63,734 bases of DNA from Planctomycetia bacterium (lineage in GTDB: Bacteria > Planctomycetota > Planctomycetia > Gemmatales > Gemmataceae), in the NCBI GenBank assembly GCA_005772955.1, contig SXID01000006.1:1-63734 (forward strand), in the 5' to 3' direction. The position numbers were made by a program, and so were the translations under genes. Shown piece by piece: positions 1 through 63,734 of this stretch (positions within the stretch are counted from its first letter, which is position 1; every line of letters begins with the position of its first letter). Under the pieces are notes generated by a model. It worked only from the letters and a program-made list of their open reading frames with translations. It was not told the DNA's origin and did no database searches.

Positions 1-1657
1 GATGCGCGTCGCGCATCGTCGTGTCGGTGACGAGCAGCCGCGTCTGCTCGCGCGTCCACTGTGCGAACTTCGCGGCCCCAAGCTCCTTGAATCGGTCGCG
101 TGTGCCGGGAGGTTTCGCAAGAGAAGGGGTGACAGCAGGAGCGTTCACCCCTTCTCCCCTTCTCACCTTATCCTTGTCTCCGACTTTGATTTCGGGGTGT
201 CCGTTGACGATGATCTCCGCGAGGTACGCGAGTACCTTCGTGGCGCGGTCACGGCGCGCCGTGAACCGGAACAGGTCCGGCGTTTCATCGAGGAATCGCG
301 TGGTCACGTCGCCGGCGAGGAACTGCGGGTGCGCGATGAGGTTCAGCAAGAACGGGATGTTCGTCTTCACGCCGCGAACGCGGAACTCTTGCAGACATCG
401 CTCCATGCGTGTGGCGCAGTCCGCAAACGTCAGCCCGCTGACGGTCACCTTCACCAGAAGGGAATCGTAGAAGGGCGTGATGACCGCACCGCCAAACGCG
501 GTGCCCGCGTCGAGCCTGATTCCGGGTCCGCCACTGGAGCGATAAGCGCTCAGTCGCCCGTAATCCGGGACAAAGCCGTTGGCCGGGTCTTCGGTCGTTA
601 CGCGACACTGGATCGCGAAGCCGCGCGTGCTGATCGCGCTCTGCTCCAGACCAACACGCGCGTGATTCAGGGGCACGCCGCTCGCAATCAAGATTTGCGA
701 ACGCACGATGTCGAACCCGGTCACCTGCTCCGTGACCGTGTGCTCGACCTGTATACGCGGGTTCACTTCGATGAAGTAGAACCGCTTCGCGTCGGTGTCA
801 TAGAGGAACTCGACCGTGCTCGCGTTGTCGATGCCGCACGCGCGGCCCACTGCGAGTGCAGCGTCGAGGATGCCTTGCCTGATGTCGTCCGGCAGGCTGG
901 GCGCGGGGGCGAGTTCGACCACTTTTTGGTGCCGACGCTGGATGGAACAGTCGCGTTCGTAGAGGTGAACCAGCCCGCCGTGCTTGTCGCCGATCAACTG
1001 CACTTCGATGTGCTTCGCTCGTACCACGAACTTTTCGAGGAACACATCGGTGATCCCGAACGCGGCGCCGGCTTCGCGCTGTGCGGATTCGACCGCTTCT
1101 TGCAACTTGTCCGCGGTGTGAACGACGCGCATACCGCGTCCGCCGCCGCCCATCGACGCTTTCACGATGACCGGGTAACCGAGTTTCTCCGCGAGCGTCT
1201 TGCCTTCCTCGATCGACGCGAGCGGGCTTTCACCGCCGGAGAGCACCGGCACCTGGGCCTTCTTCGCGAGCGCGCGAGCGGTCACCTTGTCGCCAAGTTG
1301 CTCCAACACCTCCGGTCGCGGACCGACAAACGTGATGCCGGCTTCGACGCAGGCGCGCGCGAACACCGCGTTCTCGGACAGAAACCCGTAACCGGGGTGG
1401 ATCGCATCGATACCCACTTCCTTCGCGAGTTTCACGATGTTGGGGATGTCGAGGTACGCGCGAATCGGCTCGCCGGGATTCCCGACCTGATACGCCTCGT
1501 CCGCCTTGAAGCGGTGGAGCGCAAACCGGTCCTCATGCGAGTAGATTGCGACCGTGCGGATGCCGAGTTCGTGAGCGGACCGGAACACCCGAATCGCGAT
1601 CTCACTGCGGTTCGCAACGAGCAACTTCTTGAAAGGGCGGATCTTCACATCCGGCAT
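1..1657 (-). CDS. pyc: Pyruvate carboxylase, N-terminal part (cut by window edge)
   Basis: Biotin-dependent ATP carboxylation of pyruvate to oxaloacetate (anaplerosis, cytoplasm). The reverse strand reads as a complete biotin carboxylase domain: KKLLVANRSEIAIRVFRS at the start, HPGYGFLSEN, the glycine-rich ATP loop KASMGGGGRGMR, HIEVQLIGD, ERDCSIQRRHQKVVE and FIEVNPRIQVEHTVTE, then VRGVKTNIPFLLNL. It runs into a carboxyltransferase domain start (LLVTDTTMRDAH), which separates pyruvate carboxylase from stand-alone AccC. About 552 codons are present of an expected ~1150; the rest of the transferase and the biotin domain lie outside. The ATG at 1657 has GAGG 8 nt upstream; an in-frame ATG at 1717 would add 20 residues without a Shine-Dalgarno. 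A large palindrome lies just upstream. Confidence 0.93.
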   Translation of the reverse strand, partial: MPDVKIRPFKKLLVANRSEIAIRVFRSAHELGIRTVAIYSHEDRFALHRFKADEAYQVGNPGEPIRAYLDIPNIVKLAKEVGIDAIHPGYGFLSENAVFARACVEAGITFVGPRPEVLEQLGDKVTARALAKKAQVPVLSGGESPLASIEEGKTLAEKLGYPVIVKASMGGGGRGMRVVHTADKLQEAVESAQREAGAAFGITDVFLEKFVVRAKHIEVQLIGDKHGGLVHLYERDCSIQRRHQKVVELAPAPSLPDDIRQGILDAALAVGRACGIDNASTVEFLYDTDAKRFYFIEVNPRIQVEHTVTEQVTGFDIVRSQILIASGVPLNHARVGLEQSAISTRGFAIQCRVTTEDPANGFVPDYGRLSAYRSSGGPGIRLDAGTAFGGAVITPFYDSLLVKVTVSGLTFADCATRMERCLQEFRVRGVKTNIPFLLNLIAHPQFLAGDVTTRFLDETPDLFRFTARRDRATKVLAYLAEIIVNGHPEIKVGDKDKVRRGEGVNAPAVTPSLAKPPGTRDRFKELGAAKFAQWTREQTRLLVTDTTMRDAH

Positions 1658-1732
1658 GCGGCAGACCTCACGGGCGCGAGCGACGACGTTAAGGCTGTGA
1701 TAGGGAAATTGGATCATGGGGCATGAGAACAC

Positions 1733-1835
1733 GGGGCTTCCACCCTGTGCTACGGACGACGGCCCCTCCGGGGCGAAGAACAAGTGCGTCTTCGCCCCGG
1801 AGGGGCCGTCGTCCGTAGCACAGGGTGAAAGCCCT
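1733..1835. repeat. Long palindrome upstream of pyc
   Basis: Two ~47-nt arms (1733-1779 and 1789-1835) are near-perfect reverse complements. They contain CACCCTGTGCTACGGACGAC and CCCCTCCGGGGCGAAGA, with a 9-nt loop. The element lies between the DUF1573 gene and pyc, both leftward, so it could end DUF1573 transcription or attenuate pyc. No T-run follows, so simple intrinsic termination is unproven. Confidence 0.85.
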
Positions 1836-1854
1836 GTGTAAGCTGGCGGCGGTC

Positions 1855-2844
1855 CTACTTGCCCACGACCTTCGCGGTCACGGGCACGATGATTGACGGT
1901 TGGTCCTTGTTGTCGGTCACGATCTCGACGGTCCGCTTGAACCCGCCGGTCTTGGTCGGGCTGGCAGCGATTACCACCGTGTGAACCGCCTTCGCGGTTT
2001 CGGTGTCGACCCTCACGGTGAGTTGCGCGTCGGCGCCCTTCACTTCGAGAATCTTGAACGGGGTCGCGCTCTGGATCGTGACCTTCTGTTCGGGCGTGGT
2101 TTTGCCCATTGTCACGCTGCCGAACGAGATCGTTTCCGGCGTGGCCGCGACCGGTGCGGAAACGTTCACGGTCACCGGAATGCGGAGCTTCGCGACGGCC
2201 GTGTGCGACGTTTCCAGGTTCACGTCGGAGGTCCAGTTGCCTGCGGGGCACTCTTTTTCGAGCGTCGCGATGATGTCGTACGTCACGATGCTGCCGTTAC
2301 GCGAACTGAGTTTCGCTTCGACGCTCACGAAACCGCCCGTGCTGGTCGCCTTGTTCACGGTCCATCTCGGATCGCTGGTGAACGTGACCTTCGTGGACAC
2401 CTTCGCGCCTTTGCCCTTCGTAACGTTGCCGAACGCGAGCGTGTCCGGCGACATCATCAGGTCGTCGCGTGTGACGGTCGTGACCTTCAGCGCGACCTCT
2501 TCAAATGTCGGCGCGGTGAACGGAACGTACACCAGGACCGTCTTCGTGATCCCCGCGTGTGGGATCCGTTTCGTGTCCATGTACGCGATGACGGCCGCCG
2601 TCTCGCCCGGTGCGAGCCGGTTCGCGGTCAGTGCCGGGGTCACGCACCCGCACGACACACGCGGCTGGCCAAGCGTGAGGGTTTCTTTGGTAGTGTTTGT
2701 GAATCGGAAGTAGTGAACGAGAACGGTTCCCTTCGGGCTGACCCCGAAATCTTTTTCTTTTTCCGAGAACAGGTCACCCGGTCCAGCCATCGCCAGTGTG
2801 TTGAACAACAACACACCGACAACGCCCAATACGAAACGTGTCAT
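1855..2844 (-). CDS. DUF1573-domain exported protein
   Basis: Predicted exported protein of 329 aa. An N-terminal signal peptide (MTRFVLGVVGVLLFNTLAMA) precedes a DUF1573/ASPM-SPD-2-Hydin-like Ig module (EKDFGVSPKGTVLVHYFRFT, GQPRVSCGCVTP, LAPGETAAVIAYMDT) and further beta-rich repeats with FGSVTMGKTTPEQKV. DUF1573 proteins are frequent and functionally uncharacterised in planctomycetes and Bacteroidetes; a cell-envelope role is only inferred. The ATG at 2844 is preferred to one 33 nt upstream because it has GGGGGAG about 8 nt before it and starts directly with the signal peptide. A small hairpin (2863-2899) lies upstream. Confidence 0.85.
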   Translation of the reverse strand: MTRFVLGVVGVLLFNTLAMAGPGDLFSEKEKDFGVSPKGTVLVHYFRFTNTTKETLTLGQPRVSCGCVTPALTANRLAPGETAAVIAYMDTKRIPHAGITKTVLVYVPFTAPTFEEVALKVTTVTRDDLMMSPDTLAFGNVTKGKGAKVSTKVTFTSDPRWTVNKATSTGGFVSVEAKLSSRNGSIVTYDIIATLEKECPAGNWTSDVNLETSHTAVAKLRIPVTVNVSAPVAATPETISFGSVTMGKTTPEQKVTIQSATPFKILEVKGADAQLTVRVDTETAKAVHTVVIAASPTKTGGFKRTVEIVTDNKDQPSIIVPVTAKVVGK

Positions 2845-2862
2845 TGCCGCGTCTCCCCCATA

Positions 2863-2899
2863 TGAGGGCCGCGGCACACCCCCCGGAATGCCGCGGCCC
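2863..2899. terminator. GC hairpin between ComF and DUF1573 genes
   Basis: AGGGCCGCGGCA pairs with TGCCGCGGCCCT across a ~12-nt loop. Position suggests the end of the leftward ComF transcript or a leader of the DUF1573 gene. No clear T-tract follows. Confidence 0.5.
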
Positions 2900-3055
2900 T
2901 TAACCTATTTGGTAACACACTCCGCTCGACCGGTTCATCAGGAAACCGCGCCGGAAATCGATCCTGTCAAGGGCGGCAGGTCGCCGCTTCCGCTGCAACC
3001 CGCCAACCCGTCGCGAACGTACATCCCTGTGTCACCATTCCGACCCGCGCGACTC

Positions 3056-3793
3056 CTACGCACGGGCCAGGACTGCCACGACCACGCGATCCGCACCCGC
3101 GGCGCGAAGCACACGGGCGGCTTCGCTGGCCGTACTCCCCGTGGTCATCACATCATCCACGAGTAGGATCGTTTGGGCAGTTACTCTTGCGCCTAACCGC
3201 AACCGGAATGCGCCACGAATGTTCTCCTGCCGCGCCGTTCGTGACGACTGTACGTGTTGCGTGGTGTGCCGAATCCGGTAAAGCAAGTGCGGCTCAAATG
3301 GCACATTCAGCCCAGCCGCGAGTTCGCGGGCAACCGCTGCCGACTGGTTGTACCCACGCGTCCACTTGCGCCACCAGTAAAGCGGAACCGGAGCGACCAC
3401 ATCGATTGACTGAGCAGCAAGATTGGTGCCGCGATGTTCCGCAAATGTGCGCCCAAGCAAATCCGCCAGCCCTTCACCCGCGAGAACCTTCGTGCGCAAC
3501 ACGGCGGTGCGGAGTTTCCCAGCGTACGGGCCAAGCCGGACCGCAGCGTCGAAGGAGTGCGATTCGCCACGGCACTCTACACAACCGTTCGCGGTGTTGG
3601 TGTGCGGTCCGACCGTTTGCGCACACCACGGACACGTCGGGAACGGGTCCACAGCGACAGCGTGGTGGCACTCCGTGCAGAGTCCGTGTCGGTGCATGCC
3701 CGAGTCGCCCTCGCGGGCATCGCAAATCAGGCACGTGTTTGGGTAGATCAACTGAGCGATATTGCGGGTGAGTTCCGTCACGGCCCGCAGCAT
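3056..3793 (-). CDS. ComF family amidophosphoribosyltransferase-like protein
   Basis: 245-aa ComF/GntX-type protein. The N-terminus carries a zinc-ribbon pattern (CLICD, CTECHH, CPWCAQ, CVECRGE). The PRTase half has the PRPP-binding signature VDDVMTTGSTASEAARVL near the C-terminus and the family motif RGYNQSAAVARELA. ComF proteins are linked to DNA uptake or genome stability in several bacteria; the substrate is unknown. The longest frame starts at 3982 but its first 60 codons run through a palindromic repeat, so the ATG at 3793, with GGAAGG about 9 nt upstream, is preferred. A further in-frame ATG is at 3802. It follows the histidine kinase gene on the same strand. Confidence 0.85.
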   Translation of the reverse strand: MLRAVTELTRNIAQLIYPNTCLICDAREGDSGMHRHGLCTECHHAVAVDPFPTCPWCAQTVGPHTNTANGCVECRGESHSFDAAVRLGPYAGKLRTAVLRTKVLAGEGLADLLGRTFAEHRGTNLAAQSIDVVAPVPLYWWRKWTRGYNQSAAVARELAAGLNVPFEPHLLYRIRHTTQHVQSSRTARQENIRGAFRLRLGARVTAQTILLVDDVMTTGSTASEAARVLRAAGADRVVVAVLARA

Positions 3794-3876
3794 GACCGGC
3801 ATCCTTCCCGGTGAAACGCGATTACGAATTGAGAACCAACACTTCGAGATTACTGGCAGGGAGTAGCGGCTGCAAG

Positions 3877-3993
3877 TGTCTTTCAAGGTAGTAGGCGCAC
3901 TCCGCGTGCCGTTGCTCTGCAAGCCAGAACCGTAAAGCGTTCTTGCGTCGCGAAGCAATGGCACACGGAGTGTGCCTACCACCTTGAAAGACA
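3877..3993. repeat. Family A palindrome, copy 1
   Basis: Left arm 3877-3915 includes GGTAGTAGGCGCACTCCGCG; right arm 3955-3993 includes CACACGGAGTGTGCCTACCA. The arms are imperfect reverse complements around a ~39-nt centre. A second copy with the same sequence lies at 32701-32783. It starts 3 nt after the histidine kinase stop codon and could act as its 3' end. Confidence 0.9.
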
Positions 3994-3995
3994 GC

Positions 3996-5678
3996 CTACG
4001 CCGACTGGCGGTCGAGGAATTCGAGGGTGACCGAGCGCGGAACCGTGACGACGAATCGCGTTGGGCCGTCGGCGGGTTCGTGGCGCACGTTGCCGCCGTT
4101 CTGCCGTACGAACTGCCACGCAGTCGGAAGGCCTAGCCCGCGACCGCGACCGGCGGAACGCCCACAGAAGAACGGGTCAAAGGCGTGCTCCAGGGCGGCG
4201 GCACTCAGCCCTGGCCCGCTGTCTTCGACCACGAACGTGACGAACTCTTCGTCGCCGTCGGTACAACCGATCCGCACCCAGCCATCGGTGCTGGCGGCCT
4301 CGATGCCGTTCCGCCCGAGCGCGACGAGTGCGTGCTTGATCTGTACGCGGTCGCAGCGCACGAACGCGTCAGCGGGAACTGCGCCAAGTTCGATACGGAT
4401 GCCCTTCTCCGCGGCAAATGGCGTGAGTTCATCACGAACCGCGTTCACGAGTTCGGTCGCGTCGGTTCGGTGCGGTTGCGGATGCGGCGGACGGGCGAAC
4501 TGCATCAAGTCGCGCACGATCCCGGAGATGCGGTGCGTCTGGCGGATTACGGTCTGCAACGCCTCGCCGCGTTCCGGGTCCGGTTCGGTGCGGGACAGGC
4601 GTTGTGCATGGCCGGAAATGACCGCGAGCGGGTTGTTGATCTCGTGCCCGGCCCCGGCCGCGAGTTCGGCCAGAGCCGCGAGTTTCGCGTCCCGCGCCCG
4701 CGTATCGGTTTCGCCGCTGACGCGTGCCAAGGCGCGGTGCAGATCGTCGAGCCTGTCTTCGAGGCGCACGACAAGTGCCGCTCCGTTCCGGCGCCGGCTC
4801 TCACCCGCCATCCTCAGCAAGTTCGCGACCAGCGGAACGTTGTGCGGATTCTGATCGACGTTTGAAACCGGTTCCACCTGCTGTGGAACACTCGTCCAGA
4901 GTGCGTCTACCGTCGCGTCGTCGAGTTTGAGTTCGCGCACTAGTTCCGCACGATCTACCCCCTCGGTGAGTCCGAGCGGACACAACCGCCGCTCCGATTC
5001 GAGCGCGGCAAACTGCGCGACAGCGAACAGGCTCACGTTGACGCCCACCACTCGTGCGACGGCGAGCGGCAGGTTCAGGTTGCCAAGTACGGTCGCGATC
5101 CAGTCCGGCAACCGCCAGCGATGCGCGAGCCGCCGGGCGATCGCGTTCTGGTCAAGTCCCCAGAGTTCCGCCTGAAACGCCGCGGTCGGCGTTGTGGAAT
5201 CGCGGAGTGGTGCGCGAGCCGCGTCGGGATCAACGGCCGCGACCGCGAGCCAGCCCAACGGAGCGAGCGCGACGACCGCCGCGACGCGATCGGCACAGGT
5301 GTTCCGGGTGTGCTCCGCGAGTTGGCGCGCGAATCCGCTCGCACGTGCCGAGAACGCATGGCACGGATTCGCGACTTCGTGAACGGGATTCACCCAACCG
5401 CGCGGAGTGGCGGCGAGGTAAGCGGCAGCCGTGTCCGGGAGCGACGCGGCCAGGATTGCGGGTTGGCAGAACAGGCCCGTCGCGGGCGAAACGGCTGGTT
5501 GAGCGAAGCGGAGCAGAAAGGCCAACAACCCGACGTCACCAACCTCGGCGGCGGATTGCCGTGCGAGGCTCGCCGGTGCTTCGGCAAGTCGGATCAGGCT
5601 ATCCGTGTTAGGGCACAGCCACGGCAACCCCGCCGCAGTCCGGCCCACCGCCTTCCCTGGCACAGGCGACTCCTTCAT
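3996..5678 (-). CDS. Cytoplasmic sensor histidine kinase with degenerate HDOD domain
   Basis: 560 aa, no membrane segment. Residues ~100-255 resemble an HDOD domain (ELWGLDQNAIARRLAHRW, LPDWIATVLGNL) but lack the usual histidines. A short coiled region leads to the HisKA H-box GAGHEINNPLAVISGHAQ (phospho-acceptor His ~345). HATPase boxes follow: N-box ALVALGRNGIEAA, G1 VEDSGPGL, F AFDPFF, G2 GRGRGLGLPTAW. It probably phosphorylates the regulator encoded just upstream, with which it forms an operon. The signal is unknown. The ATG at 5678 is preferred: the frame extends upstream to 5759 but those codons lie in a palindrome. Confidence 0.88.
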   Translation of the reverse strand: MKESPVPGKAVGRTAAGLPWLCPNTDSLIRLAEAPASLARQSAAEVGDVGLLAFLLRFAQPAVSPATGLFCQPAILAASLPDTAAAYLAATPRGWVNPVHEVANPCHAFSARASGFARQLAEHTRNTCADRVAAVVALAPLGWLAVAAVDPDAARAPLRDSTTPTAAFQAELWGLDQNAIARRLAHRWRLPDWIATVLGNLNLPLAVARVVGVNVSLFAVAQFAALESERRLCPLGLTEGVDRAELVRELKLDDATVDALWTSVPQQVEPVSNVDQNPHNVPLVANLLRMAGESRRRNGAALVVRLEDRLDDLHRALARVSGETDTRARDAKLAALAELAAGAGHEINNPLAVISGHAQRLSRTEPDPERGEALQTVIRQTHRISGIVRDLMQFARPPHPQPHRTDATELVNAVRDELTPFAAEKGIRIELGAVPADAFVRCDRVQIKHALVALGRNGIEAASTDGWVRIGCTDGDEEFVTFVVEDSGPGLSAAALEHAFDPFFCGRSAGRGRGLGLPTAWQFVRQNGGNVRHEPADGPTRFVVTVPRSVTLEFLDRQSA

Positions 5679-5679
5679 G

Positions 5680-5755
5680 GCGAACCCCGCCCGCAAGGGC
5701 GGGGTGGTTCGCGTAAGTAACACATGGCATCCCCGCCCTTGTGGGCGGGGTTCGC
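5680..5755. repeat. Double hairpin between regulator and kinase genes
   Basis: Arms GCGAACCCCGCCCGCAAGGG (5680 on) and CCCCGCCCTTGTGGGCGGGG (5731 on) are reverse complements. Each arm also folds on itself (CCCCGCCC-GCAA-GGGCGGGG and CCCCGCCC-TTGT-GGGCGGGG). The element fills the gap between regulator stop and kinase start and may set their expression ratio. Confidence 0.85.
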
Positions 5756-5763
5756 TCATCGAG

Positions 5764-6345
5764 TCACGCCAACACGCCCGTCTCGATGTCCAACTGGGCG
5801 CACATCTTCTCGATCAGGTGGTCCACGTCGAACGGCTTGTGCATGAACTCGTCGGCCCCAGCCAACTTGAGTTCCTGCACCTTGTCTTCCTCAATCATAC
5901 CGGAGATGCAGATGATCCGCACATCCTCCATCGCCGGGTCGGCGCGCACCCGGTGACACACTTCCTTGCCGTTGATGTCCGGCAACATCACATCGAGGAT
6001 GATGAGATCGGGACGATAGTCCTTCACCATCATGCCCGCGTCGAAGCCGTTCGACGCGATCCGCACTTCAAACCGTCCATCGTCTTGAAGGGCCTTGTGA
6101 ACGACATCGACCAGTTCGAGGTCGTCGTCCACGAGCAGCACCTTGCGCTTGCCGCTCTCAAGGGCATCCGTGGGGATGCCGTTGTCCTTCATGAACTTGT
6201 ACAGCGCTTCGCGGGGGATGCGCCGGAACTTGCTTCCGGGAACGCGGAACCCCTTGAGCTGCCCGTTGTCGAAACAACGGATGATTGTCTGCTGCGAGAC
6301 CTTACAGATCTTCGCTGCTTCGCCGGTTGTGAACACCGTCTTCAT
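5764..6345 (-). CDS. Response regulator with N-terminal excisionase-type HTH
   Basis: 193 aa. Residues 1-55 form a MerR/Xis-like helix-turn-helix (TTGEAAKICKVSQQTIIRCF, then GFRVPGSKFRRIP). Residues ~68-185 are a complete REC domain: acidic pocket VDDD at 72-75, phospho-acceptor Asp 118 in ILDVMLPD, Ser 148 in ICISGM, Lys 170 in MHKPF. The order DNA-binding domain first, REC second, is the reverse of most regulators. It is transcribed just before the histidine kinase and is the probable partner. Target genes are unknown. The ATG at 6345 starts directly at the HTH. Confidence 0.88.
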   Translation of the reverse strand: MKTVFTTGEAAKICKVSQQTIIRCFDNGQLKGFRVPGSKFRRIPREALYKFMKDNGIPTDALESGKRKVLLVDDDLELVDVVHKALQDDGRFEVRIASNGFDAGMMVKDYRPDLIILDVMLPDINGKEVCHRVRADPAMEDVRIICISGMIEEDKVQELKLAGADEFMHKPFDVDHLIEKMCAQLDIETGVLA

Positions 6346-6956
6346 ACGCGCATCCGCCTGGCCGGCTCAGCCGGCTCGCATGGGGGAGATCCGCGCACGG
6401 CCGAACGACCGAGCCGGGCTGCGGACCGAAACTTCGTCCGTGACTCACGCAGGACATCTGGCCGCACTCCGGGTCGCGCCACGGGCGCGGTCGGGGTTTG
6501 GTACGGTAACGTGAAGACAACCGAACGATCCGGGTGAAGCGGTTCGTGTAGTGGAGCAAGAGGGGTTGGCTTCGACTGCCTACCCCATCATACCCAGGAT
6601 CACTGTCCGATCAACGGGGCGGAATCTTCTCGGCCGCAGTGGAACACCCACCCGACCCCGATTCCGCTCGCGCCAACCCGGACACCTTTCCCGCGTCGCC
6701 CTCACACGCGCTGCTGCGCCCGAACAACTCGCGCCTTCGGTTCCCGTGAACCAGATCTAAACTCCTGCTGGCTCGGTCGCGGCATTCATCGACACCCCAG
6801 TTCACGCAGCCCACACGATTTTACCAGCTTTCCGCGGAGCGGGAGCGGGAGCCGTGCGAGTCGCGCAGTCTGTGAGCTTCAACGGGCCGTGACCGACCCC
6901 CGCGGGTGTTACCGGTTACCCGGCTTCTCCCTAACGGGCAAGCGGCCCATAACGGC
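6346..6956. other. 611-nt gap without a recognisable gene
   Basis: Lies between the mnmG stop and the regulator start, both leftward. Short open frames exist on both strands but none has family resemblance or a convincing start. No tRNA-like cloverleaf was seen. A small inverted repeat (GCCGGCTCAGCCGGC, near 6360) is present. It should hold the promoter of the two-component operon, but I could not place one reliably. Confidence 0.5.
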
Positions 6957-8831
6957 TCATTCAAGATAAAGCAACAGCATTGCTAGGTCGGCCGGGGTGA
7001 TGCCGCTGATGCGACTCGCCTGGCCCAAACTTGCGGGGCACACACGACTCAGCTTCTCGCGTGCCTCGTGCCGGAGTTGGTGGACTCGGGTGTAATCGAA
7101 GGTTGAGGGAATACGCCGGTTCTCCAGTCGACGGAATCGCTCCACATCCGCTGACTGACGCTCGATGTAGCCGCTGTATTTGGCTTCCAGAACCACCTGT
7201 GTTACGACATCCGGCCGCGTGTCCCATTCCACCAGCGCGGGGAAACGTGCGCACACCTCCGACCACTCCACTTCGGTGCGACGCAACCACGTCGCGAGGC
7301 TGTCGCCGTCGCTACGGTTCACCTTTAGCACATTCTGAAGTTCGGTGATTCCAAGATCTTTCCGCTGAAAGCGTTCCCAGTCGGCATCGCTCACAGATCC
7401 AACGCGGCGGCCGAGTGGGGTAAGCCGGCGGTCCGCGTTGTCGTGGCGAAGAAGGAGCCGGTACTCCGCGCGCGACGTGAACATGCGGTACGGTTCGTCA
7501 ACGCCCTTCGTGACGAGGTCGTCGATCAGCACACCGATGTAGGCTTCGCTCCGATCCAGAACGAGTGGTGGCTCGCCCTTCAACTTGAGTGCCGCGTTCA
7601 ATCCCGCCATCAACCCTTGCGCCGCGGCTTCCTCATAGCCCGTCGTCCCGTTGATCTGCCCTGCGAAGTACAGACCGGCGACCGGCTTGGTTTCGAGCGT
7701 TGGGTGAAGTTGCGTGGGCGGGGCATAGTCGTACTCGACCGCGTAGCCCCAGCGCATCACCTCCGCGTGTTCAAGCCCCGGGATCAGCCTCAGCATCGCG
7801 GCCTGAACATCTTTCGGGAGGCTGGTGCTGATCCCGTTGCAGTAATACTCGCGTGTGTGCAGTCCTTCGGGTTCAAGGAAGATGAGGTGTGAATCCTTGT
7901 CCGCGAACCGCACCACCTTGTCCTCGATAGAGGGGCAGTAGCGTGGCCCGCGTCCGCAGATCTGGCCGCTGTACATCGGGGCGCGGTGAAGATTCGCGCG
8001 GATGATGTCGTGAACCGCGGGCGTCGTCTCGGTGCTATGGCACACCACCTGCGGAACAGTAACCTTCTCTGTACTGAAACTGAACGGGCACGGAGTGGCG
8101 TCACCCGGTTGCATGGTGCATTTGGTGAAATCGATGGTGCGGCCGTTCAGCCGGCATGGCGTGCCCGTCTTGAACCGCGCGAGTTCGAAGCCGGCTTGCG
8201 CGAGACTGCCGCTCATGCCTTCGGCGGACGAATCGCCGGCGCGCCCGCCAACGGTCTTCGCCTCACCGGTGTGCATGATCGCTTTGAGGAACGTGCCTGT
8301 GGTGAGAATGACCGCAGGCGCGAGATAGCGCGTGTCGCCGCGGGCGAGGACGCCTTGGATTGCTAAGCCGCTAGCGGCGTCGCACGTCTCTTCCAGAAGC
8401 AACCCCTCCACCAACTCCTGGCGAAGCGTCAGGTTCTCTTGCTCCTCGACCCAGCGCTTCATTGTGAACTGGTAGAGCTTCTTGTCGGCTTGCGCGCGAG
8501 GCGAGTGCATTGCCGGGCCTTTGGACAGGTTCAGCACGCGGAACTGGATGCCACTCGCGTCGATACACTTCCCCATCACGCCGCCGAGGGCATCGATCTC
8601 GCGCACGATCTGCCCCTTAGCGACACCGCCGATTGCGGGGTTGCAGCTCATTTGCGCGACGGCGTCCGCGTTCATGCTCAGAAGGCACGTCTTTAGGCCC
8701 AGGCGCGCCGCGGCCATTGCCGCTTCCGTGCCCGCGTGTCCGGCCCCGACCACCACGACATCGAACCGGTATTCCAGAGCGTTCACGTTTTCCTCATCCC
8801 AAAACGGCCGACAGTACGCTTCCTCAATCAT
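6957..8831 (-). CDS. mnmG: tRNA uridine-5-carboxymethylaminomethyl modification enzyme MnmG
   Basis: 624 aa, the usual length for MnmG/GidA. With MnmE it installs the carboxymethylaminomethyl group on wobble U34 of several tRNAs. The FAD-binding Rossmann motif [14 protein letters not shown] lies near the N-terminus, followed by [13 protein letters not shown], the signature [17 protein letters not shown] and [17 protein letters not shown], with [18 protein letters not shown] and the C-terminal [11 protein letters not shown]. The ATG at 8831 fits the family N-terminus and has AAGGA 4 nt upstream; the frame is open further to 9005 but would run into the divergent mutase gene. mnmE is not in the window. 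Confidence 0.96.
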
Positions 8832-9019
8832 AGCATCCTTGAACGGACATGGGCGCGGCGAGCGGGTTCGTGCCGCCGCCCCAATCCTCGGACCCGCCGC
8901 ACTCAACCGATGGGGTTCCAGGTGAGCACGACCCGACGGCGTGAATACAGTAGTCTCCGCGACGGGCGGCCGGTACACCAACACCGGCCGCTGGTTTGTC
9001 GTCACGAGGACGCAAGTTC

Positions 9020-10990
9020 ATGGATTTCATCGCCCAGGCGCGAACCGGGTTCGCCGGTATCGACGCCGATACCTCGCTCAAAGACAAAGCGCTCGCCAAC
9101 CTCCACACGTGGCTCACGCACGCGGACTTCGCTGCGTACCGCCCTCAACTCGAACACCTCTGCATGTCCGGGTCGTGGTCCGTTCTGCTCGACTCTTTCT
9201 ACCAGGTGATGCCATTCGGCACCGGCGGTCGCCGCGGCGCGGTCGGCATCGGCCCGAACCGCATGAACGTCTGGACGCTCGGCGCGAGCGTGCAGGGTCA
9301 CTGCGAATACCTCCGCCAGCGGTTCCCCGGCGCGACACCGCTCCGCGTGGTGCTCGCATTCGATGTCAGGCAGTTCGAGGACAAGCGGAAGGTCTACAAC
9401 CCCGCGCTCCCGAATCCCGTGTTGCACCTTTCGAGTCGCGAGTTCTGCCAGCACGCGGCCGGGGTATACGCGGCCAACGGCATCCAGACGGTAATTCTCC
9501 CGCCCGACAGCAAACGCTACGTCCCGACCCCGGAGTTGTCCTTTACCATCCGGTTCTTGCACGCGCACGGCGGTCTCAACATGACCGCCAGCCACAACCC
9601 GCCGGACGACAACGGGAGCAAGTTCTACGACGATCGCGGCAGCCAACTCGTGCCACCCGAAGACCAGTTGATGTCCGAGATGGTGGAACAGGTCGCGACG
9701 ATCAAGCACGTTGCTTTCGCGGACGCGGTGCGAGCCGGTAAGGTGCAGTTTCTCGACGAAGCCCCGCACCGCGCGTTCATCGAGATGTGCCGCAAGGAGA
9801 GCGTGCTCGGTTCGCCGAAAGCGGACGAGCTTCGCGTGGTGTTCACGCCGATGCACGGCTGCGGCGGGTTCTGCGCCGGCGAGGTGTTGGAAGCGCAAGG
9901 TTTCCGGCCAATCCCGGTGCCGGAACAGGCGACCCCGGACGGACAGTTCCCGAACGTCACCAAGACGCCGAACCCCGAAGTGCCCGAGTGCATGGACCGC
10001 GCCGAGCGAGTTGGGATCGAGCGCGGCGCGGACCTCATCATCTCCACGGACCCGGACGCGGACCGCATTGGGGGCATGGCGAACCGCTCGCCCGACGGCA
10101 AAGGCACATTCCGGTTCCTCACCGGGAACGAACTCGCGGCGCTGCTCACACATTTCAAACTTGCCCAACTCGCGCGATCAGGCTCGCTGCCCGCGGCGCC
10201 GATCGTCATCACCACCGAAGTGACCACGGGGCAGATCACACGCATCGGCCGGCAGTTCGGCGCGCAAGTGATTGCCGATTTGCTCGTGGGCTTCAAGTAC
10301 CACGCAGACGCGCTGTGGCAGATCGAATCCACGGGTCAATACGGCGACGTTCGCGGTTCACTGAGCGATTTCGTCATCGCGACCGAGGAAAGCCACGGCA
10401 TCATGGCGACGGCTGCCGTGCGCGACAAAGATTCCGCGGTCGCGGCGCTGCTGCTGGCCGAAGCCGCGTTGTACCAGAAGCGCCAGGGTCGAACGCTCGT
10501 GGATTACCTCGACGACCTGAACCGGCAGTTCGGCTATTTCCGCAACGAACTGCTGAACATCGTGCTGACCGGCCTGGAAGGGAGGCTCAACATGACGCGG
10601 ATGCTCGACGCGTTACGCCAGAACCCGCCGAACGCAATCGGCGGTCTACCGGTTGTTAGCTCCGAAGACTTGCAGGACGTGAACGGCCGGATGGGGCCGT
10701 TCAAGGGCGACACGGACAAGGCCGCGCGGAACTTCCTGATCTTCCGGCTCGCGGGCGACGGGATCGCGGCGAAGGTGTGCCTGCGCCCCAGCGGCACCGA
10801 ACCGAAGGCGAAGGCGTACATCGAAGTGTCGGGCCAACCGTGGAAGGCCGGCACGCCGCAGACCGCGTGGGACGCCGCTTGCACCGTGATCGACGTTCGC
10901 GTTCAACAACTCGCAACCGACTTCCTCACGCAGGCGCTCGCGACCATAGGCCAGGCCGCCGCACCCGGCGCGGACAAACTGAGCCGGTAA
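9020..10990 (+). CDS. Phosphoglucomutase/phosphomannomutase family protein
   Basis: 656-aa alpha-D-phosphohexomutase. Visible motifs are FGTGGRRGAVGIGPNRMN near the N-terminus, the catalytic phosphoserine loop MTASHNPPDDNG, the Mg-binding loop STDPDADRIGG, the sugar-binding ATEESHGIM, and the phosphate-binding loop RPSGTEPKAKAYIE. It interconverts hexose 1- and 6-phosphates; glucose versus mannose specificity cannot be read off. Slightly long for the family (~550-600). The ATG at 9020 has GAGGA 9 nt upstream; a TTG at 8996 is a weaker choice. It is divergent from mnmG, so 8832-9019 should hold both promoters. Confidence 0.92.
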   Translation: MDFIAQARTGFAGIDADTSLKDKALANLHTWLTHADFAAYRPQLEHLCMSGSWSVLLDSFYQVMPFGTGGRRGAVGIGPNRMNVWTLGASVQGHCEYLRQRFPGATPLRVVLAFDVRQFEDKRKVYNPALPNPVLHLSSREFCQHAAGVYAANGIQTVILPPDSKRYVPTPELSFTIRFLHAHGGLNMTASHNPPDDNGSKFYDDRGSQLVPPEDQLMSEMVEQVATIKHVAFADAVRAGKVQFLDEAPHRAFIEMCRKESVLGSPKADELRVVFTPMHGCGGFCAGEVLEAQGFRPIPVPEQATPDGQFPNVTKTPNPEVPECMDRAERVGIERGADLIISTDPDADRIGGMANRSPDGKGTFRFLTGNELAALLTHFKLAQLARSGSLPAAPIVITTEVTTGQITRIGRQFGAQVIADLLVGFKYHADALWQIESTGQYGDVRGSLSDFVIATEESHGIMATAAVRDKDSAVAALLLAEAALYQKRQGRTLVDYLDDLNRQFGYFRNELLNIVLTGLEGRLNMTRMLDALRQNPPNAIGGLPVVSSEDLQDVNGRMGPFKGDTDKAARNFLIFRLAGDGIAAKVCLRPSGTEPKAKAYIEVSGQPWKAGTPQTAWDAACTVIDVRVQQLATDFLTQALATIGQAAAPGADKLSR

Positions 10991-11081
10991 CACACTCGCC
11001 ATTCCCAAACCCACACGCAACTCCGCGCGGTCTGAGATGATCTTTGTTGGCGAGAGCAACGTATTGGAGTGGCGAACGCAC

Positions 11082-11128
11082 CGCGACCGCAAGGAGGCAG
11101 GAAAGCGAATCGCTCCCTTGCGGTCGCG
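11082..11128. terminator. Hairpin after phosphohexomutase gene
   Basis: CGCGACCGCAAGG pairs with CCTTGCGGTCGCG across a ~21-nt loop, about 90 nt after the mutase stop. It is probably the 3' end of that transcript, but no strong T-run follows. Confidence 0.55.
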
Positions 11129-11196
11129 TCGCGTTGAGACAAGCGGCTGATGTTTACAGCAGTGGGGTTCAACCCCTGTTCGAGTGAGGAACAGTG

Positions 11197-12141
11197 ATGG
11201 CCGAAGGAAAATGGGTCGCGGGGCTGACGCCCGGAATGCCAGTCGCGGAGGCGGCGATCGTCGTCCTCGCGGAGCGGTTCGCGGTGGTTCGGGAGTTCCT
11301 CCCCCTAGCGGCCGAACAGCCCGACGCAGGCGGCGACCACGTTCACCAACTGCGTGTCGGCACGCGCCGTGCCGGTGCCGCACTGCAAGTGTTCGCGAAC
11401 GTGTTCCCACGTAAGCACCTGAGGGCGACGAAACGCACACTCCGCACACTCCGCAAGGCCGCAGGCGACGCGCGTGACTGGGACGTGATCCTGGCTGCGC
11501 TGCCGACCGCGAAAGCGTTCACCGCCTCGCCCGCGAAACCCGCGCTCGACTTCCTGTTGGGATACGCATTCGGGGAGCGCGCTGTGGCGCAGGAGCGACT
11601 CGTTGCAGCGACAGCCGAGGCTGGACCACTGTTCGCGAAGCAGAGCGAAGAATTGCCCAATCGCGCCCGCGCAGCAGGGGGAACCGACGCGCCCGCGAAC
11701 TTCGGCGTGCTCGCGGGTCAGCAACTCGGCTCGCTGTTCCGCGCCCTCACCGCAGGGGCGGAAGCGAACCCCACCGAACCCGCTGCGATGCACGCGTTGC
11801 GAATCACCGCGAAGCAACTCCGCTACGCGATCGAGATCTTCGCGGACTGCTTTCCGCCGTTATTGAAGGAGAACATCTACCCGTCCGTCGAACACGTGCA
11901 GGAGTTACTCGGCGAGGTGCAGGACGCGACCGTTGGCACGGAGCGCCTCGCAGGCATCCGCGCGCGTGTGGGCGCGGTGATGCCGAAACAGCTCACGCGA
12001 GTGAAGAAGGGCATCGACGGCCTCGCGGCCTCGTTCCGCGCAAAGGTTCCCGCCGGCAAGAAGACGTTCGCAAAGTGGCGCACGGAGTGGTTAGAACTGA
12101 TGACGGCGCTGAAACTCGAAGTGTTGGCGAGTACGGTGTGA
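11197..12141 (+). CDS. CHAD domain protein
   Basis: 314 aa, alpha-helical CHAD domain. The two conserved histidine-containing helices are visible: HVHQLRVGTRRAGAALQVF (~residue 49) and MHALRITAKQLRYAIEIF (~200). Arg/Lys-rich helices lie between them (ATKRTLRTLRKAAGDARDWD). CHAD domains bind polyphosphate and often accompany CYTH phosphatases or polyphosphate granules; no CYTH gene is in the window. The ATG at 11197 is preferred over the GTG 3 nt before it because GAGGA lies 6 nt upstream. Confidence 0.88.
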   Translation: MAEGKWVAGLTPGMPVAEAAIVVLAERFAVVREFLPLAAEQPDAGGDHVHQLRVGTRRAGAALQVFANVFPRKHLRATKRTLRTLRKAAGDARDWDVILAALPTAKAFTASPAKPALDFLLGYAFGERAVAQERLVAATAEAGPLFAKQSEELPNRARAAGGTDAPANFGVLAGQQLGSLFRALTAGAEANPTEPAAMHALRITAKQLRYAIEIFADCFPPLLKENIYPSVEHVQELLGEVQDATVGTERLAGIRARVGAVMPKQLTRVKKGIDGLAASFRAKVPAGKKTFAKWRTEWLELMTALKLEVLASTV

Positions 12142-12143
12142 GC

Positions 12144-12181
12144 GAAGGAGCCACTTGAGGCTTCGCGAGCGGCTCCCTTCC
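12144..12181. terminator. Hairpin between convergent CHAD and GT-C genes
   Basis: GAAGGAGCC pairs with GGCTCCCTTC around an inner CTTGAGGCTTCGCGAG word. It serves the ends of two convergent genes. The inner word belongs to the GCCGCTTGCGGCTTCGC repeat family also seen at 39127, 62612 and inside recO. Confidence 0.6.
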
Positions 12182-12209
12182 TTCTTGGAAAAGGGAGTTG
12201 GGTTCTTTC

Positions 12210-13910
12210 CTACCGCATCACCCAGTCGCGCGTGAGCCGGTATACGCGGACGCGCAACCGCGGCGAATCGCGCCCGCTCACGGGGTCGATGCCGCCGTAG
12301 AAGTTCGGCACCGTCCTCGCCGAGAGCCAGTCGTCCCACACCACTTCCCCGACCGCGTCCGCATTCCAGGGGTGCGGGTGTGCCACGTTGAAGCCGGCGT
12401 AAGGCCGCGGGAAGCCGTCGCCCTCCGGGTAAACGGGCAGCACGATGTAATCGCCTGCCCGCGCGACAGTCTGCTTCGCGATCAGCGGCTTGAGCCCTTC
12501 GCGCTCGCAGTAGTACTGAAAGCCCCAGTGTCCGACGTACCACACGGTCGCGCTCGCCGGCCGATCGCGAGTGAACTCGACCGCACCGCGCGCACACACT
12601 TTCTCCGGGTACGCATCGAGCGTATCGAACGCGGCAATCAAAACGCCCGTGCCGATTCCGACCGCGAACACCCATCGCGCGGGCTTGCGTTCTGGGCAGG
12701 CGCGGTTGATTCGGCTCACCGCGCGTGCCGCGAGCAACCCCATCACGAGCGTTAACCCGATCACGCGCCGAGCCGCGGGGAACGGTGTCAGACCGAGAGC
12801 CGCGACCACTTCGATGACAACCCAACCGACCACGAACAGCGAAGTGTTATTCGCACGAAGACTCAGACCTTTCCGCACGCGAATGAGCATCACGCACGCG
12901 CACGCCGCGACCGCGACGACCCACACCGCACCGCCGACCGACCAGAACACGCTCACGGCCGAAACATCGGGGTTCGGCATCGTCCAGCGCCGTGGGAGCG
13001 TTGCGACGAGTACGAACCCGACGCACCACACCACCGCGACACCCACGAGCCAGCGCCGCGTGACGCGCAGCGCCGCCCCCGCGAGCAACCCTGCGCCGAC
13101 CGCGAGACAGCCCAGATAGCCCGCGAGCGGGCCGAGCAGATCGAACTTGCCGGACGCGAACACACGCAACCCGCCGCTACCCGACGAACCGGCGTGGAAC
13201 GCGAAGTGCGATTGCCCGTATTTCTGCACGAGCAGCAACTCCCAGCCCACGAAAACCGCGACGCACAACCCCACCGCGAGCGCCGCGAGCGCGAACCGCC
13301 GGTGTGTGAGGCCGTACCAGGCAATCACCGCCGGCGCAACGAACGCGCTGTACTTCGTCTGCATCGCCAGCCCCGCGACGATCCCCGCGAACGCGGCGAG
13401 CCACCACCGACGTGCGGCGCGAATGAACAATTCCACCGACGCGAGCGCGAGCGCAACGGCCGGCACGTCGAGCATCAGGTTCACGGTCGGTAGCACCGCG
13501 GGCGAAAGTATCAACAACAGCAGTACACGCGATTCCATGCCGCGCGCGAACCGGACCAGTAGCGAGTGCAGGGCCCACGCGAGCAGCCATACGAACGGAA
13601 ACAGCCACAACTTGAGTAACGCGACATGTTCCCCGAATAACCTCATGCCGAGCGCGAGCCAGTACGGGACGACCGGCGGGCACAGCACCGCCATCGCGGG
13701 TTCCGGTTGATCCCACCAGAAGAGCGCGAATCCGTAGGGGTCGACGGGGTTCGACGCGATCTGCCTCGCGAAGAGCAGGTACGCGGTATCGTCCACCGTG
13801 ACCGGCTTCGCGGCGTTCGCCACTGTGACCAGCACGGCCAACCAAACGGTGAGCGGGGGGCGGAAGCCCCCTGATGATTTCGAAAGTGGATCGAGATTCA
13901 AGGTTCTCAT
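12210..13910 (-). CDS. Polytopic GT-C type glycosyltransferase-like membrane protein
   Basis: 566 aa with about ten hydrophobic segments. An acidic first-loop motif (VDDTAYLLFARQIASNP) follows the first membrane helix, as in GT39/ArnT-like lipid-linked sugar transferases. The C-terminal ~130 residues are soluble (VWYVGHWGFQYYCEREGL). It probably acts at the membrane outer face with a polyprenyl-phosphate sugar donor; donor and acceptor cannot be predicted. The ATG at 13910 is preferred; the frame is open to 14102 but that would overlap the divergent lipB start. No clear Shine-Dalgarno is seen. Confidence 0.75.
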   Translation of the reverse strand: MRTLNLDPLSKSSGGFRPPLTVWLAVLVTVANAAKPVTVDDTAYLLFARQIASNPVDPYGFALFWWDQPEPAMAVLCPPVVPYWLALGMRLFGEHVALLKLWLFPFVWLLAWALHSLLVRFARGMESRVLLLLILSPAVLPTVNLMLDVPAVALALASVELFIRAARRWWLAAFAGIVAGLAMQTKYSAFVAPAVIAWYGLTHRRFALAALAVGLCVAVFVGWELLLVQKYGQSHFAFHAGSSGSGGLRVFASGKFDLLGPLAGYLGCLAVGAGLLAGAALRVTRRWLVGVAVVWCVGFVLVATLPRRWTMPNPDVSAVSVFWSVGGAVWVVAVAACACVMLIRVRKGLSLRANNTSLFVVGWVVIEVVAALGLTPFPAARRVIGLTLVMGLLAARAVSRINRACPERKPARWVFAVGIGTGVLIAAFDTLDAYPEKVCARGAVEFTRDRPASATVWYVGHWGFQYYCEREGLKPLIAKQTVARAGDYIVLPVYPEGDGFPRPYAGFNVAHPHPWNADAVGEVVWDDWLSARTVPNFYGGIDPVSGRDSPRLRVRVYRLTRDWVMR

Positions 13911-14016
13911 CAGGAGGCTTACTCTTCCCGCTCGCCTTCGGACACTTCGTCTGGGTGAAGTCGCGTGCGGGTGGTAAACTACCAGTGTCGGTAGCGATTT
14001 CCACGCCGAGACATTT

Positions 14017-14763
14017 GTGGTGACTGAAAGACAGGCACAACCTGAGTTCGTCTCCGATCGCCCGCTGTCGGCGTATCTGCTCGGCTCGCTCGACTTCGAC
14101 ACGCTCCTCGCGCTTCAGCGGCGGCTCGTCTACGACACCGCCGGCGACCGCGACAGCGCATCGCTGATCCTCTGCGAACACCCTTCTGGAATCACAGTTG
14201 GCCGCGAAGGAAGCGCGGTACACATCCGCCCTAACACCCCAGCACTCACCGCGCGAGACTGGCCGGTGCGGTGGGTGAGTCGCGGCGGCGGCGTGATGTT
14301 GCACCAGCCGGGGCAGGTGGCGTGCTACCCGGTGTTCCCGCTCGACACGCTGAACCTCACCGCGGGCCGCTACATTGCCGAGCTGCAAGCGGTCGCACTC
14401 GATTTGTGCCGCGAGTTCAGCGTCGAAGCCATCCCCGACCCCGAACGGCCTGGCGTCCGCGCGAACAGCCGGCGCATCGTGCACGTCGGCGTCGCGGTTC
14501 ACAACTACGTCAGTTGCTTCGGGCTCGTGATTAACGTGAACCCCGACCTCAGCCTGTTCCGGGAAGTGCGGTGCGACGGCGACCCCGCACCGATGACCTC
14601 ACTCCAGCGAGAAAGCCCGCTACGCGTGCGCGTGACCACTGTACGTCAGAAACTGCTGGAACTGATCACAGGCCGGTTCGGGTTCGCCCGCGTTTCCGTC
14701 TTCCACAACTACCCTGCGGCCCTACCGCGACCGACACCACATGCACTCCCTCACGCTTCTTGA
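14017..14763 (+). CDS. lipB: LipB-family octanoyltransferase with altered active site
   Basis: 248 aa. Family motifs: SRGGGVMLHQPGQVACYPV (family RGGxxxHGPGQ), then RRIVHVGVAVHNYVSCFGL and INVNPDLSLF. LipB moves octanoate from acyl carrier protein to lipoyl domains through a Cys/Lys dyad. The Cys appears retained (Cys 186, VRCDGDP) but the Lys of the family KKI motif is Arg here (Arg 153), and the His of the FHG motif is Phe (Phe 168). It overlaps lipA by 23 nt, which supports a lipoate role. GTG start at 14017 (or 14020); there is no nearby ATG. It could have reduced or altered transferase activity. Confidence 0.8.
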   Translation: MVTERQAQPEFVSDRPLSAYLLGSLDFDTLLALQRRLVYDTAGDRDSASLILCEHPSGITVGREGSAVHIRPNTPALTARDWPVRWVSRGGGVMLHQPGQVACYPVFPLDTLNLTAGRYIAELQAVALDLCREFSVEAIPDPERPGVRANSRRIVHVGVAVHNYVSCFGLVINVNPDLSLFREVRCDGDPAPMTSLQRESPLRVRVTTVRQKLLELITGRFGFARVSVFHNYPAALPRPTPHALPHAS

Positions 14764-15694
14764 GAAACCGGACCAGCCCACGTCGCATCCGCGCACGGGA
14801 GGCCGGCTTCCTACGTGGCTGAAACGCCCGCTCCCAGCCGGGAACGGGAATAACTTCACCGCGCACCTGATCGAAGACCTCAAACTCGAAACGGTATGCG
14901 AGAGTGCGCGCTGCCCAAACCGCCCGGAATGCTGGTCACGCCGCACCGCCACGTTCATGGTGATGGGCAATCTCTGTACGCGCACGTGCAGCTTCTGCTC
15001 GGTCCCCAAAGGCGCGCCCGAACACCTCGAGACTGACGAACCGGCCCGCTTAGCCGAAGCCGCCGTTCGCCTGGGACTGAAGCACGTCGTGATTACTTCT
15101 GTGACGCGAGACGACCTTCCCGATGGCGGCGCGGATCACTTCGCGCGCTGCATCGCGGCCGTGCGAGAGCGAATGCCGCACGCCGCAGTCGAAGTGTTGA
15201 CACCGGATTTTCTCGGCGACACAAACGCCATTGACCGCGTGACGGACGCGCACCCCGAAGTGTTCAACCACAACCTCGAAACGGTTCCACGCCTGCACCG
15301 CGTCGTCCGCGGGCGCGCTCTGTACCACCGCAGTCTCGCACTGCTCGAACGCGTGAAGTGCAAGGCGCCGCACATCGTGACAAAAGCCGGGTTGATGCTC
15401 GGCATCGGCGAAACGATCGATGAACTCTTCGATGTGCTGGCCGATCTGCGCGCGATCAAGTGTGACGTGCTCACGCTCGGACAATACCTCGCGCCGACCG
15501 CGCGTCACATTCCCGTCGCGAGATTCGTTCCGCCGGCAGAATTCGATTCGCTGGCCGCGACCGCGCGGCTGTTGGGCTTCAAGCAGGTTGTCGCGGGGCC
15601 ATACGTACGGTCCAGTTATCACGCTGACGACATGGTCCCCTTGCGAGACTTGGCCCGTGAAGGAATCCCGGCGAGTACCGATTCTCCTACCTGA
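14741..15694 (+). CDS. lipA: Lipoyl synthase
   Basis: 317-aa radical SAM enzyme that inserts two sulfurs into protein-bound octanoyl groups. The auxiliary cluster cysteines (Cys 53, 58, 64 in CESARCPNRPEC) and the radical SAM CxxxCxxC (Cys 79, 83, 86 in CTRTCSFC) are present. So are the family segments HVVITSVTRDDLPDGGADHF, VFNHNLETV, KAGLMLGIGE and the C-terminal RSSYHADD, whose serine ligates the auxiliary cluster. It is translationally coupled to lipB (overlap) and overlaps the next small gene. Confidence 0.96.
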   Translation: MHSLTLLEKPDQPTSHPRTGGRLPTWLKRPLPAGNGNNFTAHLIEDLKLETVCESARCPNRPECWSRRTATFMVMGNLCTRTCSFCSVPKGAPEHLETDEPARLAEAAVRLGLKHVVITSVTRDDLPDGGADHFARCIAAVRERMPHAAVEVLTPDFLGDTNAIDRVTDAHPEVFNHNLETVPRLHRVVRGRALYHRSLALLERVKCKAPHIVTKAGLMLGIGETIDELFDVLADLRAIKCDVLTLGQYLAPTARHIPVARFVPPAEFDSLAATARLLGFKQVVAGPYVRSSYHADDMVPLRDLAREGIPASTDSPT

Positions 15695-15902
15695 TCTCGG
15701 TTCGCCTCGCGTGGTGTTCAGCCTGTGGTACGTGCAGGCTGGCGACCGCGTGACGGAGGGCGACCGCGTCGCGGAGGTGCTCATCCCCGGCGCGACCTTC
15801 GACGTGCCCGCGCCGGTGAGCGGCACGCTCGCGGAGCGCAACGTACAGCCCAACAACCCACTCACACCCGGCACGGTGCTGGGAGTGATTCAGGAAAGAT
15901 GA
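15657..15902 (+). CDS. Small lipoyl/biotinyl-like domain protein lacking the modified lysine
   Basis: 81 aa, GTG start inside the end of lipA (38-nt overlap). It reads as one biotinyl/lipoyl hammerhead domain: VPILLPDLGSPRVVFSLWYV, GDRVTEGDRVAEV, then FDVPAPVSGTLAERNV and PLTPGTVLGVI. At the tight turn where lipoyl domains have ETDKA, this protein has LIPGATFDV, so the lysine that would be lipoylated is missing. Its place directly after lipB and lipA suggests a lipoate-related role, possibly as a non-modified carrier-like or regulatory partner (inference). Confidence 0.7.
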   Translation: MKESRRVPILLPDLGSPRVVFSLWYVQAGDRVTEGDRVAEVLIPGATFDVPAPVSGTLAERNVQPNNPLTPGTVLGVIQER

Positions 15903-15913
15903 GTCTCGAGTCT

Positions 15914-15984
15914 CGTGTCACAAGTCCGCAAGTCGAAAGACAGCGATCAGACTTTCAACTTGTGACTTGCAGACTTGTGACTTG
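15914..15984. repeat. Family C palindrome, copy 1
   Basis: GTCACAAGTCCGCAAGTCGA on the left is imperfectly complementary to TTTCAACTTGTGACTTGCAG and following bases on the right. The same words recur at 21336-21392. It lies between the lipoyl-like gene and tmk, 14 nt from the tmk start. Confidence 0.85.
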
Positions 15985-15997
15985 AAATTGGTGAGTC

Positions 15998-16639
15998 ATG
16001 CCGCGACCCGTGTTCCTCTCGCTCGACGGTCTGGATGGCACCGGCAAATCGACCCAATGTCGGTTGCTGGTGGAGTGGCTCACCTCGCAAAAGATTCCCG
16101 TCACGCAATGCAACGACCCCGGCGGCACCGCGCTCGGGCAGGAACTCCGCAAGCTCCTCCTCTTCGGCCGCGAACACCGCATCGCGACCACCACCGAAGC
16201 GCTGCTGTTCATGGCGTCGCGCGCGCAGTTGGTGGAAGAAGTGATCCGCCCGGCCCTCGCTCGCGGCGAAGTGGTCGTGTCGGACCGTTTCCTGCTCGCG
16301 AACGTGGTGTATCAGGGTCACGCGGGCGGGTTGAGTGCTGACGAACTCTGGAAAATCGGTGCGTTCGCAACCGGTGGCCTCGAACCCGACCTTACACTCG
16401 TCTTCGATCTGCCGCCCGACATTGCAGTAGCCCGGAGGAACCGCGAAGCTGATCGTATGGAGGAACGCGGCAACGCTTACTTCACGCGAGTCAGCACCGG
16501 CTTCCGGTACGAGGCCGGGATGCGCGCCGCGAAGTGCCGGCTCATCGACGCCACTCCCGACGCCGACGCGGTGCAGAAGGTGGTTCGGCGTGAGGTGAGC
16601 CAGTTGTTGAGCAATCAAGGGTGGAACGTACAGGAGTAG
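15998..16639 (+). CDS. tmk: Thymidylate kinase
   Basis: 213 aa, phosphorylates dTMP to dTDP. The P-loop is DGLDGTGKST (residues 10-19), the DR motif SDRFLLANVVYQG, and the lid RRNREADRMEERG; VFDLPPDIAVARR precedes the lid. Length matches the family. It is followed 15 nt later by the DNA polymerase III delta' gene, a common tmk-holB pairing. The ATG at 15998 follows a weak GGTGAG. Confidence 0.95.
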   Translation: MPRPVFLSLDGLDGTGKSTQCRLLVEWLTSQKIPVTQCNDPGGTALGQELRKLLLFGREHRIATTTEALLFMASRAQLVEEVIRPALARGEVVVSDRFLLANVVYQGHAGGLSADELWKIGAFATGGLEPDLTLVFDLPPDIAVARRNREADRMEERGNAYFTRVSTGFRYEAGMRAAKCRLIDATPDADAVQKVVRREVSQLLSNQGWNVQE

Positions 16640-16654
16640 GCGAAGGGAACTCGC

Positions 16655-17665
16655 ATGTCGTGGGATTGCATTCGCGGGCAGGACGCGGCCCGGAACACGT
16701 TTGTCGCCGCAGTCGCGGCCGGGCGGCTCGCGCACTCGTACCTGCTCGTCGGGCCGGACGGCGTCGGCAAGCGCCTGTTTGCTCACGAACTCGCGAAGGC
16801 GTTCCTGTGCGAGAAGCCGCCGGCGACACTCACCGCGTGCGACCGGTGCCCCGCGTGCGCGCAGGTCAAAGTCGGCACGCACCCGGACCTGCTCTTCCTC
16901 CGGACTCCGACCGACAAGCACGAGCTACCTGTCGATGACATGCGCGCGTTCTGTGCGCAGGTTTCGCTCAAGCCCACACGCGGCCCACGCAAGATCGGTA
17001 TCGTCGAAGACGCTGACGACTTTAACGGGTCGTCGGCAAACTCGTTCCTCAAGACACTCGAAGAACCACCGCCGGGCGCGCTGTTGTTGCTCATCGCGAC
17101 CACCACCGACCGCCAACTCCCGACGATCCTGTCGCGTTGTCAGATCGTGAGGTTCGCACCGCTCTCGCCCTCCGATCTGAAAGCGGTTCTCGCGACGCAA
17201 GGCATCGACGACCCCGCGAAGCGTGACCGACTCGCACGGCTCGGCAGCGGCAGCGTGTCGCGCACGCTCGCCCTCGACGACGATTCCATCTGGGAAGTGC
17301 GGCAGAGGTTGGTCGAGGGGTTAACGTCGCTGCGACCGCAGTTTCAGGCGCTCACGGAGGTGTGGAGCAAGTTTCACGAGGACGCGGGCAAGGAAACCAG
17401 GCCACAGCGGTTACGGGCATCGCTGGTACTTCAGTTCTTGGTCGAAGCGGTTCAGCATGCGTTGAAGTTCTCGCTTGGCGCAACCGTAAGCGACCTCGAC
17501 GCGGCCGAGGCCGCGCAGTTGAAGTCGTTCGCTGGTCGTGTGGGAACCGACGGCTTGATGGAGTTGCTTGACAAGTTTGTTGAAGCGGACTTCCACGTCG
17601 AGCGCCGCGTGCAACTCATCCTGGTCGTGGAATCCGTGCTGGCGAAGTTCCCACGCGAGAAGTAA
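16655..17665 (+). CDS. holB: DNA polymerase III delta' subunit
   Basis: 336 aa, clamp-loader AAA+ subunit. Walker A is GPDGVGKR (33-40). A zinc-module cysteine set is present (Cys 52, 62, 65, 68; CDRCPAC), followed by VEDADDFN, the NSFLKTLEEPP segment and the SRC motif (LSRCQIVRFAPL). The C-terminal collar domain is weakly conserved, as usual. It sits directly after tmk on the same strand. It converges on pdxH with a 26-nt gap. Confidence 0.92.
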   Translation: MSWDCIRGQDAARNTFVAAVAAGRLAHSYLLVGPDGVGKRLFAHELAKAFLCEKPPATLTACDRCPACAQVKVGTHPDLLFLRTPTDKHELPVDDMRAFCAQVSLKPTRGPRKIGIVEDADDFNGSSANSFLKTLEEPPPGALLLLIATTTDRQLPTILSRCQIVRFAPLSPSDLKAVLATQGIDDPAKRDRLARLGSGSVSRTLALDDDSIWEVRQRLVEGLTSLRPQFQALTEVWSKFHEDAGKETRPQRLRASLVLQFLVEAVQHALKFSLGATVSDLDAAEAAQLKSFAGRVGTDGLMELLDKFVEADFHVERRVQLILVVESVLAKFPREK

Positions 17666-17691
17666 CCCAAGACAGCATGCAGATTGGCGCG

Positions 17692-18330
17692 TTACGGGGC
17701 CAATCGCTCTCTCTTCCAGTTTCCCACCGTTCGCGTGAACCTGATGCGGTCGTGCAGCCGACTGGGTCGCCCCTGCCAGTACTCGATCACCGCGGGCAGC
17801 ACGCGATAACCGCCCCAGTTCGGCGGGCGCGGCGGATTCCCGTCCGGGAACTTCAGCATCAGTTCCGCGTGCGCCTTCTCCAGCACCTCGCGGCCCGCGA
17901 TCACGGCACTTTGCGGCGAAGCCCACGCACCGAGGCGACTGCCGAGCGGGCGTTTCACGTAGTATTCGTCAGACTCCGCCGGTGTCACGACCTCGACCGT
18001 GCCCTCGACGCGGACCTGCCGTTCGAGTGGGTGCCAGAGGAAGACCAGCGCGACCTTCGGGTTCGCTTCCATCTCCGCTCCCTTGCGGCTGTCGTAGTTC
18101 GTGAAGAACGTGAACCCGCGATCATCGAGCGCCTTCAGTAGCACCGCCCGCGCCGATGGTTGGCCATCGGCGCCGACGGTCGCGAGAATCATCGCGTTCG
18201 GGTCGGTCATCTCGGCGTTCACCGCCTGCGCGAACCAGTGGTGGAACAGCGCGAACGGGTCGGTGCCGGCGTCGGCTTCCGACAGTCCCCCGGCGGAGTA
18301 CTCCTTGCGCAGATCGGCCAAACTGTTCAT
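17692..18330 (-). CDS. pdxH: Pyridoxamine 5'-phosphate oxidase
   Basis: 212 aa. FMN enzyme that oxidises pyridoxamine- or pyridoxine-5'-phosphate to pyridoxal 5'-phosphate. Conserved segments: [103 protein letters not shown] and the C-terminal ERLAP. The ATG at 18330 gives the family length and has GGTGAG 7 nt upstream; an in-frame ATG at 18396 would add 22 residues. Confidence 0.95.
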
Positions 18331-18463
18331 CTCGCGACTCACCTTCGAGTTGGCGGTTCCGAATGACATTATCACCGGTTGGGGTTCGTGCGTCATCCGC
18401 GCCGGGCTATATCATGGTTCGGTCGCGTAGCCGCGACCCAACCCAATGGGGAGAGTGACGGTT

Positions 18464-19303
18464 ATGGCGGCCGAGAAAGCAGTGGCGATCGTGGTTCGCG
18501 GAACCGACTGGAGTGAGACCAGTCGCATCGCCACGCTGTTCACGCGTGAGTTCGGCAAGGTGCGCGCTCTGGCGAAAGGCGGGCGCCGCCTGAACTCAAA
18601 CTTCGATGTCGCGTTCGACCTGCTCAACGTGTGCGAGGTCGTGTTCCTCCGCAAGCCAAACGGCCTCGATCTTCTCACCGAAGCGCGCATGAACGAACAG
18701 TTCCCAGCACTGCGTGAGAACCTACCTGCACTGTACGCGGGGTACTACGTCGCGGAGTTGCTTGCCGACGGCACACAGGACTACGACCCACACGTTCCGC
18801 TGTTCGACGCGGCCATTCACACACTGCGGGCTTTGGGCGGGGACAGGCAACCTTCCTCCCTCTCTGAAGGAAAGAGGGAGGCAGAGCCACTCGCGGCTTC
18901 GCAAGACTCGCGCGAGGAGACACTCGCGAAGACGCGAGCGTCTGCAGATTCCCACCTCCCCGCGGCGGTGTCGGCATTTGAACTTGTATGGCTTCACGAA
19001 CTGGGATATAGCCCGCGACTCGATGCGTGCTCTACCTGTGGACGCGAGCGGCTCAATCCGACCACGCGGGCGTTCTTCAGCCCGATGGCCGGGGGCGTGC
19101 TGTGCCCGGAGTGCGGCCCTGTGGTGGCCGACCGGCGCATGGTGTCGGGCGAAGCACTCGTGGCTCTTCGCACCTTGAACGAAGGTGGAGAGCCGATGCT
19201 GCCAGCCGAGGCGTGGGTGGAAGTGCGGCAAGTGTTGGGCTACGCGGTGAGTTGCGTGTTGGGTCGGCGTCCGCGCCTACTCAACTACGTGGACGGGCGA
19301 TGA
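18464..19303 (+). CDS. recO: DNA repair protein RecO with in-frame repeat-derived insertion
   Basis: 279 aa. An N-terminal OB-fold (EKAVAIVVRGTDWSETSRIA, FTREFGKVRALAKGGRR) is followed by an alpha-helical domain and a zinc-finger (CSTCGRERL and CPECG). RecO loads RecA with RecR in gap repair. Residues ~130-165 (18840-18957) are a low-complexity stretch, encoded by a palindromic repeat, that most RecO proteins lack. The ATG at 18464 has GGGGAGAG 8 nt upstream. The stop overlaps an ATG (ATGA) of the next frame, so coupling with the downstream lipoprotein gene is possible. Confidence 0.9.
   Translation: MAAEKAVAIVVRGTDWSETSRIATLFTREFGKVRALAKGGRRLNSNFDVAFDLLNVCEVVFLRKPNGLDLLTEARMNEQFPALRENLPALYAGYYVAELLADGTQDYDPHVPLFDAAIHTLRALGGDRQPSSLSEGKREAEPLAASQDSREETLAKTRASADSHLPAAVSAFELVWLHELGYSPRLDACSTCGRERLNPTTRAFFSPMAGGVLCPECGPVVADRRMVSGEALVALRTLNEGGEPMLPAEAWVEVRQVLGYAVSCVLGRRPRLLNYVDGR
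18843..18957. repeat. Palindromic repeat inside recO
   Basis: CCTCCCTCTCTGAAGGAAAG with AGAGGGAGG forms a hairpin. It is followed by AGCCACTCGCGGCTTCGCAA, CTCGCGCGAG and GCGAAGACGCGAGCG words similar to intergenic repeats at 12144, 39127 and 62612. It keeps the recO frame open and encodes about 38 residues in a loop before the zinc finger. Confidence 0.7.
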
Positions 19304-19371
19304 AGACGAGCCGGGAGCGGGCGCGACCGGAGTTCGGTTCGGGGACTGGGGCTTTGAGGGGGGACGTAGGA

Positions 19372-20595
19372 ATGCTCAGGCCAGCCAACAGGACGTTCCG
19401 ACCCGGTCGCACCGGTGTGCTGGTCGCGGCGATCGCGCTACTGGTCGCCCCCGGGTGCCACACCGCGCGCAGCTTCAAGGATCGTGTCACCACCGCGACC
19501 GCACAGTTCGTCGGCTCGCAATACGACGACCAGCGCGCCGAAGAGAAACTGGCCGCGGCGGAACGGCTCTTCGAGGACAAGCAGTACGAGAAAGCACGCG
19601 GTGAGTTCCGCGCGCTCGCCGACAATCAAGGGAACCCAGGCTCGCTCGCGGAGCGTGCCAGGTTCATGCAGGCGGAATGTCGGTACATGCTTGGACAGTA
19701 CCCGGAAGCGTGCGACACCTACCACAAGGTGCTGCTCGACTACCCCACTGGCGTGTACCGGCGGGACTGCTGCGCCCGCATGTTCCAGATCTGCGACTAC
19801 TGGCTCGACGATTTCCGTACCGAACTCGACAATCGATCCGCGTCCGCGAACACGGGCGTACTCCGCTGGCGCCCGAACTGGCCGAACCCGCTCGACCGCA
19901 GCCGCCCCGCGATCGACCAGGAAGGCCGCACGCTCGAAGCCCTTCAGCGCATCCACACCCACGACATTACCGGGCCAACAGCGGACAAGGCGATCTTCTG
20001 GTGTGGGTACGTGAACTTCATTCGTGGGAACTTCAGTGAGGCCGACCAGTTCTTCAGCCAGATGGTGGAGATGCACAAGGACAGCCCGCTGCACCCACAG
20101 GCGATCGCGTTCGCGATCCAGTCGAAGAACAACGCGACCGGCGGTGCCGCCTACGACGGGCGCAAGTGCGCCGAGGCGTTGCAACTGGTTCACGTAGCCG
20201 AGGCCACCGTGCCGGAGCTGGTGAACAACCCGGAGATGGCCGAGAAGCTGACGCGAGCGAAGTTCGCAATTCGCTCACAGCAGGCCGAAAAAGACTTCCA
20301 GACGGCCGAGTACTACGAGCGCACCGGGCACCCCGGGTCCGCCGTCTTCTACTACGAACTCGTCCGCCGGCGCTACGCCGGGACTCGCTACTCCGACCTT
20401 GCGACCAACCGCAAGGACCGGCTCGTGAAATTGATGCAGGAGGGCCGCCCAGAACCGGGCAACGACCCGTTCGCGATCGCGCAGGCGAAGTGGAACGAGG
20501 TGATCGCCAAGGACAAGACCGCGACCGAAAATGACCGCACTCGCGTCGATCCGGGTCTGGCGCCCGCCGGCGGCGCGACGCCACCGCGACCCTGA
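19372..20595 (+). CDS. BamD-like TPR lipoprotein
   Basis: 407 aa. The start at 19372 gives a lipoprotein signal (GVLVAAIALLVAPGC, lipobox Cys ~31) and has GAGGGGGGA 7 nt upstream; an earlier ATG at 19300 would bury the signal. TPR-like helical repeats follow (AAAERLFEDKQYEKARGEFR, AECRYMLGQYPEACDTYHKV, AIFWCGYVNFIRGNFSEADQ, FYYELVRRRYAGTRYSDLA), resembling BamD/YfiO. BamD is part of outer-membrane beta-barrel assembly. The next gene looks like LptE, so the pair points to outer-membrane biogenesis. It could alternatively be a generic TPR lipoprotein. Confidence 0.75.
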   Translation: MLRPANRTFRPGRTGVLVAAIALLVAPGCHTARSFKDRVTTATAQFVGSQYDDQRAEEKLAAAERLFEDKQYEKARGEFRALADNQGNPGSLAERARFMQAECRYMLGQYPEACDTYHKVLLDYPTGVYRRDCCARMFQICDYWLDDFRTELDNRSASANTGVLRWRPNWPNPLDRSRPAIDQEGRTLEALQRIHTHDITGPTADKAIFWCGYVNFIRGNFSEADQFFSQMVEMHKDSPLHPQAIAFAIQSKNNATGGAAYDGRKCAEALQLVHVAEATVPELVNNPEMAEKLTRAKFAIRSQQAEKDFQTAEYYERTGHPGSAVFYYELVRRRYAGTRYSDLATNRKDRLVKLMQEGRPEPGNDPFAIAQAKWNEVIAKDKTATENDRTRVDPGLAPAGGATPPRP

Positions 20596-20604
20596 GTGCT
20601 TCGC

Positions 20605-20659
20605 GTTCGCCCGGAGGGGCGAACACTAAACCAAGAATCCGCACACCAAACACGAAGCG
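20605..20659. repeat. Hairpin plus CACCAAACACGAAGC word before lptE
   Basis: GTTCGCCC-GGAG-GGGCGAAC forms an 8-bp stem, and flanking GTGCTTCGCG pairs with CGAAGCGCT. The word ACACCAAACACGAAGC recurs just upstream of atpG (61677-61692). The repeat ends 3 nt before the lptE ATG, leaving little room for a normal ribosome-binding site. Confidence 0.7.
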
Positions 20660-20662
20660 CTC

Positions 20663-21325
20663 ATGGTTCGTACCACCCGCCGCCAGTTCCTCGTTCTGGG
20701 CACGACCGCTGGCGCGGCCCTCGCCGCCGGGTGCCAGGGCGGGTTCAAGGTCTTCGGTTACCAGGTCGGCGCGGGCGCGCTCTACGACCCGAACATCAAA
20801 ACTGTGTACGTGCCGCTGTTCAACAACCGCGCGTTCCAGACGACCCCGTATCGCGGGTTCGAGGTGGACGTTACGCAGGCGGTTGTGCGCGAGATCGGCA
20901 AGACGACCGCGTTCCGCGTCACTTCGGACGTGGCAAATGCTGACACCGAGTTGCTCGGCAACATCGTCTCGATCCAGAAAATGCTGCTCAACCTGAACCA
21001 ACAAAACCAGATCCGCGAGGCCGAGATTCAGGTGCGCGTGGACGTGGTGTGGCGCGACCTGCGTGACGGCACGATCCTGTCGAACCCGCGCCGCCCGCCG
21101 CGCCCCGGCGTGCTGAACCCACAACTCGACGGTCCGCCGGTGCCCTTCGATCCGAACGTGCCGGTTCCGCCCGAAGCGAAGCCGGTCGAGATTCCGACCC
21201 CGGTGCCCATCCTCGCAACCGGGCGCATGATCCCGGAGTTGGGCGAGAGTAACGCTTCCGCTTCAAAGCGCATCCACGACCAGATCGCGGTGCAGATCGT
21301 CTCGATGATGGAAAAGAAGTGGTGA
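20663..21325 (+). CDS. lptE: LptE-like LPS-assembly lipoprotein
   Basis: 220 aa. The N-terminus combines a twin-arginine pattern (TTRRQFLVLG) with a lipobox ending LAAGC (Cys ~24). Then come FGYQVGAGALYDPNIKTVYV and PLFNNRAFQTTPYRGFEVDV, typical of LptE/RlpB (DUF400), which supports LptD in placing LPS in the outer membrane. It ends with a helix ASKRIHDQIAVQIVSMMEKK, and a proline-rich stretch lies at ~145-180. Its place after the BamD-like gene fits an envelope cluster. Confidence 0.82.
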   Translation: MVRTTRRQFLVLGTTAGAALAAGCQGGFKVFGYQVGAGALYDPNIKTVYVPLFNNRAFQTTPYRGFEVDVTQAVVREIGKTTAFRVTSDVANADTELLGNIVSIQKMLLNLNQQNQIREAEIQVRVDVVWRDLRDGTILSNPRRPPRPGVLNPQLDGPPVPFDPNVPVPPEAKPVEIPTPVPILATGRMIPELGESNASASKRIHDQIAVQIVSMMEKKW

Positions 21326-21335
21326 GCAGGCGACG

Positions 21336-21392
21336 ACACAAGTCGAAAGACGTCGTTCTGTCTTTCAACTTGAGACTTGTGGACTTGTAACC
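21336..21392. repeat. Family C palindrome, copy 2
   Basis: ACAAGTCGAAAGACG pairs imperfectly with GTCTTTCAACTTGAGACTTG. Shares words with 15914-15984. Lies between convergent lptE and the SIS isomerase gene, so it may terminate both. Confidence 0.85.
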
Positions 21393-21401
21393 TGAGTCCC
21401 T

Positions 21402-21992
21402 TCACATGCTAATCCGCCGGTAGGTGTCGTCCACGACCCAGTGGAACGCGGTCAGGTGGATTGACTCGACGATGCCCATGTCATCGAGCGGGACGTGCAA
21501 TCCGTGTTGCGCCAACCCGCGGAGCTTACCGCCAGAGAAGCCGGTGCAGCCGAACGTGGTCAAACCGTACTTGTTCGCCCACTCGACTGCGCGCAGGATG
21601 TTCGGGCTGTTCCCGCTGCCACTGATCGCGACCAGCAAATCCCCCGGTGACGCGAGGTTCTTCAGCTGCTCCACGAACACGCGGTCGAAGCCCTCGTCAT
21701 TGCCCCAGGCGAGGATGTATGGCGTGTTGTCGGTCAGACTGAGTACCTTCAGGCGCTTCTTCGTGTCGTCGTCGAAGAACTTCCGCGCGAGCGTTCCCTT
21801 CCCCATGTCCTCACAAAAGTGCGACGCGTTCGAGCCGCTTCCGCCATTACCGATCACGAACACGAACCGCCCCGCGACGTACCGCTCGTTGATCAAGTCA
21901 GAGAGCTTCTGAATCTCGTTCGTGTCGATGCGGGCCAACTCTTCGGCCACACGGGAGAGGAACTGTCGCGGGTTCAACGTCGTGCCGATCAT
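21402..21992 (-). CDS. GmhA-like SIS-domain phosphosugar isomerase
   Basis: 196-aa single SIS domain: [77 protein letters not shown]. This is the phosphoheptose isomerase (sedoheptulose-7-phosphate isomerase) family that begins heptose synthesis for LPS or S-layer glycans. Closest function cannot be fixed; related DiaA-type SIS proteins bind DnaA. Its closeness to lptE is consistent with an LPS role. The ATG at 21992 starts at the first helix. Confidence 0.85.
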
Positions 21993-22293
21993 GGATCGTT
22001 CTCGTTCCGTTAGGTTGGATCGCCGTGAGTCCCGGCACGCCGGTGAAGCGCGCGGGGCCGACTGTGTAAAGTAGTAAGAACTGTTCTATCGCCGTGTCCG
22101 TGACGATGGCATTGTTTACGATCAACAAGATGGATGGTTAGCATCTGACGTTTCGCGCCACACCTTGCCCAGAGCTCGCCCGCCAGGAATTGTTGGAGCG
22201 TACCGCGCCCGCGGTGCGCGTGGCTACGTCAACCGGCCCTGCCGGAACGTACAATGATCGCGACCCGCCGCACAATTCCAACCGAATGCTCCA
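21993..22293. other. Divergent intergenic region between isomerase and selB
   Basis: 301 nt between two divergently transcribed genes, so it should contain both promoters. I found no long palindrome, no tRNA-like fold and no convincing -35/-10 pair. It was inspected for a tRNA-Sec gene because selB follows; none was recognised. Confidence 0.4.
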
Positions 22294-24231
22294 ATGCCAC
22301 GCGACCTCCTACTCGGCACCGCCGGGCACATCGATCACGGCAAAACGTCGCTCGTGAAGGCGCTGACCGGGATTGATTGCGACCGGCTCCCGGAAGAAAA
22401 AGCACGCGGCATCACCATCGACATCGGGTTCGCGAATCTCGATCTGGACGACGTGCGACTCGGCATCGTGGATGTTCCAGGCCACGAGCGGTTCGTGAAA
22501 AACATGCTCGCGGGCGCAACCGGCATCGACCTCGCGTTGTTGGTCGTCGCGGCCGATGATTCCGTCATGCCGCAGACCCGCGAACACCTCGAAATCCTCA
22601 AACTACTCGGCGTACGAAGCGGCCTCATCGCGCTCACGAAAGCCGATCTCGTGGACGAGACCACGCGCGAAGTCGTTTCGCTTGAACTGCGCGAACTGGT
22701 CCGCGGGTCATTCCTCGAGGACGCGCCGATCATTCCGACTTCGGCACACACCGGAATGGGCATTGAGGAACTGAAACGCGAACTGGCGAAGCTGTGCGAC
22801 GCGACGCCGCAAGCGGCTTCTTCCCTCCCCTTCCGGCTTCCAATCGACCGCGCGTTCGTGGTGCAGGGGCACGGCACCGTCGTCACCGGGTCGGCCGTGT
22901 CTGGGTCCATCGCGGTCGGCGAAGAAGTGGAATGGCACAAAGGCGACGGAACCTCCGAACTTGTGCGTGTGCGCGCGCTGAACAACCACGGGCAACCGGC
23001 GAACGAGATTCATCGCGGGCAGCGAGCCGCGGTGAATCTCGCGGGCGTGCCGCACGATCAGGTGCGCCGCGGACAGGAACTCGCCCGACCCGGCTACCTC
23101 GCACCGACCAAGGTTCTCACGGTGCGTCTCTTCGCAACCGGGCGGGGGTTGCAGGGGACCGAAGGGAAACACGGCATCAAACACCGCTTACCGGTGCGGC
23201 TCCACATTGGTACAGCGGAAATCATGACGACTGTCTCGCTCCTCGATTGCGACACCGTGGAAGCGGGCCAATGGGGACTCGCGCAACTATTCCTGGTAGA
23301 ACCGGTCACCGCAGTCTGGGGTCAGCCGTTCGTGCTGCGAGACTCGTCCGCCGAACACACGCTCGGAGGCGGGCAAGTCGTTCAGCCCAACGCAACGAAG
23401 GTGCGACGACGACACATCGAAGCCATCGAAAACATCGAGAAGTTGTGGTCCGATTCGGCGGAAGAGCGTGCGCGCGCGGTCGCGTGGTTCGCGAGTTCAC
23501 ATGGCTTCTCGCCAGCCGACCTCGTTCGTAATGCAGGCGTCCCACCCGAGAGCGTGGAAGTACTCGTCGCACAACTCACAGCGAGCGGCCAACTGGCGGA
23601 ACTCTCCCTCACGTCCAACCGACGGCTACTCGTTCACGCGGACCGCGTCGCGGAACTGGAATCGCGCGTCCTCGACACGCTCGGCGCGATGCACGCCGAG
23701 AACCCGCTGATGACCACACACGATCGGCAAAAGGCACTCGCCCGGCTCGATTACGTTGGCGACGAGCAGTTACTGCAAGCGGTCGCGGACCGGCTCCTCC
23801 GCGCGAGGAAGCTCGTCGGCGATGCCCGGCGCATCGCGCGCGCGGACTTCAAACCGAAGCTCAGCGCCAATCAACGCAAGTTGAAGGACAAGATCGTGGA
23901 AGCACACGCGGCCGCTGGGTTCGCGCCACCGGAGCCGAAGGAGTTCGTGAACCAGGCCGGCGGGAACGCAAGCGCGCTCAAAGACATCTTCGAGGTCGCG
24001 TGCGCCGAAGGGTTCCTGGTGAAAATTACGGATGAATTCTATCTCTCCACTGAAGCGGAAGCGGAGATGCGCCATCGCGTGACCCAGCGATTAAGCACCG
24101 GACCGGGCGTGACTGTCGCGGAGCTACGCGACCTGCTCGGCACGACTCGCAAGTACGCCGTACCCGTGTGCGAATACCTGGACCGTATCGGCTTGACCAA
24201 GCGAGACGGGGACACGCGCGTGCTTGTGTGA
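22294..24231 (+). CDS. selB: Selenocysteine-specific elongation factor SelB
   Basis: 645 aa. An EF-Tu-like GTPase domain is at the N-terminus: G1 GHIDHGKT (11-18), [11 protein letters not shown]3 DVPGHE, G4 TKAD. Beta-barrel domains II-III follow (GHGTVVTGS; the HTLGGGQVV segment), with C-terminal winged-helix repeats that bind the SECIS element ([37 protein letters not shown]). The protein delivers Sec-tRNA to UGA codons, so the organism is expected to make selenoproteins. No other sel gene is in this window. ATG at 22294; no strong Shine-Dalgarno. Confidence 0.93.
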
Positions 24232-24361
24232 CGGATATTTCCCCTTCGGGAATACGTTCACCGTGGAGTACGCGTTCCAGTGCAACAACTCTTCTTCGTC
24301 CCGCGAGTTTGACGCTCTTGACCACGGACGCAGTCTTCGACCGCGTGTTCGCCTCACGCGG

Positions 24362-25813
24362 TCACTTCAACAGGCCCTTCACAACCGTGCCGGCCACGTC
24401 GGTGAGGCGGTAGTCGCGGCCACTGTAGCGGAACGTGAGTTTCTCGTGGTCGAGGCCCATCAGGTGCAGGATGGTGGCGTGGAGGTCGTGAACGTGAACC
24501 CGCTTCTCGACCGCGGACAGCCCGAACTCGTCGGTCGCGCCGTAGCTCGTGCCCGGCTTGACACCGCCGCCGGCCATCCACACCGTGAACCCGTAGTGAT
24601 CGTGGTCCCGGCCCTTTGCCCCTTCGGATGTCGGCGCGCGACCGAACTCGCCGCCCCAGAGCACCAGTGTTTCGTCCAGCAGGCCACGGCGCTTGAGGTC
24701 GGTGAGCAGCGCCGCAATGCCTTGATCGCACGCCTTCGCCAGCGCCGCGTGGCCCTTCAAGATGTCGTCGTGCCCGGTGTCCCAGGCGATGTCGTAGCCG
24801 TCGATGGAGTGCGACAACTGAACCACCCTGACGCCCTGCTCCACGAGTCGGCGCGCGAGGAGACAGCCCTTCGCGAACTCCCCGGGTCCGTACAGTTCCA
24901 GAGTCTCTTTCGTCTCGCTCGCGGTGTCGAACACCTCCGGCACCGCGGTCTGCATCCTGAACGCCAATTCCATGGACGCGATGCCCGCTTCCAACTGCGC
25001 GTCCTTCTCCGACCGCTCCAGATGCAATTGGTTGAGACGTGCGACGAGGTCGGCCTGCTGCCGCTGGGCGTCGGGCTTGAGCACTGGGTTGCGCAAGTGG
25101 CCAAGGACAGCGTCCGGCTTCATTTGCGCGATGTTCACGTAGGTACCTGCGTAGGCGCCCGGCAGGAACGCGCTGCCCCAGTTGGCGAGTGTGCCGCGTG
25201 GCTGCGCACGCGGCGACATCGACACGAACCCGGGCAGGTTTCGGTTCTCGGACCCCAGCCCGTATACGAGCCACGACCCCATGCTTGGGCGCGTCGGCTG
25301 GATGTGCCCGAGGTTCATCATCAAGATCGCGCCGGCGTGCTCCGGGCTGTCGGTGTGCATCGAGTGGACGAAGCAGATGTCGTCCACTCGCTCCGCGACC
25401 TTCGGGAAGATGTCGCTGACCCACTTCTCACTCTTGCCATGCTGCTTGAACCCGAACGGCGACGGCATCAGCCCGTTCTTGGTATTGCGAAGCGATTTGC
25501 GGTCCACCAGCACCGGGCGTTGACCCGCATTCTTCGCGAGAGCCGGTTTGTAGTCGAACGTGTCAACCTGTGACGGGCCGCCGGGCATGAACAACTGGAT
25601 GATCCGCTTCGCTTTCGGCGCGAAGTGTGGTGCCTTGGGTGCCAGCGGCGAACCTGCAACTGGTGTTTCGGCCGCGGACAGTAGCCCCGCGTCGGCGAGT
25701 GCCGCAGTGAGGCCGAGAGTGCCGAAGCCCGCCCCGAGGCGGTTCAGGAACTGGCGCCGCGACGGGACCGCAAGGGCCGCGCGGACGGCCGATTCGTGTG
25801 CGCGAAACTTCAT
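24362..25813 (-). CDS. DUF1501 protein, exported
   Basis: 483 aa. N-terminal Tat-type signal (SRRQFLNRLGAGFGTLGL), then the DUF1501 sulfatase/phosphatase-like fold: RIIQLFMPGGPSQVDTFDYK, HTDSPEHAGAILMMNLGHIQ, MGSWLVYGLGSENRNLPGFV, LVLWGGEFGRAPTSEG, DHDHYGFTVWMAGGGVKPG, DLHATILHLMGLDHEKLTF. DUF1501 genes in planctomycetes usually follow a DUF1549/DUF1553 gene, as here (14-nt gap). The substrate is unproven; a role in sulfated polysaccharide use is often proposed. The ATG at 25813 has GGAGA 7 nt upstream. Confidence 0.88.
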   Translation of the reverse strand: MKFRAHESAVRAALAVPSRRQFLNRLGAGFGTLGLTAALADAGLLSAAETPVAGSPLAPKAPHFAPKAKRIIQLFMPGGPSQVDTFDYKPALAKNAGQRPVLVDRKSLRNTKNGLMPSPFGFKQHGKSEKWVSDIFPKVAERVDDICFVHSMHTDSPEHAGAILMMNLGHIQPTRPSMGSWLVYGLGSENRNLPGFVSMSPRAQPRGTLANWGSAFLPGAYAGTYVNIAQMKPDAVLGHLRNPVLKPDAQRQQADLVARLNQLHLERSEKDAQLEAGIASMELAFRMQTAVPEVFDTASETKETLELYGPGEFAKGCLLARRLVEQGVRVVQLSHSIDGYDIAWDTGHDDILKGHAALAKACDQGIAALLTDLKRRGLLDETLVLWGGEFGRAPTSEGAKGRDHDHYGFTVWMAGGGVKPGTSYGATDEFGLSAVEKRVHVHDLHATILHLMGLDHEKLTFRYSGRDYRLTDVAGTVVKGLLK

Positions 25814-25827
25814 TTGCACGTCTCCAC

Positions 25828-28091
25828 TCAGCGGGTCTGTGTGAACTCGTAGGAACTCAGTAGCGCCTGCGCGTAACGGGGCCACATCTCGGCTTCTTCG
25901 CCAGTGCCCAAGAAGGCCTTCGCGACCTTCCGCTCGTCGTCGGTTGTGGGGCGGCCGTACAACAGCGCGTAAGCTCGCTCGATGCGGCCGTCGGCGGTCT
26001 TGGCCTCGCGCGTCAGGCGGTCGGCGAACGCCTTTCCGCGGGCGAGCATGAACGGGCTGTTGAGCAGGAACAGCGACTGTTGCGGCACCGTGCTCGAAGT
26101 GCGCTCGGAAACGGTGGCCCGCGCGGAGGGGAAGTCGAATAACCGCAAGAACTCGTCAGCCGGCAACTTGTCCCCATTGCGGCTCACGGCCACGTAGAGT
26201 GTCCGGCGCTGGCTCCCGAGAATGTCGCGGACGGACGCGCCGCCCACGCTGCGGTCCAGTTCCCCAGTCACCGCGAGCACGCTGTCACGCCACGCCTCCA
26301 CTTCCAACCGCTGCGGTGACATCCGCCACAGGTAGCGATTATCGCCGTCGGTACGGAAGCTATCGGCGTCGAACCTGCTGCTCTGGCGATAGGTGTCGGA
26401 AAGCATGATGAGCCGGTGAAGTTTCTTCAGTGACCACCCATCCGCGACGAAGCGAGCCGCGAGCCAATCCAACAACTCCGGGTGGCTCGGCTTCTCCCCG
26501 AGCAGACCGAAGTTGCCAGGGGTAGCGACGAGCGGGCGCCCGAAGTGGTGCTGCCAGACACGATTGACCATCACTCGCGACGTCAGTGGATTGGTCGGGC
26601 TGGCGATTGCTTCTGCCAGTTGCAACCGACCGCTGCCCTTCGTCCAGGCGGGCGGCTTCGGTCCTGCGAGAGCCTGAAGGAACCGACGCGGCACGACCGG
26701 TCCCGGCTTCCGCGGATCACCGCGAAGGGCGAGGGGCATGTCCGCCGTACCCGCGTCTTCGACCGCGTGAATGCGAGGCGGCGCGGGTGGGGCGCTGGCC
26801 TTCAGTTTGGCAATCTCCGCATCGAGTTCTTTTCGTCGATCGGGTTCGGCGTCCTTCGGGAGTTTCTTCAGCGCGGCGTTGGCCACGTCGAGTGCCTTCT
26901 TGTGTTCCTCTGTCCGTTTGAGTAGTTCTGGTGAGACGAGAGAGCGGTCCACCATCTTCGTGTTGTTGAACACCGCCGCGAGGGCGTAGTAGTCGGTCTG
27001 GGGGATCGGGTCGAACATGTGGTCGTGGCACCGGGCGCACGATACCGTGAGGGCGAGGAACCCACGGGTGACCGTGTCCACGCGGTCGTCGAGCGTTTCG
27101 GCCCTGGCCTTCGCCACGCTGTCGGGATCGCCACCGTCGGAAATGTATGTCGGTCCGACCGCGAGGAAGCCCGTGGCAACGGCGGTCTCACGTCCGTCAC
27201 CGATCAGGTCGCCGGCGATCTGAACTTTCACGAATTGATCGTAAGGCAGGTCGGTGTTGAGCGCCATCACGACCCAGTCGCGGTAGCGCCATGCCTCGGG
27301 CAGCGGGGCGGGGTCGAGGAAGCTCCCGTGACCATCGCTGTGCCGGGCCACGTCGAGCCAGTGCCGACCCCAGCGCTCGCCGTAGTGCGGACTCGCAAGC
27401 AGCCTGTCGAGCAGTTTCGGGTACGCCTCGGCAGAGGTGTCCGCGACGAACGCTTCGACCTCTTCAGGGGTGGGCGGCAGACCAATAAGGTCAAGCGAAG
27501 CGCGGCGGATCAACGTCCGACGGTCGGCCGTTGCAGCAGGTTTCAACCCCTTAGCGGCAAGAGACGCGAGAACGAACCGGTCGATCGGCTGGCGCTTGCG
27601 GTCGGCTTCCACGCGTGCCGGCGGGTCGATCGCCTTGAGAGGTTGAAACGCCCAGTGTTTGAGGCGTTCCGGGGTCAGCACGCCGAGTTCCGGGTTGACG
27701 ACCGGCTTGACAACGGTCGTGGGCCACGGCGCGCCCATCTCGACCCACTTCGTCAGGGTCGCGATCTCGTCAGCGCTGAGTTTCCCGGTTGGGGCATCTC
27801 CAGGCCGTCATACTTCACCGCCTTGAGGAGCAAACTCATCGCGGGTTTGCCCGGTGTAATCGCCGGACCGGTGTCGCCACCCTTGAGGGCGGATTCGCGG
27901 CTGTCCAGTGTCAGCCCACCCTTCACTTTCTTGGCCGTCTGGCTGTGGCAGGAGTAGCACCGCGCGGAAAGGACCGGGCGAACCTTGGTCTCGAAGAACG
28001 CAAGTTGCTCGGCGGTCGGATCGGCGGCGCGGACTGTCTCGCCCGATGCGCACACGAGCAGAACGGCCGCAAAGGCAAAAGGCTTGAGCAT
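25828..28091 (-). pseudogene. DUF1549/DUF1553 cytochrome-type protein, split by a one-base frameshift
   Basis: Read across one frameshift this is a ~754-aa planctomycete protein. Signal peptide (MLKPFAFAAVLLVCASGETV); PSCyt1 heme-like motif RCYSCHS; then DUF1549 (PIDRFVLASLAAKGLKPA, SLDLIGLPPTPEEV, HYGERWGRHWLDVARHSDG) with a second motif CARCHDHMFDPI; then DUF1553 (NPLTSRVMVNRVWQHHFGRP, LLGEKPSHPELLDWLA, SDTYRQSS, STVPQQSLFLLNSPF). The frame breaks at a G run (27791-27794, CCCC on the coding strand): the first frame ends ~22 codons later, while the expected KLSADEIATLTKWVEMGAP continues one frame over. One extra C would restore the gene. It is either a mutation or a sequence error. Confidence 0.82.
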
Positions 28092-28608
28092 AACGCGACC
28101 CGAGCAACGGAGGTGAAGGCGGGGTTGGTGAGGTGTCAAACTGAGGAGTGGGTATGCGGTTCCAAACCCAACGCGATGGAGAACGGTGTCGCAAGCAGTG
28201 ACGCCTCGTCGCGGGTGATGATAAGTGTACCTCGTGAACCATTAGCGGGCAAAGGGAAACGAACGGGAGTTCACCCGGTTTGGACTCGTTGTACGTCCTT
28301 GTCGTTGGGGCGTTCCCTGGCGTTGCTGGGTTTCGGTGACGGGCGGCTTGGCCTGTCCTCCCGGCAGTGGGTCTGCTCTGAAACTCAGTGTGGATGATCA
28401 GATCCCCATCCGTCCCAACCCCATCGGACCCGGATCAAACTCGTTCTGCTCGCGGTGGCGCTGTTCGCAGCTCCGCCGACTATCAGCGGTGAGGATAAAC
28501 CGCGACTCACTGTGTAGAATGACAACCAAATCGTCCGCCTTCCCAGCCAGCAATGTCGCTGTAATTCAGGTGGTCGGGGCTCAATACGACCGTGGAGGAG
28601 GAAGACCC
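28092..28608. other. 517-nt divergent gap with a possible gene remnant
   Basis: Between the leftward DUF1549/DUF1553 gene and the rightward propeller gene. At ~28432-28519 one plus-strand frame reads like a signal peptide (IKLVLLAVALFAAPPTISGE) that soon hits a stop and has no start codon, perhaps the debris of a lost gene. No other coding signal was found. The GGAGGAGGAAG before 28609 is the ribosome-binding site of the propeller gene. Confidence 0.4.
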
Positions 28609-29637
28609 ATGACAACGCGACGTGAGTTCATTGCCGGGGCCGTGGCGACAATCCCACTCGTTCTCGACCCGGCGGCGGCGGGTCGGACCTCGGAGAAGCC
28701 GGTCCCGAAACAGGTGTTCGTGGTCAACACGCAAGACGCCTCGGTGTCGTTGGTCGATCTGACCACAATGAAGGAAGTGAGGCAGTACGAGGTGGGCAAA
28801 CGGCCCTATGGGATCGCCGTCACGCGTGACGGCAAGAGCGTGGCCGTGGGCGTGGAGGACGAGGAGTGCGTGAAGTTCTACTCGCTCCCCGACTTCAAGG
28901 AGAAGGGCACGACCAAGATCGGGAAGATGTTCAACGACCATATCGTTCTTACCCAAGACGGCAAGCACGTTCTCGTCGCCAACTTCTACTCGGACGATGT
29001 AGTCGGCATCGACGTCGGAACCATGAAGGAGGCGTTCCGCATCAAGGACTGCTCGGCCCCACACGTGGTCAAGTACGGACCGCTCGGTAAGCACGTCTTC
29101 GTGACGTGCAAGAAGGTCACCGGGATCGCGGTCATCGACCCGGTCGCGCGGAAGCTGGTGAAGGTCATCCCGCTGAACGTGAACCCGAGGAGCCTGACTT
29201 TCTCGCCCGACGAGAAGAGGGTGTACTTCGGCTCGTTCTGGGTGGACGGGTTCTTCGAGATGAACGTCGAGTCGGGCAAGGTCACGAAACTGTTCAAGTA
29301 CGACCCACCAAAGGGGAACGGCGACCCGCAGGAAGTGACCTACCACGGGGTCGAGATGCTGACCGACAAGGTGTTGGTCGCGGCCAACGAGGGCCGGTCG
29401 CACGTCGACGCGGTGGACGTGAGCACCGGCAAGTTGCTCGACCGCCTCGCGGACGTGTCGAAGCCGTGCTGCGTCGAGAAGATCCCCGACCAGTCGGGTA
29501 CGGGCGTCAAGTTCCTCGTGAGCAACATCGGTGACGGCACGCTCCAACTCGCCGAACTGACCGCCGAGAGCAAGCTGAAGTCACTGGGCAAGGCCGCGGT
29601 CGGCAAGGCTCCCAAGCGCGTCGCGTTCCTCGCCTAA
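28609..29637 (+). CDS. Tat-exported YVTN-type beta-propeller protein
   Basis: 342 aa. N-terminal twin-arginine signal (TTRREFIAGAVATIPLVLDP). The remainder is a seven-bladed-propeller-like series of repeats: VFVVNTQDASVSLVDLTTMK, GIAVTRDGKSVAVG, IVLTQDGKHVLVANFYSDDV, SLTFSPDEKRVYFGSFWVDG, VLVAANEGRSHVDAVDV. Such proteins bind ligands or act as structural/secreted factors; no catalytic residues are evident. Strong ribosome-binding site GGAGGAGGAAGACCC at 28609. The Tat-type SOD gene follows 25 nt later, so the two exported proteins are probably co-expressed. Confidence 0.82.
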   Translation: MTTRREFIAGAVATIPLVLDPAAAGRTSEKPVPKQVFVVNTQDASVSLVDLTTMKEVRQYEVGKRPYGIAVTRDGKSVAVGVEDEECVKFYSLPDFKEKGTTKIGKMFNDHIVLTQDGKHVLVANFYSDDVVGIDVGTMKEAFRIKDCSAPHVVKYGPLGKHVFVTCKKVTGIAVIDPVARKLVKVIPLNVNPRSLTFSPDEKRVYFGSFWVDGFFEMNVESGKVTKLFKYDPPKGNGDPQEVTYHGVEMLTDKVLVAANEGRSHVDAVDVSTGKLLDRLADVSKPCCVEKIPDQSGTGVKFLVSNIGDGTLQLAELTAESKLKSLGKAAVGKAPKRVAFLA

Positions 29638-29662
29638 ACCGTCACTTCCACCGGAGACTCAC

Positions 29663-30382
29663 ATGGACCCGCTGAACCGTCGCAGCTTCCTGTTCGCATC
29701 GTCGGGGGCCGCCGCAGGCTCGCTGCTCGTGCCCGGACTGACCGAAGCCGCCGAAGCGGACACATCGCCGTACGCCGGGAGCGGCCTCATCACTGGCAAG
29801 CCGAAGCCACTGCGGCACGCGGTGGTGCCCGGCTTTCTGAGCGCTGCTCAGATCGCCCCGCACCACACCGCCCACTACAGCGGTGCCCTCAAGGCGTTTG
29901 TCGGCGTCGAGAAGAATTTCGAGGAGCAATTCACCAAGGGCACAGCGGTCGACGCAGCGGCGTTCGAGCGGCTCAAGCAATTACAGTCGAGCCGGGGCAA
30001 CAGTGTGATACTGCACGAACTGTACTTCGATGGTTTGGCCCTCAAGGCGACCAACCCACCAGAGGGAATCAGGAAGGCCGTCGAGAAACGGTTCGGCTCG
30101 CTCGACAAGTGGGCGGCGGACTTCGTGGCCAGCGCGAAGGCCGCGGCGGGCTGGGCGATGCTGGTGATCCACCCGGTCAACGGGCGGCTGTACAACGTAG
30201 TCAGCGACGAGCACGCCCAAGGACCGCTGTGGCTCTCGGCCCCGCTGGTGGTGATCGACACCTATGAACACGCGTTCTACATTGACTACCAGAACAAGAA
30301 GGCCGAGTACGTCGAGAAGTTCGTCAAGTTCACCGACTGGGCCGAGGCCGACAAGCGGTATCGGGCGGTCGTGAAAGGCTGA
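29663..30382 (+). CDS. Tat-exported Fe/Mn superoxide dismutase-like protein
   Basis: 239 aa with an N-terminal Tat signal (NRRSFLFASSGAAAGSLLVP). All four metal ligands of the Fe/Mn SOD family can be placed: His 67 (APHHTAHYSG), His 118 (ILHELYFDGL), Asp 199 and His 203 (VVIDTYEHAFYIDYQNKK). AAGWAMLVIHP corresponds to the conserved GWAWLV segment. It would destroy superoxide outside the cytoplasm. Differences: NH of the second ligand motif is LH and DVWEH is DTYEH, so metal preference or activity may differ. GGAGA lies 5 nt before the ATG. Confidence 0.85.
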   Translation: MDPLNRRSFLFASSGAAAGSLLVPGLTEAAEADTSPYAGSGLITGKPKPLRHAVVPGFLSAAQIAPHHTAHYSGALKAFVGVEKNFEEQFTKGTAVDAAAFERLKQLQSSRGNSVILHELYFDGLALKATNPPEGIRKAVEKRFGSLDKWAADFVASAKAAAGWAMLVIHPVNGRLYNVVSDEHAQGPLWLSAPLVVIDTYEHAFYIDYQNKKAEYVEKFVKFTDWAEADKRYRAVVKG

Positions 30383-30745
30383 TTGCACGTGGCCGACGAA
30401 ACACGGTCGCCGGCCACGCAAGACGCAGGTGCCCGTCACAGTCGCAAGGCATTCTCGTGACTGCGACCCTCTGTGACGTGGCTGAAAACGAACACGTCCC
30501 GCCGCGAACTCGGGCACGCTGGTTTCGGCGCCGCTGTATCGGGCATCGGCGACCTGGAACAATCGTATGCCAAGAGAATCGGACCCTCGGCACGTTGACG
30601 AATGCACTCGACCCGGACGGGGGTCGGTTCGGTAAGGTTCACCCAACTGTCGCTACCGATCACTCCGGTCGGCACACCGGCCCTGACCCGATACCGGCGT
30701 CTGGTCGTCACGGGAGAACAACCCCACTCACGCGGATTCCGCGGC
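30383..30745. other. Gap after SOD gene, no intact gene
   Basis: Holds the two hairpins listed above. The remainder (30480-30745) has only short frames without family resemblance, and precedes the truncated hydrolase. The plus frame from 30602 that runs into the remnant has no recognisable N-terminal domain. Confidence 0.4.
30385..30420. terminator. Hairpin after the SOD gene
   Basis: CGTGGCCG pairs with CGGCCACG directly after the SOD stop. A second composite hairpin follows (CGTCACAGTCGCA with TGCGAC...CTGTGACG, ~30434-30478). Together they probably end the propeller-SOD transcript. Confidence 0.6.
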
Positions 30746-31159
30746 TCATTGCCGGTGAAGGACGACACCGCCGTGACCAACGAGGACGTGAAGAAGTACA
30801 ACCTGATCCTCTTCGGTGACCCCGGTAGCAACGCGCTGATCGCCCGCGTACTGTCGAAGCTCCCGTTCACGTGGACCGAAAAGGAACTCACCTTCGGCAA
30901 GAACCGATACACAGCGGCAGGTCACGCCCCGCTGCTGATCCAGCCGAACCCACTCGCGGACGGGAGGTACGTCGTCATCAACAGCGGGCACACGTTCCGC
31001 GAGAAGGAACTCGCGTCGCTCAACTACCTGCTCTTCCCGCGGTTGGGCGACTGGGCGGTACTGAAGGTCGGCGCGAAGGCACCGGCGAACCCGTCCGACC
31101 CGCTGGAGGAAGAAGTGATTCGCGCCGGGTTTTTCGACGCGCGCTGGCTCCTGCCGTAG
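30746..31159 (+). pseudogene. C-terminal remnant of a secreted prolyl-oligopeptidase/esterase-type hydrolase
   Basis: About 135 residues resemble only the C-terminal module of planctomycete secreted alpha/beta-hydrolase (S9-like) proteins: VKDDTAVTNEDVKKYNLILF, GDPGSNALIARVLSKLPFTW, IQPNPLADGRYVVINSGHTF, RLGDWAVLKV, and a C-terminal IRAGFFDARW. The hydrolase domain that should precede it is absent, with no trace in the other frames upstream. It is therefore most likely a deletion remnant. It could alternatively be expressed as a small protein from an ATG at 30602. Confidence 0.6.
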
Positions 31160-31206
31160 CCCGGACAGGTCGAGCCGAGCGCAATCCGCCAGCCCGGGGT
31201 CCATGC

Positions 31207-31620
31207 TCAGGACATCCGCTCTCCGCCTCTGCCGTGCTCGCTTGCGCACTCCGGACGCAGTCGGTGGGCCCCGACAACACGGTGCGACGGCACTCGGTGA
31301 TCGGCTACACCACGCCCAGGGACAGCCTCGAAAAACGCGATGTGGCAATCTTCGCGGTCCGCGACCAAAGTGAATGACGGGCCGAGAGCGTAGGGCGCAC
31401 ACCGGCAACAGTGCGGATACGGCCATCGCCGCGCCTCGGTTCCGACTCGCATGAAGCCCACGGCGAGACAACCAAAGACGAACGCGCGGTACGGCATTTC
31501 AACGAGATAAGCCACAACGGAGAGCAGGGCGATAGCGCCAATCATTACCGACTCAATCCACAAAGAGCGAGGGTTGCGCGGCAACCTACTCACGATGATT
31601 GGGTTCATAGTCACCACCAA
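31207..31620 (-). CDS. Hypothetical small membrane protein (weak)
   Basis: 137 aa, unrecognised. Residues ~22-58 are strongly hydrophobic (IESVMIGAIALLSVVAYLVE, YRAFVFGCLAVGFMRV), compatible with two membrane helices. A cysteine-rich turn follows (HCCRCAPYALG), then an Arg/His-rich tail that looks less protein-like. A competing frame on the same strand exists, so only the N-terminal part may be real. A GTG/ATG choice (31620 or 31608) is possible. Confidence 0.3.
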   Translation of the reverse strand: MVVTMNPIIVSRLPRNPRSLWIESVMIGAIALLSVVAYLVEMPYRAFVFGCLAVGFMRVGTEARRWPYPHCCRCAPYALGPSFTLVADREDCHIAFFEAVPGRGVADHRVPSHRVVGAHRLRPECASEHGRGGERMS

Positions 31621-31650
31621 GCATCGCGCAACAACCCGATCGCTCCCGAA

Positions 31651-32622
31651 TCACCCCTTCAGCCCGAGCATGCGGTCGAGCGAGTCGGCGGTCTGGTAGA
31701 TGAGCGCTTCGGGGAAGTGCGCATAGGGGTGGAAATACTCGAACGTGAGATAGCCCTTGTAGTTGGTCTTGTCGAACGCTTCGAGCACCGCGGGCCAGTT
31801 GGTAGTGCCGTCGAGCAGCGGGCGGAACGCTTCGAGCGACACGTCCGTTCCCTTCTTCGTGAACTCCTTCAGGTGGACGTTCTTTGTTCGCGCACCGAGT
31901 TGCGTGATCCAGTGTTCCGGGAACTGGTACATCATGATGTTGCCGGTGTCGAAGTGGACCCGCACGCGGTCACTCTTGAACGAATCCACGAAGTCGTTCA
32001 TCTCACCGGGCGTCATCAAATACCCGTTGAAGAAGATGTTCTCGATGTTGAGGAACACCTTCAACTTCTCCGCCTGCGGGATGAGCTTGCGCACCGCCTC
32101 CTTGGCGCGCTTGTCGCACACGTCGTTCGGGACAGGCTCATGGTCGGTGCGCCACGGGATGTGAACGGCGCCCGGCACGACCAGCACGTTCTCGGTGCCC
32201 AGTTCCGCGGCACACTCCGCGATCTTGCCCGCCAATTCCAAGCCGCGGGCGCGCTTGGCCGGGTCGTTGCTCGACAGCGGGTACGGCCAGAACAGGAACG
32301 AGCACATGCCGCTGATCGCGATGCCGATCTTCTCGGCGGTGCGCCGGATCGTGGCGAACTCCTTCGGCCCGGACTTCGGCGAGAGGTCGCTTTCGAGGTC
32401 GTAGTTCAGTTCGATGCCGTCGAACCCCGCGTCCTTCGCGAGCCGCAGACACTGTTCGAGCGTCATCTTCTCCGGGTACGGGAACGCCCACAGGTTGATC
32501 GACTTCTTGAACGCATACTTCTTGCGCGGCGCCGGCTTCGGCTGCATGCCGCCTGCGGTAGCGCCGAGCATAGCGGCGGAAGTGGCGAGCAGTTCGCGGC
32601 GATCGGGATACGGACCTGACAT
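31651..32622 (-). CDS. Xylose-isomerase-like TIM-barrel sugar phosphate isomerase/epimerase, exported
   Basis: 323 aa. The N-terminus looks like a short Tat signal (DRRELLATSAAMLGATAGG). The body is an AP-endonuclease-2/xylose isomerase-like barrel: MTLEQCLRLAKDAGFDGIEL, metal-site segments VFLNIENIFFNGYL, RVHFDTGNIMMY, KNVHLKEFTKKG and GYLTFEYFHPYAHFPE. Such planctomycete proteins often accompany Gfo/Idh/MocA enzymes and DUF1080 in sugar degradation. The precise substrate is unknown. The ATG at 32622 begins at the signal. Confidence 0.85.
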   Translation of the reverse strand: MSGPYPDRRELLATSAAMLGATAGGMQPKPAPRKKYAFKKSINLWAFPYPEKMTLEQCLRLAKDAGFDGIELNYDLESDLSPKSGPKEFATIRRTAEKIGIAISGMCSFLFWPYPLSSNDPAKRARGLELAGKIAECAAELGTENVLVVPGAVHIPWRTDHEPVPNDVCDKRAKEAVRKLIPQAEKLKVFLNIENIFFNGYLMTPGEMNDFVDSFKSDRVRVHFDTGNIMMYQFPEHWITQLGARTKNVHLKEFTKKGTDVSLEAFRPLLDGTTNWPAVLEAFDKTNYKGYLTFEYFHPYAHFPEALIYQTADSLDRMLGLKG

Positions 32623-32700
32623 GGCGTCGAACCTCCAGGAGAAGGGAGAAGTTCCACGCCATCATCCGCGATGCGCGTCGCGTTGCAATGGGTTGGGTTG

Positions 32701-32783
32701 TTCAAAGTAGTAGGCACACTCCTTGTGCCGTTGCCGCAACGAGTTGCGAAGCGACGGCACACGGAGTGTGCCTACTACTTTAA
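32701..32783. repeat. Family A palindrome, copy 2
   Basis: Left arm TTCAAAGTAGTAGGCACACT...; right arm CACACGGAGTGTGCCTACTA.... The sequence matches the copy at 3877-3993 in both arms. It ends 8 nt after the SGNH hydrolase stop codon on the minus strand, and again immediately follows a gene end. Confidence 0.9.
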
Positions 32784-32790
32784 ACGGCGA

Positions 32791-33498
32791 TCACTTGAAC
32801 TTCTTAAGCATCTGCTCCGCGACGAACTTGTGACCGGTGTCGTTCCAGTGGTTCCCATCGTAGGTGAGGAACCCGTTCGGCTTGTTGTCGGGGTTGTTCT
32901 TCTTCCAGTACTCGATGAAGGCTTTGCGGAGATCGTTCAGCGGCAGATTCTTCGCCTTCGCAATTTCGCGCGCGACCACCGCGAATCCGTCGAGATTGGG
33001 GTCGTCCTTGTTAGTGCCGTCGTGCTTCTCGCCCACGCTCGTGAGCGAGCACAACACCACCTGAATTCTCTCCTTCTGGAGTTTCTCAAACAGTTCCTCC
33101 AGACCGCTCTTGAAAGTGTCCTTCGGAATGCGGCGAGCGTCGTTACAGCCGATCTGAATGACCACGATCGTCGGTTTCTTGGCGATCACGTCCTTCTCGA
33201 CTCGCTTGAGCAGATCGGGAACCGTGTGGCCGCCGGTGGCGACCCAATCGACCTCGATGCCCTTGTCCTTGTGCTTCTCCTGAAGCGTTTCTCGCACGAG
33301 GCGCACGTACCCCTTCGTGACGTGTTGCTTCGGCGCGTCCTGCCCGGCCAGTTGAGTGAGCGAGTCGCCGAAGAAGATGATCCTGTCGCCCTTCTTCAAT
33401 TCGACCTGCTTCGCGGCCACGTCGTCGTCAGCGGCACGCGACGGAAGTGCGACGAACGCGACCACAAGCAGCGCCGCCGGGATGCAAAGCCGTAGCAT
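32791..33498 (-). CDS. SGNH/GDSL-family hydrolase, exported
   Basis: 235 aa with a cleavable-looking signal peptide (MLRLCIPAALLVVAFVALPS). SGNH blocks: I IFFGDSLTQ (catalytic Ser 46), II VATGGHTVPD, III IGCNDARR, V DGNHWNDTG (catalytic Asp-x-x-His). These enzymes are esterases or acyl/acetyl hydrolases acting on polysaccharides or lipids; the substrate is not evident. GAGGGA lies 5 nt before the ATG. Downstream of the DUF1501 gene, separated by a strong palindrome. Confidence 0.9.
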   Translation of the reverse strand: MLRLCIPAALLVVAFVALPSRAADDDVAAKQVELKKGDRIIFFGDSLTQLAGQDAPKQHVTKGYVRLVRETLQEKHKDKGIEVDWVATGGHTVPDLLKRVEKDVIAKKPTIVVIQIGCNDARRIPKDTFKSGLEELFEKLQKERIQVVLCSLTSVGEKHDGTNKDDPNLDGFAVVAREIAKAKNLPLNDLRKAFIEYWKKNNPDNKPNGFLTYDGNHWNDTGHKFVAEQMLKKFK

Positions 33499-33518
33499 GG
33501 TAATCCCTCGAAGGAGTT

Positions 33519-33583
33519 ACCCGGCCTGCTGACGCAGGCGGTTCGACAAGTCTCGTCGAACCGCCTGCGTCAGCAGGCCGGGT
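33519..33583. terminator. Perfect 29-bp palindrome between DUF1501 and SGNH genes
   Basis: ACCCGGCCTGCTGACGCAGG... (33519-33547) is exactly complementary to the right arm 33555-33583 around AAGTCTC. It is a plausible transcription end for the leftward DUF1501 gene. No long T-run follows. Confidence 0.75.
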
Positions 33584-33590
33584 CAATGAT

Positions 33591-34937
33591 TCACACCAAC
33601 TCGCGCATCGGTTTCATGTCGGCATCGACGAGGTAGTGCGGACGCCCAGTCACGTCCTTCACGGTGGCGGTCGCGAGGTCGATGCCGAGGTTGTGGTACA
33701 GCGTGGCGAACACTTCCTGGAAATGAACGGGGCGGTCCTTTGCGGTCTCGCCCAGTCGGTTGGTGCTGCCGATCACCTGACCGGTTTTCATCCCTCCGCC
33801 GGCGAGCAGCGCGCACGCGACCTGTGGCCAGTGGTCGCGGCCACCGTCCTTGTTGATCTTCGGGGTGCGCCCGAACTCGCCCCACACCACCACCGACACG
33901 TCCTCACTCAGCCCGCGCTGGTGCAGGTCTTCGACCAGCGTGGAGAGGCCGCGGTCGAGCATTGGGAAGTGGTGGCGTGAGTTCTCGAACGTGGTCCCGT
34001 GCGGTTTGCCGTGCCAGTCCCAGCGGCCATACGCGAGCGTCACGACACGCGCCCCGGCTTCGACCAGGCGCCGCGCCGCGAGGAAGTAGTCGTTGAGCAG
34101 CGGACCGGCGTCACCGTACCCGGCCGGTTCGGTCGACCCGCGGCCGTAACGGTCACGCAGTCGCGGGTCTTCCTTCGAGAGGTCGAGCGCGTCCGCGATC
34201 CGGGTGGACGTGAGGATGTTGAGCGCGCGCCGGGTGGACTCTTCCGCGCCTTCGATGGCGCCGGTAGCGTCGAGTTCGCGTCGGAGCGTGTCGAACTTCC
34301 GCATCAGTGTCGTTCGGTCGCCGAGTTGCTCCACGGTCATCCCGCGAAGCGCCATGTTCGCCATGCCATCAGCGTTGGGCGTGAGTGGTGCGTACGCGCG
34401 ACCCAGGAAACCCGGCTGACCGGGGTTCGCCCAGGTGGTGGTCGTCATCTTGGGCGACAGCCCGACGAATGGCGGCACCGACTCCGTGACCGCGCCCTGC
34501 ACCTTCGCGACAATCGATCCGAACGACGGCCACCCGCCGCCCGGTTGGTTCTGCTGCGTGCGACCGGTCACGCACTGATACGCGGAGTGCTGCCCCTCCG
34601 AGCCGACCAGCGACCGGATCACCGCGAACCGGTCCATCATCTTCGAGAGGCGCGGCAAGTGTTCGCAGATGTCGAGGCCGGGCACGTTCGTCCGAATCGG
34701 CTTGAACTCACCGCGAATATCGTCGGGCGCGTCCATCTTCAGATCGACCATGTCCTGATGCGGCGGCCCGCCGGACAGGAAGACCATGATGATGGACTTG
34801 TGCGCGGTGCGGTGTCCGGCTTGCTCCTCGGCGCGGAGCAGTTGCGGAAGTGCGATACCGCCGAGCGCGAGACCGCCGACGCGGAGGAACGTGCGCCGCG
34901 GAACACCGGGACACTTGGGGAGACGCTGAGCGGGCAT
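33591..34937 (-). CDS. DUF1501 protein, exported
   Basis: 448 aa. Tat-like N-terminus (VPRRTFLRVGGLALGGIALP) and DUF1501 blocks: KSIIMVFLSGGPPHQDMVDL, GEFKPIRTNVPGLDICEHLP, GGGWPSFGSIVAKVQG, LVEAGARVVTLAYGRWDWHG, SVVVWGEFGRTPKINKDGGR, DHWPQVACALLAGGGMKTGQ, VFATLYHNLGIDL. It lacks a neighbouring DUF1549/DUF1553 gene, unlike the copy at 24362. The upstream gene is a squalene-cyclase-like heme protein on the same strand. Confidence 0.9.
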   Translation of the reverse strand: MPAQRLPKCPGVPRRTFLRVGGLALGGIALPQLLRAEEQAGHRTAHKSIIMVFLSGGPPHQDMVDLKMDAPDDIRGEFKPIRTNVPGLDICEHLPRLSKMMDRFAVIRSLVGSEGQHSAYQCVTGRTQQNQPGGGWPSFGSIVAKVQGAVTESVPPFVGLSPKMTTTTWANPGQPGFLGRAYAPLTPNADGMANMALRGMTVEQLGDRTTLMRKFDTLRRELDATGAIEGAEESTRRALNILTSTRIADALDLSKEDPRLRDRYGRGSTEPAGYGDAGPLLNDYFLAARRLVEAGARVVTLAYGRWDWHGKPHGTTFENSRHHFPMLDRGLSTLVEDLHQRGLSEDVSVVVWGEFGRTPKINKDGGRDHWPQVACALLAGGGMKTGQVIGSTNRLGETAKDRPVHFQEVFATLYHNLGIDLATATVKDVTGRPHYLVDADMKPMRELV

Positions 34938-35037
34938 GGAAGCCTCGGCAGGGAGAGTGTTCGGCGGGATGAGATTGCAGACTACTCGACGTTCAGGCGA
35001 GCGAGCAAGGGAAAACGCCCGTTCGCCAACTCCGCTT

Positions 35038-36048
35038 CTACTTCTTCGGCAGTGTTTGCATCAGTCCGAGCGCGGCCCACGCGGTGCCCCAGTGTACGCT
35101 CGTGTCGCGAACAAGGTCTGGCTTCGTGTTGAAGGTTTCGCGGCTCTTCGCGGCCCACGACCCGTCGGACTTCTGCGACGCTAGCAGGTACTTCGACGCG
35201 CGCCGCACGCTCTCGTCGGTCGCGTCCAGGCTCATCACGCCGAGCGCGTACAGGCACTCGCCAGTCGTGTGCGGGTAACTCGCACCGCCACGCACATAGC
35301 CCCAGCCGCCGTCCGCGTTCTGCTGGTCGCGGAGTTCCTTCAGGTACTCGCGTGCTTTCTCGGGCGGGTCGTACTCCTTCGCGACCAACACGCGAATCGC
35401 GAGCCAGTCGAGTCGCGTCCCCGGCTTCGCGGTCTTGAGGAACGCCAGTCCCTTGTCGCGCTCCGCGGCGAGCGCCTTCCGCGTCGCGTCAGGGAGTTTG
35501 TCACTGAGACGCTCCAGCGACTTGATCGCCAGAAGCGTCCACATCGTATCGACCTCGTCGGCTTCGCGCGGCGCGTTCGCGAGTTTGATCTGCCGCCCCT
35601 CACGCCACGAGCCGTCTTCCTTCTGTCGCTTCGCGAACAGTGTCTCGAAGAACGGATACGCCTTCAGCGCATCCTCGCGCGGTGCGGTGCCGTTCTGCGA
35701 GAGAGTCAGGAACACCGAGGTCAGGTGGAAGCCGCCGGTGCGCTCGCCCTTGTTCTCGTCGGTGGTACAGAACTTGAACGCCCACGCGGTGAGATCGTCG
35801 AGTTTGGCCGCATCGGCCGCGAGTCCGCGCGCCTTCGCGTCGTTGAGCGCCCAGATGGCGAACGGGACTTGATGACACGTGACGCACTTGCGTTCGGTGC
35901 GCCAGCCCGCGGAACTCTTCTCCAGATACGGCAGCGCGCGTTCGACCGCCGCGCGGACCTCCTTCGGAGAGACTTCGGCGCTGTGTGGTGCTGGTGCGAG
36001 TTCCACCGCGGGAATCGCGGCAATGATTAGAAGCGGAAGTGTGTACAT
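35038..36048 (-). CDS. Prenyltransferase/squalene-cyclase-like alpha-toroid protein with heme-type CxxCH
   Basis: 336 aa. Short signal peptide (MYTLPLLIIAAIPAVELAP), then KCVTCHQVPFAIWAL, a c-type heme attachment pattern. The rest consists of alpha/alpha-toroid repeats with QW-like motifs (RQKEDGSWREG, QQNADGGWGYV, QKSDGSWAAK) as in squalene-hopene cyclases and related planctomycete proteins. The catalytic DXDD motif of cyclases was not seen, so it is probably not a cyclase but an exported, possibly redox-active binding protein. ATG at 36048. Confidence 0.78.
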   Translation of the reverse strand: MYTLPLLIIAAIPAVELAPAPHSAEVSPKEVRAAVERALPYLEKSSAGWRTERKCVTCHQVPFAIWALNDAKARGLAADAAKLDDLTAWAFKFCTTDENKGERTGGFHLTSVFLTLSQNGTAPREDALKAYPFFETLFAKRQKEDGSWREGRQIKLANAPREADEVDTMWTLLAIKSLERLSDKLPDATRKALAAERDKGLAFLKTAKPGTRLDWLAIRVLVAKEYDPPEKAREYLKELRDQQNADGGWGYVRGGASYPHTTGECLYALGVMSLDATDESVRRASKYLLASQKSDGSWAAKSRETFNTKPDLVRDTSVHWGTAWAALGLMQTLPKK

Positions 36049-36127
36049 CGTGCGCTACCGGGCGGGAGGGTACTGGCAGGTAACCCTATTACACTCCCCC
36101 GCGCGACCCGACGCCACCGGTTTCCGC

Positions 36128-37195
36128 TCACACCGTGATAACCCCAACAGGAATTTCGACCGCGTCACGCGGGACGTGTTTCCCGCCGCGCGCAATCGCG
36201 GCAAGCGAGAGGTTCACGAGCAACTGCTCCTGTGTCCGCCCGATGGCGAGCAACCCGTTCACGAGCGCGAGGCTGTTCAGGTACGGATTCGGGTTCACTT
36301 CCAACACGTAGAACTTGCCGTCCGCGTCCATGCGCACGTCGATGCGGGCATAGTCGCGGCAACACAGCGAGCGGAACGATCGCTGCGCGATCACTTCGAG
36401 GCGAGCGAAATCGTCCGCCGGGATTTCGACGGGCGCTACCAAAGGTGCGGCTGTGTACTCGGCACTGTTCTCGTCCCACTTGGCCGCGAACGTGTACACC
36501 GCCCACTTCCCCGGCTGGTTGTTTTTGAACGCGATCTCCGCCAGCGGCAGCACCAGGGGCAGCGCGTTCGGTGCGGGGTCCAGTTCTTCGATGATGTTCA
36601 CGTGGAATTCGCGCCCCAACACGAACCGCTCCACCAGCACCGGCGGACCGTAGGTCGCCAGCAGGTATATCACGCGATCTTCGAGTTGCTTCTGCGAGGT
36701 AACGACGCTGTTCTGGTCGATGCCGATGCTCGCGTCCTGGTACGCGGGCTTCACGATCGCGGGCCACGGACAACGCCAGCGCGGGACCGGCAGCGCGTCG
36801 ATGACCGCGTAATCCGGGGTCGGAATGCCGGTCGCGGCGAGAATGTGCTTCGTGCGAATCTTGTCGCGCCCGAGCGCGAGAGACGGCGACGGGCACCCGG
36901 TGAATGGGACGTTGAGCCATTCGAGCAGCGCCGCGGCGGAAACCTCGGTGCCGGTCTGCGTGGCGATCCCCTCGAACAGGTTGAACACCGCGTCCGGCCG
37001 GTTCTGCTTGAGCCGGTCGAGGAGTGGTTGCGGATCGTGGTTGATCCCGAGTTTGGTAGTTTCGAACCCGGCGGCCTTGAGCACCTTGAAAGTATCGTTG
37101 ACGGTGTCGAGGACGTCGTGTTCGGAGCCGGCGTCCGGGTGCTCGACCGGGAGGACGGGTTCGTTGTACAGGATGAGTATGGAAGGGGCGGTCAT
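36128..37195 (-). CDS. ATP-grasp ligase, D-alanine-D-alanine ligase-like (second copy)
   Basis: 355 aa, ATP-grasp. The Ddl-like N-domain (PDAVFNLFEGIATQTGTEVS, LEWLNVPFTGCPSPSLALGR, DKIRTKHILAATGIPTPDYA) is followed by PAIVKPAYQDASIGIDQ, VLVERFVLGREFHVNIIEE, RDYARIDVRMDADGKFYVLE and VNPNPYLN (Mg/ATP residues). It joins a carboxylate to an amine with ATP use. It differs from cell-wall Ddl in the usual GSS loop (DASIG here). It is third in a leftward group with a conserved unknown protein and another ATP-grasp ligase. Confidence 0.85.
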   Translation of the reverse strand: MTAPSILILYNEPVLPVEHPDAGSEHDVLDTVNDTFKVLKAAGFETTKLGINHDPQPLLDRLKQNRPDAVFNLFEGIATQTGTEVSAAALLEWLNVPFTGCPSPSLALGRDKIRTKHILAATGIPTPDYAVIDALPVPRWRCPWPAIVKPAYQDASIGIDQNSVVTSQKQLEDRVIYLLATYGPPVLVERFVLGREFHVNIIEELDPAPNALPLVLPLAEIAFKNNQPGKWAVYTFAAKWDENSAEYTAAPLVAPVEIPADDFARLEVIAQRSFRSLCCRDYARIDVRMDADGKFYVLEVNPNPYLNSLALVNGLLAIGRTQEQLLVNLSLAAIARGGKHVPRDAVEIPVGVITV

Positions 37196-37371
37196 GGTGC
37201 AGCTCGGAACCGGAGCGCCCGGCGCGAGTGCCGGGAATGCGGAGGTTATCGTCTCGGCGGCGCGAACGCCAAAGACGTTCCGGCGAATCTGGTACCACCA
37301 GCGGATGCGCGTCGGGCGAAAAGCCGCACAACCGCGCCAAACGGCGCGGAAGCCGCATGTGGCACGAACGT

Positions 37372-38070
37372 CTACCGCCCGCGGCGCGGGTAGCCGATCT
37401 CGGTGATGTCGGCAGCGAGCAATCGGAGCGTCCTCGCGGGGTTGATCGCTGCCACGAATGCGTTCGCGAGCGGCTTGTGATCGTAGACACGCTGAACGTG
37501 TTCGAGCGTCAGCGAGTAACCCTTCTCCTCGTCATCCAACCAGTAGTCGGTAGCCCAGGCGAGGTACGTTTCCGGCTTGCCATCGTAGGGCGCGAGCAGG
37601 CTGATGGAACCGTCCCGGTCGCCGGGCGAACCGTCGAACCGCGGCGGCACCTTCGGGAACTCGATCTCGCCGCGCTGCCACGCGGTGTCGCTGTACTCCC
37701 GCCAGATGCAAAACGTGGTATCTGCCGGGTCGAACGCCGGTTGGTTCAGCCCGCTCTGAAACGCTGATGGCACCCGATCGACCACGCCCGGCCACACGCT
37801 CTTGGGTTTCCGCTTGTACGGCGTCATCTCAGATTCGTGTGCGAACCCCTTCAGGAAGCAGCCGCGTTCTGTGAAGAGTGCGAACAGGTCGTCACCGCAG
37901 CCGTCTCGCATCGACCCCATCTGCTCGCCCTTCGACCACTTGGAATTGAACGAGTAGTACCGCGATTCCCACTCTGGCGAAAAGATCGCGTCGAGCATCG
38001 CCATGCTCTGCATGAGCCGCTTGAGGGTGTCGATGTCCGGGAGCGCGGATAGGTCGCGTGTGGAGATCAT
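37372..38070 (-). CDS. Conserved unknown protein between two ATP-grasp ligases
   Basis: 232 aa, soluble, no signal peptide. I recognise it only as a widely conserved uncharacterised type: PDIDTLKRLMQSMAMLDAIF, SPEWESRYYSFNSKWSKGEQ, MGSMRDGCGDDLFALFTERG, CFLKGFAHESEM, YLAWATDYW. It ends 176 nt before the downstream ligase gene and starts 18 nt after the upstream ligase gene's stop codon, so the three are likely co-transcribed. No function can be assigned. Confidence 0.75.
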   Translation of the reverse strand: MISTRDLSALPDIDTLKRLMQSMAMLDAIFSPEWESRYYSFNSKWSKGEQMGSMRDGCGDDLFALFTERGCFLKGFAHESEMTPYKRKPKSVWPGVVDRVPSAFQSGLNQPAFDPADTTFCIWREYSDTAWQRGEIEFPKVPPRFDGSPGDRDGSISLLAPYDGKPETYLAWATDYWLDDEEKGYSLTLEHVQRVYDHKPLANAFVAAINPARTLRLLAADITEIGYPRRGR

Positions 38071-38088
38071 CGCAGTCTCCCGATGTGG

Positions 38089-39111
38089 TCACTTCAGCCC
38101 GCAGCGCGCGGTCGCGGCATCGAGAATCATGCCGATGAGTTGCGGGTACGTAAGCCCCATGCGGTACGCGAGGTAGCACAGGTCGCTGGACTCGGGGTTC
38201 AGCCCCGGCAGCGGGTTCACTTCCAGAAAGTACGGCACGCCGTCACGGACGCGGAAGTCGATGCGTGACACGTCACGACAACCCAACCCCGCGTAGACGG
38301 CCATCGCGTCGGCTTCGATCGCACGCGACACGTCGGGCGGAAGTTTCGCGGGCGCGACGTAATCCACCGTCTCGCGCCAGTTGCGTTTCACTTCGAGGCT
38401 GTACACGAAGTCCGCCGGCGACTGCCGCGGAATCACCTGCATGATGCCGATCGACTGCGGCGGGTCGTTGCCCACCAACCCGACCGTCACCTCGTCCCCT
38501 CTGATGTACTCCTCAACAAGAACGGGTTGCTGGTAGTCCTTCCACAAGCCCACGATGGTCGGGCCGAACTCCGCAAGCGTTTTGATCAGGCACCGATTGC
38601 GGATACCCTTGCTCGACCCCTCACAGGTCGGTTTCGCGATCACTGGAAGCGTCAGCCCGGCTTCTTCGAGAATCGGCGGGAACTCCGCGAAGTCGCCGTC
38701 GTATTCGCCCACAATGGGCGCGAGCGTGATACCCTTTGGCACCGTCACGCCCAGCGACTCCGCGACACGCCGCGTCATGTCCTTGTCGAGCGCCACGGCG
38801 AGCGCGAGCGGATCGGAGCCGGAGTAGGGGATGCCGAGCATCTCGCACACAGCCGGGACGCGGGACTCTCGCGAGCGGCTCACCCCGACGCCTTCCGCGA
38901 AGTTGAACACCAGATCGGGGGGGGATTTGAGAACTGCTTCGATGAAAGAACGTCCGTCGCCTAACTCGATGACCGTGTGACCGAGCGAGCGGAACACGTC
39001 GCCGATGCCCTTCACGGTGACGGGGGAATCGAACTCTTCGTGAAGGTCGTCCGGCGCCCCCGTCGGGAGCGGGCCGTCCGGCTTGAGGGTACAAGCGATT
39101 CCAATTCGCAT
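38089..39111 (-). CDS. ATP-grasp ligase, D-alanine-D-alanine ligase-like (first copy)
   Basis: 340 aa. Ddl-type motifs: PPDLVFNFAEGVGVSRSRES, MLGIPYSGSDPLALAVALDK, PVIAKPTCEGSSKGIRN (ATP loop), PVLVEEYIRGDEVTVGLVG, SRIDFRVRDGVPYFLEVNPL, PGLNPESSDL. The organism's cell-wall Ddl normally sits in the mur/dcw cluster; this copy, outside it and paired with another ATP-grasp ligase, may make a different amide. The ATG at 39111 is preferred (CAGGAG 7 nt upstream); the frame extends to 39234 without family resemblance. Confidence 0.85.
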   Translation of the reverse strand: MRIGIACTLKPDGPLPTGAPDDLHEEFDSPVTVKGIGDVFRSLGHTVIELGDGRSFIEAVLKSPPDLVFNFAEGVGVSRSRESRVPAVCEMLGIPYSGSDPLALAVALDKDMTRRVAESLGVTVPKGITLAPIVGEYDGDFAEFPPILEEAGLTLPVIAKPTCEGSSKGIRNRCLIKTLAEFGPTIVGLWKDYQQPVLVEEYIRGDEVTVGLVGNDPPQSIGIMQVIPRQSPADFVYSLEVKRNWRETVDYVAPAKLPPDVSRAIEADAMAVYAGLGCRDVSRIDFRVRDGVPYFLEVNPLPGLNPESSDLCYLAYRMGLTYPQLIGMILDAATARCGLK

Positions 39112-39126
39112 GGCGGGACTCCTGGC

Positions 39127-39172
39127 GTGCCGCTTGCGGCTTCGTGAGACTCGTGAAGCCGCGCGCGGCGAA
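39127..39172. repeat. GCCGCTTGCGGCTTCG repeat word
   Basis: GCCGCTTGCGGCTTCGTGAG followed by CTCGTGAAGCCGCGCGCGGC forms nested inverted repeats between the small membrane protein gene and the first ATP-grasp gene. The same word family occurs at 12150, inside recO and at 62612. Confidence 0.6.
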
Positions 39173-39187
39173 GAATAATCGACCCGC

Positions 39188-39421
39188 CTACTTCGACTTC
39201 GACTTCTGCACCGCGGTCCAGGCGCCATAGCCATTCACCGCGGCCACGATCGCGCCGACCGCGCCCATGAGGAAGTAGAGGTTCCGCTTCTCGGCTTCCA
39301 CCTTCCCCGCGTACACGAACATGCCGATGGCGAACGCGGACGCGAGCAAGGCCCAGATGATCGCGTTGGAGGACTCACGCTCAGCCGCTTTCTTCGGGTC
39401 AGTCGGTGGGGTGGCGGACAT
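39188..39421 (-). CDS. Small two-helix membrane protein
   Basis: 77 aa. A charged N-terminus (PPTDPKKAAERESSN) precedes two hydrophobic helices (AIIWALLASAFAIGMFVYAG, YFLMGAVGAIVAAVNGYGAW) and a basic tail (QKSKSK). No family recognised. The ATG at 39421 has GAGGGA 5 nt upstream; the frame is open to 39463 but that stretch overlaps a hairpin. It is just upstream of the ATP-grasp ligase group on the same strand and may belong to it. Confidence 0.65.
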   Translation of the reverse strand: MSATPPTDPKKAAERESSNAIIWALLASAFAIGMFVYAGKVEAEKRNLYFLMGAVGAIVAAVNGYGAWTAVQKSKSK

Positions 39422-39457
39422 CTCAGTCCCTCGGCAACAGAGTACGTCGAACAGAAC

Positions 39458-39490
39458 GAACAACCCCAGGCTACAAGCCTGGGGTTGTTC
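39458..39490. terminator. Terminator-like hairpin after kamA
   Basis: GAACAACCCCAGGCT-ACA-AGCCTGGGGTTGTTC: a perfect 15-bp stem with a 3-nt loop. It lies after the kamA stop on the minus strand and before the small membrane protein gene, so it should separate kamA from the ATP-grasp group. Confidence 0.8.
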
Positions 39491-39508
39491 GGAAAAGGGT
39501 CGGCGGGG

Positions 39509-40966
39509 CTACCCGTTCTTGGCGGTGTGACCGTTACCGTTGTTGCTTAGCATCGGAAGCGGGACAATCGGCCGCAGCGCGCCGCCATCGGTGTTAGCTT
39601 CGGTCGGTTCACCGTCACCGCCTTCACCACTGCACCTGTCGCGGACCGCACTCGGCTTGCGCCGTGCCATCCGTTCGTTGTTCGCGGGAATCAGCGCAGT
39701 CTTGTCGCCTTGCAACAGCCCGCTCACGCCGCGAGTGTTGGTAGGCTGACCGTTCGCGGCGGGCTTGTCTTCCGCCTGGTAGCGGATCAACAGTCCCTCG
39801 TAGTTACGCAACACGACCGCGTCGTCGGACATCGAGACGAGGTAGTTCGGCATCATCGGGATCTTCCCGCCACCGTGCGGGCTATCGACCACATAGGTCG
39901 GGATGCCGATGCCGCTCATATGGCCGCGCAGCCCTTCCATGATCTCAAGCCCCTTCCACACGCTGGTGCGGAAGTGCCCGGCGCCGGTCACTGGGTCGCA
40001 GTGGAACAGGTAGTACGGACGCACCTTTGCCTTCAGGAGATTGCGGAGCAGCGATCGCATCGTGCCGAGATCGTCGTTGACGCCCTTCAACAGCACCGAG
40101 TGGTTGTTGATCGGCATCCCGGCACGCAGCAGTGACTTACAGGCCCGCATCGCCTCCGGTGTCACTTCGCGCGGGTGGTTGAAGTGCGTCTGGATGTACA
40201 CCTTTTCGGCAGAGGCAAGCAGGTCGATCAACTCCGGGTCGTACAACCGCTGCGGCAGCGTGACTGGCACGCGCGTACCGACGCGGATCACGTCGACGTG
40301 GTTGATCGCCTTCAGGCTCTCCAGATAGAAGCGGAGTTTACCGACGGGAAGCGTGAGCGGATCGCCGCCGCTGACGATCACATCCTTGATCTCGCGATGA
40401 TTGCGAATGTAGTCGATCATCCGCTCATCGTCGGCGCTGACGCCCTCCCACCCGCCGCGTGTAAGCGTGGCGCGCTTGCGCGTGCAGTACCGGCAGTACA
40501 TCGTGCAGTTGGGAGTGGTGATCAGAAGCGCGCGATCCGGGTAGCGGTGCGTGAGGCCGGGCACCGGCGAGTCTTTGTCCTCTTCGAGCGGGTCGTCGAG
40601 TTCGTACCCAGACGGGTTCTCGGCTTCCAGCGGTGACGGCACCGACTGCAACCGGATCGGGTCGTTGGGGTCGTCGGGATCGATGAGCGAGAAGTAGTAC
40701 GGTGGGATGGCGAGTTTGTACTCGCCCTCGAGGCGACCGAGTACTTCCAGTTCTTCGGGGCTGAAGTGGAGCAGGTTGCGCAGTTGACGAACGGATCGGA
40801 TGGAGTTGTGGGTCTGCCACCTCCAGTCGTCCCATTGCTCGTCGGTCACGTCCTTCCACAGCGAGTGCCGCCGTGAAAGACTCGGGGGCTCTTCGTCCTC
40901 GAACCCGCTCACGGTCGGAGCGACCGGATGCTCAATGAGCGGGTGTCGGGCGTCGGACTCGAACAT
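39509..40966 (-). CDS. kamA: KamA-family lysine 2,3-aminomutase
   Basis: 485 aa. Radical SAM cluster CTMYCRYCTRKR, with PLEEDKDSPVPGLTHRYPDR before it and VSGGDPLTLPVGKL, TRVPVTLPQRL, YIQTHFNHPREVT, GMPINNHSVLLKGVNDD and PYYLFHCDPVTGAGHFRT after it, as in lysine 2,3-aminomutases (PLP and SAM dependent, L-lysine to beta-lysine). EF-P-modifying EpmB is shorter, so a classical KamA-like role is more likely. The last ~75 residues are a low-complexity tail rich in Asn/Gly/Glu. The ATG at 40966 follows GGAGG by 11 nt; a GTG at 40984 is an alternative. Confidence 0.87.
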   Translation of the reverse strand: MFESDARHPLIEHPVAPTVSGFEDEEPPSLSRRHSLWKDVTDEQWDDWRWQTHNSIRSVRQLRNLLHFSPEELEVLGRLEGEYKLAIPPYYFSLIDPDDPNDPIRLQSVPSPLEAENPSGYELDDPLEEDKDSPVPGLTHRYPDRALLITTPNCTMYCRYCTRKRATLTRGGWEGVSADDERMIDYIRNHREIKDVIVSGGDPLTLPVGKLRFYLESLKAINHVDVIRVGTRVPVTLPQRLYDPELIDLLASAEKVYIQTHFNHPREVTPEAMRACKSLLRAGMPINNHSVLLKGVNDDLGTMRSLLRNLLKAKVRPYYLFHCDPVTGAGHFRTSVWKGLEIMEGLRGHMSGIGIPTYVVDSPHGGGKIPMMPNYLVSMSDDAVVLRNYEGLLIRYQAEDKPAANGQPTNTRGVSGLLQGDKTALIPANNERMARRKPSAVRDRCSGEGGDGEPTEANTDGGALRPIVPLPMLSNNGNGHTAKNG

Positions 40967-41272
40967 ACGCCGGGTGACCTCCACAGGTCCGCGAATCCCG
41001 GGCTTGGTGCAACGCGCACCAAACTCGACGGGTGCGATCCGACCGACGACGCGCGCCGGAACGAGAACGCTTTAAGAACGAATCGTAACGTAGTGACTGT
41101 GAAAAACAAGTTGCACGTCACCCGATACTGCCCGGTTTCTGCGATTTTTTCGCGCCACCATCACTACATACCGAATTGTTCCGCGCGCCAGGGCCGGTAT
41201 TCGGCCCTCATTTCCGACATCAACGACGGCGAATTGGCTTGACGGCGCGAATAACGAAACAGCGAAACCCAG

Positions 41273-41896
41273 TCAAGCGAAACCACGCGGCGCACATGGA
41301 ATCGGTCCGGGAGGTTGAGCCGGAAACCGCGCTCGCATTGTTGCTTCGTATCGCGGATCGGCATCCGGTTCCGGTTCACCGACCACGACCAATCCCGTGA
41401 GTTGATCTTCCGGGATCCCGTGGCGATCCGTCAGCCACTCCAATATCGCAAGGTTGCCGGCGAAGTATTCCCACTTCTGGGGGAGAGTCCCGGACCCGCC
41501 ATTCACGCACTGCAACCCGAGGTCTTGTGCCGCGCGCATCGCTTCGGGTTGAACCACTAGATCGCCTAGCCGTCTCTTCTCCGCGACAGAAGGAAACACG
41601 TACACAATCGTCGCTGCCGGGTAGCGCTGGATCGCATCGTGGATGCGCTGCGCCCGCGTGCGAATGTGATCGAGGGAGTACCGAATCTCGGTCCACTCCC
41701 TGGCCCGCGGCCCATTTGGAGCGCACAAGGCGTTGTCAGCAGCAACGAGCGCAAGAGCCAGCACGCCGACTATCACTGCAAGCAGGTTCCCGGCCCGCCG
41801 GCGCGGACGACGAGAGCATCGACACAGCCCCCAATTACGATTCCGGACGGTAACAAGAACAGGCGGAAACCGGTCAAACGGAAGGCCCGCTGTCAC
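41273..41896 (-). CDS. Hypothetical protein coupled to GT-C gene
   Basis: 207 aa, unrecognised. The GTG start overlaps the stop of the upstream GT-C gene (GTGA), implying translational coupling. One hydrophobic helix (NLLAVIVGVLALALVAADNA, ~37-56) could anchor it; the remainder is a soluble domain (EIRYSLDHIRTRAQRIHDAI, ATIVYVFPSVAEKRRLGDLV, NLAILEWLTDRHGIPEDQLT). Base composition is less biased than in neighbours. Nothing in it names a function. Confidence 0.5.
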   Translation of the reverse strand: MTAGLPFDRFPPVLVTVRNRNWGLCRCSRRPRRRAGNLLAVIVGVLALALVAADNALCAPNGPRAREWTEIRYSLDHIRTRAQRIHDAIQRYPAATIVYVFPSVAEKRRLGDLVVQPEAMRAAQDLGLQCVNGGSGTLPQKWEYFAGNLAILEWLTDRHGIPEDQLTGLVVVGEPEPDADPRYEATMRARFPAQPPGPIPCAPRGFA

Positions 41897-43722
41897 TCCA
41901 GCGGCGGTGCGCCGTTCGCATCGCGGAAGTCGTACAGGGTGAACGTCGCGGTGCGCGCGAGCGGGCGGCGTGTGCGAAGGTACTCCAGCGCGACGGTCTT
42001 CGCGGGCGAGCCGTTCGGGTGCAGCGACACCACGGTGTGCCCCACCGCGAGGATGCGCGGACCAATCGTGCGTCGCAGATCGGCCACGTTCTTGATCACC
42101 TCGTTATTGCCGTCCGTGTTCCTCGCGACCTCGATGTCTTTGCCGTCCTCGTCCTTCACGTGGTTGCCCTTGTCATCCTTCTGTGCCTCGAACGCGAACC
42201 TCTGGAACGGCGGTCGATCCACCGCGGGATCGGTGCCGAAGTACCACACGCGGATCGGCGGTTCCCCGTTTGCGAGGTGCCACTTCTTGAGGTCGGGTAG
42301 ACCGTGCCCCCAGTCGACGTTGGAATCGCTCACGCGCCGCGGGGCCGCCTCCAGTCCGCCGTGCGCTTGATTCAAGTAGCCCAACCCGTTCGGCCACACC
42401 CACACGGACGTTACCGCGAGCGTGAGAACCGCGAGGAGACCAAACCACGGCGCGCACCGCGGGTATCCGCGACCCACCGCGACCGCGACCGCGACGTAAC
42501 CGACCGCGACCGCTGGGAACGCGAGCCGCACACCAATCTGAAGGTTCGCGGTGAGCAGCGTCGCGAGCAACAGGAGCGTGACGAGCGTAAGCGGATTCGC
42601 GACGGCACGCACTCGCGGCAGCGCAACGAGCGCAAGCAGGAAGATCGGCAGCGGCACCTTCATCAGCAGGATTTCGGGGAAGTAGTAGGGATAGGCTTCG
42701 GGGTAGAAGGTGCCGTTGAGATAGCTCGGTCGGCCGCGGGAGTTGTACCACCACTGGAACGCGAACGCGCAAGCCGCGTGCGGCACGCGGTCCGACTTCG
42801 CTGCCCACGCCATGTACTTCGGCTTCAACGGTTCGTGGGGGGGAATAGTACCCGCGACCGCGTCGAACGGGCGCTTCCCCTCATCCGGGATGCCGAAGTA
42901 TGTCACCGCGATGGCGATTCCGATTACGAGGATCGTCGCCGCGTTCAGCACTGAGCGGAATACCGCGCCGGTAACCTTCCAGCCCCACGCTTTCAGATCG
43001 CCCCCCAGTGGGCGCGACATCGCGCCAGACGCGAACCGGAAGCACACTTCGAGCGTGACGAGGATAAGACCGCCGTAGAGCAGCGCGGAAATCTTGCACA
43101 GCGCCGCGACCCCGAACCACAGGCCCGGTAGGAGGAGGCGTTTCCACCACCCGCCACCGCGTCCGGCGTAGACGGCGCGCGCGAACGCCATCAGCGCGGC
43201 ACACGCAGCGATGTCGGTGGTCGCGAGTGAGGCGTGACCCAGGAAGTTCGGGTCGGTCGCGAGCAACCCGGCCGCAATGCGCCCGGCGCACGGACCGCCC
43301 ACCGCGTGTCCCAGGCGCCATCCACAGAGGACGAGCAGCCACAGCCAACCGAGCGTAACCGCACGCACCCACCGCAGCCGTTCCAGTTTCGCTTGTTGAT
43401 TCGCCAGTTTCGCGCCGACGTGTTGTTCGTGAACGAATAGCGGCAGCGTGATGGCGTCGATGGGCAACGGCATCACGCCGGTGATCGCGGTGGTGTGGTG
43501 GTCGAAGCCTTTTCGCTTGCCGTCGTCGCGGGTCCAACCGTGCCACGATTCCAGCCCAGCATCAATGTAGAACGTTTCGTCATAGGTGAGGCCGAGGTCG
43601 GGTGCCGCGCTAAGGCACCACGCGCCCGACCACACCGCGAGGAGCAGTAGCCAGATCGCATCTACCCACCAGCGGGCGCGGACCGGCGCTCCAGCGGGCG
43701 GGATCGAGCCATCGCTGGCCAT
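41893..43722 (-). CDS. Polytopic GT-C type glycosyltransferase-like membrane protein
   Basis: 609 aa with about ten membrane helices. The first extracytoplasmic loop carries LGLTYDETFYIDAGLESWHG, an acidic GT-C (PMT/ArnT-like) motif. SLATTDIAACAALMAFARAV and the later RRVSDSNVDWGHGLPDLKKW resemble a planctomycete subgroup of GT39-like proteins. The C-terminal ~150 residues are extracytoplasmic. It probably moves sugars from a polyprenyl carrier; substrates are unknown. A small protein gene overlaps its end. The ATG at 43722 precedes the first helix. Confidence 0.78.
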   Translation of the reverse strand: MASDGSIPPAGAPVRARWWVDAIWLLLLAVWSGAWCLSAAPDLGLTYDETFYIDAGLESWHGWTRDDGKRKGFDHHTTAITGVMPLPIDAITLPLFVHEQHVGAKLANQQAKLERLRWVRAVTLGWLWLLVLCGWRLGHAVGGPCAGRIAAGLLATDPNFLGHASLATTDIAACAALMAFARAVYAGRGGGWWKRLLLPGLWFGVAALCKISALLYGGLILVTLEVCFRFASGAMSRPLGGDLKAWGWKVTGAVFRSVLNAATILVIGIAIAVTYFGIPDEGKRPFDAVAGTIPPHEPLKPKYMAWAAKSDRVPHAACAFAFQWWYNSRGRPSYLNGTFYPEAYPYYFPEILLMKVPLPIFLLALVALPRVRAVANPLTLVTLLLLATLLTANLQIGVRLAFPAVAVGYVAVAVAVGRGYPRCAPWFGLLAVLTLAVTSVWVWPNGLGYLNQAHGGLEAAPRRVSDSNVDWGHGLPDLKKWHLANGEPPIRVWYFGTDPAVDRPPFQRFAFEAQKDDKGNHVKDEDGKDIEVARNTDGNNEVIKNVADLRRTIGPRILAVGHTVVSLHPNGSPAKTVALEYLRTRRPLARTATFTLYDFRDANGAPPLE

Positions 43723-43801
43723 CGGCGATTGTCCTGGGGATCAGTAGGGGCTTCACGCGAAACGCGATGTGATGATATGAGAGAAGAGTAAGAACGGAGA
43801 C

Positions 43802-43922
43802 AGAAGAGTAGCCACGGGTGCACACCGAGAAACACAGATCAGAGAAGATCAAAGATCTTCAACTCAATTCTGCTGTCTTATCGGATCCGTGTTTCTCTGT
43901 GCGCACCCGTGGCTACTCCTCT
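43802..43922. repeat. Family D palindrome, copy 1
   Basis: Left arm includes AGTAGCCACGGGTGCACACC and GAGAAACACAGATC; right arm includes GATCCGTGTTTCTCTGTGCG and CACCCGTGGCTACTCCTCT. Related words occur at 54140-54258. It lies between gdhA and the GT-C gene, both leftward. Confidence 0.9.
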
Positions 43923-43935
43923 GCTTTGCTCACCG

Positions 43936-45234
43936 CTACGGATACAGGCCGCGTTTCGCTTTCTCGCATGCCACCTTCTGCACACCGATACTCAGGGCCG
44001 CGAGCCGGTTTCCGAACTTCCGTGCCTTCGCCTCGTCGCGTACCCGCTTGAATGCCCTGAGCATCTGCCTCTTCAACTGGAGATTGACTTCTTCCTCGTC
44101 CCACATGAATTGCGCGAGGTCTTGCACCCACTCGAAGTACGACACGGTCACGCCGCCCGCGTTGCACAGGATGTCCGGAATGACGAAGATGTCCGTGTTC
44201 GCGATGATCGCGTCGGCCTCCGGGTCGGTCGGGCCGTTCGCGCCCTCGGCCAGCACCCGACATCTCAACTTGCCGGCGTTCTCGGCAGTGATGACCCGCT
44301 CCATCGCGGCCGGGATGAGAACCGTGCAGGGAGTGGTGAGCAATTCCGCGTCCGGGATGGCTTCGGCCTCCGGGAACCCGGCCACGGTTTTCCGTTTGTT
44401 CGCGGCGGCGGCGGCGTAAGCCACCAACTTCGCGACATCGATCCCGCGGTCGTTGCGGATCGCCCCATAGCGGTCGCTGACCGCGATCACCTTCACGCCA
44501 ATCTTGACCAACTCCTCGCACGTGACCGAGCCGACGTTGCCGAACCCCTGCACGACGGCGGTCGCGCCCTCCGGGCGAATGTTAAGTTCGGTGAACGCTT
44601 CCGAGATGCAGTACACCACGCCGCGCCCGGTGGCTTCTTTGCGACCAACACATCCGCCCAACTCGACCGGCTTGCCCGTCACAATCTCCGGGCACGCGTA
44701 CCCGACCTTCATCGAGTAGGTGTCGTAAATCCACGCCATCGTCTGTTCGTCGGTGCCCATATCGGGGGCCATCACGTCGATGCGCGGGCCGATGATGTTC
44801 TGGATCTCGTCGGTGAACCGGCGTGTGAGTCGCTCCTTCTCACTCCCCCTCAACTCAGCCGGGTCCACCGCGATCCCGCCCTTCGCGCCGCCGAACGGCA
44901 GGTTCATGATGGCGCATTTCCAACTCATCCACATCGCGAGCGCCGCGACCTCGCCCAGGTCCACGTTCTTCGCGTACCGCAAGCCGCCTTTGCTCGCTCC
45001 GCTGGTGAGCGAGTGCTGGACGCGGTAGCCGACAAACACCTCGGTGCGACCGTCTTCCATGCGCACGGGCACGGACACGATCTGCGACCGCTTCGGCAGC
45101 ATGAGCCGTTCGGCAACGCCCGCGTCGAGTTCGATCTCGCGCGCGACATTCCGCAACTGCTGGCACGCCATCAGGTACGTCGGCGAACTGACGAATGGAT
45201 TAGAAGGCGGGTTGCCGGGGGGCACGGCAGGCAT
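43936..45234 (-). CDS. gdhA: Glutamate (Glu/Leu/Phe/Val) dehydrogenase
   Basis: 432 aa, hexameric GDH type. Substrate-binding segment SGASKGGLRYAKNVDLGEVA, catalytic Lys region MNLPFGGAKGGIAVDP, APDMGTDEQTMAWIYDTYS, the Rossmann NAD(P) site VVQGFGNVGSVTCEEL, and AEGANGPTDPEADAI, ILCNAGGVTVSYFEWVQD. Interconverts glutamate and 2-oxoglutarate plus ammonia. Cofactor preference is not obvious. ATG at 45234. Confidence 0.94.
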   Translation of the reverse strand: MPAVPPGNPPSNPFVSSPTYLMACQQLRNVAREIELDAGVAERLMLPKRSQIVSVPVRMEDGRTEVFVGYRVQHSLTSGASKGGLRYAKNVDLGEVAALAMWMSWKCAIMNLPFGGAKGGIAVDPAELRGSEKERLTRRFTDEIQNIIGPRIDVMAPDMGTDEQTMAWIYDTYSMKVGYACPEIVTGKPVELGGCVGRKEATGRGVVYCISEAFTELNIRPEGATAVVQGFGNVGSVTCEELVKIGVKVIAVSDRYGAIRNDRGIDVAKLVAYAAAAANKRKTVAGFPEAEAIPDAELLTTPCTVLIPAAMERVITAENAGKLRCRVLAEGANGPTDPEADAIIANTDIFVIPDILCNAGGVTVSYFEWVQDLAQFMWDEEEVNLQLKRQMLRAFKRVRDEAKARKFGNRLAALSIGVQKVACEKAKRGLYP

Positions 45235-45296
45235 GAACGCACCTCAAACGGGAGAGAGGAACCGTTTCTTTGGCACTACGGGATTATACGTCATGG

Positions 45297-45367
45297 CGTC
45301 ATTGGTCATCCGTCAAAGCAACGCGGAAGTGCGAGCCTCTCCTCCCTATCGACCAATGACCAATGAC
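45297..45367. repeat. Family F short palindrome (TCATTGGTCAT)
   Basis: GTCATTGGTCAT pairs with the tandem GACCAATGACCAATGAC right next to the stop codon of the membrane protein gene at 45367. Only one copy is in this window. Confidence 0.75.
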
Positions 45368-47745
45368 TACTTCTCCACCAGTCGGAAATCCTCGATGAAG
45401 TAGCACAGTTTCCGGTGGTCGGCCGGGAAAAAGGACGGTGGCGGGGTGCAACGGATGCGTAGCGTGGAGCGACCCGGCGGCAGTTTGATCGCGTGGAACG
45501 CCCGCCCCACGCTTTGCCGCGTGCGCCACGGCGCGGCCTCGTCGTGGTACCTCTCCAGGTCGAACTCACCACCCACCAGCCCCTCAAGTCCGGTGAACGA
45601 GAAATGAAACTCACCGTTCACTTCGATGCCGATCGTAAACGAGAAGTCGATCGTCCGGGTCCGGTCGGTTGGGTTGACGAACACGAGTGTCGCATCGTGG
45701 GTTCCCCACTGCGCCGGTTTGCTGTCATGGATCGTGTCGAATACCGTGAATCCCTTGAGCCACAACGGGGCGATCCACTCCCGTTCCTCGGTCGCGTTCT
45801 TCTCATAGAGAACCGGGTCCACCGCTCTGAGCGAGTCCCGATATGGCCGCAGGTCGAGGAAGAACTGCTTGCCGTCCTCGTGGATAACCTCTGGAAGCCG
45901 CGCCGCGTTCTGCTTGACCAGTTTGCCGTAGAGCGCATGAATCGACGCTCGCGGGTTCACTGCGCTGACGGGTTCGCCCTGACCGTGGTCCGCGGGGCGC
46001 GGCGGGTACCCGCGACCGTCGATGAAGAGGCCGTCGAACCCGCGAGCCACGATTCGCTGGAGGAAATCTTCGGGCTTCTCGAACGCCACAACCCGCTGCC
46101 AACTGTCCGCCTCGCGCCGCTTCACTGCGCCGAAACTCCAGGTGAGTGTGTCGGTCATGAGGAACCCGCGAGCGTGCTCGTAGCAGTTCGGCATCTTCTG
46201 AACTGGCGGGCTTTCAGGGAACGCGACGTAGGGCAAACAGAACACGCGCGACCCCGGAGCCTTCTCCTCGATCTCCTTGAAGAACCGCTTATCGGACCGG
46301 TATCGCTCTGCCTGCCTCTCGATCGTCGACATGCCATCCGGGTTGAACCAGTTCCAGCCCCAGGGGGTCTGATCGCAGTAGCCGAGCAGGAACAGCAGCG
46401 CGAACGCCGGGTATCGCAACTGCTTCGCGCGGCGCCCGGTGCGTGTGAGCAGGAACCGGTCCGCCCACCACATCACCGCGAACAGGCAGAAAAACCCAAT
46501 GAACACGCTGATCCGGTTGTACGCGCGGATTTGCGCTGTCACCAGCACGTTGAAGATCGACCCGAATCCGCCGACGGTCGCGAGCAGAATCAGGAACAGC
46601 ACCAACCCCGCGAGCGGGCCTTCGGGCCACCGCCGCCGGTGCGGGAAAACTGCCATCACCAAGAGTGTAACCAACCCGGTGGCGCCGACCACGCCGAGAG
46701 ACCCGGCGCTCTCGGCGTCTACGGGACGGTGGATGGTGCTATACATCGCGCGGAACCGCGACAATACCGTCACGTTGTGGTCGTTCGCGGGGAGGATCAG
46801 GTGCGTGAGTTTCAGTCCGAACACCTCGGCCTCTTCCGGCATCCGGTCGGTAATCGGATTCCCGCCGTTCTTCCACTGGTACGCGAACGTTGGGATGTGA
46901 TACGCGAAGCCAATCGCGACGACCGGCGCGACGACCCACGCGGCCGAGAGCGCCCCACGCCAGGTACGGAACATCACGCTCGCGTATACCCCGGCGAAAG
47001 CGTAGGAGGCGCACGCGAAGAACGCATAGTACGCGCCCCCCGACGCGGTCATCACACCGAGCGCCAGCGGCCAGAACGCGCCGAACGAAAGGAGGTTCCG
47101 CCTACGCGTGCCGTCTGGGTTACGCGGGTACAGTGGGAACTCGCCCTTACAAATGGCAAGCGCCGGCTGCAGCGACAGCGGAACGACCCAGTACGCCGCT
47201 AGGAAGTAGTGGTGGTAGCGTTCCTGGTGGAACGGGAGAAACGCGTACAGAAGCCCACCCACCGCGGCGGCTGGGAGCGAGAGTCTCAGACACCGCAGCA
47301 CGAACATCGCGGTCAGCACGGTGAGCGGGTACGTGAGCAAGTTGTACAGGTTGTACACGAGCAGTACGTCGGACGTGAACCGACCGAAGAACCAGAGAAT
47401 CTTGAGGTGCAGGTAGTCGATGACAGGGAAGTCGTAGAGTTCCTGCACGCCGGGTTCGCCCATCCGGTCGTTGCGCCAGTGGGTGCCGTTGTCGATCGTC
47501 GTCTTGACGAGCGGCAGGTACAGTATCGAGTCGAGGTCGTAGTAAAATGGTGCGTGGAGATCCTGGCTCCAGAGCCGCAGACCTACGAAGACCAGTGCAG
47601 ACGCGAGGAGCATAGCGCCGGCATACCACGCGAACCGTTCCCGCCGCGACGGCACCGGTGCGAGGTCCGCGGGCGCAACCGGTTCGGTCGGCACGGGAGC
47701 CGGGTCGCTCGCGGGTGGGTGGGTGGAAACGGGCGGTTCGGACAT
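45367..47745 (-). CDS. Large polytopic membrane protein, GT-C/sugar-translocase-like
   Basis: 792 aa. A proline-rich cytoplasmic N-terminus is followed by ~11-12 helices. A first loop with YYDLDSILYLPLVKTTIDNG, the MGEPGVQELYDFPVIDYLHL segment and FLPFHQERYHHYFLAAYWVV match proteins annotated as sugar translocases or YfhO/GT-C-like. A C-terminal ~200-residue beta-rich domain (RTIDFSFTIGIEVNGEFHFS; HAIKLPPGRSTLRIR) lies outside the membrane. Function in surface glycan export or glycosylation is inferred. Confidence 0.72.
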   Translation of the reverse strand: MSEPPVSTHPPASDPAPVPTEPVAPADLAPVPSRRERFAWYAGAMLLASALVFVGLRLWSQDLHAPFYYDLDSILYLPLVKTTIDNGTHWRNDRMGEPGVQELYDFPVIDYLHLKILWFFGRFTSDVLLVYNLYNLLTYPLTVLTAMFVLRCLRLSLPAAAVGGLLYAFLPFHQERYHHYFLAAYWVVPLSLQPALAICKGEFPLYPRNPDGTRRRNLLSFGAFWPLALGVMTASGGAYYAFFACASYAFAGVYASVMFRTWRGALSAAWVVAPVVAIGFAYHIPTFAYQWKNGGNPITDRMPEEAEVFGLKLTHLILPANDHNVTVLSRFRAMYSTIHRPVDAESAGSLGVVGATGLVTLLVMAVFPHRRRWPEGPLAGLVLFLILLATVGGFGSIFNVLVTAQIRAYNRISVFIGFFCLFAVMWWADRFLLTRTGRRAKQLRYPAFALLFLLGYCDQTPWGWNWFNPDGMSTIERQAERYRSDKRFFKEIEEKAPGSRVFCLPYVAFPESPPVQKMPNCYEHARGFLMTDTLTWSFGAVKRREADSWQRVVAFEKPEDFLQRIVARGFDGLFIDGRGYPPRPADHGQGEPVSAVNPRASIHALYGKLVKQNAARLPEVIHEDGKQFFLDLRPYRDSLRAVDPVLYEKNATEEREWIAPLWLKGFTVFDTIHDSKPAQWGTHDATLVFVNPTDRTRTIDFSFTIGIEVNGEFHFSFTGLEGLVGGEFDLERYHDEAAPWRTRQSVGRAFHAIKLPPGRSTLRIRCTPPPSFFPADHRKLCYFIEDFRLVEK

Positions 47746-47811
47746 GCTGGGTCTCGGGGCTGCGCAAGGCCGTAAACCGTTACCCCGAATAGTTAGGGCA
47801 ACAGGCGCTCA

Positions 47812-48666
47812 ATGTCACCCCTCCTTCCGCCAGCCGATACACGACTGATCTTCGGATGTGGGTATTTGGGTCTTCGCGTCGCGCAGCGCTGGCTTGCTCA
47901 AGGGATGCGTGTTGCCGCGCTCACGCGCAAGAACGAGAGGACACTGCGAAGCGTTGGCATCGAACCCATCACCGGCGACGTACTCGAACCCAGCAGCCTG
48001 CGAACGTTGCCAGCCGCGGCCACGGTCCTTTACGCAGTCGGTATGGACCGGAGTGCGGGGAAGTCGATGCGCGACGTGTACGTCACCGGTCTGGCGCACG
48101 TTCTCGATACGCTCCCGCCGTGCGCGCGGTTCGTCTACGTTTCCAGCACGAGCGTGTACGGTCAAAGCAACGGCGAGTGGGTGACCGAGGACAGTATCAC
48201 CGAACCTACGGAAGAAGCCGGGAAGGTCATACTCGAAGCGGAACACCTGCTTCGCTCCAAGAAGCCCAACGCGATCCTTCTCCGGAGCGCCGGTCTGTAC
48301 GGACCGGACCGGCTTCTTCGCAAGCAACCTATCCTCAAGGGCGAACCGCTCAGCGGCGACACGGACAAGTGGCTGAACCTGGTTCACGTCGCAGATGCCG
48401 CGTCCGCAGTTCTCCTGGCTGAGACCCACGGCGCGCCCGGCGAGACGTACAACATCGGTGACGGCACGCCGGTGTCGCGTCGCGACTTCTACACGCGGCT
48501 TGCGGAACTGCTGCACGCGCCAGAAGCGAAGTTCGATCACCGCGCCGAGCCAGGCTCACCGAACCGCCGCATTGACGCGACGAAGTTCCGCGCGCTCGGT
48601 TGGTCGCCGGTGTTCGCGAGCTATCGCGAAGGCTTGACCACGGCCATCGCGGAAACGACGATGTAA
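47812..48666 (+). CDS. NAD(P)-dependent epimerase/SDR family protein
   Basis: 284 aa, extended SDR of the YeeZ/SDR_a5-like kind. Nucleotide loop IFGCGYLGLRVAQRWLAQG, FVYVSSTSVYGQSNGEWVTE (Ser/Tyr catalytic region), LLRSAGLYGPDRL, NLVHVADAASAVLLAE, ETYNIGDGTPVSRRDFYTRL. The glycine motif GCGYLG replaces the common GGTGFIG, as in YeeZ-type proteins. Substrate unknown. It is divergent from the large membrane protein gene, and DUF1080 follows 24 nt later. Confidence 0.85.
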   Translation: MSPLLPPADTRLIFGCGYLGLRVAQRWLAQGMRVAALTRKNERTLRSVGIEPITGDVLEPSSLRTLPAAATVLYAVGMDRSAGKSMRDVYVTGLAHVLDTLPPCARFVYVSSTSVYGQSNGEWVTEDSITEPTEEAGKVILEAEHLLRSKKPNAILLRSAGLYGPDRLLRKQPILKGEPLSGDTDKWLNLVHVADAASAVLLAETHGAPGETYNIGDGTPVSRRDFYTRLAELLHAPEAKFDHRAEPGSPNRRIDATKFRALGWSPVFASYREGLTTAIAETTM

Positions 48667-48690
48667 CCTCCCCCAACGTGAAGGTGCCTC

Positions 48691-49737
48691 ATGTTCCGCT
48701 TACTCACCGCGCTCGCGCTACTCGCGGTCGCATCGCCTTGCTTCGCCGAAGACAAGAAACCGGACAAACTCGTACCAACCGAAATCGCCTCAGGCGAACT
48801 GATGCTCTTCGATTGCGAAACCCTCTTCGGCTGGACGACCGAGGGCGAAACCACAGTCAAAGACGGGTGGATGGTTCTCGGCGGCACGAAGGCGACAACC
48901 GCGACCTGCACGACCGCGTTCCCAGCGAGTTTCGTGAAAATCCAACTCGACTTCCCAGCCGACCTGCCCGAAACCAAACGGCCGCGCATCTCACTTACCG
49001 CCAAGTACGCCAATACGAACAAACTCGGAAACGGCTTGACGGCGCTCGCACTCGACGGCGACCTGCTGCGCGTGATCATCCGTGTTCCGGCTGGCACGAC
49101 CGTGCGCGTCGGGCGCCTGAGTGCAATGCCCGCGACGAAAGACAAGCCGCTCTTCACCGGGAAGAACCTCGACGGCTGGAAGGTCAACGCGGCCGACCCA
49201 AAGCGCATGGCGTCGAAATGGGAAGTCACGAAGGACGGCGAGTTGTCCGTCAAGAACGGTCCCGGCGATCTCGTGACTGAGAAGGAGTTCAGCAACTTCG
49301 TGCTGCAATTCGAGTGTAAGACACTCGGTAAGGCGCTCAACAGCGGGTTCTTTTTCCGCTGCATCCCCGGCCAGTATCAGAATGGCTATGAGGCGCAGAT
49401 TCAGAACGCCTTCGAGGGCGAAGACCGCACCAAGCCGAAGGACTACGGCACGGGCGCGATCTACCGTCGCATCGCGGCGCGGAAGGTTGTGAGCAACGAT
49501 AACGAATGGTTCACGATGACGGTTGTAGCAGACGGGAAGCACATCGCGACGTGGGTGAACGGCTACCAAGCGGTGGACTGGCTTGATGACCGCAAGGAGA
49601 GTGAGAACCCACGACAGGGTTACCGGGCCGCGAAGGGACCGATCTCCATTCAGGGGCACGACCCGACCACGGACATCCTGTTCCGCAACCTCCGCATCGC
49701 GGAGTTGCCGAGTGAGAAGAAAGAGAAGAAGGATTAA
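48691..49737 (+). CDS. DUF1080 exported sugar-binding/3-keto-glycoside hydrolase-like protein
   Basis: 348 aa. Signal peptide (MFRLLTALALLAVASPCFAE) and two jelly-roll halves. The second is a clear DUF1080: PLFTGKNLDGWKVNAADPKR, WEVTKDGELSVKNGPGDLVT, FSNFVLQFECKTLGKALNSG, IPGQYQNGYEAQIQNAF, GTGAIYRRIAARKVVSNDNE, WFTMTVVADGKHIATWVNGY. The family includes 3-keto-disaccharide hydrolases. It sits beside a Gfo/Idh/MocA enzyme, which fits a 3-keto-sugar route (inference). Confidence 0.88.
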   Translation: MFRLLTALALLAVASPCFAEDKKPDKLVPTEIASGELMLFDCETLFGWTTEGETTVKDGWMVLGGTKATTATCTTAFPASFVKIQLDFPADLPETKRPRISLTAKYANTNKLGNGLTALALDGDLLRVIIRVPAGTTVRVGRLSAMPATKDKPLFTGKNLDGWKVNAADPKRMASKWEVTKDGELSVKNGPGDLVTEKEFSNFVLQFECKTLGKALNSGFFFRCIPGQYQNGYEAQIQNAFEGEDRTKPKDYGTGAIYRRIAARKVVSNDNEWFTMTVVADGKHIATWVNGYQAVDWLDDRKESENPRQGYRAAKGPISIQGHDPTTDILFRNLRIAELPSEKKEKKD

Positions 49738-49837
49738 CCACAAAGGCACAAAGACCACAAAGAAGACCGAAGCAGAGGAGTGTTTAAAAGAACTCTTCGC
49801 TCTTCAGTCTTGTTTGTGTCCTTTGTGCCTTTGTGGT
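49737..49837. repeat. Family E palindrome
   Basis: ACCACAAAGGCACAAAGACC is the complement of the right arm ending TGTCCTTTGTGCCTTTGTGG. It overlaps the last base of the DUF1080 stop codon and lies between convergent genes (DUF1080 and Gfo/Idh/MocA), so it could end both transcripts. Confidence 0.85.
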
Positions 49838-49854
49838 GAATTCCCCTTCCGCCT

Positions 49855-51675
49855 TTACGCCTTCTTCGCGTGCATCGTTTCGGGCACGTCGTCCTTCGCC
49901 GTCTCGAACCACGCGTCCTCGAACACGATCCGCTCGCGCTTCGCCATCGCCATGTTCGCCGTCAGCGCGAGGATCGCGTCGGCCATCGCCACTTCGCCGT
50001 GGCACCGCGGGATGATGTCCTTGTGGACGAGTTCGCCCTTGTCGTTCTTCGAGTAGTCAACCTTCCTGTCTTTCCACATCCGCACGCAGTACGCGAAGTG
50101 TTCCATCTCGGTGCGGTAGCCGCGAACGGCGCTGTCCCACACCGCGGCGCCCGCGGTCGTCTTGGTCGGCGCGCCGCTCGACCCACCCGCACCCCAAGTG
50201 CTCGTCGCCTCCATCGCGGGCTTGCCGCCGCCGGCGCCCGAGACGGTGATCTTCGTATCGCGCCCGCCCGTGTCCCCCTTGCGGCTCTTGTCCTTCTCCC
50301 GCCACAGGTACACGTCGGACTCCTTGTCGAGGAACATCGTCCCCTTACTGCCCATCACCCACTCGCCGTAACCCTCGAACTCGTTGCTGTTGAACGACGT
50401 GAAGGTGACGACCACCACGTCGTTCTCGTTGTTCTTGTCCTTCACCGGCTTGCCGCCTTCGATGAGCAGGTGGCCGCTGCTATCGCGTTTGTAGTACGTG
50501 CGGCCGGGGAACTCGAAGGTGACGAACACACCGTCGTCGCTCTCGCGGTCGTTACCCTTGCTCGGGTCGGTGCCGCGGCCGTAGAAGAACTTCCCGCCGA
50601 CGCCCATCACCGCGAGCGGGTGGACGTGGCCGAGGATGATGCTCGAGGCGTCGAGTTGGTGGCTCCCGAGTTCGGCCATCAGCCCGCCGCCGGTCTTCTC
50701 GGAACACCGCCAGCGGACCAGTTCGGCCGCGTCCTTGAACCCGTGCTTCTCCGGGTCGCCGAACGCGAGTTCCTTCAGGCGTTCCGGCGACAGCTTGTCG
50801 GCGTCCGCCTTCGGCACCTCTTTCCACCACGAATCGACGTAAGCCGGGATGCCGTACTTCGCGTCGAACTTCTCGTGATTGAACGCCTTCGGTTCATACG
50901 GCCACGAGTTGTTGCGGTGCCACAGCGCGCGGATGTGTTTGATGTCGCCCAGGATGCCGTGGTTCAGCATCTCCAGCGACTGCGCGTAGAGCGTGCTGTA
51001 GTGCCGCTGGTGACCGATGCCGAGGAGCAGGCCCTTGTCCTTCGCGTACCGCGTCATGTCCTTGCAGCGGGTGATGGTGCGGGCCATCAGTTTCTCGCAC
51101 AGCACGTGCAAGCCCGCGTCCATGCACATCTTCGCGATAGCGTCGTGCGTGTTCAGCGGCGTGGCGATGACGACCGCTTCGAGGCCGAGTTTGGATTTCT
51201 CGGCCAGCAGCGCCTCGACGCTGTCGAAGGTGCGGATCTTCTTGGCGGTAGATTCGCCGTAGACCTTGTTCAGCCCCTTTCGCGGGCCGGTGTCGCCGTC
51301 GAAGATGCGCTTGATGTTGGTCGGCCGGATGTCGCACACCGCGACGATCTCGTTGTACTCGGGGTTGTGGTCGCCCACGAGTACGCCGCCCTCGTCGCCG
51401 GTGCCGATGAGCGCGGTGCGAACCGCCTGGTTGCCCTTCCACGAACTGTAGCCGTAGTACACGGCGGCCGACACGGGCACGACCGCCCCGACCGCCAGAC
51501 TCGCCTTGAGCACGTCGCGGCGGTCATACTCCCCGTCCTTCGGGGGCGCCGGCAGCGCCTTGCCATCTCCGGTGACCATCGAGTTCATCTTGCCGGCGCG
51601 GGCGAGTTCGCCGGCCGCCTGCTCGAAGTTCGCCTTGCCGGTGGCCTTCTGTTCGGGGTTCAGGTCGAGTGACAT
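49855..51675 (-). CDS. Gfo/Idh/MocA family oxidoreductase, Tat-type
   Basis: 606 aa. A ~50-residue leader precedes a Tat-like signal (DRRDVLKASLAVGAVVPVSA). NAD Rossmann domain RTALIGTGDEGGVLVGDH, then GLEAVVIATPLNTHDAIAKM, HVLCEKLMARTITRCKDMTR, GIGHQRHYSTLYAQ, the C-terminal substrate domain GGGLMAELGSHQLDASSIIL and MADAILALTANMAMAKRERI. Members oxidise sugars or related compounds in the periplasm or cytoplasm. EKP is EKL here, as in some Tat-type members. Downstream of the DoxX-like gene on the same strand, an arrangement seen in planctomycetes. Confidence 0.88.
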   Translation of the reverse strand: MSLDLNPEQKATGKANFEQAAGELARAGKMNSMVTGDGKALPAPPKDGEYDRRDVLKASLAVGAVVPVSAAVYYGYSSWKGNQAVRTALIGTGDEGGVLVGDHNPEYNEIVAVCDIRPTNIKRIFDGDTGPRKGLNKVYGESTAKKIRTFDSVEALLAEKSKLGLEAVVIATPLNTHDAIAKMCMDAGLHVLCEKLMARTITRCKDMTRYAKDKGLLLGIGHQRHYSTLYAQSLEMLNHGILGDIKHIRALWHRNNSWPYEPKAFNHEKFDAKYGIPAYVDSWWKEVPKADADKLSPERLKELAFGDPEKHGFKDAAELVRWRCSEKTGGGLMAELGSHQLDASSIILGHVHPLAVMGVGGKFFYGRGTDPSKGNDRESDDGVFVTFEFPGRTYYKRDSSGHLLIEGGKPVKDKNNENDVVVVTFTSFNSNEFEGYGEWVMGSKGTMFLDKESDVYLWREKDKSRKGDTGGRDTKITVSGAGGGKPAMEATSTWGAGGSSGAPTKTTAGAAVWDSAVRGYRTEMEHFAYCVRMWKDRKVDYSKNDKGELVHKDIIPRCHGEVAMADAILALTANMAMAKRERIVFEDAWFETAKDDVPETMHAKKA

Positions 51676-51743
51676 GCCAGACTCCAAGGGAGAGAATGTT
51701 CGTGTTCAATGATTCGGTTCGCGTCGGACCCGGAGGGTCCGTC

Positions 51744-53063
51744 TTAGGCAACAGGTTGTTCGCCCTTGTACTTGCAGAGCGGGCGCAGCACAAGCGCGTC
51801 TAACCCCAGCCAGCGCCCGGTGGGATAGCACGCCAGTGCCAGCAGAGCGAGTGCCTCAATCACGTTCTTGTTGATGAACACCGGGTTGCCTTCGGTGTTC
51901 GGCGGCAGCGGGTACCACGGGAACGCCGGGTGCGCCAGATACGTCATCACCAGGAACCCCGCCGCCACCACGCACGCGACCCTGGTGAACAGCCCACACA
52001 TGAGGAACGCGCCGACGACGACGAGGAACCACATCGTGAAACGGTCCATGAACTGACCACGCGAGGAGACGGGCGGTTCCTCGACCGTCTTGCCGCCGTT
52101 CAGGTCTTTCTTCAATTCTGCGACGAAAGTGTTCGTGTCGCGTGCAAGATCCGCTTCAGCGGTGATTGCGCTGGTACGGTACTCGGCGACGCGTTTCGCG
52201 TCGGTGCCAGTGCCGTTGCCGAGACCATCCGCTTGCCGCTCCTCGGCCACGTTCGCCTGGTTCCGCACCCAGGCAAGGTGATCGAGTCGCTGCGGTGCAG
52301 TCAGGAACACGTCCCCGGTAATGAACTTCACCTGCGTCGACCGCGGGTCCACGCCATACACCCAGCGCGCGTACGCAGCCTTCGCGTCGGCAATCAGTTC
52401 GGCCCCGCCAGTCTCGAACGACTCGATCCGCTTCTGCGCGGCGGCGCGAGCCTTGTCACCGTCGGTCTTCGCCTTCGTGCGAGCGGCGTCCGCAGTCTTC
52501 TTCGCTGCGGCCTTTTCCTCGTCGATCTTCGCGTCTTTGGTGGCTTTCGCCTCTGCGTCAGTCGCGTCCTTGACAGCCTTCGCCTCGGCCGCGGTTGCCG
52601 CTTTCAATTCGCTCTCGGCCGCGGCCTTCGCAGTGGCGCGAGCGTTCTCCTCCAGCGCGTCGAACTGTTTCGCGACCGCTTCCGGGCATTCCGCGGCCTG
52701 CTCCTCGACCTTCAGTTTCTTGAAATCGGCGGGGGAGATGTCCTTCGGGGCTTTTACTTTAGCGGCGATCTCGGCGCCGGGGTCGGAGAACTCCTTGCGC
52801 ATCTTCTCGCCCAGCGGCCCGGGCGCAACCTTGAAGTACATCTCGCTGCTGAACGGTCGGCTCGTTTCGGTCGGCCCCTTGTAGTACGAGTGAATCTTGT
52901 GGAAACCCTCGAACATGAAATGCCAGCCAATCGCGAGCCTGAGCGCGAGCAGGAAGAACACCCGCGGCGACCACTTGTTCGTAGCAGTGGCGACGACGAG
53001 CGCGATCAGCGTCCCGACAAGGCCCGCGTAGACAATGGCGGCGAGAGGAGTGGACAGGTTCAT
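51744..53063 (-). CDS. DoxX-like membrane protein with long coiled-coil insertion
   Basis: 439 aa. Helices at the N-terminus (IVYAGLVGTLIALVVATATN, FFLLALRLAIGWHFMFEGFH) and C-terminus (TMWFLVVVGAFLMCGLFTRV, INKNVIEALALLALACYPTG) match DoxX/TQO-small-subunit-like membrane proteins. Between them is a ~270-residue soluble insertion with an Ala/Lys/Glu-rich coiled coil (~125-225, e.g. KDATDAEAKATKDAKIDEEK). Position next to a Gfo/Idh/MocA oxidoreductase suggests a membrane partner for electron transfer (inference). Its ATG overlaps the apbE stop (ATGA). Confidence 0.8.
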   Translation of the reverse strand: MNLSTPLAAIVYAGLVGTLIALVVATATNKWSPRVFFLLALRLAIGWHFMFEGFHKIHSYYKGPTETSRPFSSEMYFKVAPGPLGEKMRKEFSDPGAEIAAKVKAPKDISPADFKKLKVEEQAAECPEAVAKQFDALEENARATAKAAAESELKAATAAEAKAVKDATDAEAKATKDAKIDEEKAAAKKTADAARTKAKTDGDKARAAAQKRIESFETGGAELIADAKAAYARWVYGVDPRSTQVKFITGDVFLTAPQRLDHLAWVRNQANVAEERQADGLGNGTGTDAKRVAEYRTSAITAEADLARDTNTFVAELKKDLNGGKTVEEPPVSSRGQFMDRFTMWFLVVVGAFLMCGLFTRVACVVAAGFLVMTYLAHPAFPWYPLPPNTEGNPVFINKNVIEALALLALACYPTGRWLGLDALVLRPLCKYKGEQPVA

Positions 53064-54115
53064 GAGGGGTCGATCCGCGTGGGCGGGGGAGAGTACACGT
53101 CCGAGGCGAGGTTGAAGCTCTGAAGACCTACCCCCCCGACCCCCTTACCTTCAGGGCGGGGGGTTGGGGGGGTAGGTTCTTCGCTCAACACCACCGCACC
53201 GAGTGCCGGCCGCAACCGGGTCAGAGCTTCCGCGCCAGTTGCACCCAGCACGAACGCGGCGGTGGACATCGCATCAGCTTCCGCTGCGGTCGGAGCGGTC
53301 ACACTCGCGTTCGCGGTGCCAGATGCCGGCCAGCCAAGACGCGGGTCGAGCAGGTGACCCAGTTTCTGACCGTTATACTCGAAGAACTGAAAGGTGGCAG
53401 CCGAAGTCCCCAGACCCGCGTCGCGGAGCCGCACCACACCGAGCGATCCGTCAGGGTTGGTTGGGTGCTTGAGGCGGATCGGCCAACCGCGTGCGTCGCC
53501 CGGCGGCGTGCCGATCGCGCACGCGCTGCTCCCACCGGCGTGAAGCAGCGCGGAACGCACGCCCCACTGCAATCGCAGCAACGCCGCGGCGCGGTCGAGA
53601 GCGTAGCCCTTTCCCACCGCACCGAGGTTCAGTTCCAGGCCCGCGACGCGAAACTTCACGGCGCGCCGCTCCGCGTTCAGCACGACGTGCCGAAAGCCGG
53701 TGCGGTGCATCGCGGCGATCCGGTCTCGCGGGGTCGGCACACGCGGCTCGCGCCGGTGGAAGCCCCACACCTTCGTGAGCGCGCCGGTCGCGAGGTCGAA
53801 CGCACCGCCAGTTTCCTTCGTCCAGACGGCACATCGAGTAAACAGGTCGAACAGGTGCGGTTCGACTTCAACGAACGCGTCCATTGCAGACGAGTTCACC
53901 CGTGACACCTCCGACTCTTCCCGGTAGATGGTCATCTGGGATTCGAGTTCGTCGATGAGATCGAGCGCGGCTTCTCCGGCCGCGACCGGGTCCGGGTGCG
54001 AGCCGAGAGGGATCGCGATCTCGAACGTGGTCGCCATTGCACGCCGCGACACGCGCACCAGCGAGAACTCGCCCGGCGCTTCCGGCTCATCGGTGAAGAG
54101 GTAATCGAGGAGCAT
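53060..54115 (-). CDS. apbE: ApbE-family FAD:protein FMN transferase
   Basis: 351 aa. ApbE motifs: RAMATTFEIAIPL, EVSRVNSSA, AFDLATGALTKVWGF, GLELNLGAVGKGYALDRAAA, ALLHAGGSSACAIG, DAGLGTSAATFQFF, LGHLLDPRLGWPASG, SVTAPTAAEADAMSTAAFVL. It attaches FMN covalently to target proteins at the outer face of the membrane; no lipobox or signal is seen here. The C-terminal ~35 residues are extra, partly encoded by a palindromic repeat (53122-53182). The ATG at 54115 is chosen since the frame before it lacks resemblance. Confidence 0.9.
   Translation of the reverse strand: MLLDYLFTDEPEAPGEFSLVRVSRRAMATTFEIAIPLGSHPDPVAAGEAALDLIDELESQMTIYREESEVSRVNSSAMDAFVEVEPHLFDLFTRCAVWTKETGGAFDLATGALTKVWGFHRREPRVPTPRDRIAAMHRTGFRHVVLNAERRAVKFRVAGLELNLGAVGKGYALDRAAALLRLQWGVRSALLHAGGSSACAIGTPPGDARGWPIRLKHPTNPDGSLGVVRLRDAGLGTSAATFQFFEYNGQKLGHLLDPRLGWPASGTANASVTAPTAAEADAMSTAAFVLGATGAEALTRLRPALGAVVLSEEPTPPTPRPEGKGVGGVGLQSFNLASDVYSPPPTRIDPS
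53122..53182. repeat. Family B palindrome inside apbE
   Basis: GAAGACCTACCCCCCCGACC... pairs with ...GGGGGGGTAGGTTCTTC. The same arms occur at 58814-58967. Here it lies in frame within the last ~40 codons of apbE and encodes the Pro/Gly-rich PTPPTPRPEGKGVGGVG. Confidence 0.85.
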
Positions 54116-54139
54116 GCGTGAAAAGAAGATCGCAAACCG

Positions 54140-54258
54140 AAAGCAGCCACGGATGAACACAGAAGACACAGATCAGAACCGAAGGAACAGAATTGAGTTC
54201 GATTCAATCCCTGTTCTGCTCTGATCCGCGTTCGATGTGTTCATCCGTGACTGCTTTT
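54140..54258. repeat. Family D palindrome, copy 2
   Basis: Left AAAGCAGCCACGGATGAACA and AGAAGACACAGATCAG; right CTGATCCGCGTTCGATGTGT and TCATCCGTGACTGCTTTT. Related to 43802-43922. Lies between the DUF4912 gene and apbE, both leftward. Confidence 0.85.
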
Positions 54259-54273
54259 CTTTTTCCCACTCCA

Positions 54274-55656
54274 TCAGACTTCGTTCATCTGATCGTGGAT
54301 CATCGGGTCGAGGTGTTTGGTATTGCGCTCGACGGCCAGGACGATCGTGCGCTCCTCCACGCCGTCGGCGCTGGCTGCTACGGCGGGGATTATCTGCCGA
54401 CTGTCCGGCAAGTTGAATGTCATGCGGAACGTGCCGTCCGGGCTCAACTTGATCGGGTCGTTGTTAAGCGTCAGATGCGCGGCTGGGTCGGTGCGGCCGA
54501 ATACGATCAACTTCGCATCGATCTCGAAGAAGAACTTCTTGACGCTGCCCGGCGGAACCGCGCCGGTGCCGAACGCGGTCTGCTTCGGTGGCCCGATCGG
54601 GCGACCGAGACGCTCCTCGAACAACTCACGCAGTTCCGGACTGCCGGTCGATTCAAACCCGGTGGACATGGCCAGAATGCGCTCGGCCTTCCACTTTGCG
54701 TCGTCGTCGTTCCACGAGGTTTCGAGGCCATCTGTGGTCTCGCCAGCACCGGCTTTCGGCGGGGTCACGACGTTCGAGCGTGCGAGGACGTAGAAGTCCC
54801 CGCGGCGCGAGACGTAGCCGATGTCGGCCCGGTACGCTCGCGGCGGTTGCGGCACGTCGATGTACCAGTTCTGTCCGCTGCCGTGAAGGATGATGTCCCG
54901 CACCGGCGTTTCGGAAGTGCTCGTGGTATCGAGGCTGGTCACGTCGAAGAGACGGATGATGAGCCTGGCACCGTGCCAGTCCTGCCGGAGCGCGGCTTCC
55001 GCCCGCTGCATTGACTGACTGGACAATTCCCAGTACGCGTTGAGCCAGCACGGATTGGACACCGCAAGAAGAATGCGGTCCTTCATAATCGGGTTTAACA
55101 GCTTGGTCGCGGTCACGTCCTTCGCAGGCTCACGGGAAGGAACTAGCGACTTCGTCATCGGCTTGGGAGCGGGGGCAACTGGCTTCAGCGGGAGAAGCGG
55201 CTTGGTGGATTGCGCAGCGACAGTCTTGGGGGAGCCGGTGGTGGCCGACTTGAGGCCGTTCACAAGGGGCGCTACCGGCTTGGTCGCGGCAACAGAGACC
55301 GGAGGCGCAATCGACTTGGCCTTCTGCGTGACACTCACTACGGGTTTCGTCGCGAAAGGAGGCTTCGCGACCACTTTGGGGACCGCCGGTTTCGGCGCAA
55401 TCTTCGCGGGCTTGGCAAGCCTCGCCGGAGCGGACTTGGCCTTCTTCACTTTCGTGACCTTGGCGGCAACCTTCACAGTCGGCTTGGCAGCCGGACGAGA
55501 GGTCTTGGATGCAGACTTGGGCGCGCCGGGATTCTTGGCGAGCGCTTTAAGAAGGGCCGGCTTATCCATTCCGTCCCAGCCGCGCACGCCCCGATGCCGA
55601 GCCATATCGGCAAGGTCTTTCTTGGACCGGGCGGTCAATGAGCCAGCAGTCTTCAT
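54274..55656 (-). CDS. DUF4912 protein with SAP-like N-terminus and Lys/Ala/Pro-rich linker
   Basis: 460 aa. Residues 1-40 look like a Rho-N/SAP-type helical motif (RSKKDLADMARHRGVRGWDG, DKPALLKALAK). Residues ~45-180 are a basic Lys/Ala/Pro/Val linker (e.g. PAAKPTVKVAAKVTKVKKAK). The C-terminal domain matches DUF4912: DRILLAVSNPCWLNAYWEL, SGQNWYIDVPQPPRAYRADI, GYVSRRGDFYVLARSNVVTP, and GRTDPAAHLTLNNDPIKLSP. A nucleic-acid association is suggested by the N-terminus; function unknown. Confidence 0.82.
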   Translation of the reverse strand: MKTAGSLTARSKKDLADMARHRGVRGWDGMDKPALLKALAKNPGAPKSASKTSRPAAKPTVKVAAKVTKVKKAKSAPARLAKPAKIAPKPAVPKVVAKPPFATKPVVSVTQKAKSIAPPVSVAATKPVAPLVNGLKSATTGSPKTVAAQSTKPLLPLKPVAPAPKPMTKSLVPSREPAKDVTATKLLNPIMKDRILLAVSNPCWLNAYWELSSQSMQRAEAALRQDWHGARLIIRLFDVTSLDTTSTSETPVRDIILHGSGQNWYIDVPQPPRAYRADIGYVSRRGDFYVLARSNVVTPPKAGAGETTDGLETSWNDDDAKWKAERILAMSTGFESTGSPELRELFEERLGRPIGPPKQTAFGTGAVPPGSVKKFFFEIDAKLIVFGRTDPAAHLTLNNDPIKLSPDGTFRMTFNLPDSRQIIPAVAASADGVEERTIVLAVERNTKHLDPMIHDQMNEV

Positions 55657-56160
55657 CGGCGAGCCACTTCCCCGCTCCAGGTGGGCGGTTGTGGAACGGT
55701 TTTGGGTAACATCCGTGCCGAACAGCCACAGTTCCGGGGTCCGTCCCGGCGATGTCGAGCGGTCCCGGCCAATTAGAGGAAGGCCGGGAATGTCAGGACA
55801 GCGCCTGGATGATCATCCGAACCCAAGTCGCCAAAAGAATGTCGAATCCGGCTACTCAAGTGGACGCGGACAAACGATCCAGGGAAAAATTGGCGCGACG
55901 TTGTAACGGGGCGGGAGCTTTCCTAACTCTCTCTTCATCTTAGGGATACACGGGGGTATCTGTCAATGTGATTTGGTCGCCGGAACTGGTTCTGGAGACT
56001 GATTTTGCTCTGATTGTAACGACGCGCCAATGTCACAACGCTCAGGAACTGCGTCCCCGCAGGCGAAACTCACCGAGCCGGGCCTACGCGGTTTGCTCTC
56101 CGCTCGGCACAACACGGGATAATTCAGACGATTTGAGTAGATCGGAACGCCCCGAGTCGC
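55657..56160. other. Divergent region upstream of the ATP synthase operon
   Basis: 504 nt (to the operator) between the leftward DUF4912 gene and the rightward ATP synthase operon. No protein gene is recognisable. Small inverted repeats are present (GATAC...GTATC near 55946-55962). It must contain the DUF4912 promoter; none was placed with confidence. Confidence 0.4.
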
Positions 56161-56178
56161 TTGTGAAATATTTCACGA
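56161..56178. promoter_or_regulatory. Candidate Rex operator
   Basis: TTGTGAAATATTTCACGA: two half-sites, TTGTGAA and TTCACGA, flanking ATAT, with an inner perfect 14-bp palindrome GTGAAATATTTCAC. It departs by one base from the TTGTGAA-N4-TTCACAA operator of the redox repressor Rex, which senses the NADH/NAD+ ratio. It ends 7 nt before the proposed -35 of the ATP synthase operon. No rex gene is in the window. Confidence 0.6.
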
Positions 56179-56185
56179 GATCGGA

Positions 56186-56213
56186 TTGACTTTGTCTGCA
56201 AGTTACTCACAAT
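56186..56213 (+). promoter_or_regulatory. Possible sigma70-type promoter of the ATP synthase operon
   Basis: TTGACT (56186-56191), 16-nt spacing, CACAAT (56208-56213). It lies directly after the Rex-like operator and 34 nt before the first gene's ATG. The -10 is imperfect (4 of 6). Confidence 0.45.
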
Positions 56214-56247
56214 ACGCCTTCGTCCTGCAATCCGAGTGAGTAATCCC

Positions 56248-56499
56248 ATGCCGGCCGACCCACCGTCGCCGGGGAACCGTCTGCCGATCGGCCTTATGGT
56301 CGCCGGTTCGGAGATGACTTCGTTCACTGTTTTGGGGCTGTTGTTGGACTTCGGTCTCGGCACGATGCCGGGGTTTACAATCGGGCTGACTCTGGTTGGT
56401 CTGTTCGTCGCTTTCTATCATCTGGTGAAGATGTCGAAGGCGCTCGCGGAGCAGAAGCCGGAACCGCGTGAGGGACCGAAAGACGGAGGAACGCCGTGA
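56248..56499 (+). CDS. AtpZ/AtpI-like small membrane protein
   Basis: 83 aa, two helices (SEMTSFTVLGLLLDFGLGTM and FTIGLTLVGLFVAFYHLVKM) with a charged tail ending KPEPREGPKDGG. It resembles the AtpZ/F0F1-ATPase-associated (AtpI-type) proteins that precede atpB in many operons and help c-ring assembly. Start at ATG 56248 (a GTG at 56236 is possible). Its stop overlaps the GTG start of the next gene (GTGA). Confidence 0.7.
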   Translation: MPADPPSPGNRLPIGLMVAGSEMTSFTVLGLLLDFGLGTMPGFTIGLTLVGLFVAFYHLVKMSKALAEQKPEPREGPKDGGTP

Positions 56500-56888
56500 T
56501 TCGGCGGGCCGCGATTCTTTTGGGTATCCCTATTGGTCTGGTAATGCTGTTCGCGATCCCGCTGGGGTTGTGGCGCGGCGAATACCAGTGGCTGTGCGCT
56601 GCGGTCGCGGTTGTGCTGGTAGTCCCGCCGGGACTGGTGACGCTATTCCTCGCGGAGCGGCTCACCAAAACCTCGATTTTCGGCCCGCTGCTGGCGCTCG
56701 GCGTGGGAACGGTGGTCAGGGTGACGGTCGGTTTCGGCGGCGCAGCGATTGTGTTTTTGCTCAGCAAACCGACGTTCCACGCGGAGCCGCTGACTTTTTT
56801 TGGTTGGGTGTTGGGGACATACCTGACAACGCTGATAACCGAAACGGCTCTGCTGGCGGGTATGAAACCGGGTATGCCGACTGGATAA
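56496..56888 (+). CDS. atpI: ATP synthase protein I-like membrane protein
   Basis: 130 aa with four hydrophobic helices (AILLGIPIGLVMLFAIPLGL; QWLCAAVAVVLVVPPGLVTL; FGPLLALGVGTVVRVTVGFG; GTYLTTLITETALLAG). It occupies the atpI position between the AtpZ-like gene and atpB; sequence identity is weak, so the call rests mainly on position and topology. GTG start with a strong GGAGGAACGCC upstream and overlap with the preceding stop. Confidence 0.65.
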   Translation: MIRRAAILLGIPIGLVMLFAIPLGLWRGEYQWLCAAVAVVLVVPPGLVTLFLAERLTKTSIFGPLLALGVGTVVRVTVGFGGAAIVFLLSKPTFHAEPLTFFGWVLGTYLTTLITETALLAGMKPGMPTG

Positions 56889-56921
56889 AGCGTTCTGAAC
56901 GGCATCAGGCGAGGTGCGGCG

Positions 56922-57788
56922 ATGGCCGGTAAGAAAGCGATTGACCCCTTCGAACACGTCGTCGATAGCGGGCACACGCCCATTCTCGAGACCGCCAATC
57001 TGGAAATTCACGGACTCGAAATCGGCGGCATCCCGCTGAAGTTCATGCTCCTCATGGCTGGCAGCGCCACGATCGTGGCGATCGGTCTGGTCTGGCTAGG
57101 CCGGAAGATGGCGAGCGGTGAGCCGCCGACCGGGAAACTCTGGAACATCCTCGAAAGTCTGCTGTTCTTCGTGCGCGACAAAATCGTGCGGCCGGGTGTC
57201 GGCGAACACGACGCGAACCGCTACCTCCCTTACCTCACCACGCTGTTCCTGTTCATCTTCACGATGAACCTAGCCGGCATGTTCCCGTTCCTCGGGTCGC
57301 CGACCGCGTCGATCATGGTAACCGGCGCGCTGGCCCTTGTGAGTTTCGTGGTCATCCATGCGGCTGGTCTGGAAGGCAACCACGGCGTCGGTGGCTATCT
57401 CAAGACATTCATCCCGCACATCCACATTGAAGGTGGCTCGGCGATGCAGTTTCTTGGCAAGGGTATCACGGTCGGGATCGCGCTGTTGGAGTACGCAACC
57501 GCGTTCATTCGCGTGACCGTGTTGGCCGTGCGTCTCTTCGCCAATATGCTTGCCGGACACACCGTGCTGTTCATGATCCTGTTCTTCATCGCGTTGGTGG
57601 ACAACCCCGCGTACCAGATCGAGATCGCGAAGGGCAAGGACTGGCTGTATTACCTCGTGATGCCGTTCAGTGTGTTGCTGGTGACCGCGCTGAGCCTGTT
57701 GGAGCTGTTCATCGCCGGGCTGCAAGCGTTCATCTTCACGTTCCTGACGGCGGTGTTCATCGGGCTCGCGAAACACCCGGCGCACTAG
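56922..57788 (+). CDS. atpB: F-type ATP synthase subunit a
   Basis: 288 aa, five to six helices. The essential arginine is in RVTVLAVRLFANMLAGH (Arg 204), the half-channel segment. Other subunit-a marks are LPYLTTLFLFIFTMNLAGMF and LLELFIAGLQAFIFTFLTAV near the C-terminus. Forms the proton path with the c-ring. Slightly long with an extended N-terminus (~40 residues). Follows atpI by 33 nt. Confidence 0.95.
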   Translation: MAGKKAIDPFEHVVDSGHTPILETANLEIHGLEIGGIPLKFMLLMAGSATIVAIGLVWLGRKMASGEPPTGKLWNILESLLFFVRDKIVRPGVGEHDANRYLPYLTTLFLFIFTMNLAGMFPFLGSPTASIMVTGALALVSFVVIHAAGLEGNHGVGGYLKTFIPHIHIEGGSAMQFLGKGITVGIALLEYATAFIRVTVLAVRLFANMLAGHTVLFMILFFIALVDNPAYQIEIAKGKDWLYYLVMPFSVLLVTALSLLELFIAGLQAFIFTFLTAVFIGLAKHPAH

Positions 57789-57862
57789 AAACGCGGACAG
57801 AAGAAAAGTCAGTAAACCGAGACAACAACCTAACCAACCATTCCCGCTGGAGGTTCCCGACA

Positions 57863-58144
57863 ATGCGATTCGCAAATTTGCTCCTCGTTGCCTTCCTCGT
57901 GGTTCTCGCGATGGCGACCCCCGCGTTCGCCGCCGATAACGTCGGACCGGGCGTCGGGATGGGTCTGGCCATCGTCGGCATCGGCATCGGCATCGGGCTG
58001 ATCGGCTATGCGGCGCTCAGTGGAATCGCTCGCCAACCGGAGCAGGCGGGGGCCATTCAGGGCGCGATGTTCATCCTCGCGGGTCTGGTCGAAGGGGCCG
58101 GGATCATCGCGTTGGTGCTCTGCTTGGCCCTCATGTTCCTTTGA
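57863..58144 (+). CDS. atpE: F-type ATP synthase subunit c, with signal-peptide-like N-terminus
   Basis: 93 aa. Residues 1-24 look like a cleavable signal peptide (LLLVAFLVVLAMATPAFA); the mature two-helix hairpin would be ~69 residues. Helix 1 has the glycine-rich VGIGIGIGLIGYAALSGIA, the polar loop is RQPE (57-60), and helix 2 carries the ion-binding Glu 77 (ILAGLVEGAGIIALV). The Gln and Ser/Thr ligands typical of Na+-type c subunits were not evident, which favours protons. A clear ribosome site (GGAGG) lies about 9-10 nt upstream. Confidence 0.95.
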   Translation: MRFANLLLVAFLVVLAMATPAFAADNVGPGVGMGLAIVGIGIGIGLIGYAALSGIARQPEQAGAIQGAMFILAGLVEGAGIIALVLCLALMFL

Positions 58145-58195
58145 CCGCTCCACCCCCGGACCGCAGTCTGGGGGCTTACGCGAGGTGAACCACGC

Positions 58196-58813
58196 ATGCG
58201 CACCGCATCGCATTACAAGCTGTTCGCGCTGGCCGCAATCGTCGTCCTCGTGATCGCGTTCCCGGCGCTCGCGGCCGACCCGCACGCGGGCGAGAAGAAG
58301 GGTGGCCTCGACTTCACCGGCATCAAGCGCTACGACTTGGGCATCTACACGCTCGTCGTGTTCGGGCTGCTGATGTTCATCGTCGGCAAGTTCGCGTGGC
58401 CGAACATCCGCGTGGGCCTGGCCAAGCGCGAAGCGAACATCGGCTCCGCGCTCGCCGACGCACGGCGCGACCGCGCTGATGCCGAGGCGAAACTGACGGA
58501 AGCGAAAAAACAACTCGACGCGGCCGCGGCGCAAGCCAAGGCAATTCTCGACGAGGCACGCAGAGATGCCGACGTGCTGAAAGCTTCCGAGCGCGAAGTG
58601 GGAGTAAAAGAGGCCCAAGCCGAGCGCGAGCGGGTGCGGCGCGACCTTGCCATCGAGCGTGATGCAGTCGGCAAGCAACTCCATCAGCATGTGGTCGAAC
58701 TCGCGACCCTGATCGCGAGCAAGGCCGTCCGGCGACAGGTGACCATCGACACGAAGAGCGAGTTGGTGAACGAGTCCATCGACGAACTGAGAACGAACGC
58801 GAACCGGGCGTAG
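58196..58813 (+). CDS. atpF: F-type ATP synthase subunit b, with signal-peptide-like N-terminus
   Basis: 205 aa. The N-terminus (YKLFALAAIVVLVIAFPALA) resembles a signal peptide with an ALA/AD cleavage site. A second hydrophobic helix (LGIYTLVVFGLLMFIVGKFA) is the normal membrane anchor of b. The remainder is a long charged coiled coil (DARRDRADAEAKLTEAKKQL; QAERERVRRDLAIERDAVGK) forming the peripheral stalk. The extra N-terminal segment lengthens it beyond the usual ~160 residues. A palindrome starts right at its stop codon. Confidence 0.93.
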   Translation: MRTASHYKLFALAAIVVLVIAFPALAADPHAGEKKGGLDFTGIKRYDLGIYTLVVFGLLMFIVGKFAWPNIRVGLAKREANIGSALADARRDRADAEAKLTEAKKQLDAAAAQAKAILDEARRDADVLKASEREVGVKEAQAERERVRRDLAIERDAVGKQLHQHVVELATLIASKAVRRQVTIDTKSELVNESIDELRTNANRA

Positions 58814-58967
58814 GAAGAACCTACCCCCCAACCCCCTCCCGGAAGGGAAGGGGAGCAAAACCATTGCTCGCTGCGCTCGTGGTTCGAGCCTGTTGAGCCG
58901 CGAGCGTAACGAGCCGTTTCTTCCCCCCTTCCCTTCCAGAGAGGGGGTTGGGGGGTAGGTGGTCTTC
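58814..58967. repeat. Family B palindrome filling the atpF-atpH gap
   Basis: Left arm 58814-58853 (CCTACCCCCCAACCCCCTCC then GGAAGGGAAGGGG) and right arm 58925-58967 (CCCCTTCCCTTCC then GGGGGTTGGGGGGTAGGTGG) pair almost fully. The ~70-nt centre contains GAGCCGCGAGCGTAACGAGCC. It spans exactly from after the atpF stop to the base before the atpH ATG, so the atpH Shine-Dalgarno (GGGGGGTAGG) lies inside the stem. Confidence 0.9.
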
Positions 58968-59576
58968 ATGGCGAACGTCGAAACCAAACACGAGACCGTT
59001 CTGGACGCTGGCACGACGCGGTCGCGGCTCGCGCGCGTCTACGCCGAGGCGCTGCTCGCGTCGTCGCTCAAGCAGTCGCCCAACGCGGCCGATGAGGTCG
59101 GCACGGAACTGACCGACTTCGCAAAAGCGGTCGGCGAGAGCCCTGGACTCGGCGTGTTTCTCGGCAGCCCGATCGTCGGCAAGAAGGCGCGGGCCGCGTT
59201 ACTCGCCACCGCACTCGCAGGGCGCGCATCGATTTCGCTTCGTGGATTGATCGCGGTGCTCGCCAAGAACAACCGACTCGACCTGCTTCGCGGCATCGCA
59301 CAAGCCTACCGCGCGCTGATCAACGAACGGTCCGGACGCGTGCCGGTGAAGATCACGACCGCCGTGCCATTCACCGACGAGCAGAAGACCAAACTCACCG
59401 CGAACCTCAAAGACCTGCTCAAACAAGACCCCGTGCTGGACGTTCGGGTCGATCCTGACCTGCTCGGCGGGTTAGTGATTCAGGTGGGCGACTCGGTCGT
59501 CGATACCTCCGTCCGCACCCGGATCCAGTCTCTCCGTACACTCTTGCTCGACAAGGGCGGCAGCCATGGCAACTAA
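58968..59576 (+). CDS. atpH: F-type ATP synthase subunit delta
   Basis: 202 aa, OSCP/delta. [18 protein letters not shown] at the N-terminus, [40 protein letters not shown], and the C-terminal [31 protein letters not shown], as in the family. Slightly longer than the usual ~180. The ATG at 58968 directly follows the palindrome; an ATG at 58959 would add three residues. Overlaps atpA by 11 nt. Confidence 0.93.
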
Positions 59577-61290
59577 GATCAGCGCCGGCGAGATCATCAG
59601 CGTCATCACGGGCCAGATCGACAACTTCGATCGCAAGGTCGAGACGCGCGCCGTCGGGCAGGTGCTCGAAGTCGGCGACGGCATCGCCCGCTGCTACGGC
59701 CTCTCCGAGGTCATGGCCGGCGAACTCGTGGACTTCCCGCAGGCCGGGATCAAGGGTCTCGCGTTCAACCTCGAAGAAAGTTCGGTCTCCGTCATTATCC
59801 TCGGTGACTACCTGAAGGTCACTGAAGGGATGGAAGTGCGGACGACGGGCGAACTGCTGTCCGTGCCAGTCGGTGAGGCAATGCTCGGCCGCGTCGTCGA
59901 TACACTCGGCAACCCGGTGGACGGCAAGGGGCCGATCAACACCACGAAGCGACGGCTCGTCGAGAGTCCCGCGCCGGGCATTCTGGACCGGCAGCCGGTG
60001 AAGGTGCCGCTCCAGACCGGGATCAAGGCCATCGACTCGATGACGCCGGTCGGCCGCGGGCAACGCGAGTTGATCATCGGTGACCGCAAGACCGGCAAAA
60101 CGGCCATCGCGATCGACACGATCATCAACCAGAAGGAAGAGAACGTAATCTGCGTGTACGTCGCGTGCGGGCAGATGGAATCGAAGGTCGCGGGCGTGGT
60201 CGAGATTCTGCGGAAGACCGGTGCGATGGATTACACCATCGTGGTGGTCGCGAGCGCGTCCGACGCAGCGCCGCTTCAGTACCTCGCGCCGTACGCGGGT
60301 GCCGCGATGGCCGAGTTCTTCACCTACGACCAGGGCCGCGACACCCTCTGCGTCTACGATGACTTATCGAAGCAGGCCGCCGCGTACCGCCAACTGTCGC
60401 TTCTGGTGCGCCGCCCTCCGGGTCGTGAGGCGTACCCCGGTGACGTGTTCTACGCCCACTCACGTCTGCTCGAACGCTCCGCGAAACTGGCCGAGCGGTG
60501 GGTGATTATCGAAGGCAACACCAACGGCGCTAACGCCGAGGCACACTGGGGTATCAACAAGGCAGCAAACACGGCCGCGAAGCGCGGGCCGAACGAACCC
60601 GGCATGGTCTACGTCGGCCCCGGCGAAAAGGGCGGCTACGATCAGGCCAAGCACGACCTGAAGAACTTCCCGGGTGCGAAGATTGCGAAAGTCGCCGGTA
60701 GCGGCGGCTCGCTGACCGCGCTACCGATCATCGAAACGCTCGAAGGCGAAGTCTCCGCGTACATCCCGACGAACGTGATCAGCATCACCGATGGTCAGAT
60801 TTACCTTCAGCCGGACCTGAAGAACGCGGGCGTGCTCCCAGCCGTAGACGTCGGTATCTCGGTGTCGCGCGTTGGTGGTAACGCCCAGATCGGCGCGATG
60901 AAGCACAAGACGGTCGCCGGTGGTCTGAAGCTCGCGCTCGCGCAGTTCCGCGAACTCGAAGCGTTCGCGCAACTCGGCACCGAACTCGACCCCGCCACAC
61001 AACGGCAGTTGGATCGCGGTATCGTGATGGTCGAGATCCTGAAGCAGGGCCAGTACAAACCGATGAACGTGATCGACCAGATCATGATCATCTACGCCGG
61101 CAACAGCGGCGGGTTGGACAAGGTCAAGAAGAATCAGGTCCGCGCGTGGGAGGATCAGTTCCTCAAGTTCATGAAGGAACAGAAGCCGGAAGTGCGGGCG
61201 TTACTCGCCAAAGAGAAGAAGATGACGGACGAGGTCGTCGCGGCACTGAACGCGGCGATCAAGGACTTCCAGCCTCAATTTAAGGCTTGA
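59566..61290 (+). CDS. atpA: F-type ATP synthase subunit alpha, with ~65-70-residue insertion
   Basis: 574 aa, versus ~500-515 usual. Walker A is GDRKTGKT (172-179). [40 protein letters not shown] and [20 protein letters not shown] match the family; the arginine finger lies in ISVSRVGG (Arg 435). Between [12 protein letters not shown] (~311) and [11 protein letters not shown] (~381), where other alpha subunits have only a short joint, there is an insertion of about 65-70 residues ([37 protein letters not shown]). It is in frame and Lys/Asn/Gly-rich. Confidence 0.95.
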
Positions 61291-61295
61291 TCGCG

Positions 61296-61349
61296 TAGCC
61301 GCGACCCGCAGGGAGGCGCGGACGTCCGCGCTCCCGCGGGTCGCGGCTA
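61296..61349. repeat. Palindrome between atpA and orf83
   Basis: TAGCCGCGACCCGCAGGGAG and GCGCGGAC pair with GTCCGCGCTCCCGCGGGTCG and CGGCTA. The leading 17 nt TCGCGTAGCCGCGACCC (61291-61307) also occur exactly upstream of recO (~18423-18439). Confidence 0.85.
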
Positions 61350-61385
61350 ACCAGGAGTTCCTCAACCCAATGAAGATAAGGAGGC

Positions 61386-61637
61386 ATGGCCGAATTCCTC
61401 TGGCTGGAGTGGAACGAAGCGAAGTTGGCGATGCACCACCTTTCCACAGACGAGGTGGAGTTCGCGTGGGAGCACCGGACGGACGTTGACGAGTGGGACG
61501 AACCGACTCCCGGAATCGAGAGCTACGGGCGCGTGCCGAGCGGGCGGTGGGTGAAGATCATCTGGCGGTACAACGGGTTCGGCGACGAAGACCTGATCTT
61601 CGTCATCACCGCATACCACGTCGATCGCGGGCCTTGA
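61386..61637 (+). CDS. Small unknown protein inside the ATP synthase operon
   Basis: 83 aa, unrecognised; it has a Trp/Glu-rich, BrnT-like feel (FLWLEWNEAKLAMHHLSTDE, RWVKIIWRYNGFGDEDLIFV, ITAYHVDRG). BrnT toxins end in a similar IRVISAR-like strand but the key BrnT residues cannot be confirmed. It lies between atpA and atpG, co-directional, with no ATP synthase counterpart. An AAGGAGG-like sequence (AAGATAAGGAGGC) just before the ATG gives a strong ribosome site. Confidence 0.65.
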   Translation: MAEFLWLEWNEAKLAMHHLSTDEVEFAWEHRTDVDEWDEPTPGIESYGRVPSGRWVKIIWRYNGFGDEDLIFVITAYHVDRGP

Positions 61638-61702
61638 TCACTCACCTCTGGCTTACGGCTAACGAAGAACACGAAACACCAAACACGAAGCACTGAGCAA
61701 CG

Positions 61703-62608
61703 ATGGCTAATCTGCGCGTACTCGTGAAGCGCCGCAAGGCGGTGCGGAACATCCGCAAGATCACGAAGACGATGGAACTGATCGCGACGGCCCGCTTCAA
61801 GAAGGCGCTCGACCGCGCTACGGAAGCAGAGGCGTACACGCGCAAGATCGCGGAGCTGGCCGCCGACCTGAGCAAGAACGCGGGCGACGTGAGCCACCCG
61901 CTGCTCGTCACGCGGCCCGTTAAGAAGACGCTGCTGTTGGTCATCACCGCGAACCGCGGTCTGTGCGGCGGCTACAACGGGAGCGTGCTGCGCGAATCGC
62001 TCCCGCTCACGCGCCAGTACACCGCGGCCGGCACACCGTTCGACCTCGAAGTGTCCGGCAAGCGAGGGATCGCGTTCTTCAAGTTCCAGGGCGTGCCGCG
62101 AACGCAGGAGTACACCAACTTCGAGGACAAGCCTTCGTTCGCGGAAGCGGACCTGGTCGCGAGCCGCTACATCGACCTCTACACCTCCGGCGCAATCGAC
62201 GAAGTGAAAGTCGTCTACACGAAGTTCATCACCGCGGCGCGCCAACAGGCAGTGACCGAAACGCTGCTCCCGCTGTCGTCGGTCACGGTCGAGATTCGTA
62301 AGCACGGCGTGGCGCAACAGGGGGCGTCTACGCCGACCGCCGAAGCGAAGGTGAACTACGAGTTCATCCCGGACGCCGCGGAGATTCTCGAAGAGTTGGT
62401 CCCCGCGGCGCTGAAGGTGCGGTTGTTCAAGATGTTCCTCGACGCCGCCGTGAGTGAGCAGATCGCCCGCCGGGTCGCGATGAAGGCAGCGACCGAGAAC
62501 GCCGGCGACCTGATCAAGGACATCACGCGGGTTTACAACCGGACGCGCCAGGCGAACATCACGAAGGAGATTTCGGAACTCATCGCCGGTTCCGAGGCGC
62601 TGAAGTAG
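61703..62608 (+). CDS. atpG: F-type ATP synthase subunit gamma
   Basis: 301 aa. N-terminal helix VRNIRKITKTMELIATARFK (central shaft), LVITANRGLCGGYNGSVLRE (conserved GLCG), and C-terminal helix MKAATENAGDLIKDITRVYN with RTRQANITKEISELIAGSEA. Couples ring rotation to catalysis. The 65-nt gap before it contains the CACCAAACACGAAGC word also found before lptE and no strong Shine-Dalgarno. ATG at 61703. Confidence 0.95.
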   Translation: MANLRVLVKRRKAVRNIRKITKTMELIATARFKKALDRATEAEAYTRKIAELAADLSKNAGDVSHPLLVTRPVKKTLLLVITANRGLCGGYNGSVLRESLPLTRQYTAAGTPFDLEVSGKRGIAFFKFQGVPRTQEYTNFEDKPSFAEADLVASRYIDLYTSGAIDEVKVVYTKFITAARQQAVTETLLPLSSVTVEIRKHGVAQQGASTPTAEAKVNYEFIPDAAEILEELVPAALKVRLFKMFLDAAVSEQIARRVAMKAATENAGDLIKDITRVYNRTRQANITKEISELIAGSEALK

Positions 62609-62611
62609 CCA

Positions 62612-62629
62612 GCCGCTTGCGGCTTCGCG
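62612..62629. repeat. AGCCGCTTGCGGCTTCGC repeat word
   Basis: AGCCGC-TT-GCGGCT forms a hairpin in the 32-nt gap between atpG and the DUF1569 gene. Same word family as 12150, 39127 and the recO insertion. Confidence 0.55.
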
Positions 62630-62640
62630 GGAGGCTCCTA

Positions 62641-63117
62641 ATGTCAGTCGAGCGCAGGAAACGGGCGTTCGCCACACTCGATGAGGTGGTGCGCGACGCC
62701 GAGAACCTGCTTGCGAAGGGTTACGGCAGAGCGGGCAACTGGGACCTGGCGCAGGTGTGTTTCCACCTCGCGGAGTGGCTGCGGTTCCCGGTTGAAGGCT
62801 TCCCGAAGTTGCCGCTGTTCCTACGCCCGATGTTCTGGTTGTTCCGCAAGACGGTTGGCAAGGCGAAGCGGATCAAGTACACCGCCGAAGGAATGCCGGC
62901 CAACAAGCCGACAATGCCGCAGACCGTGAGCGACCCCGGTGGCGACGCGATCGCTGCGGTCGCGAAACTGAAGGAAGTCGCTGAACGATTTAAGGCGCAC
63001 ACGGGGCCGATCCACCCGTCGCCGCTGTTCGGCGCGATGACAAAGGACGAGGCGCTCCAGTTGCAGCTCAAACACTGTGAGCACCACCTGAGTTTCTTGG
63101 TTCCACACAGCAGTTAG
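62641..63117 (+). CDS. DUF1569 (DinB-like) protein inside the ATP synthase operon
   Basis: 158 aa. Reads as DUF1569: [91 protein letters not shown]. The two histidine sites (CFHLAEW; HCEHH) resemble DinB-fold metal ligands. Function unknown. Its position between atpG and atpD is unusual. The ATG at 62641 has GGGAGG 6 nt upstream; an upstream start at 62617 is less likely. Confidence 0.85.
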
Positions 63118-63125
63118 CACTGACA

Positions 63126-63156
63126 GTTAGCCGCGAGCCGAAGGCGAGCGCGACCG
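63126..63156. repeat. AGCCGCGAGCCGAAGGCGAGCG word before atpD
   Basis: GTTAGCCGCGAGCCGAAGGC plus GAGCGCGACCG. Resembles GAGCCGCGAGCGTAACGAGCC in the centre of the atpF-atpH palindrome. Not a perfect hairpin. Confidence 0.4.
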
Positions 63157-63170
63157 TACACGAGGCACAT

Positions 63171-63734
63171 ATGGTTACCACCGCGACGAAGACCGGCAAG
63201 ATTGTGCAGATCATCGGGTCCACGTTCGACGTGGAGTTCGAGGAGGGCCAACTGCCCGCGATCTACAACGCGCTGAAGATCAACGCGAAGACCGTGGGCG
63301 GCACCGACATCAGCCTCACGGGCGAAGTGCAGCAGCACCTCGGCGGGAGCCGCGTGCGGTGTGTCGCGCTCGGCAGCACCGACGGCCTAGTTCGCGGGAT
63401 GGAAGCCGAAGACACCGGCGGTCCGGTGTCCGTTCCCGTGGGTCTCGAAACGCTCGGCCGCGTGTTCAACCTGCTCGGCAACCCGATTGACGGTGGCCCG
63501 CCGGTCGTCACCGAAGGGCGGCGATCGATCCACCGCGAGCCTCCGAAGTTCGACGAACTGTCCCCGAAGGCTGAGGTGCTCGTCACAGGGATCAAGGTTA
63601 TCGACCTGCTCACGCCGCTCGCGCGTGGTGGTAAGGCCGGTCTGTTCGGCGGTGCTGGTCTGGGCAAGACGGTCATTCTGACCGAACTGATTAACCGCAT
63701 GGCGAAGGTGTACAAGGGCTACTCGGTGTTCGCC
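63171..63734 (+). CDS. atpD: F-type ATP synthase subunit beta (cut by window edge)
   Basis: 188 codons present of ~480. N-terminal barrel [20 protein letters not shown], then [39 protein letters not shown], and the P-loop [20 protein letters not shown] (Walker A GGAGLGKT). The catalytic subunit; usual order would place atpC next, outside the window. ATG at 63171 with GAGG 5 nt upstream. Confidence 0.95.

Follow-up and report, generated by a model that had tools for sequence, protein, structure and literature searches.

Does a strong stem that covers a core gene's ribosome site point to control recruited for that gene, or can a repeat simply be tolerated there? The question is raised by the window, that is, the whole 63,734-nt stretch of planctomycete DNA analysed (contig C8 of our genome G000, 5.93 Mb in 278 contigs), in which a long palindrome separates atpF from atpH. 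An earlier note on this DNA had described the palindrome as a mobile or copied element, recruited into the operon and possibly tuning subunit stoichiometry.

Layout and fold of the palindrome

The atpF stop codon and the atpH ATG (58968-58970) are 154 nt apart, and an end-to-end inverted repeat coincides with this gap from the base after the stop to the base before the start, just as the earlier note had read it (Table 1). Its main stem comprises 44 pairs with no unpaired base left over at either terminus, and the arms at 58819-58858 and 58921-58960 are 80% complementary without gaps. The fold proposed in the note, of 58780-59010, gave a minimum free energy of -131.5 kcal/mol (z -9.27), and none of 200 shuffled sequences was as stable. 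Folded alone, the gap reached z -12.8, and the opposite strand z -12.0. A 16-nt arm core matched three times in the window, against 0.00 expected from shuffling.

Table 1 Features of the atpF-atpH region and in-frame copies of the palindrome family. Positions refer to the window unless a locus is given.
Feature	Position	Strand	Basis
atpF (b subunit)	58196..58813	+	ORF list; tblastn matches in relatives; stop TAG 58811-58813
Palindromic element, long (paired) form, CCTACC arm type; entire atpF-atpH spacer	58814..58967	.	inverted repeat and fold; family matches in own genome
Left arm; first base adjoins atpF stop	58814..58858	+	inverted repeat, fold
Variable centre with its own smaller hairpin	58859..58920	+	fold; centres vary among copies
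Right arm; last base adjoins atpH ATG	58921..58967	+	inverted repeat, fold
SD-like AGGTGG, within right arm	58957..58962	+	sequence; predicted anti-SD pairing of 20-nt leader -10.6 kcal/mol
atpH (delta subunit)	58968..59576	+	atpH-like protein in 18/19 genus genomes
Short-form copy of the same family, in frame near apbE C-terminus	53122..53182	-	family match, read-through, Pfam scan
In-frame copy locus, chorismate synthase	L163:1841-3043
In-frame copy locus, RsmB	L178:3568-5049
In-frame copy locus, QueG	L200:3132-4250
In-frame copy locus, PSD1-domain protein	L166:2539-5622
In-frame copy locus, amine oxidase	L172:6189-7682

The stem is followed by ATGGCGAAC and not by a T run, so it does not qualify as an intrinsic terminator. 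Since atpH, atpA and atpG also lie downstream in the same direction, a role as a strong transcription terminator appears unlikely from the sequence. A conserved regulatory RNA was rejected as well: an Rfam scan of 58500-59300 gave no family over its gathering cut-off (mir-586 only, 20.6 bits against the 89 needed), and the spacers of relatives are unrelated.

A dispersed family with copies between and inside genes

Judged by its matches, the element at 58814-58967 belongs to a palindromic repeat family with copies dispersed through the genome. Searching G000 at the DNA level gave at least 111 matches (40 of 157 candidates scored), often to both arms of one copy and on both strands. With up to two mismatches, the 16-nt arm core occurs 95 + 90 = 185 times in G000, against 22 + 22 = 44 for the reversed control; with at most one mismatch the counts are 61 + 60 against 6 + 4. 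The arms are of two types (CCTACC and CCTCTCC) that share ends resembling GAAGAACC...GGTTCTTC, and the copies take either a short single form or a longer, head-to-head paired form with a variable centre. In the own-genome loci read, most of them chosen for holding the arm core, arm-core matches (up to three mismatches) formed 113 clusters; 27 were excluded as insufficiently palindromic, leaving 86 palindromic copies. These numbers bear out the description of the element as mobile or copied.

By place, 43 of the 86 copies lie between co-directional genes, 35 inside predicted genes, 4 between divergent and 3 between convergent genes, and 1 at an edge. Because genes were predicted with an in-house codon-usage script, the intragenic counts and the distances to starts are estimates, and some of the weak intragenic matches, such as those at L186 and L208, may not belong to the family. 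Among 50 copies with both arms recognised, arm similarity was 0.891 within copies and 0.889 between copies, a difference reached by 51 of 2000 permutations; this test revealed no clear arm covariation, at most a slight excess. A frequent second repeat within the variable centre was rejected: with up to one mismatch, GCTCGCTGCGCTCG matched 2 times in 397 kb, against 4 for the reversed control. At L023:1477-1540, a perfect palindrome extends beyond the family ends into AGCGGAATACAACC...GGTTGTATTCCGCT, as though flanking sequence had been copied in inverted orientation.

No stop codon interrupts any of the 35 intragenic copies, which would encode peptides such as PLPPTPSPKKGGG...PPPFLGEGVGGRGSS, and nine of ten scanned host proteins match Pfam families. 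In chorismate synthase, a single Pfam match over residues 9-393 spans the 44-residue palindrome insert; the own-genome genes with in-frame copies further include those for RsmB, QueG, a PSD1-domain protein and an amine oxidase. The recurrence of the arms in apbE, already seen in the earlier note, is a 61-nt short form, in frame and C-terminal to the Pfam ApbE domain. The presence of copies in housekeeping genes, in predicted open frames, shows that stems of this kind permit read-through.

Spacers of relatives and the structured background

We compared the atpF-atpH spacer among relatives. DNA matches to the family (E ≤ 1e-5) occur in at least 14 of the 19 genus genomes, our own included, and across 95 genomes of the bacterial family some genera have many arm-core matches and most have few or none. 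All 18 spacers of the genus genomes with atpH were read, and their lengths range from 14 to 253 nt. At the level of the bacterial family, the operon regions leave out 9 of the 55 relatives with an atpH match. G000, G073 and G074 form a trio with almost identical coding flanks (branching support 0.25). The spacer is of the CCTACC type in G000, a 145-nt CCTCTCC type in G073, and an unrelated near-perfect hairpin in G074. The G074 hairpin belongs to a dispersed family of its own (68 + 66 matches in G074, 26 + 28 in G000, controls 0), and the spacers of G065 and G072 carry a third (111 + 115 and 55 + 55 matches, controls 0). By eye, G075 holds a seemingly decayed copy of the focal family, and the G071 spacer is only 14 nt long. 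The atpF-atpH spacer is not conserved, the two closest relatives carrying a different subfamily and an unrelated palindrome, and the genus is one with at least three unrelated abundant palindrome families, as far as their sequences tell. The earlier note had said that its reading would be refuted by unrelated, unstructured spacers with the same expression in relatives; the spacers are indeed unrelated, but many are also structured.

To place this structure against background, we folded gaps of 30 to 450 nt and called a fold strong at z < -3; 16 of 60 atpF-atpH gaps from the bacterial family fell outside this range, leaving 44. Strong folds were found in 17 of these 44 and in 18 of 43 atpA-atpG gaps. 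The atpB-atpE and atpE-atpF gaps (operon loci L099-L158 and the window) are nearly stem-free at 9 of 111, which differs from atpF-atpH with p = 1.7e-5, uncorrected for relatedness. In a 397-kb own-genome control, 64 of 156 co-directional, 25 of 39 convergent and 4 of 40 divergent gaps folded strongly; the control slices (L179-L198) came from contigs already holding the element or other matches, a mild bias, and the length bins of the comparison share boundary values. The atpF-atpH gaps of the genus, with strong folds in 7 of 17, equal the own-genome co-directional rate (p = 1.0). This control undoes the p = 1.7e-5 contrast, and a special enrichment of stems at atpF-atpH was rejected. Because the genus and own-genome rates are equal, there is no sign that a stem is selected for at this gap. 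The focal arm occurs in only 3 of 235 control gaps, so other palindromes make up most of the structured background. In stem strength the atpF-atpH spacer is thus ordinary for this genome, atpA-atpG gaps likewise reach the own-genome rate, and it is the gaps before atpE and atpF that are kept free, which suggests constraint before the c and b subunit genes.

The placement of the focal stem is another matter. In 59 structured co-directional control gaps the median distance is 6 nt from the stop to the stem and 46 nt from the stem to the predicted start; no stem lies within 5 nt of both gap ends and two lie within 10 nt, against a focal margin of zero at both ends. The exact stop-to-start fit is unusual, and chance landing by itself does not explain it. 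Another stop-to-start copy lies at L034:1514-1614 between co-directional predicted genes, where it overlaps a TGA and directly precedes an ATG. Strong stems in the own-genome sample often lie directly after stop codons and are rare in divergent gaps.

Other variable segments, too, differ between species in the palindrome they hold. Of the chorismate synthase loci (aroC, L219-L235; the partial aroC of G074, L236, left out), 17 of 17 were resolved: G000 and G073 hold the focal family in a loop, the G065 loop appears by eye to hold the same family as the G074 atpF-atpH gap, and the other 14 have other loops of 8-42 residues between the same anchors. RsmB (rsmB, L239-L257) was resolved in 18 of 19 genomes, that of G071 being incomplete. 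Its linker holds the focal family in G000, G073 and G064, apparently related or decayed forms of it in G068, G075 and G061-G063, another palindrome in G069 and G072 (reading out of frame in G072), and only a short stretch in G074, G070 and G065. Between G061 and G062, which are 91-93% identical where aligned, whole spacers have been exchanged; one of them contains a focal-family copy in G062, where G061 has a different and shorter sequence. From these alignments, palindromes seem to replace the native variable segment rather than add to it. One could go further and propose that unrelated palindrome families repeatedly occupy the same tolerant slots (the atpF-atpH gap, the chorismate synthase loop, the RsmB linker) and are exchangeable between species, the stop-to-start fit at atpF-atpH then being a coupling switch for the delta subunit. 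We hold this only tentatively and consider it rather doubtful; if true, the exchange of one palindrome for another at a fixed slot would be a new kind of process.

Predicted coupling and the nature of the element

Homology favours 58968 as the start of atpH, five relatives (L139-L143) matching the coding start nearly base for base, over an in-frame GTG at 58959 within the right arm that the codon-usage gene finder chose. The likeliest SD-like string lies 5 nt upstream of this ATG and overlaps the GGGGGGTAGG named in the earlier note. Using the canonical anti-SD string, we found the predicted pairing of the focal atpH leader to be the strongest of 18 (the other 17 range from -1.4 to -6.5 kcal/mol). 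Its computed opening cost, 32.7 kcal/mol, is also the highest of 18 (others 8.3 to 22.4). SD use in the genome appears modest, with pairing at -7 kcal/mol or lower in 23 of 136 ATG genes against 7 of 136 in a control region, and at -10 kcal/mol or better in 2 against 2.

From the opening cost, the stem is predicted to bury the downstream ribosome site, as in a coupling stem of the uncF-uncH type. Since the element spans exactly stop to start and both supplies and buries the SD-like sequence, the model predicts that atpH translation depends on ribosomes finishing atpF. In the fold, the left foot of the stem pairs with the atpH leader; such ribosomes would cover this foot, giving coupling by RNA unfolding. 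With a modelled terminating ribosome covering 6, 9, 12 and 15 nt past the stop, the cost became 36.0, 28.6, 21.4 and 11.8 kcal/mol. The usual footprint of a terminating ribosome past the stop is nearer 9-12 nt, where the cost is still high, so in this model the switch would be convincing only if the stem is opened beyond that static footprint. Pati et al. reportedly proposed in 1992 that mRNA structure couples translation at uncF-uncH of E. coli, uncH being atpH. The two cases share the gene pair and a proposed coupling structure, whereas the sequences are unrelated and the stem here is a dispersed repeat that is not conserved among relatives. An RNA-unfolding model of translational coupling is described in PMC12548453.

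We therefore read the atpF-atpH palindrome, with a probability of roughly 0.68, as a tolerated copy of a dispersed repeat that replaced the native spacer and whose exact fit is predicted to tie atpH translation to atpF. Strong stems of this genome collect after stop codons, the focal family occurs also within genes in open frame, and a family copy may have taken the place of the native spacer. Because that spacer has no conserved sequence, the copy could be tolerated; lying from stop to start, it would supply a good SD-like sequence and, by its folding, bury it. This reading brings together the palindrome, its dispersed family, the unrelated palindromes or none in relatives and the background frequency of stems; from the model we infer the coupling of atpH to atpF.

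The recruitment claimed in the earlier note is not supported here: the relatives' sequences are unrelated, structured gaps occur at the background rate and arms agree within copies hardly better than between copies, and the comparison of relatives does not support recruitment for stoichiometry control. A broader version, in which a stem at atpF-atpH was selected as translational or stoichiometric control, any palindrome would serve and a family copy was recruited, could draw on the recurrence of unrelated stems relative to atpB-atpE plus atpE-atpF and on the E. coli uncH precedent cited in the review PMC12548453. We judge it unlikely, given the equal own-genome background, the equally stem-rich atpA-atpG gaps, the 10 of 17 genus gaps weaker than z < -3 and the 14-nt spacer of G071. 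It is also quite improbable that the stem is an RNA processing or 3'-end protection site dividing the atpBEF from the atpHAG message. The control stems do show a 3'-end pattern, close behind stops and common in convergent but rare in divergent gaps; yet no Rfam family matched, and the stem is not conserved at atpF-atpH.

As to kind, we doubt strongly that a RAYT-type Y1 transposase moves the element as a REP doublet (REPIN). REP and REPIN sequences of the GTAG and CGTC families have been reported in Planctomycetes (PMC3733652). Like them, the family has many palindromic copies in single and paired, head-to-head forms, after gene ends and also inside genes; GGTAGG includes GTAG, and the own genome has eight Y1_Tnp matches, six over cut-off. 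However, the arms here are longer, GTAG lies inside the stem in the CCTACC type and is absent from the CCTCTCC type, leaving no unpaired GTAG or CGTC foot, and the loci read show no RAYT link: in four of the eight Y1_Tnp loci, covered to about 1.5 kb in each direction (at L077 to 0.3 kb in one of them), the arm core is absent. Like MITEs, the copies are short, have inverted ends and, in the loci read, encode nothing of their own, but neither a parent transposon nor a target duplication was found. The own-genome profile search and the loci read identified no mobilising enzyme or parent transposon, no target-site duplication is evident between G061 and G062 or in the aroC and rsmB alignments, though the sequences compared are widely diverged, and no empty site proves insertion.

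By description, the nearest known kind is the Rickettsia palindromic elements (RPEs). PMC10969869 describes these as about 150 bp long, in several families and in frame inside unrelated genes. Size, presence in many copies, multiple families and in-frame positions inside unrelated genes are shared; half of the copies read here are intergenic, the host is a planctomycete, and different families share one slot. The focal copy is itself intergenic, though 35 of the 86 family copies lie inside genes in open frame, as RPEs do. Searches of open-access full texts brought up no description of the family, nor of a palindrome in the atpF-atpH gap of a planctomycete.

These findings indicate that a striking stem over a core gene's ribosome site is not necessarily conserved regulation; where a genome is rich in palindromes, any palindrome that lands in a spacer and survives there can refill it. 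They also suggest that palindromes are frequent in frame within the housekeeping genes of this planctomycete, as is best known from Rickettsia. The spacers of G000, G073, G074 and G071 are natural variants for the effect of the stem on delta-subunit output.
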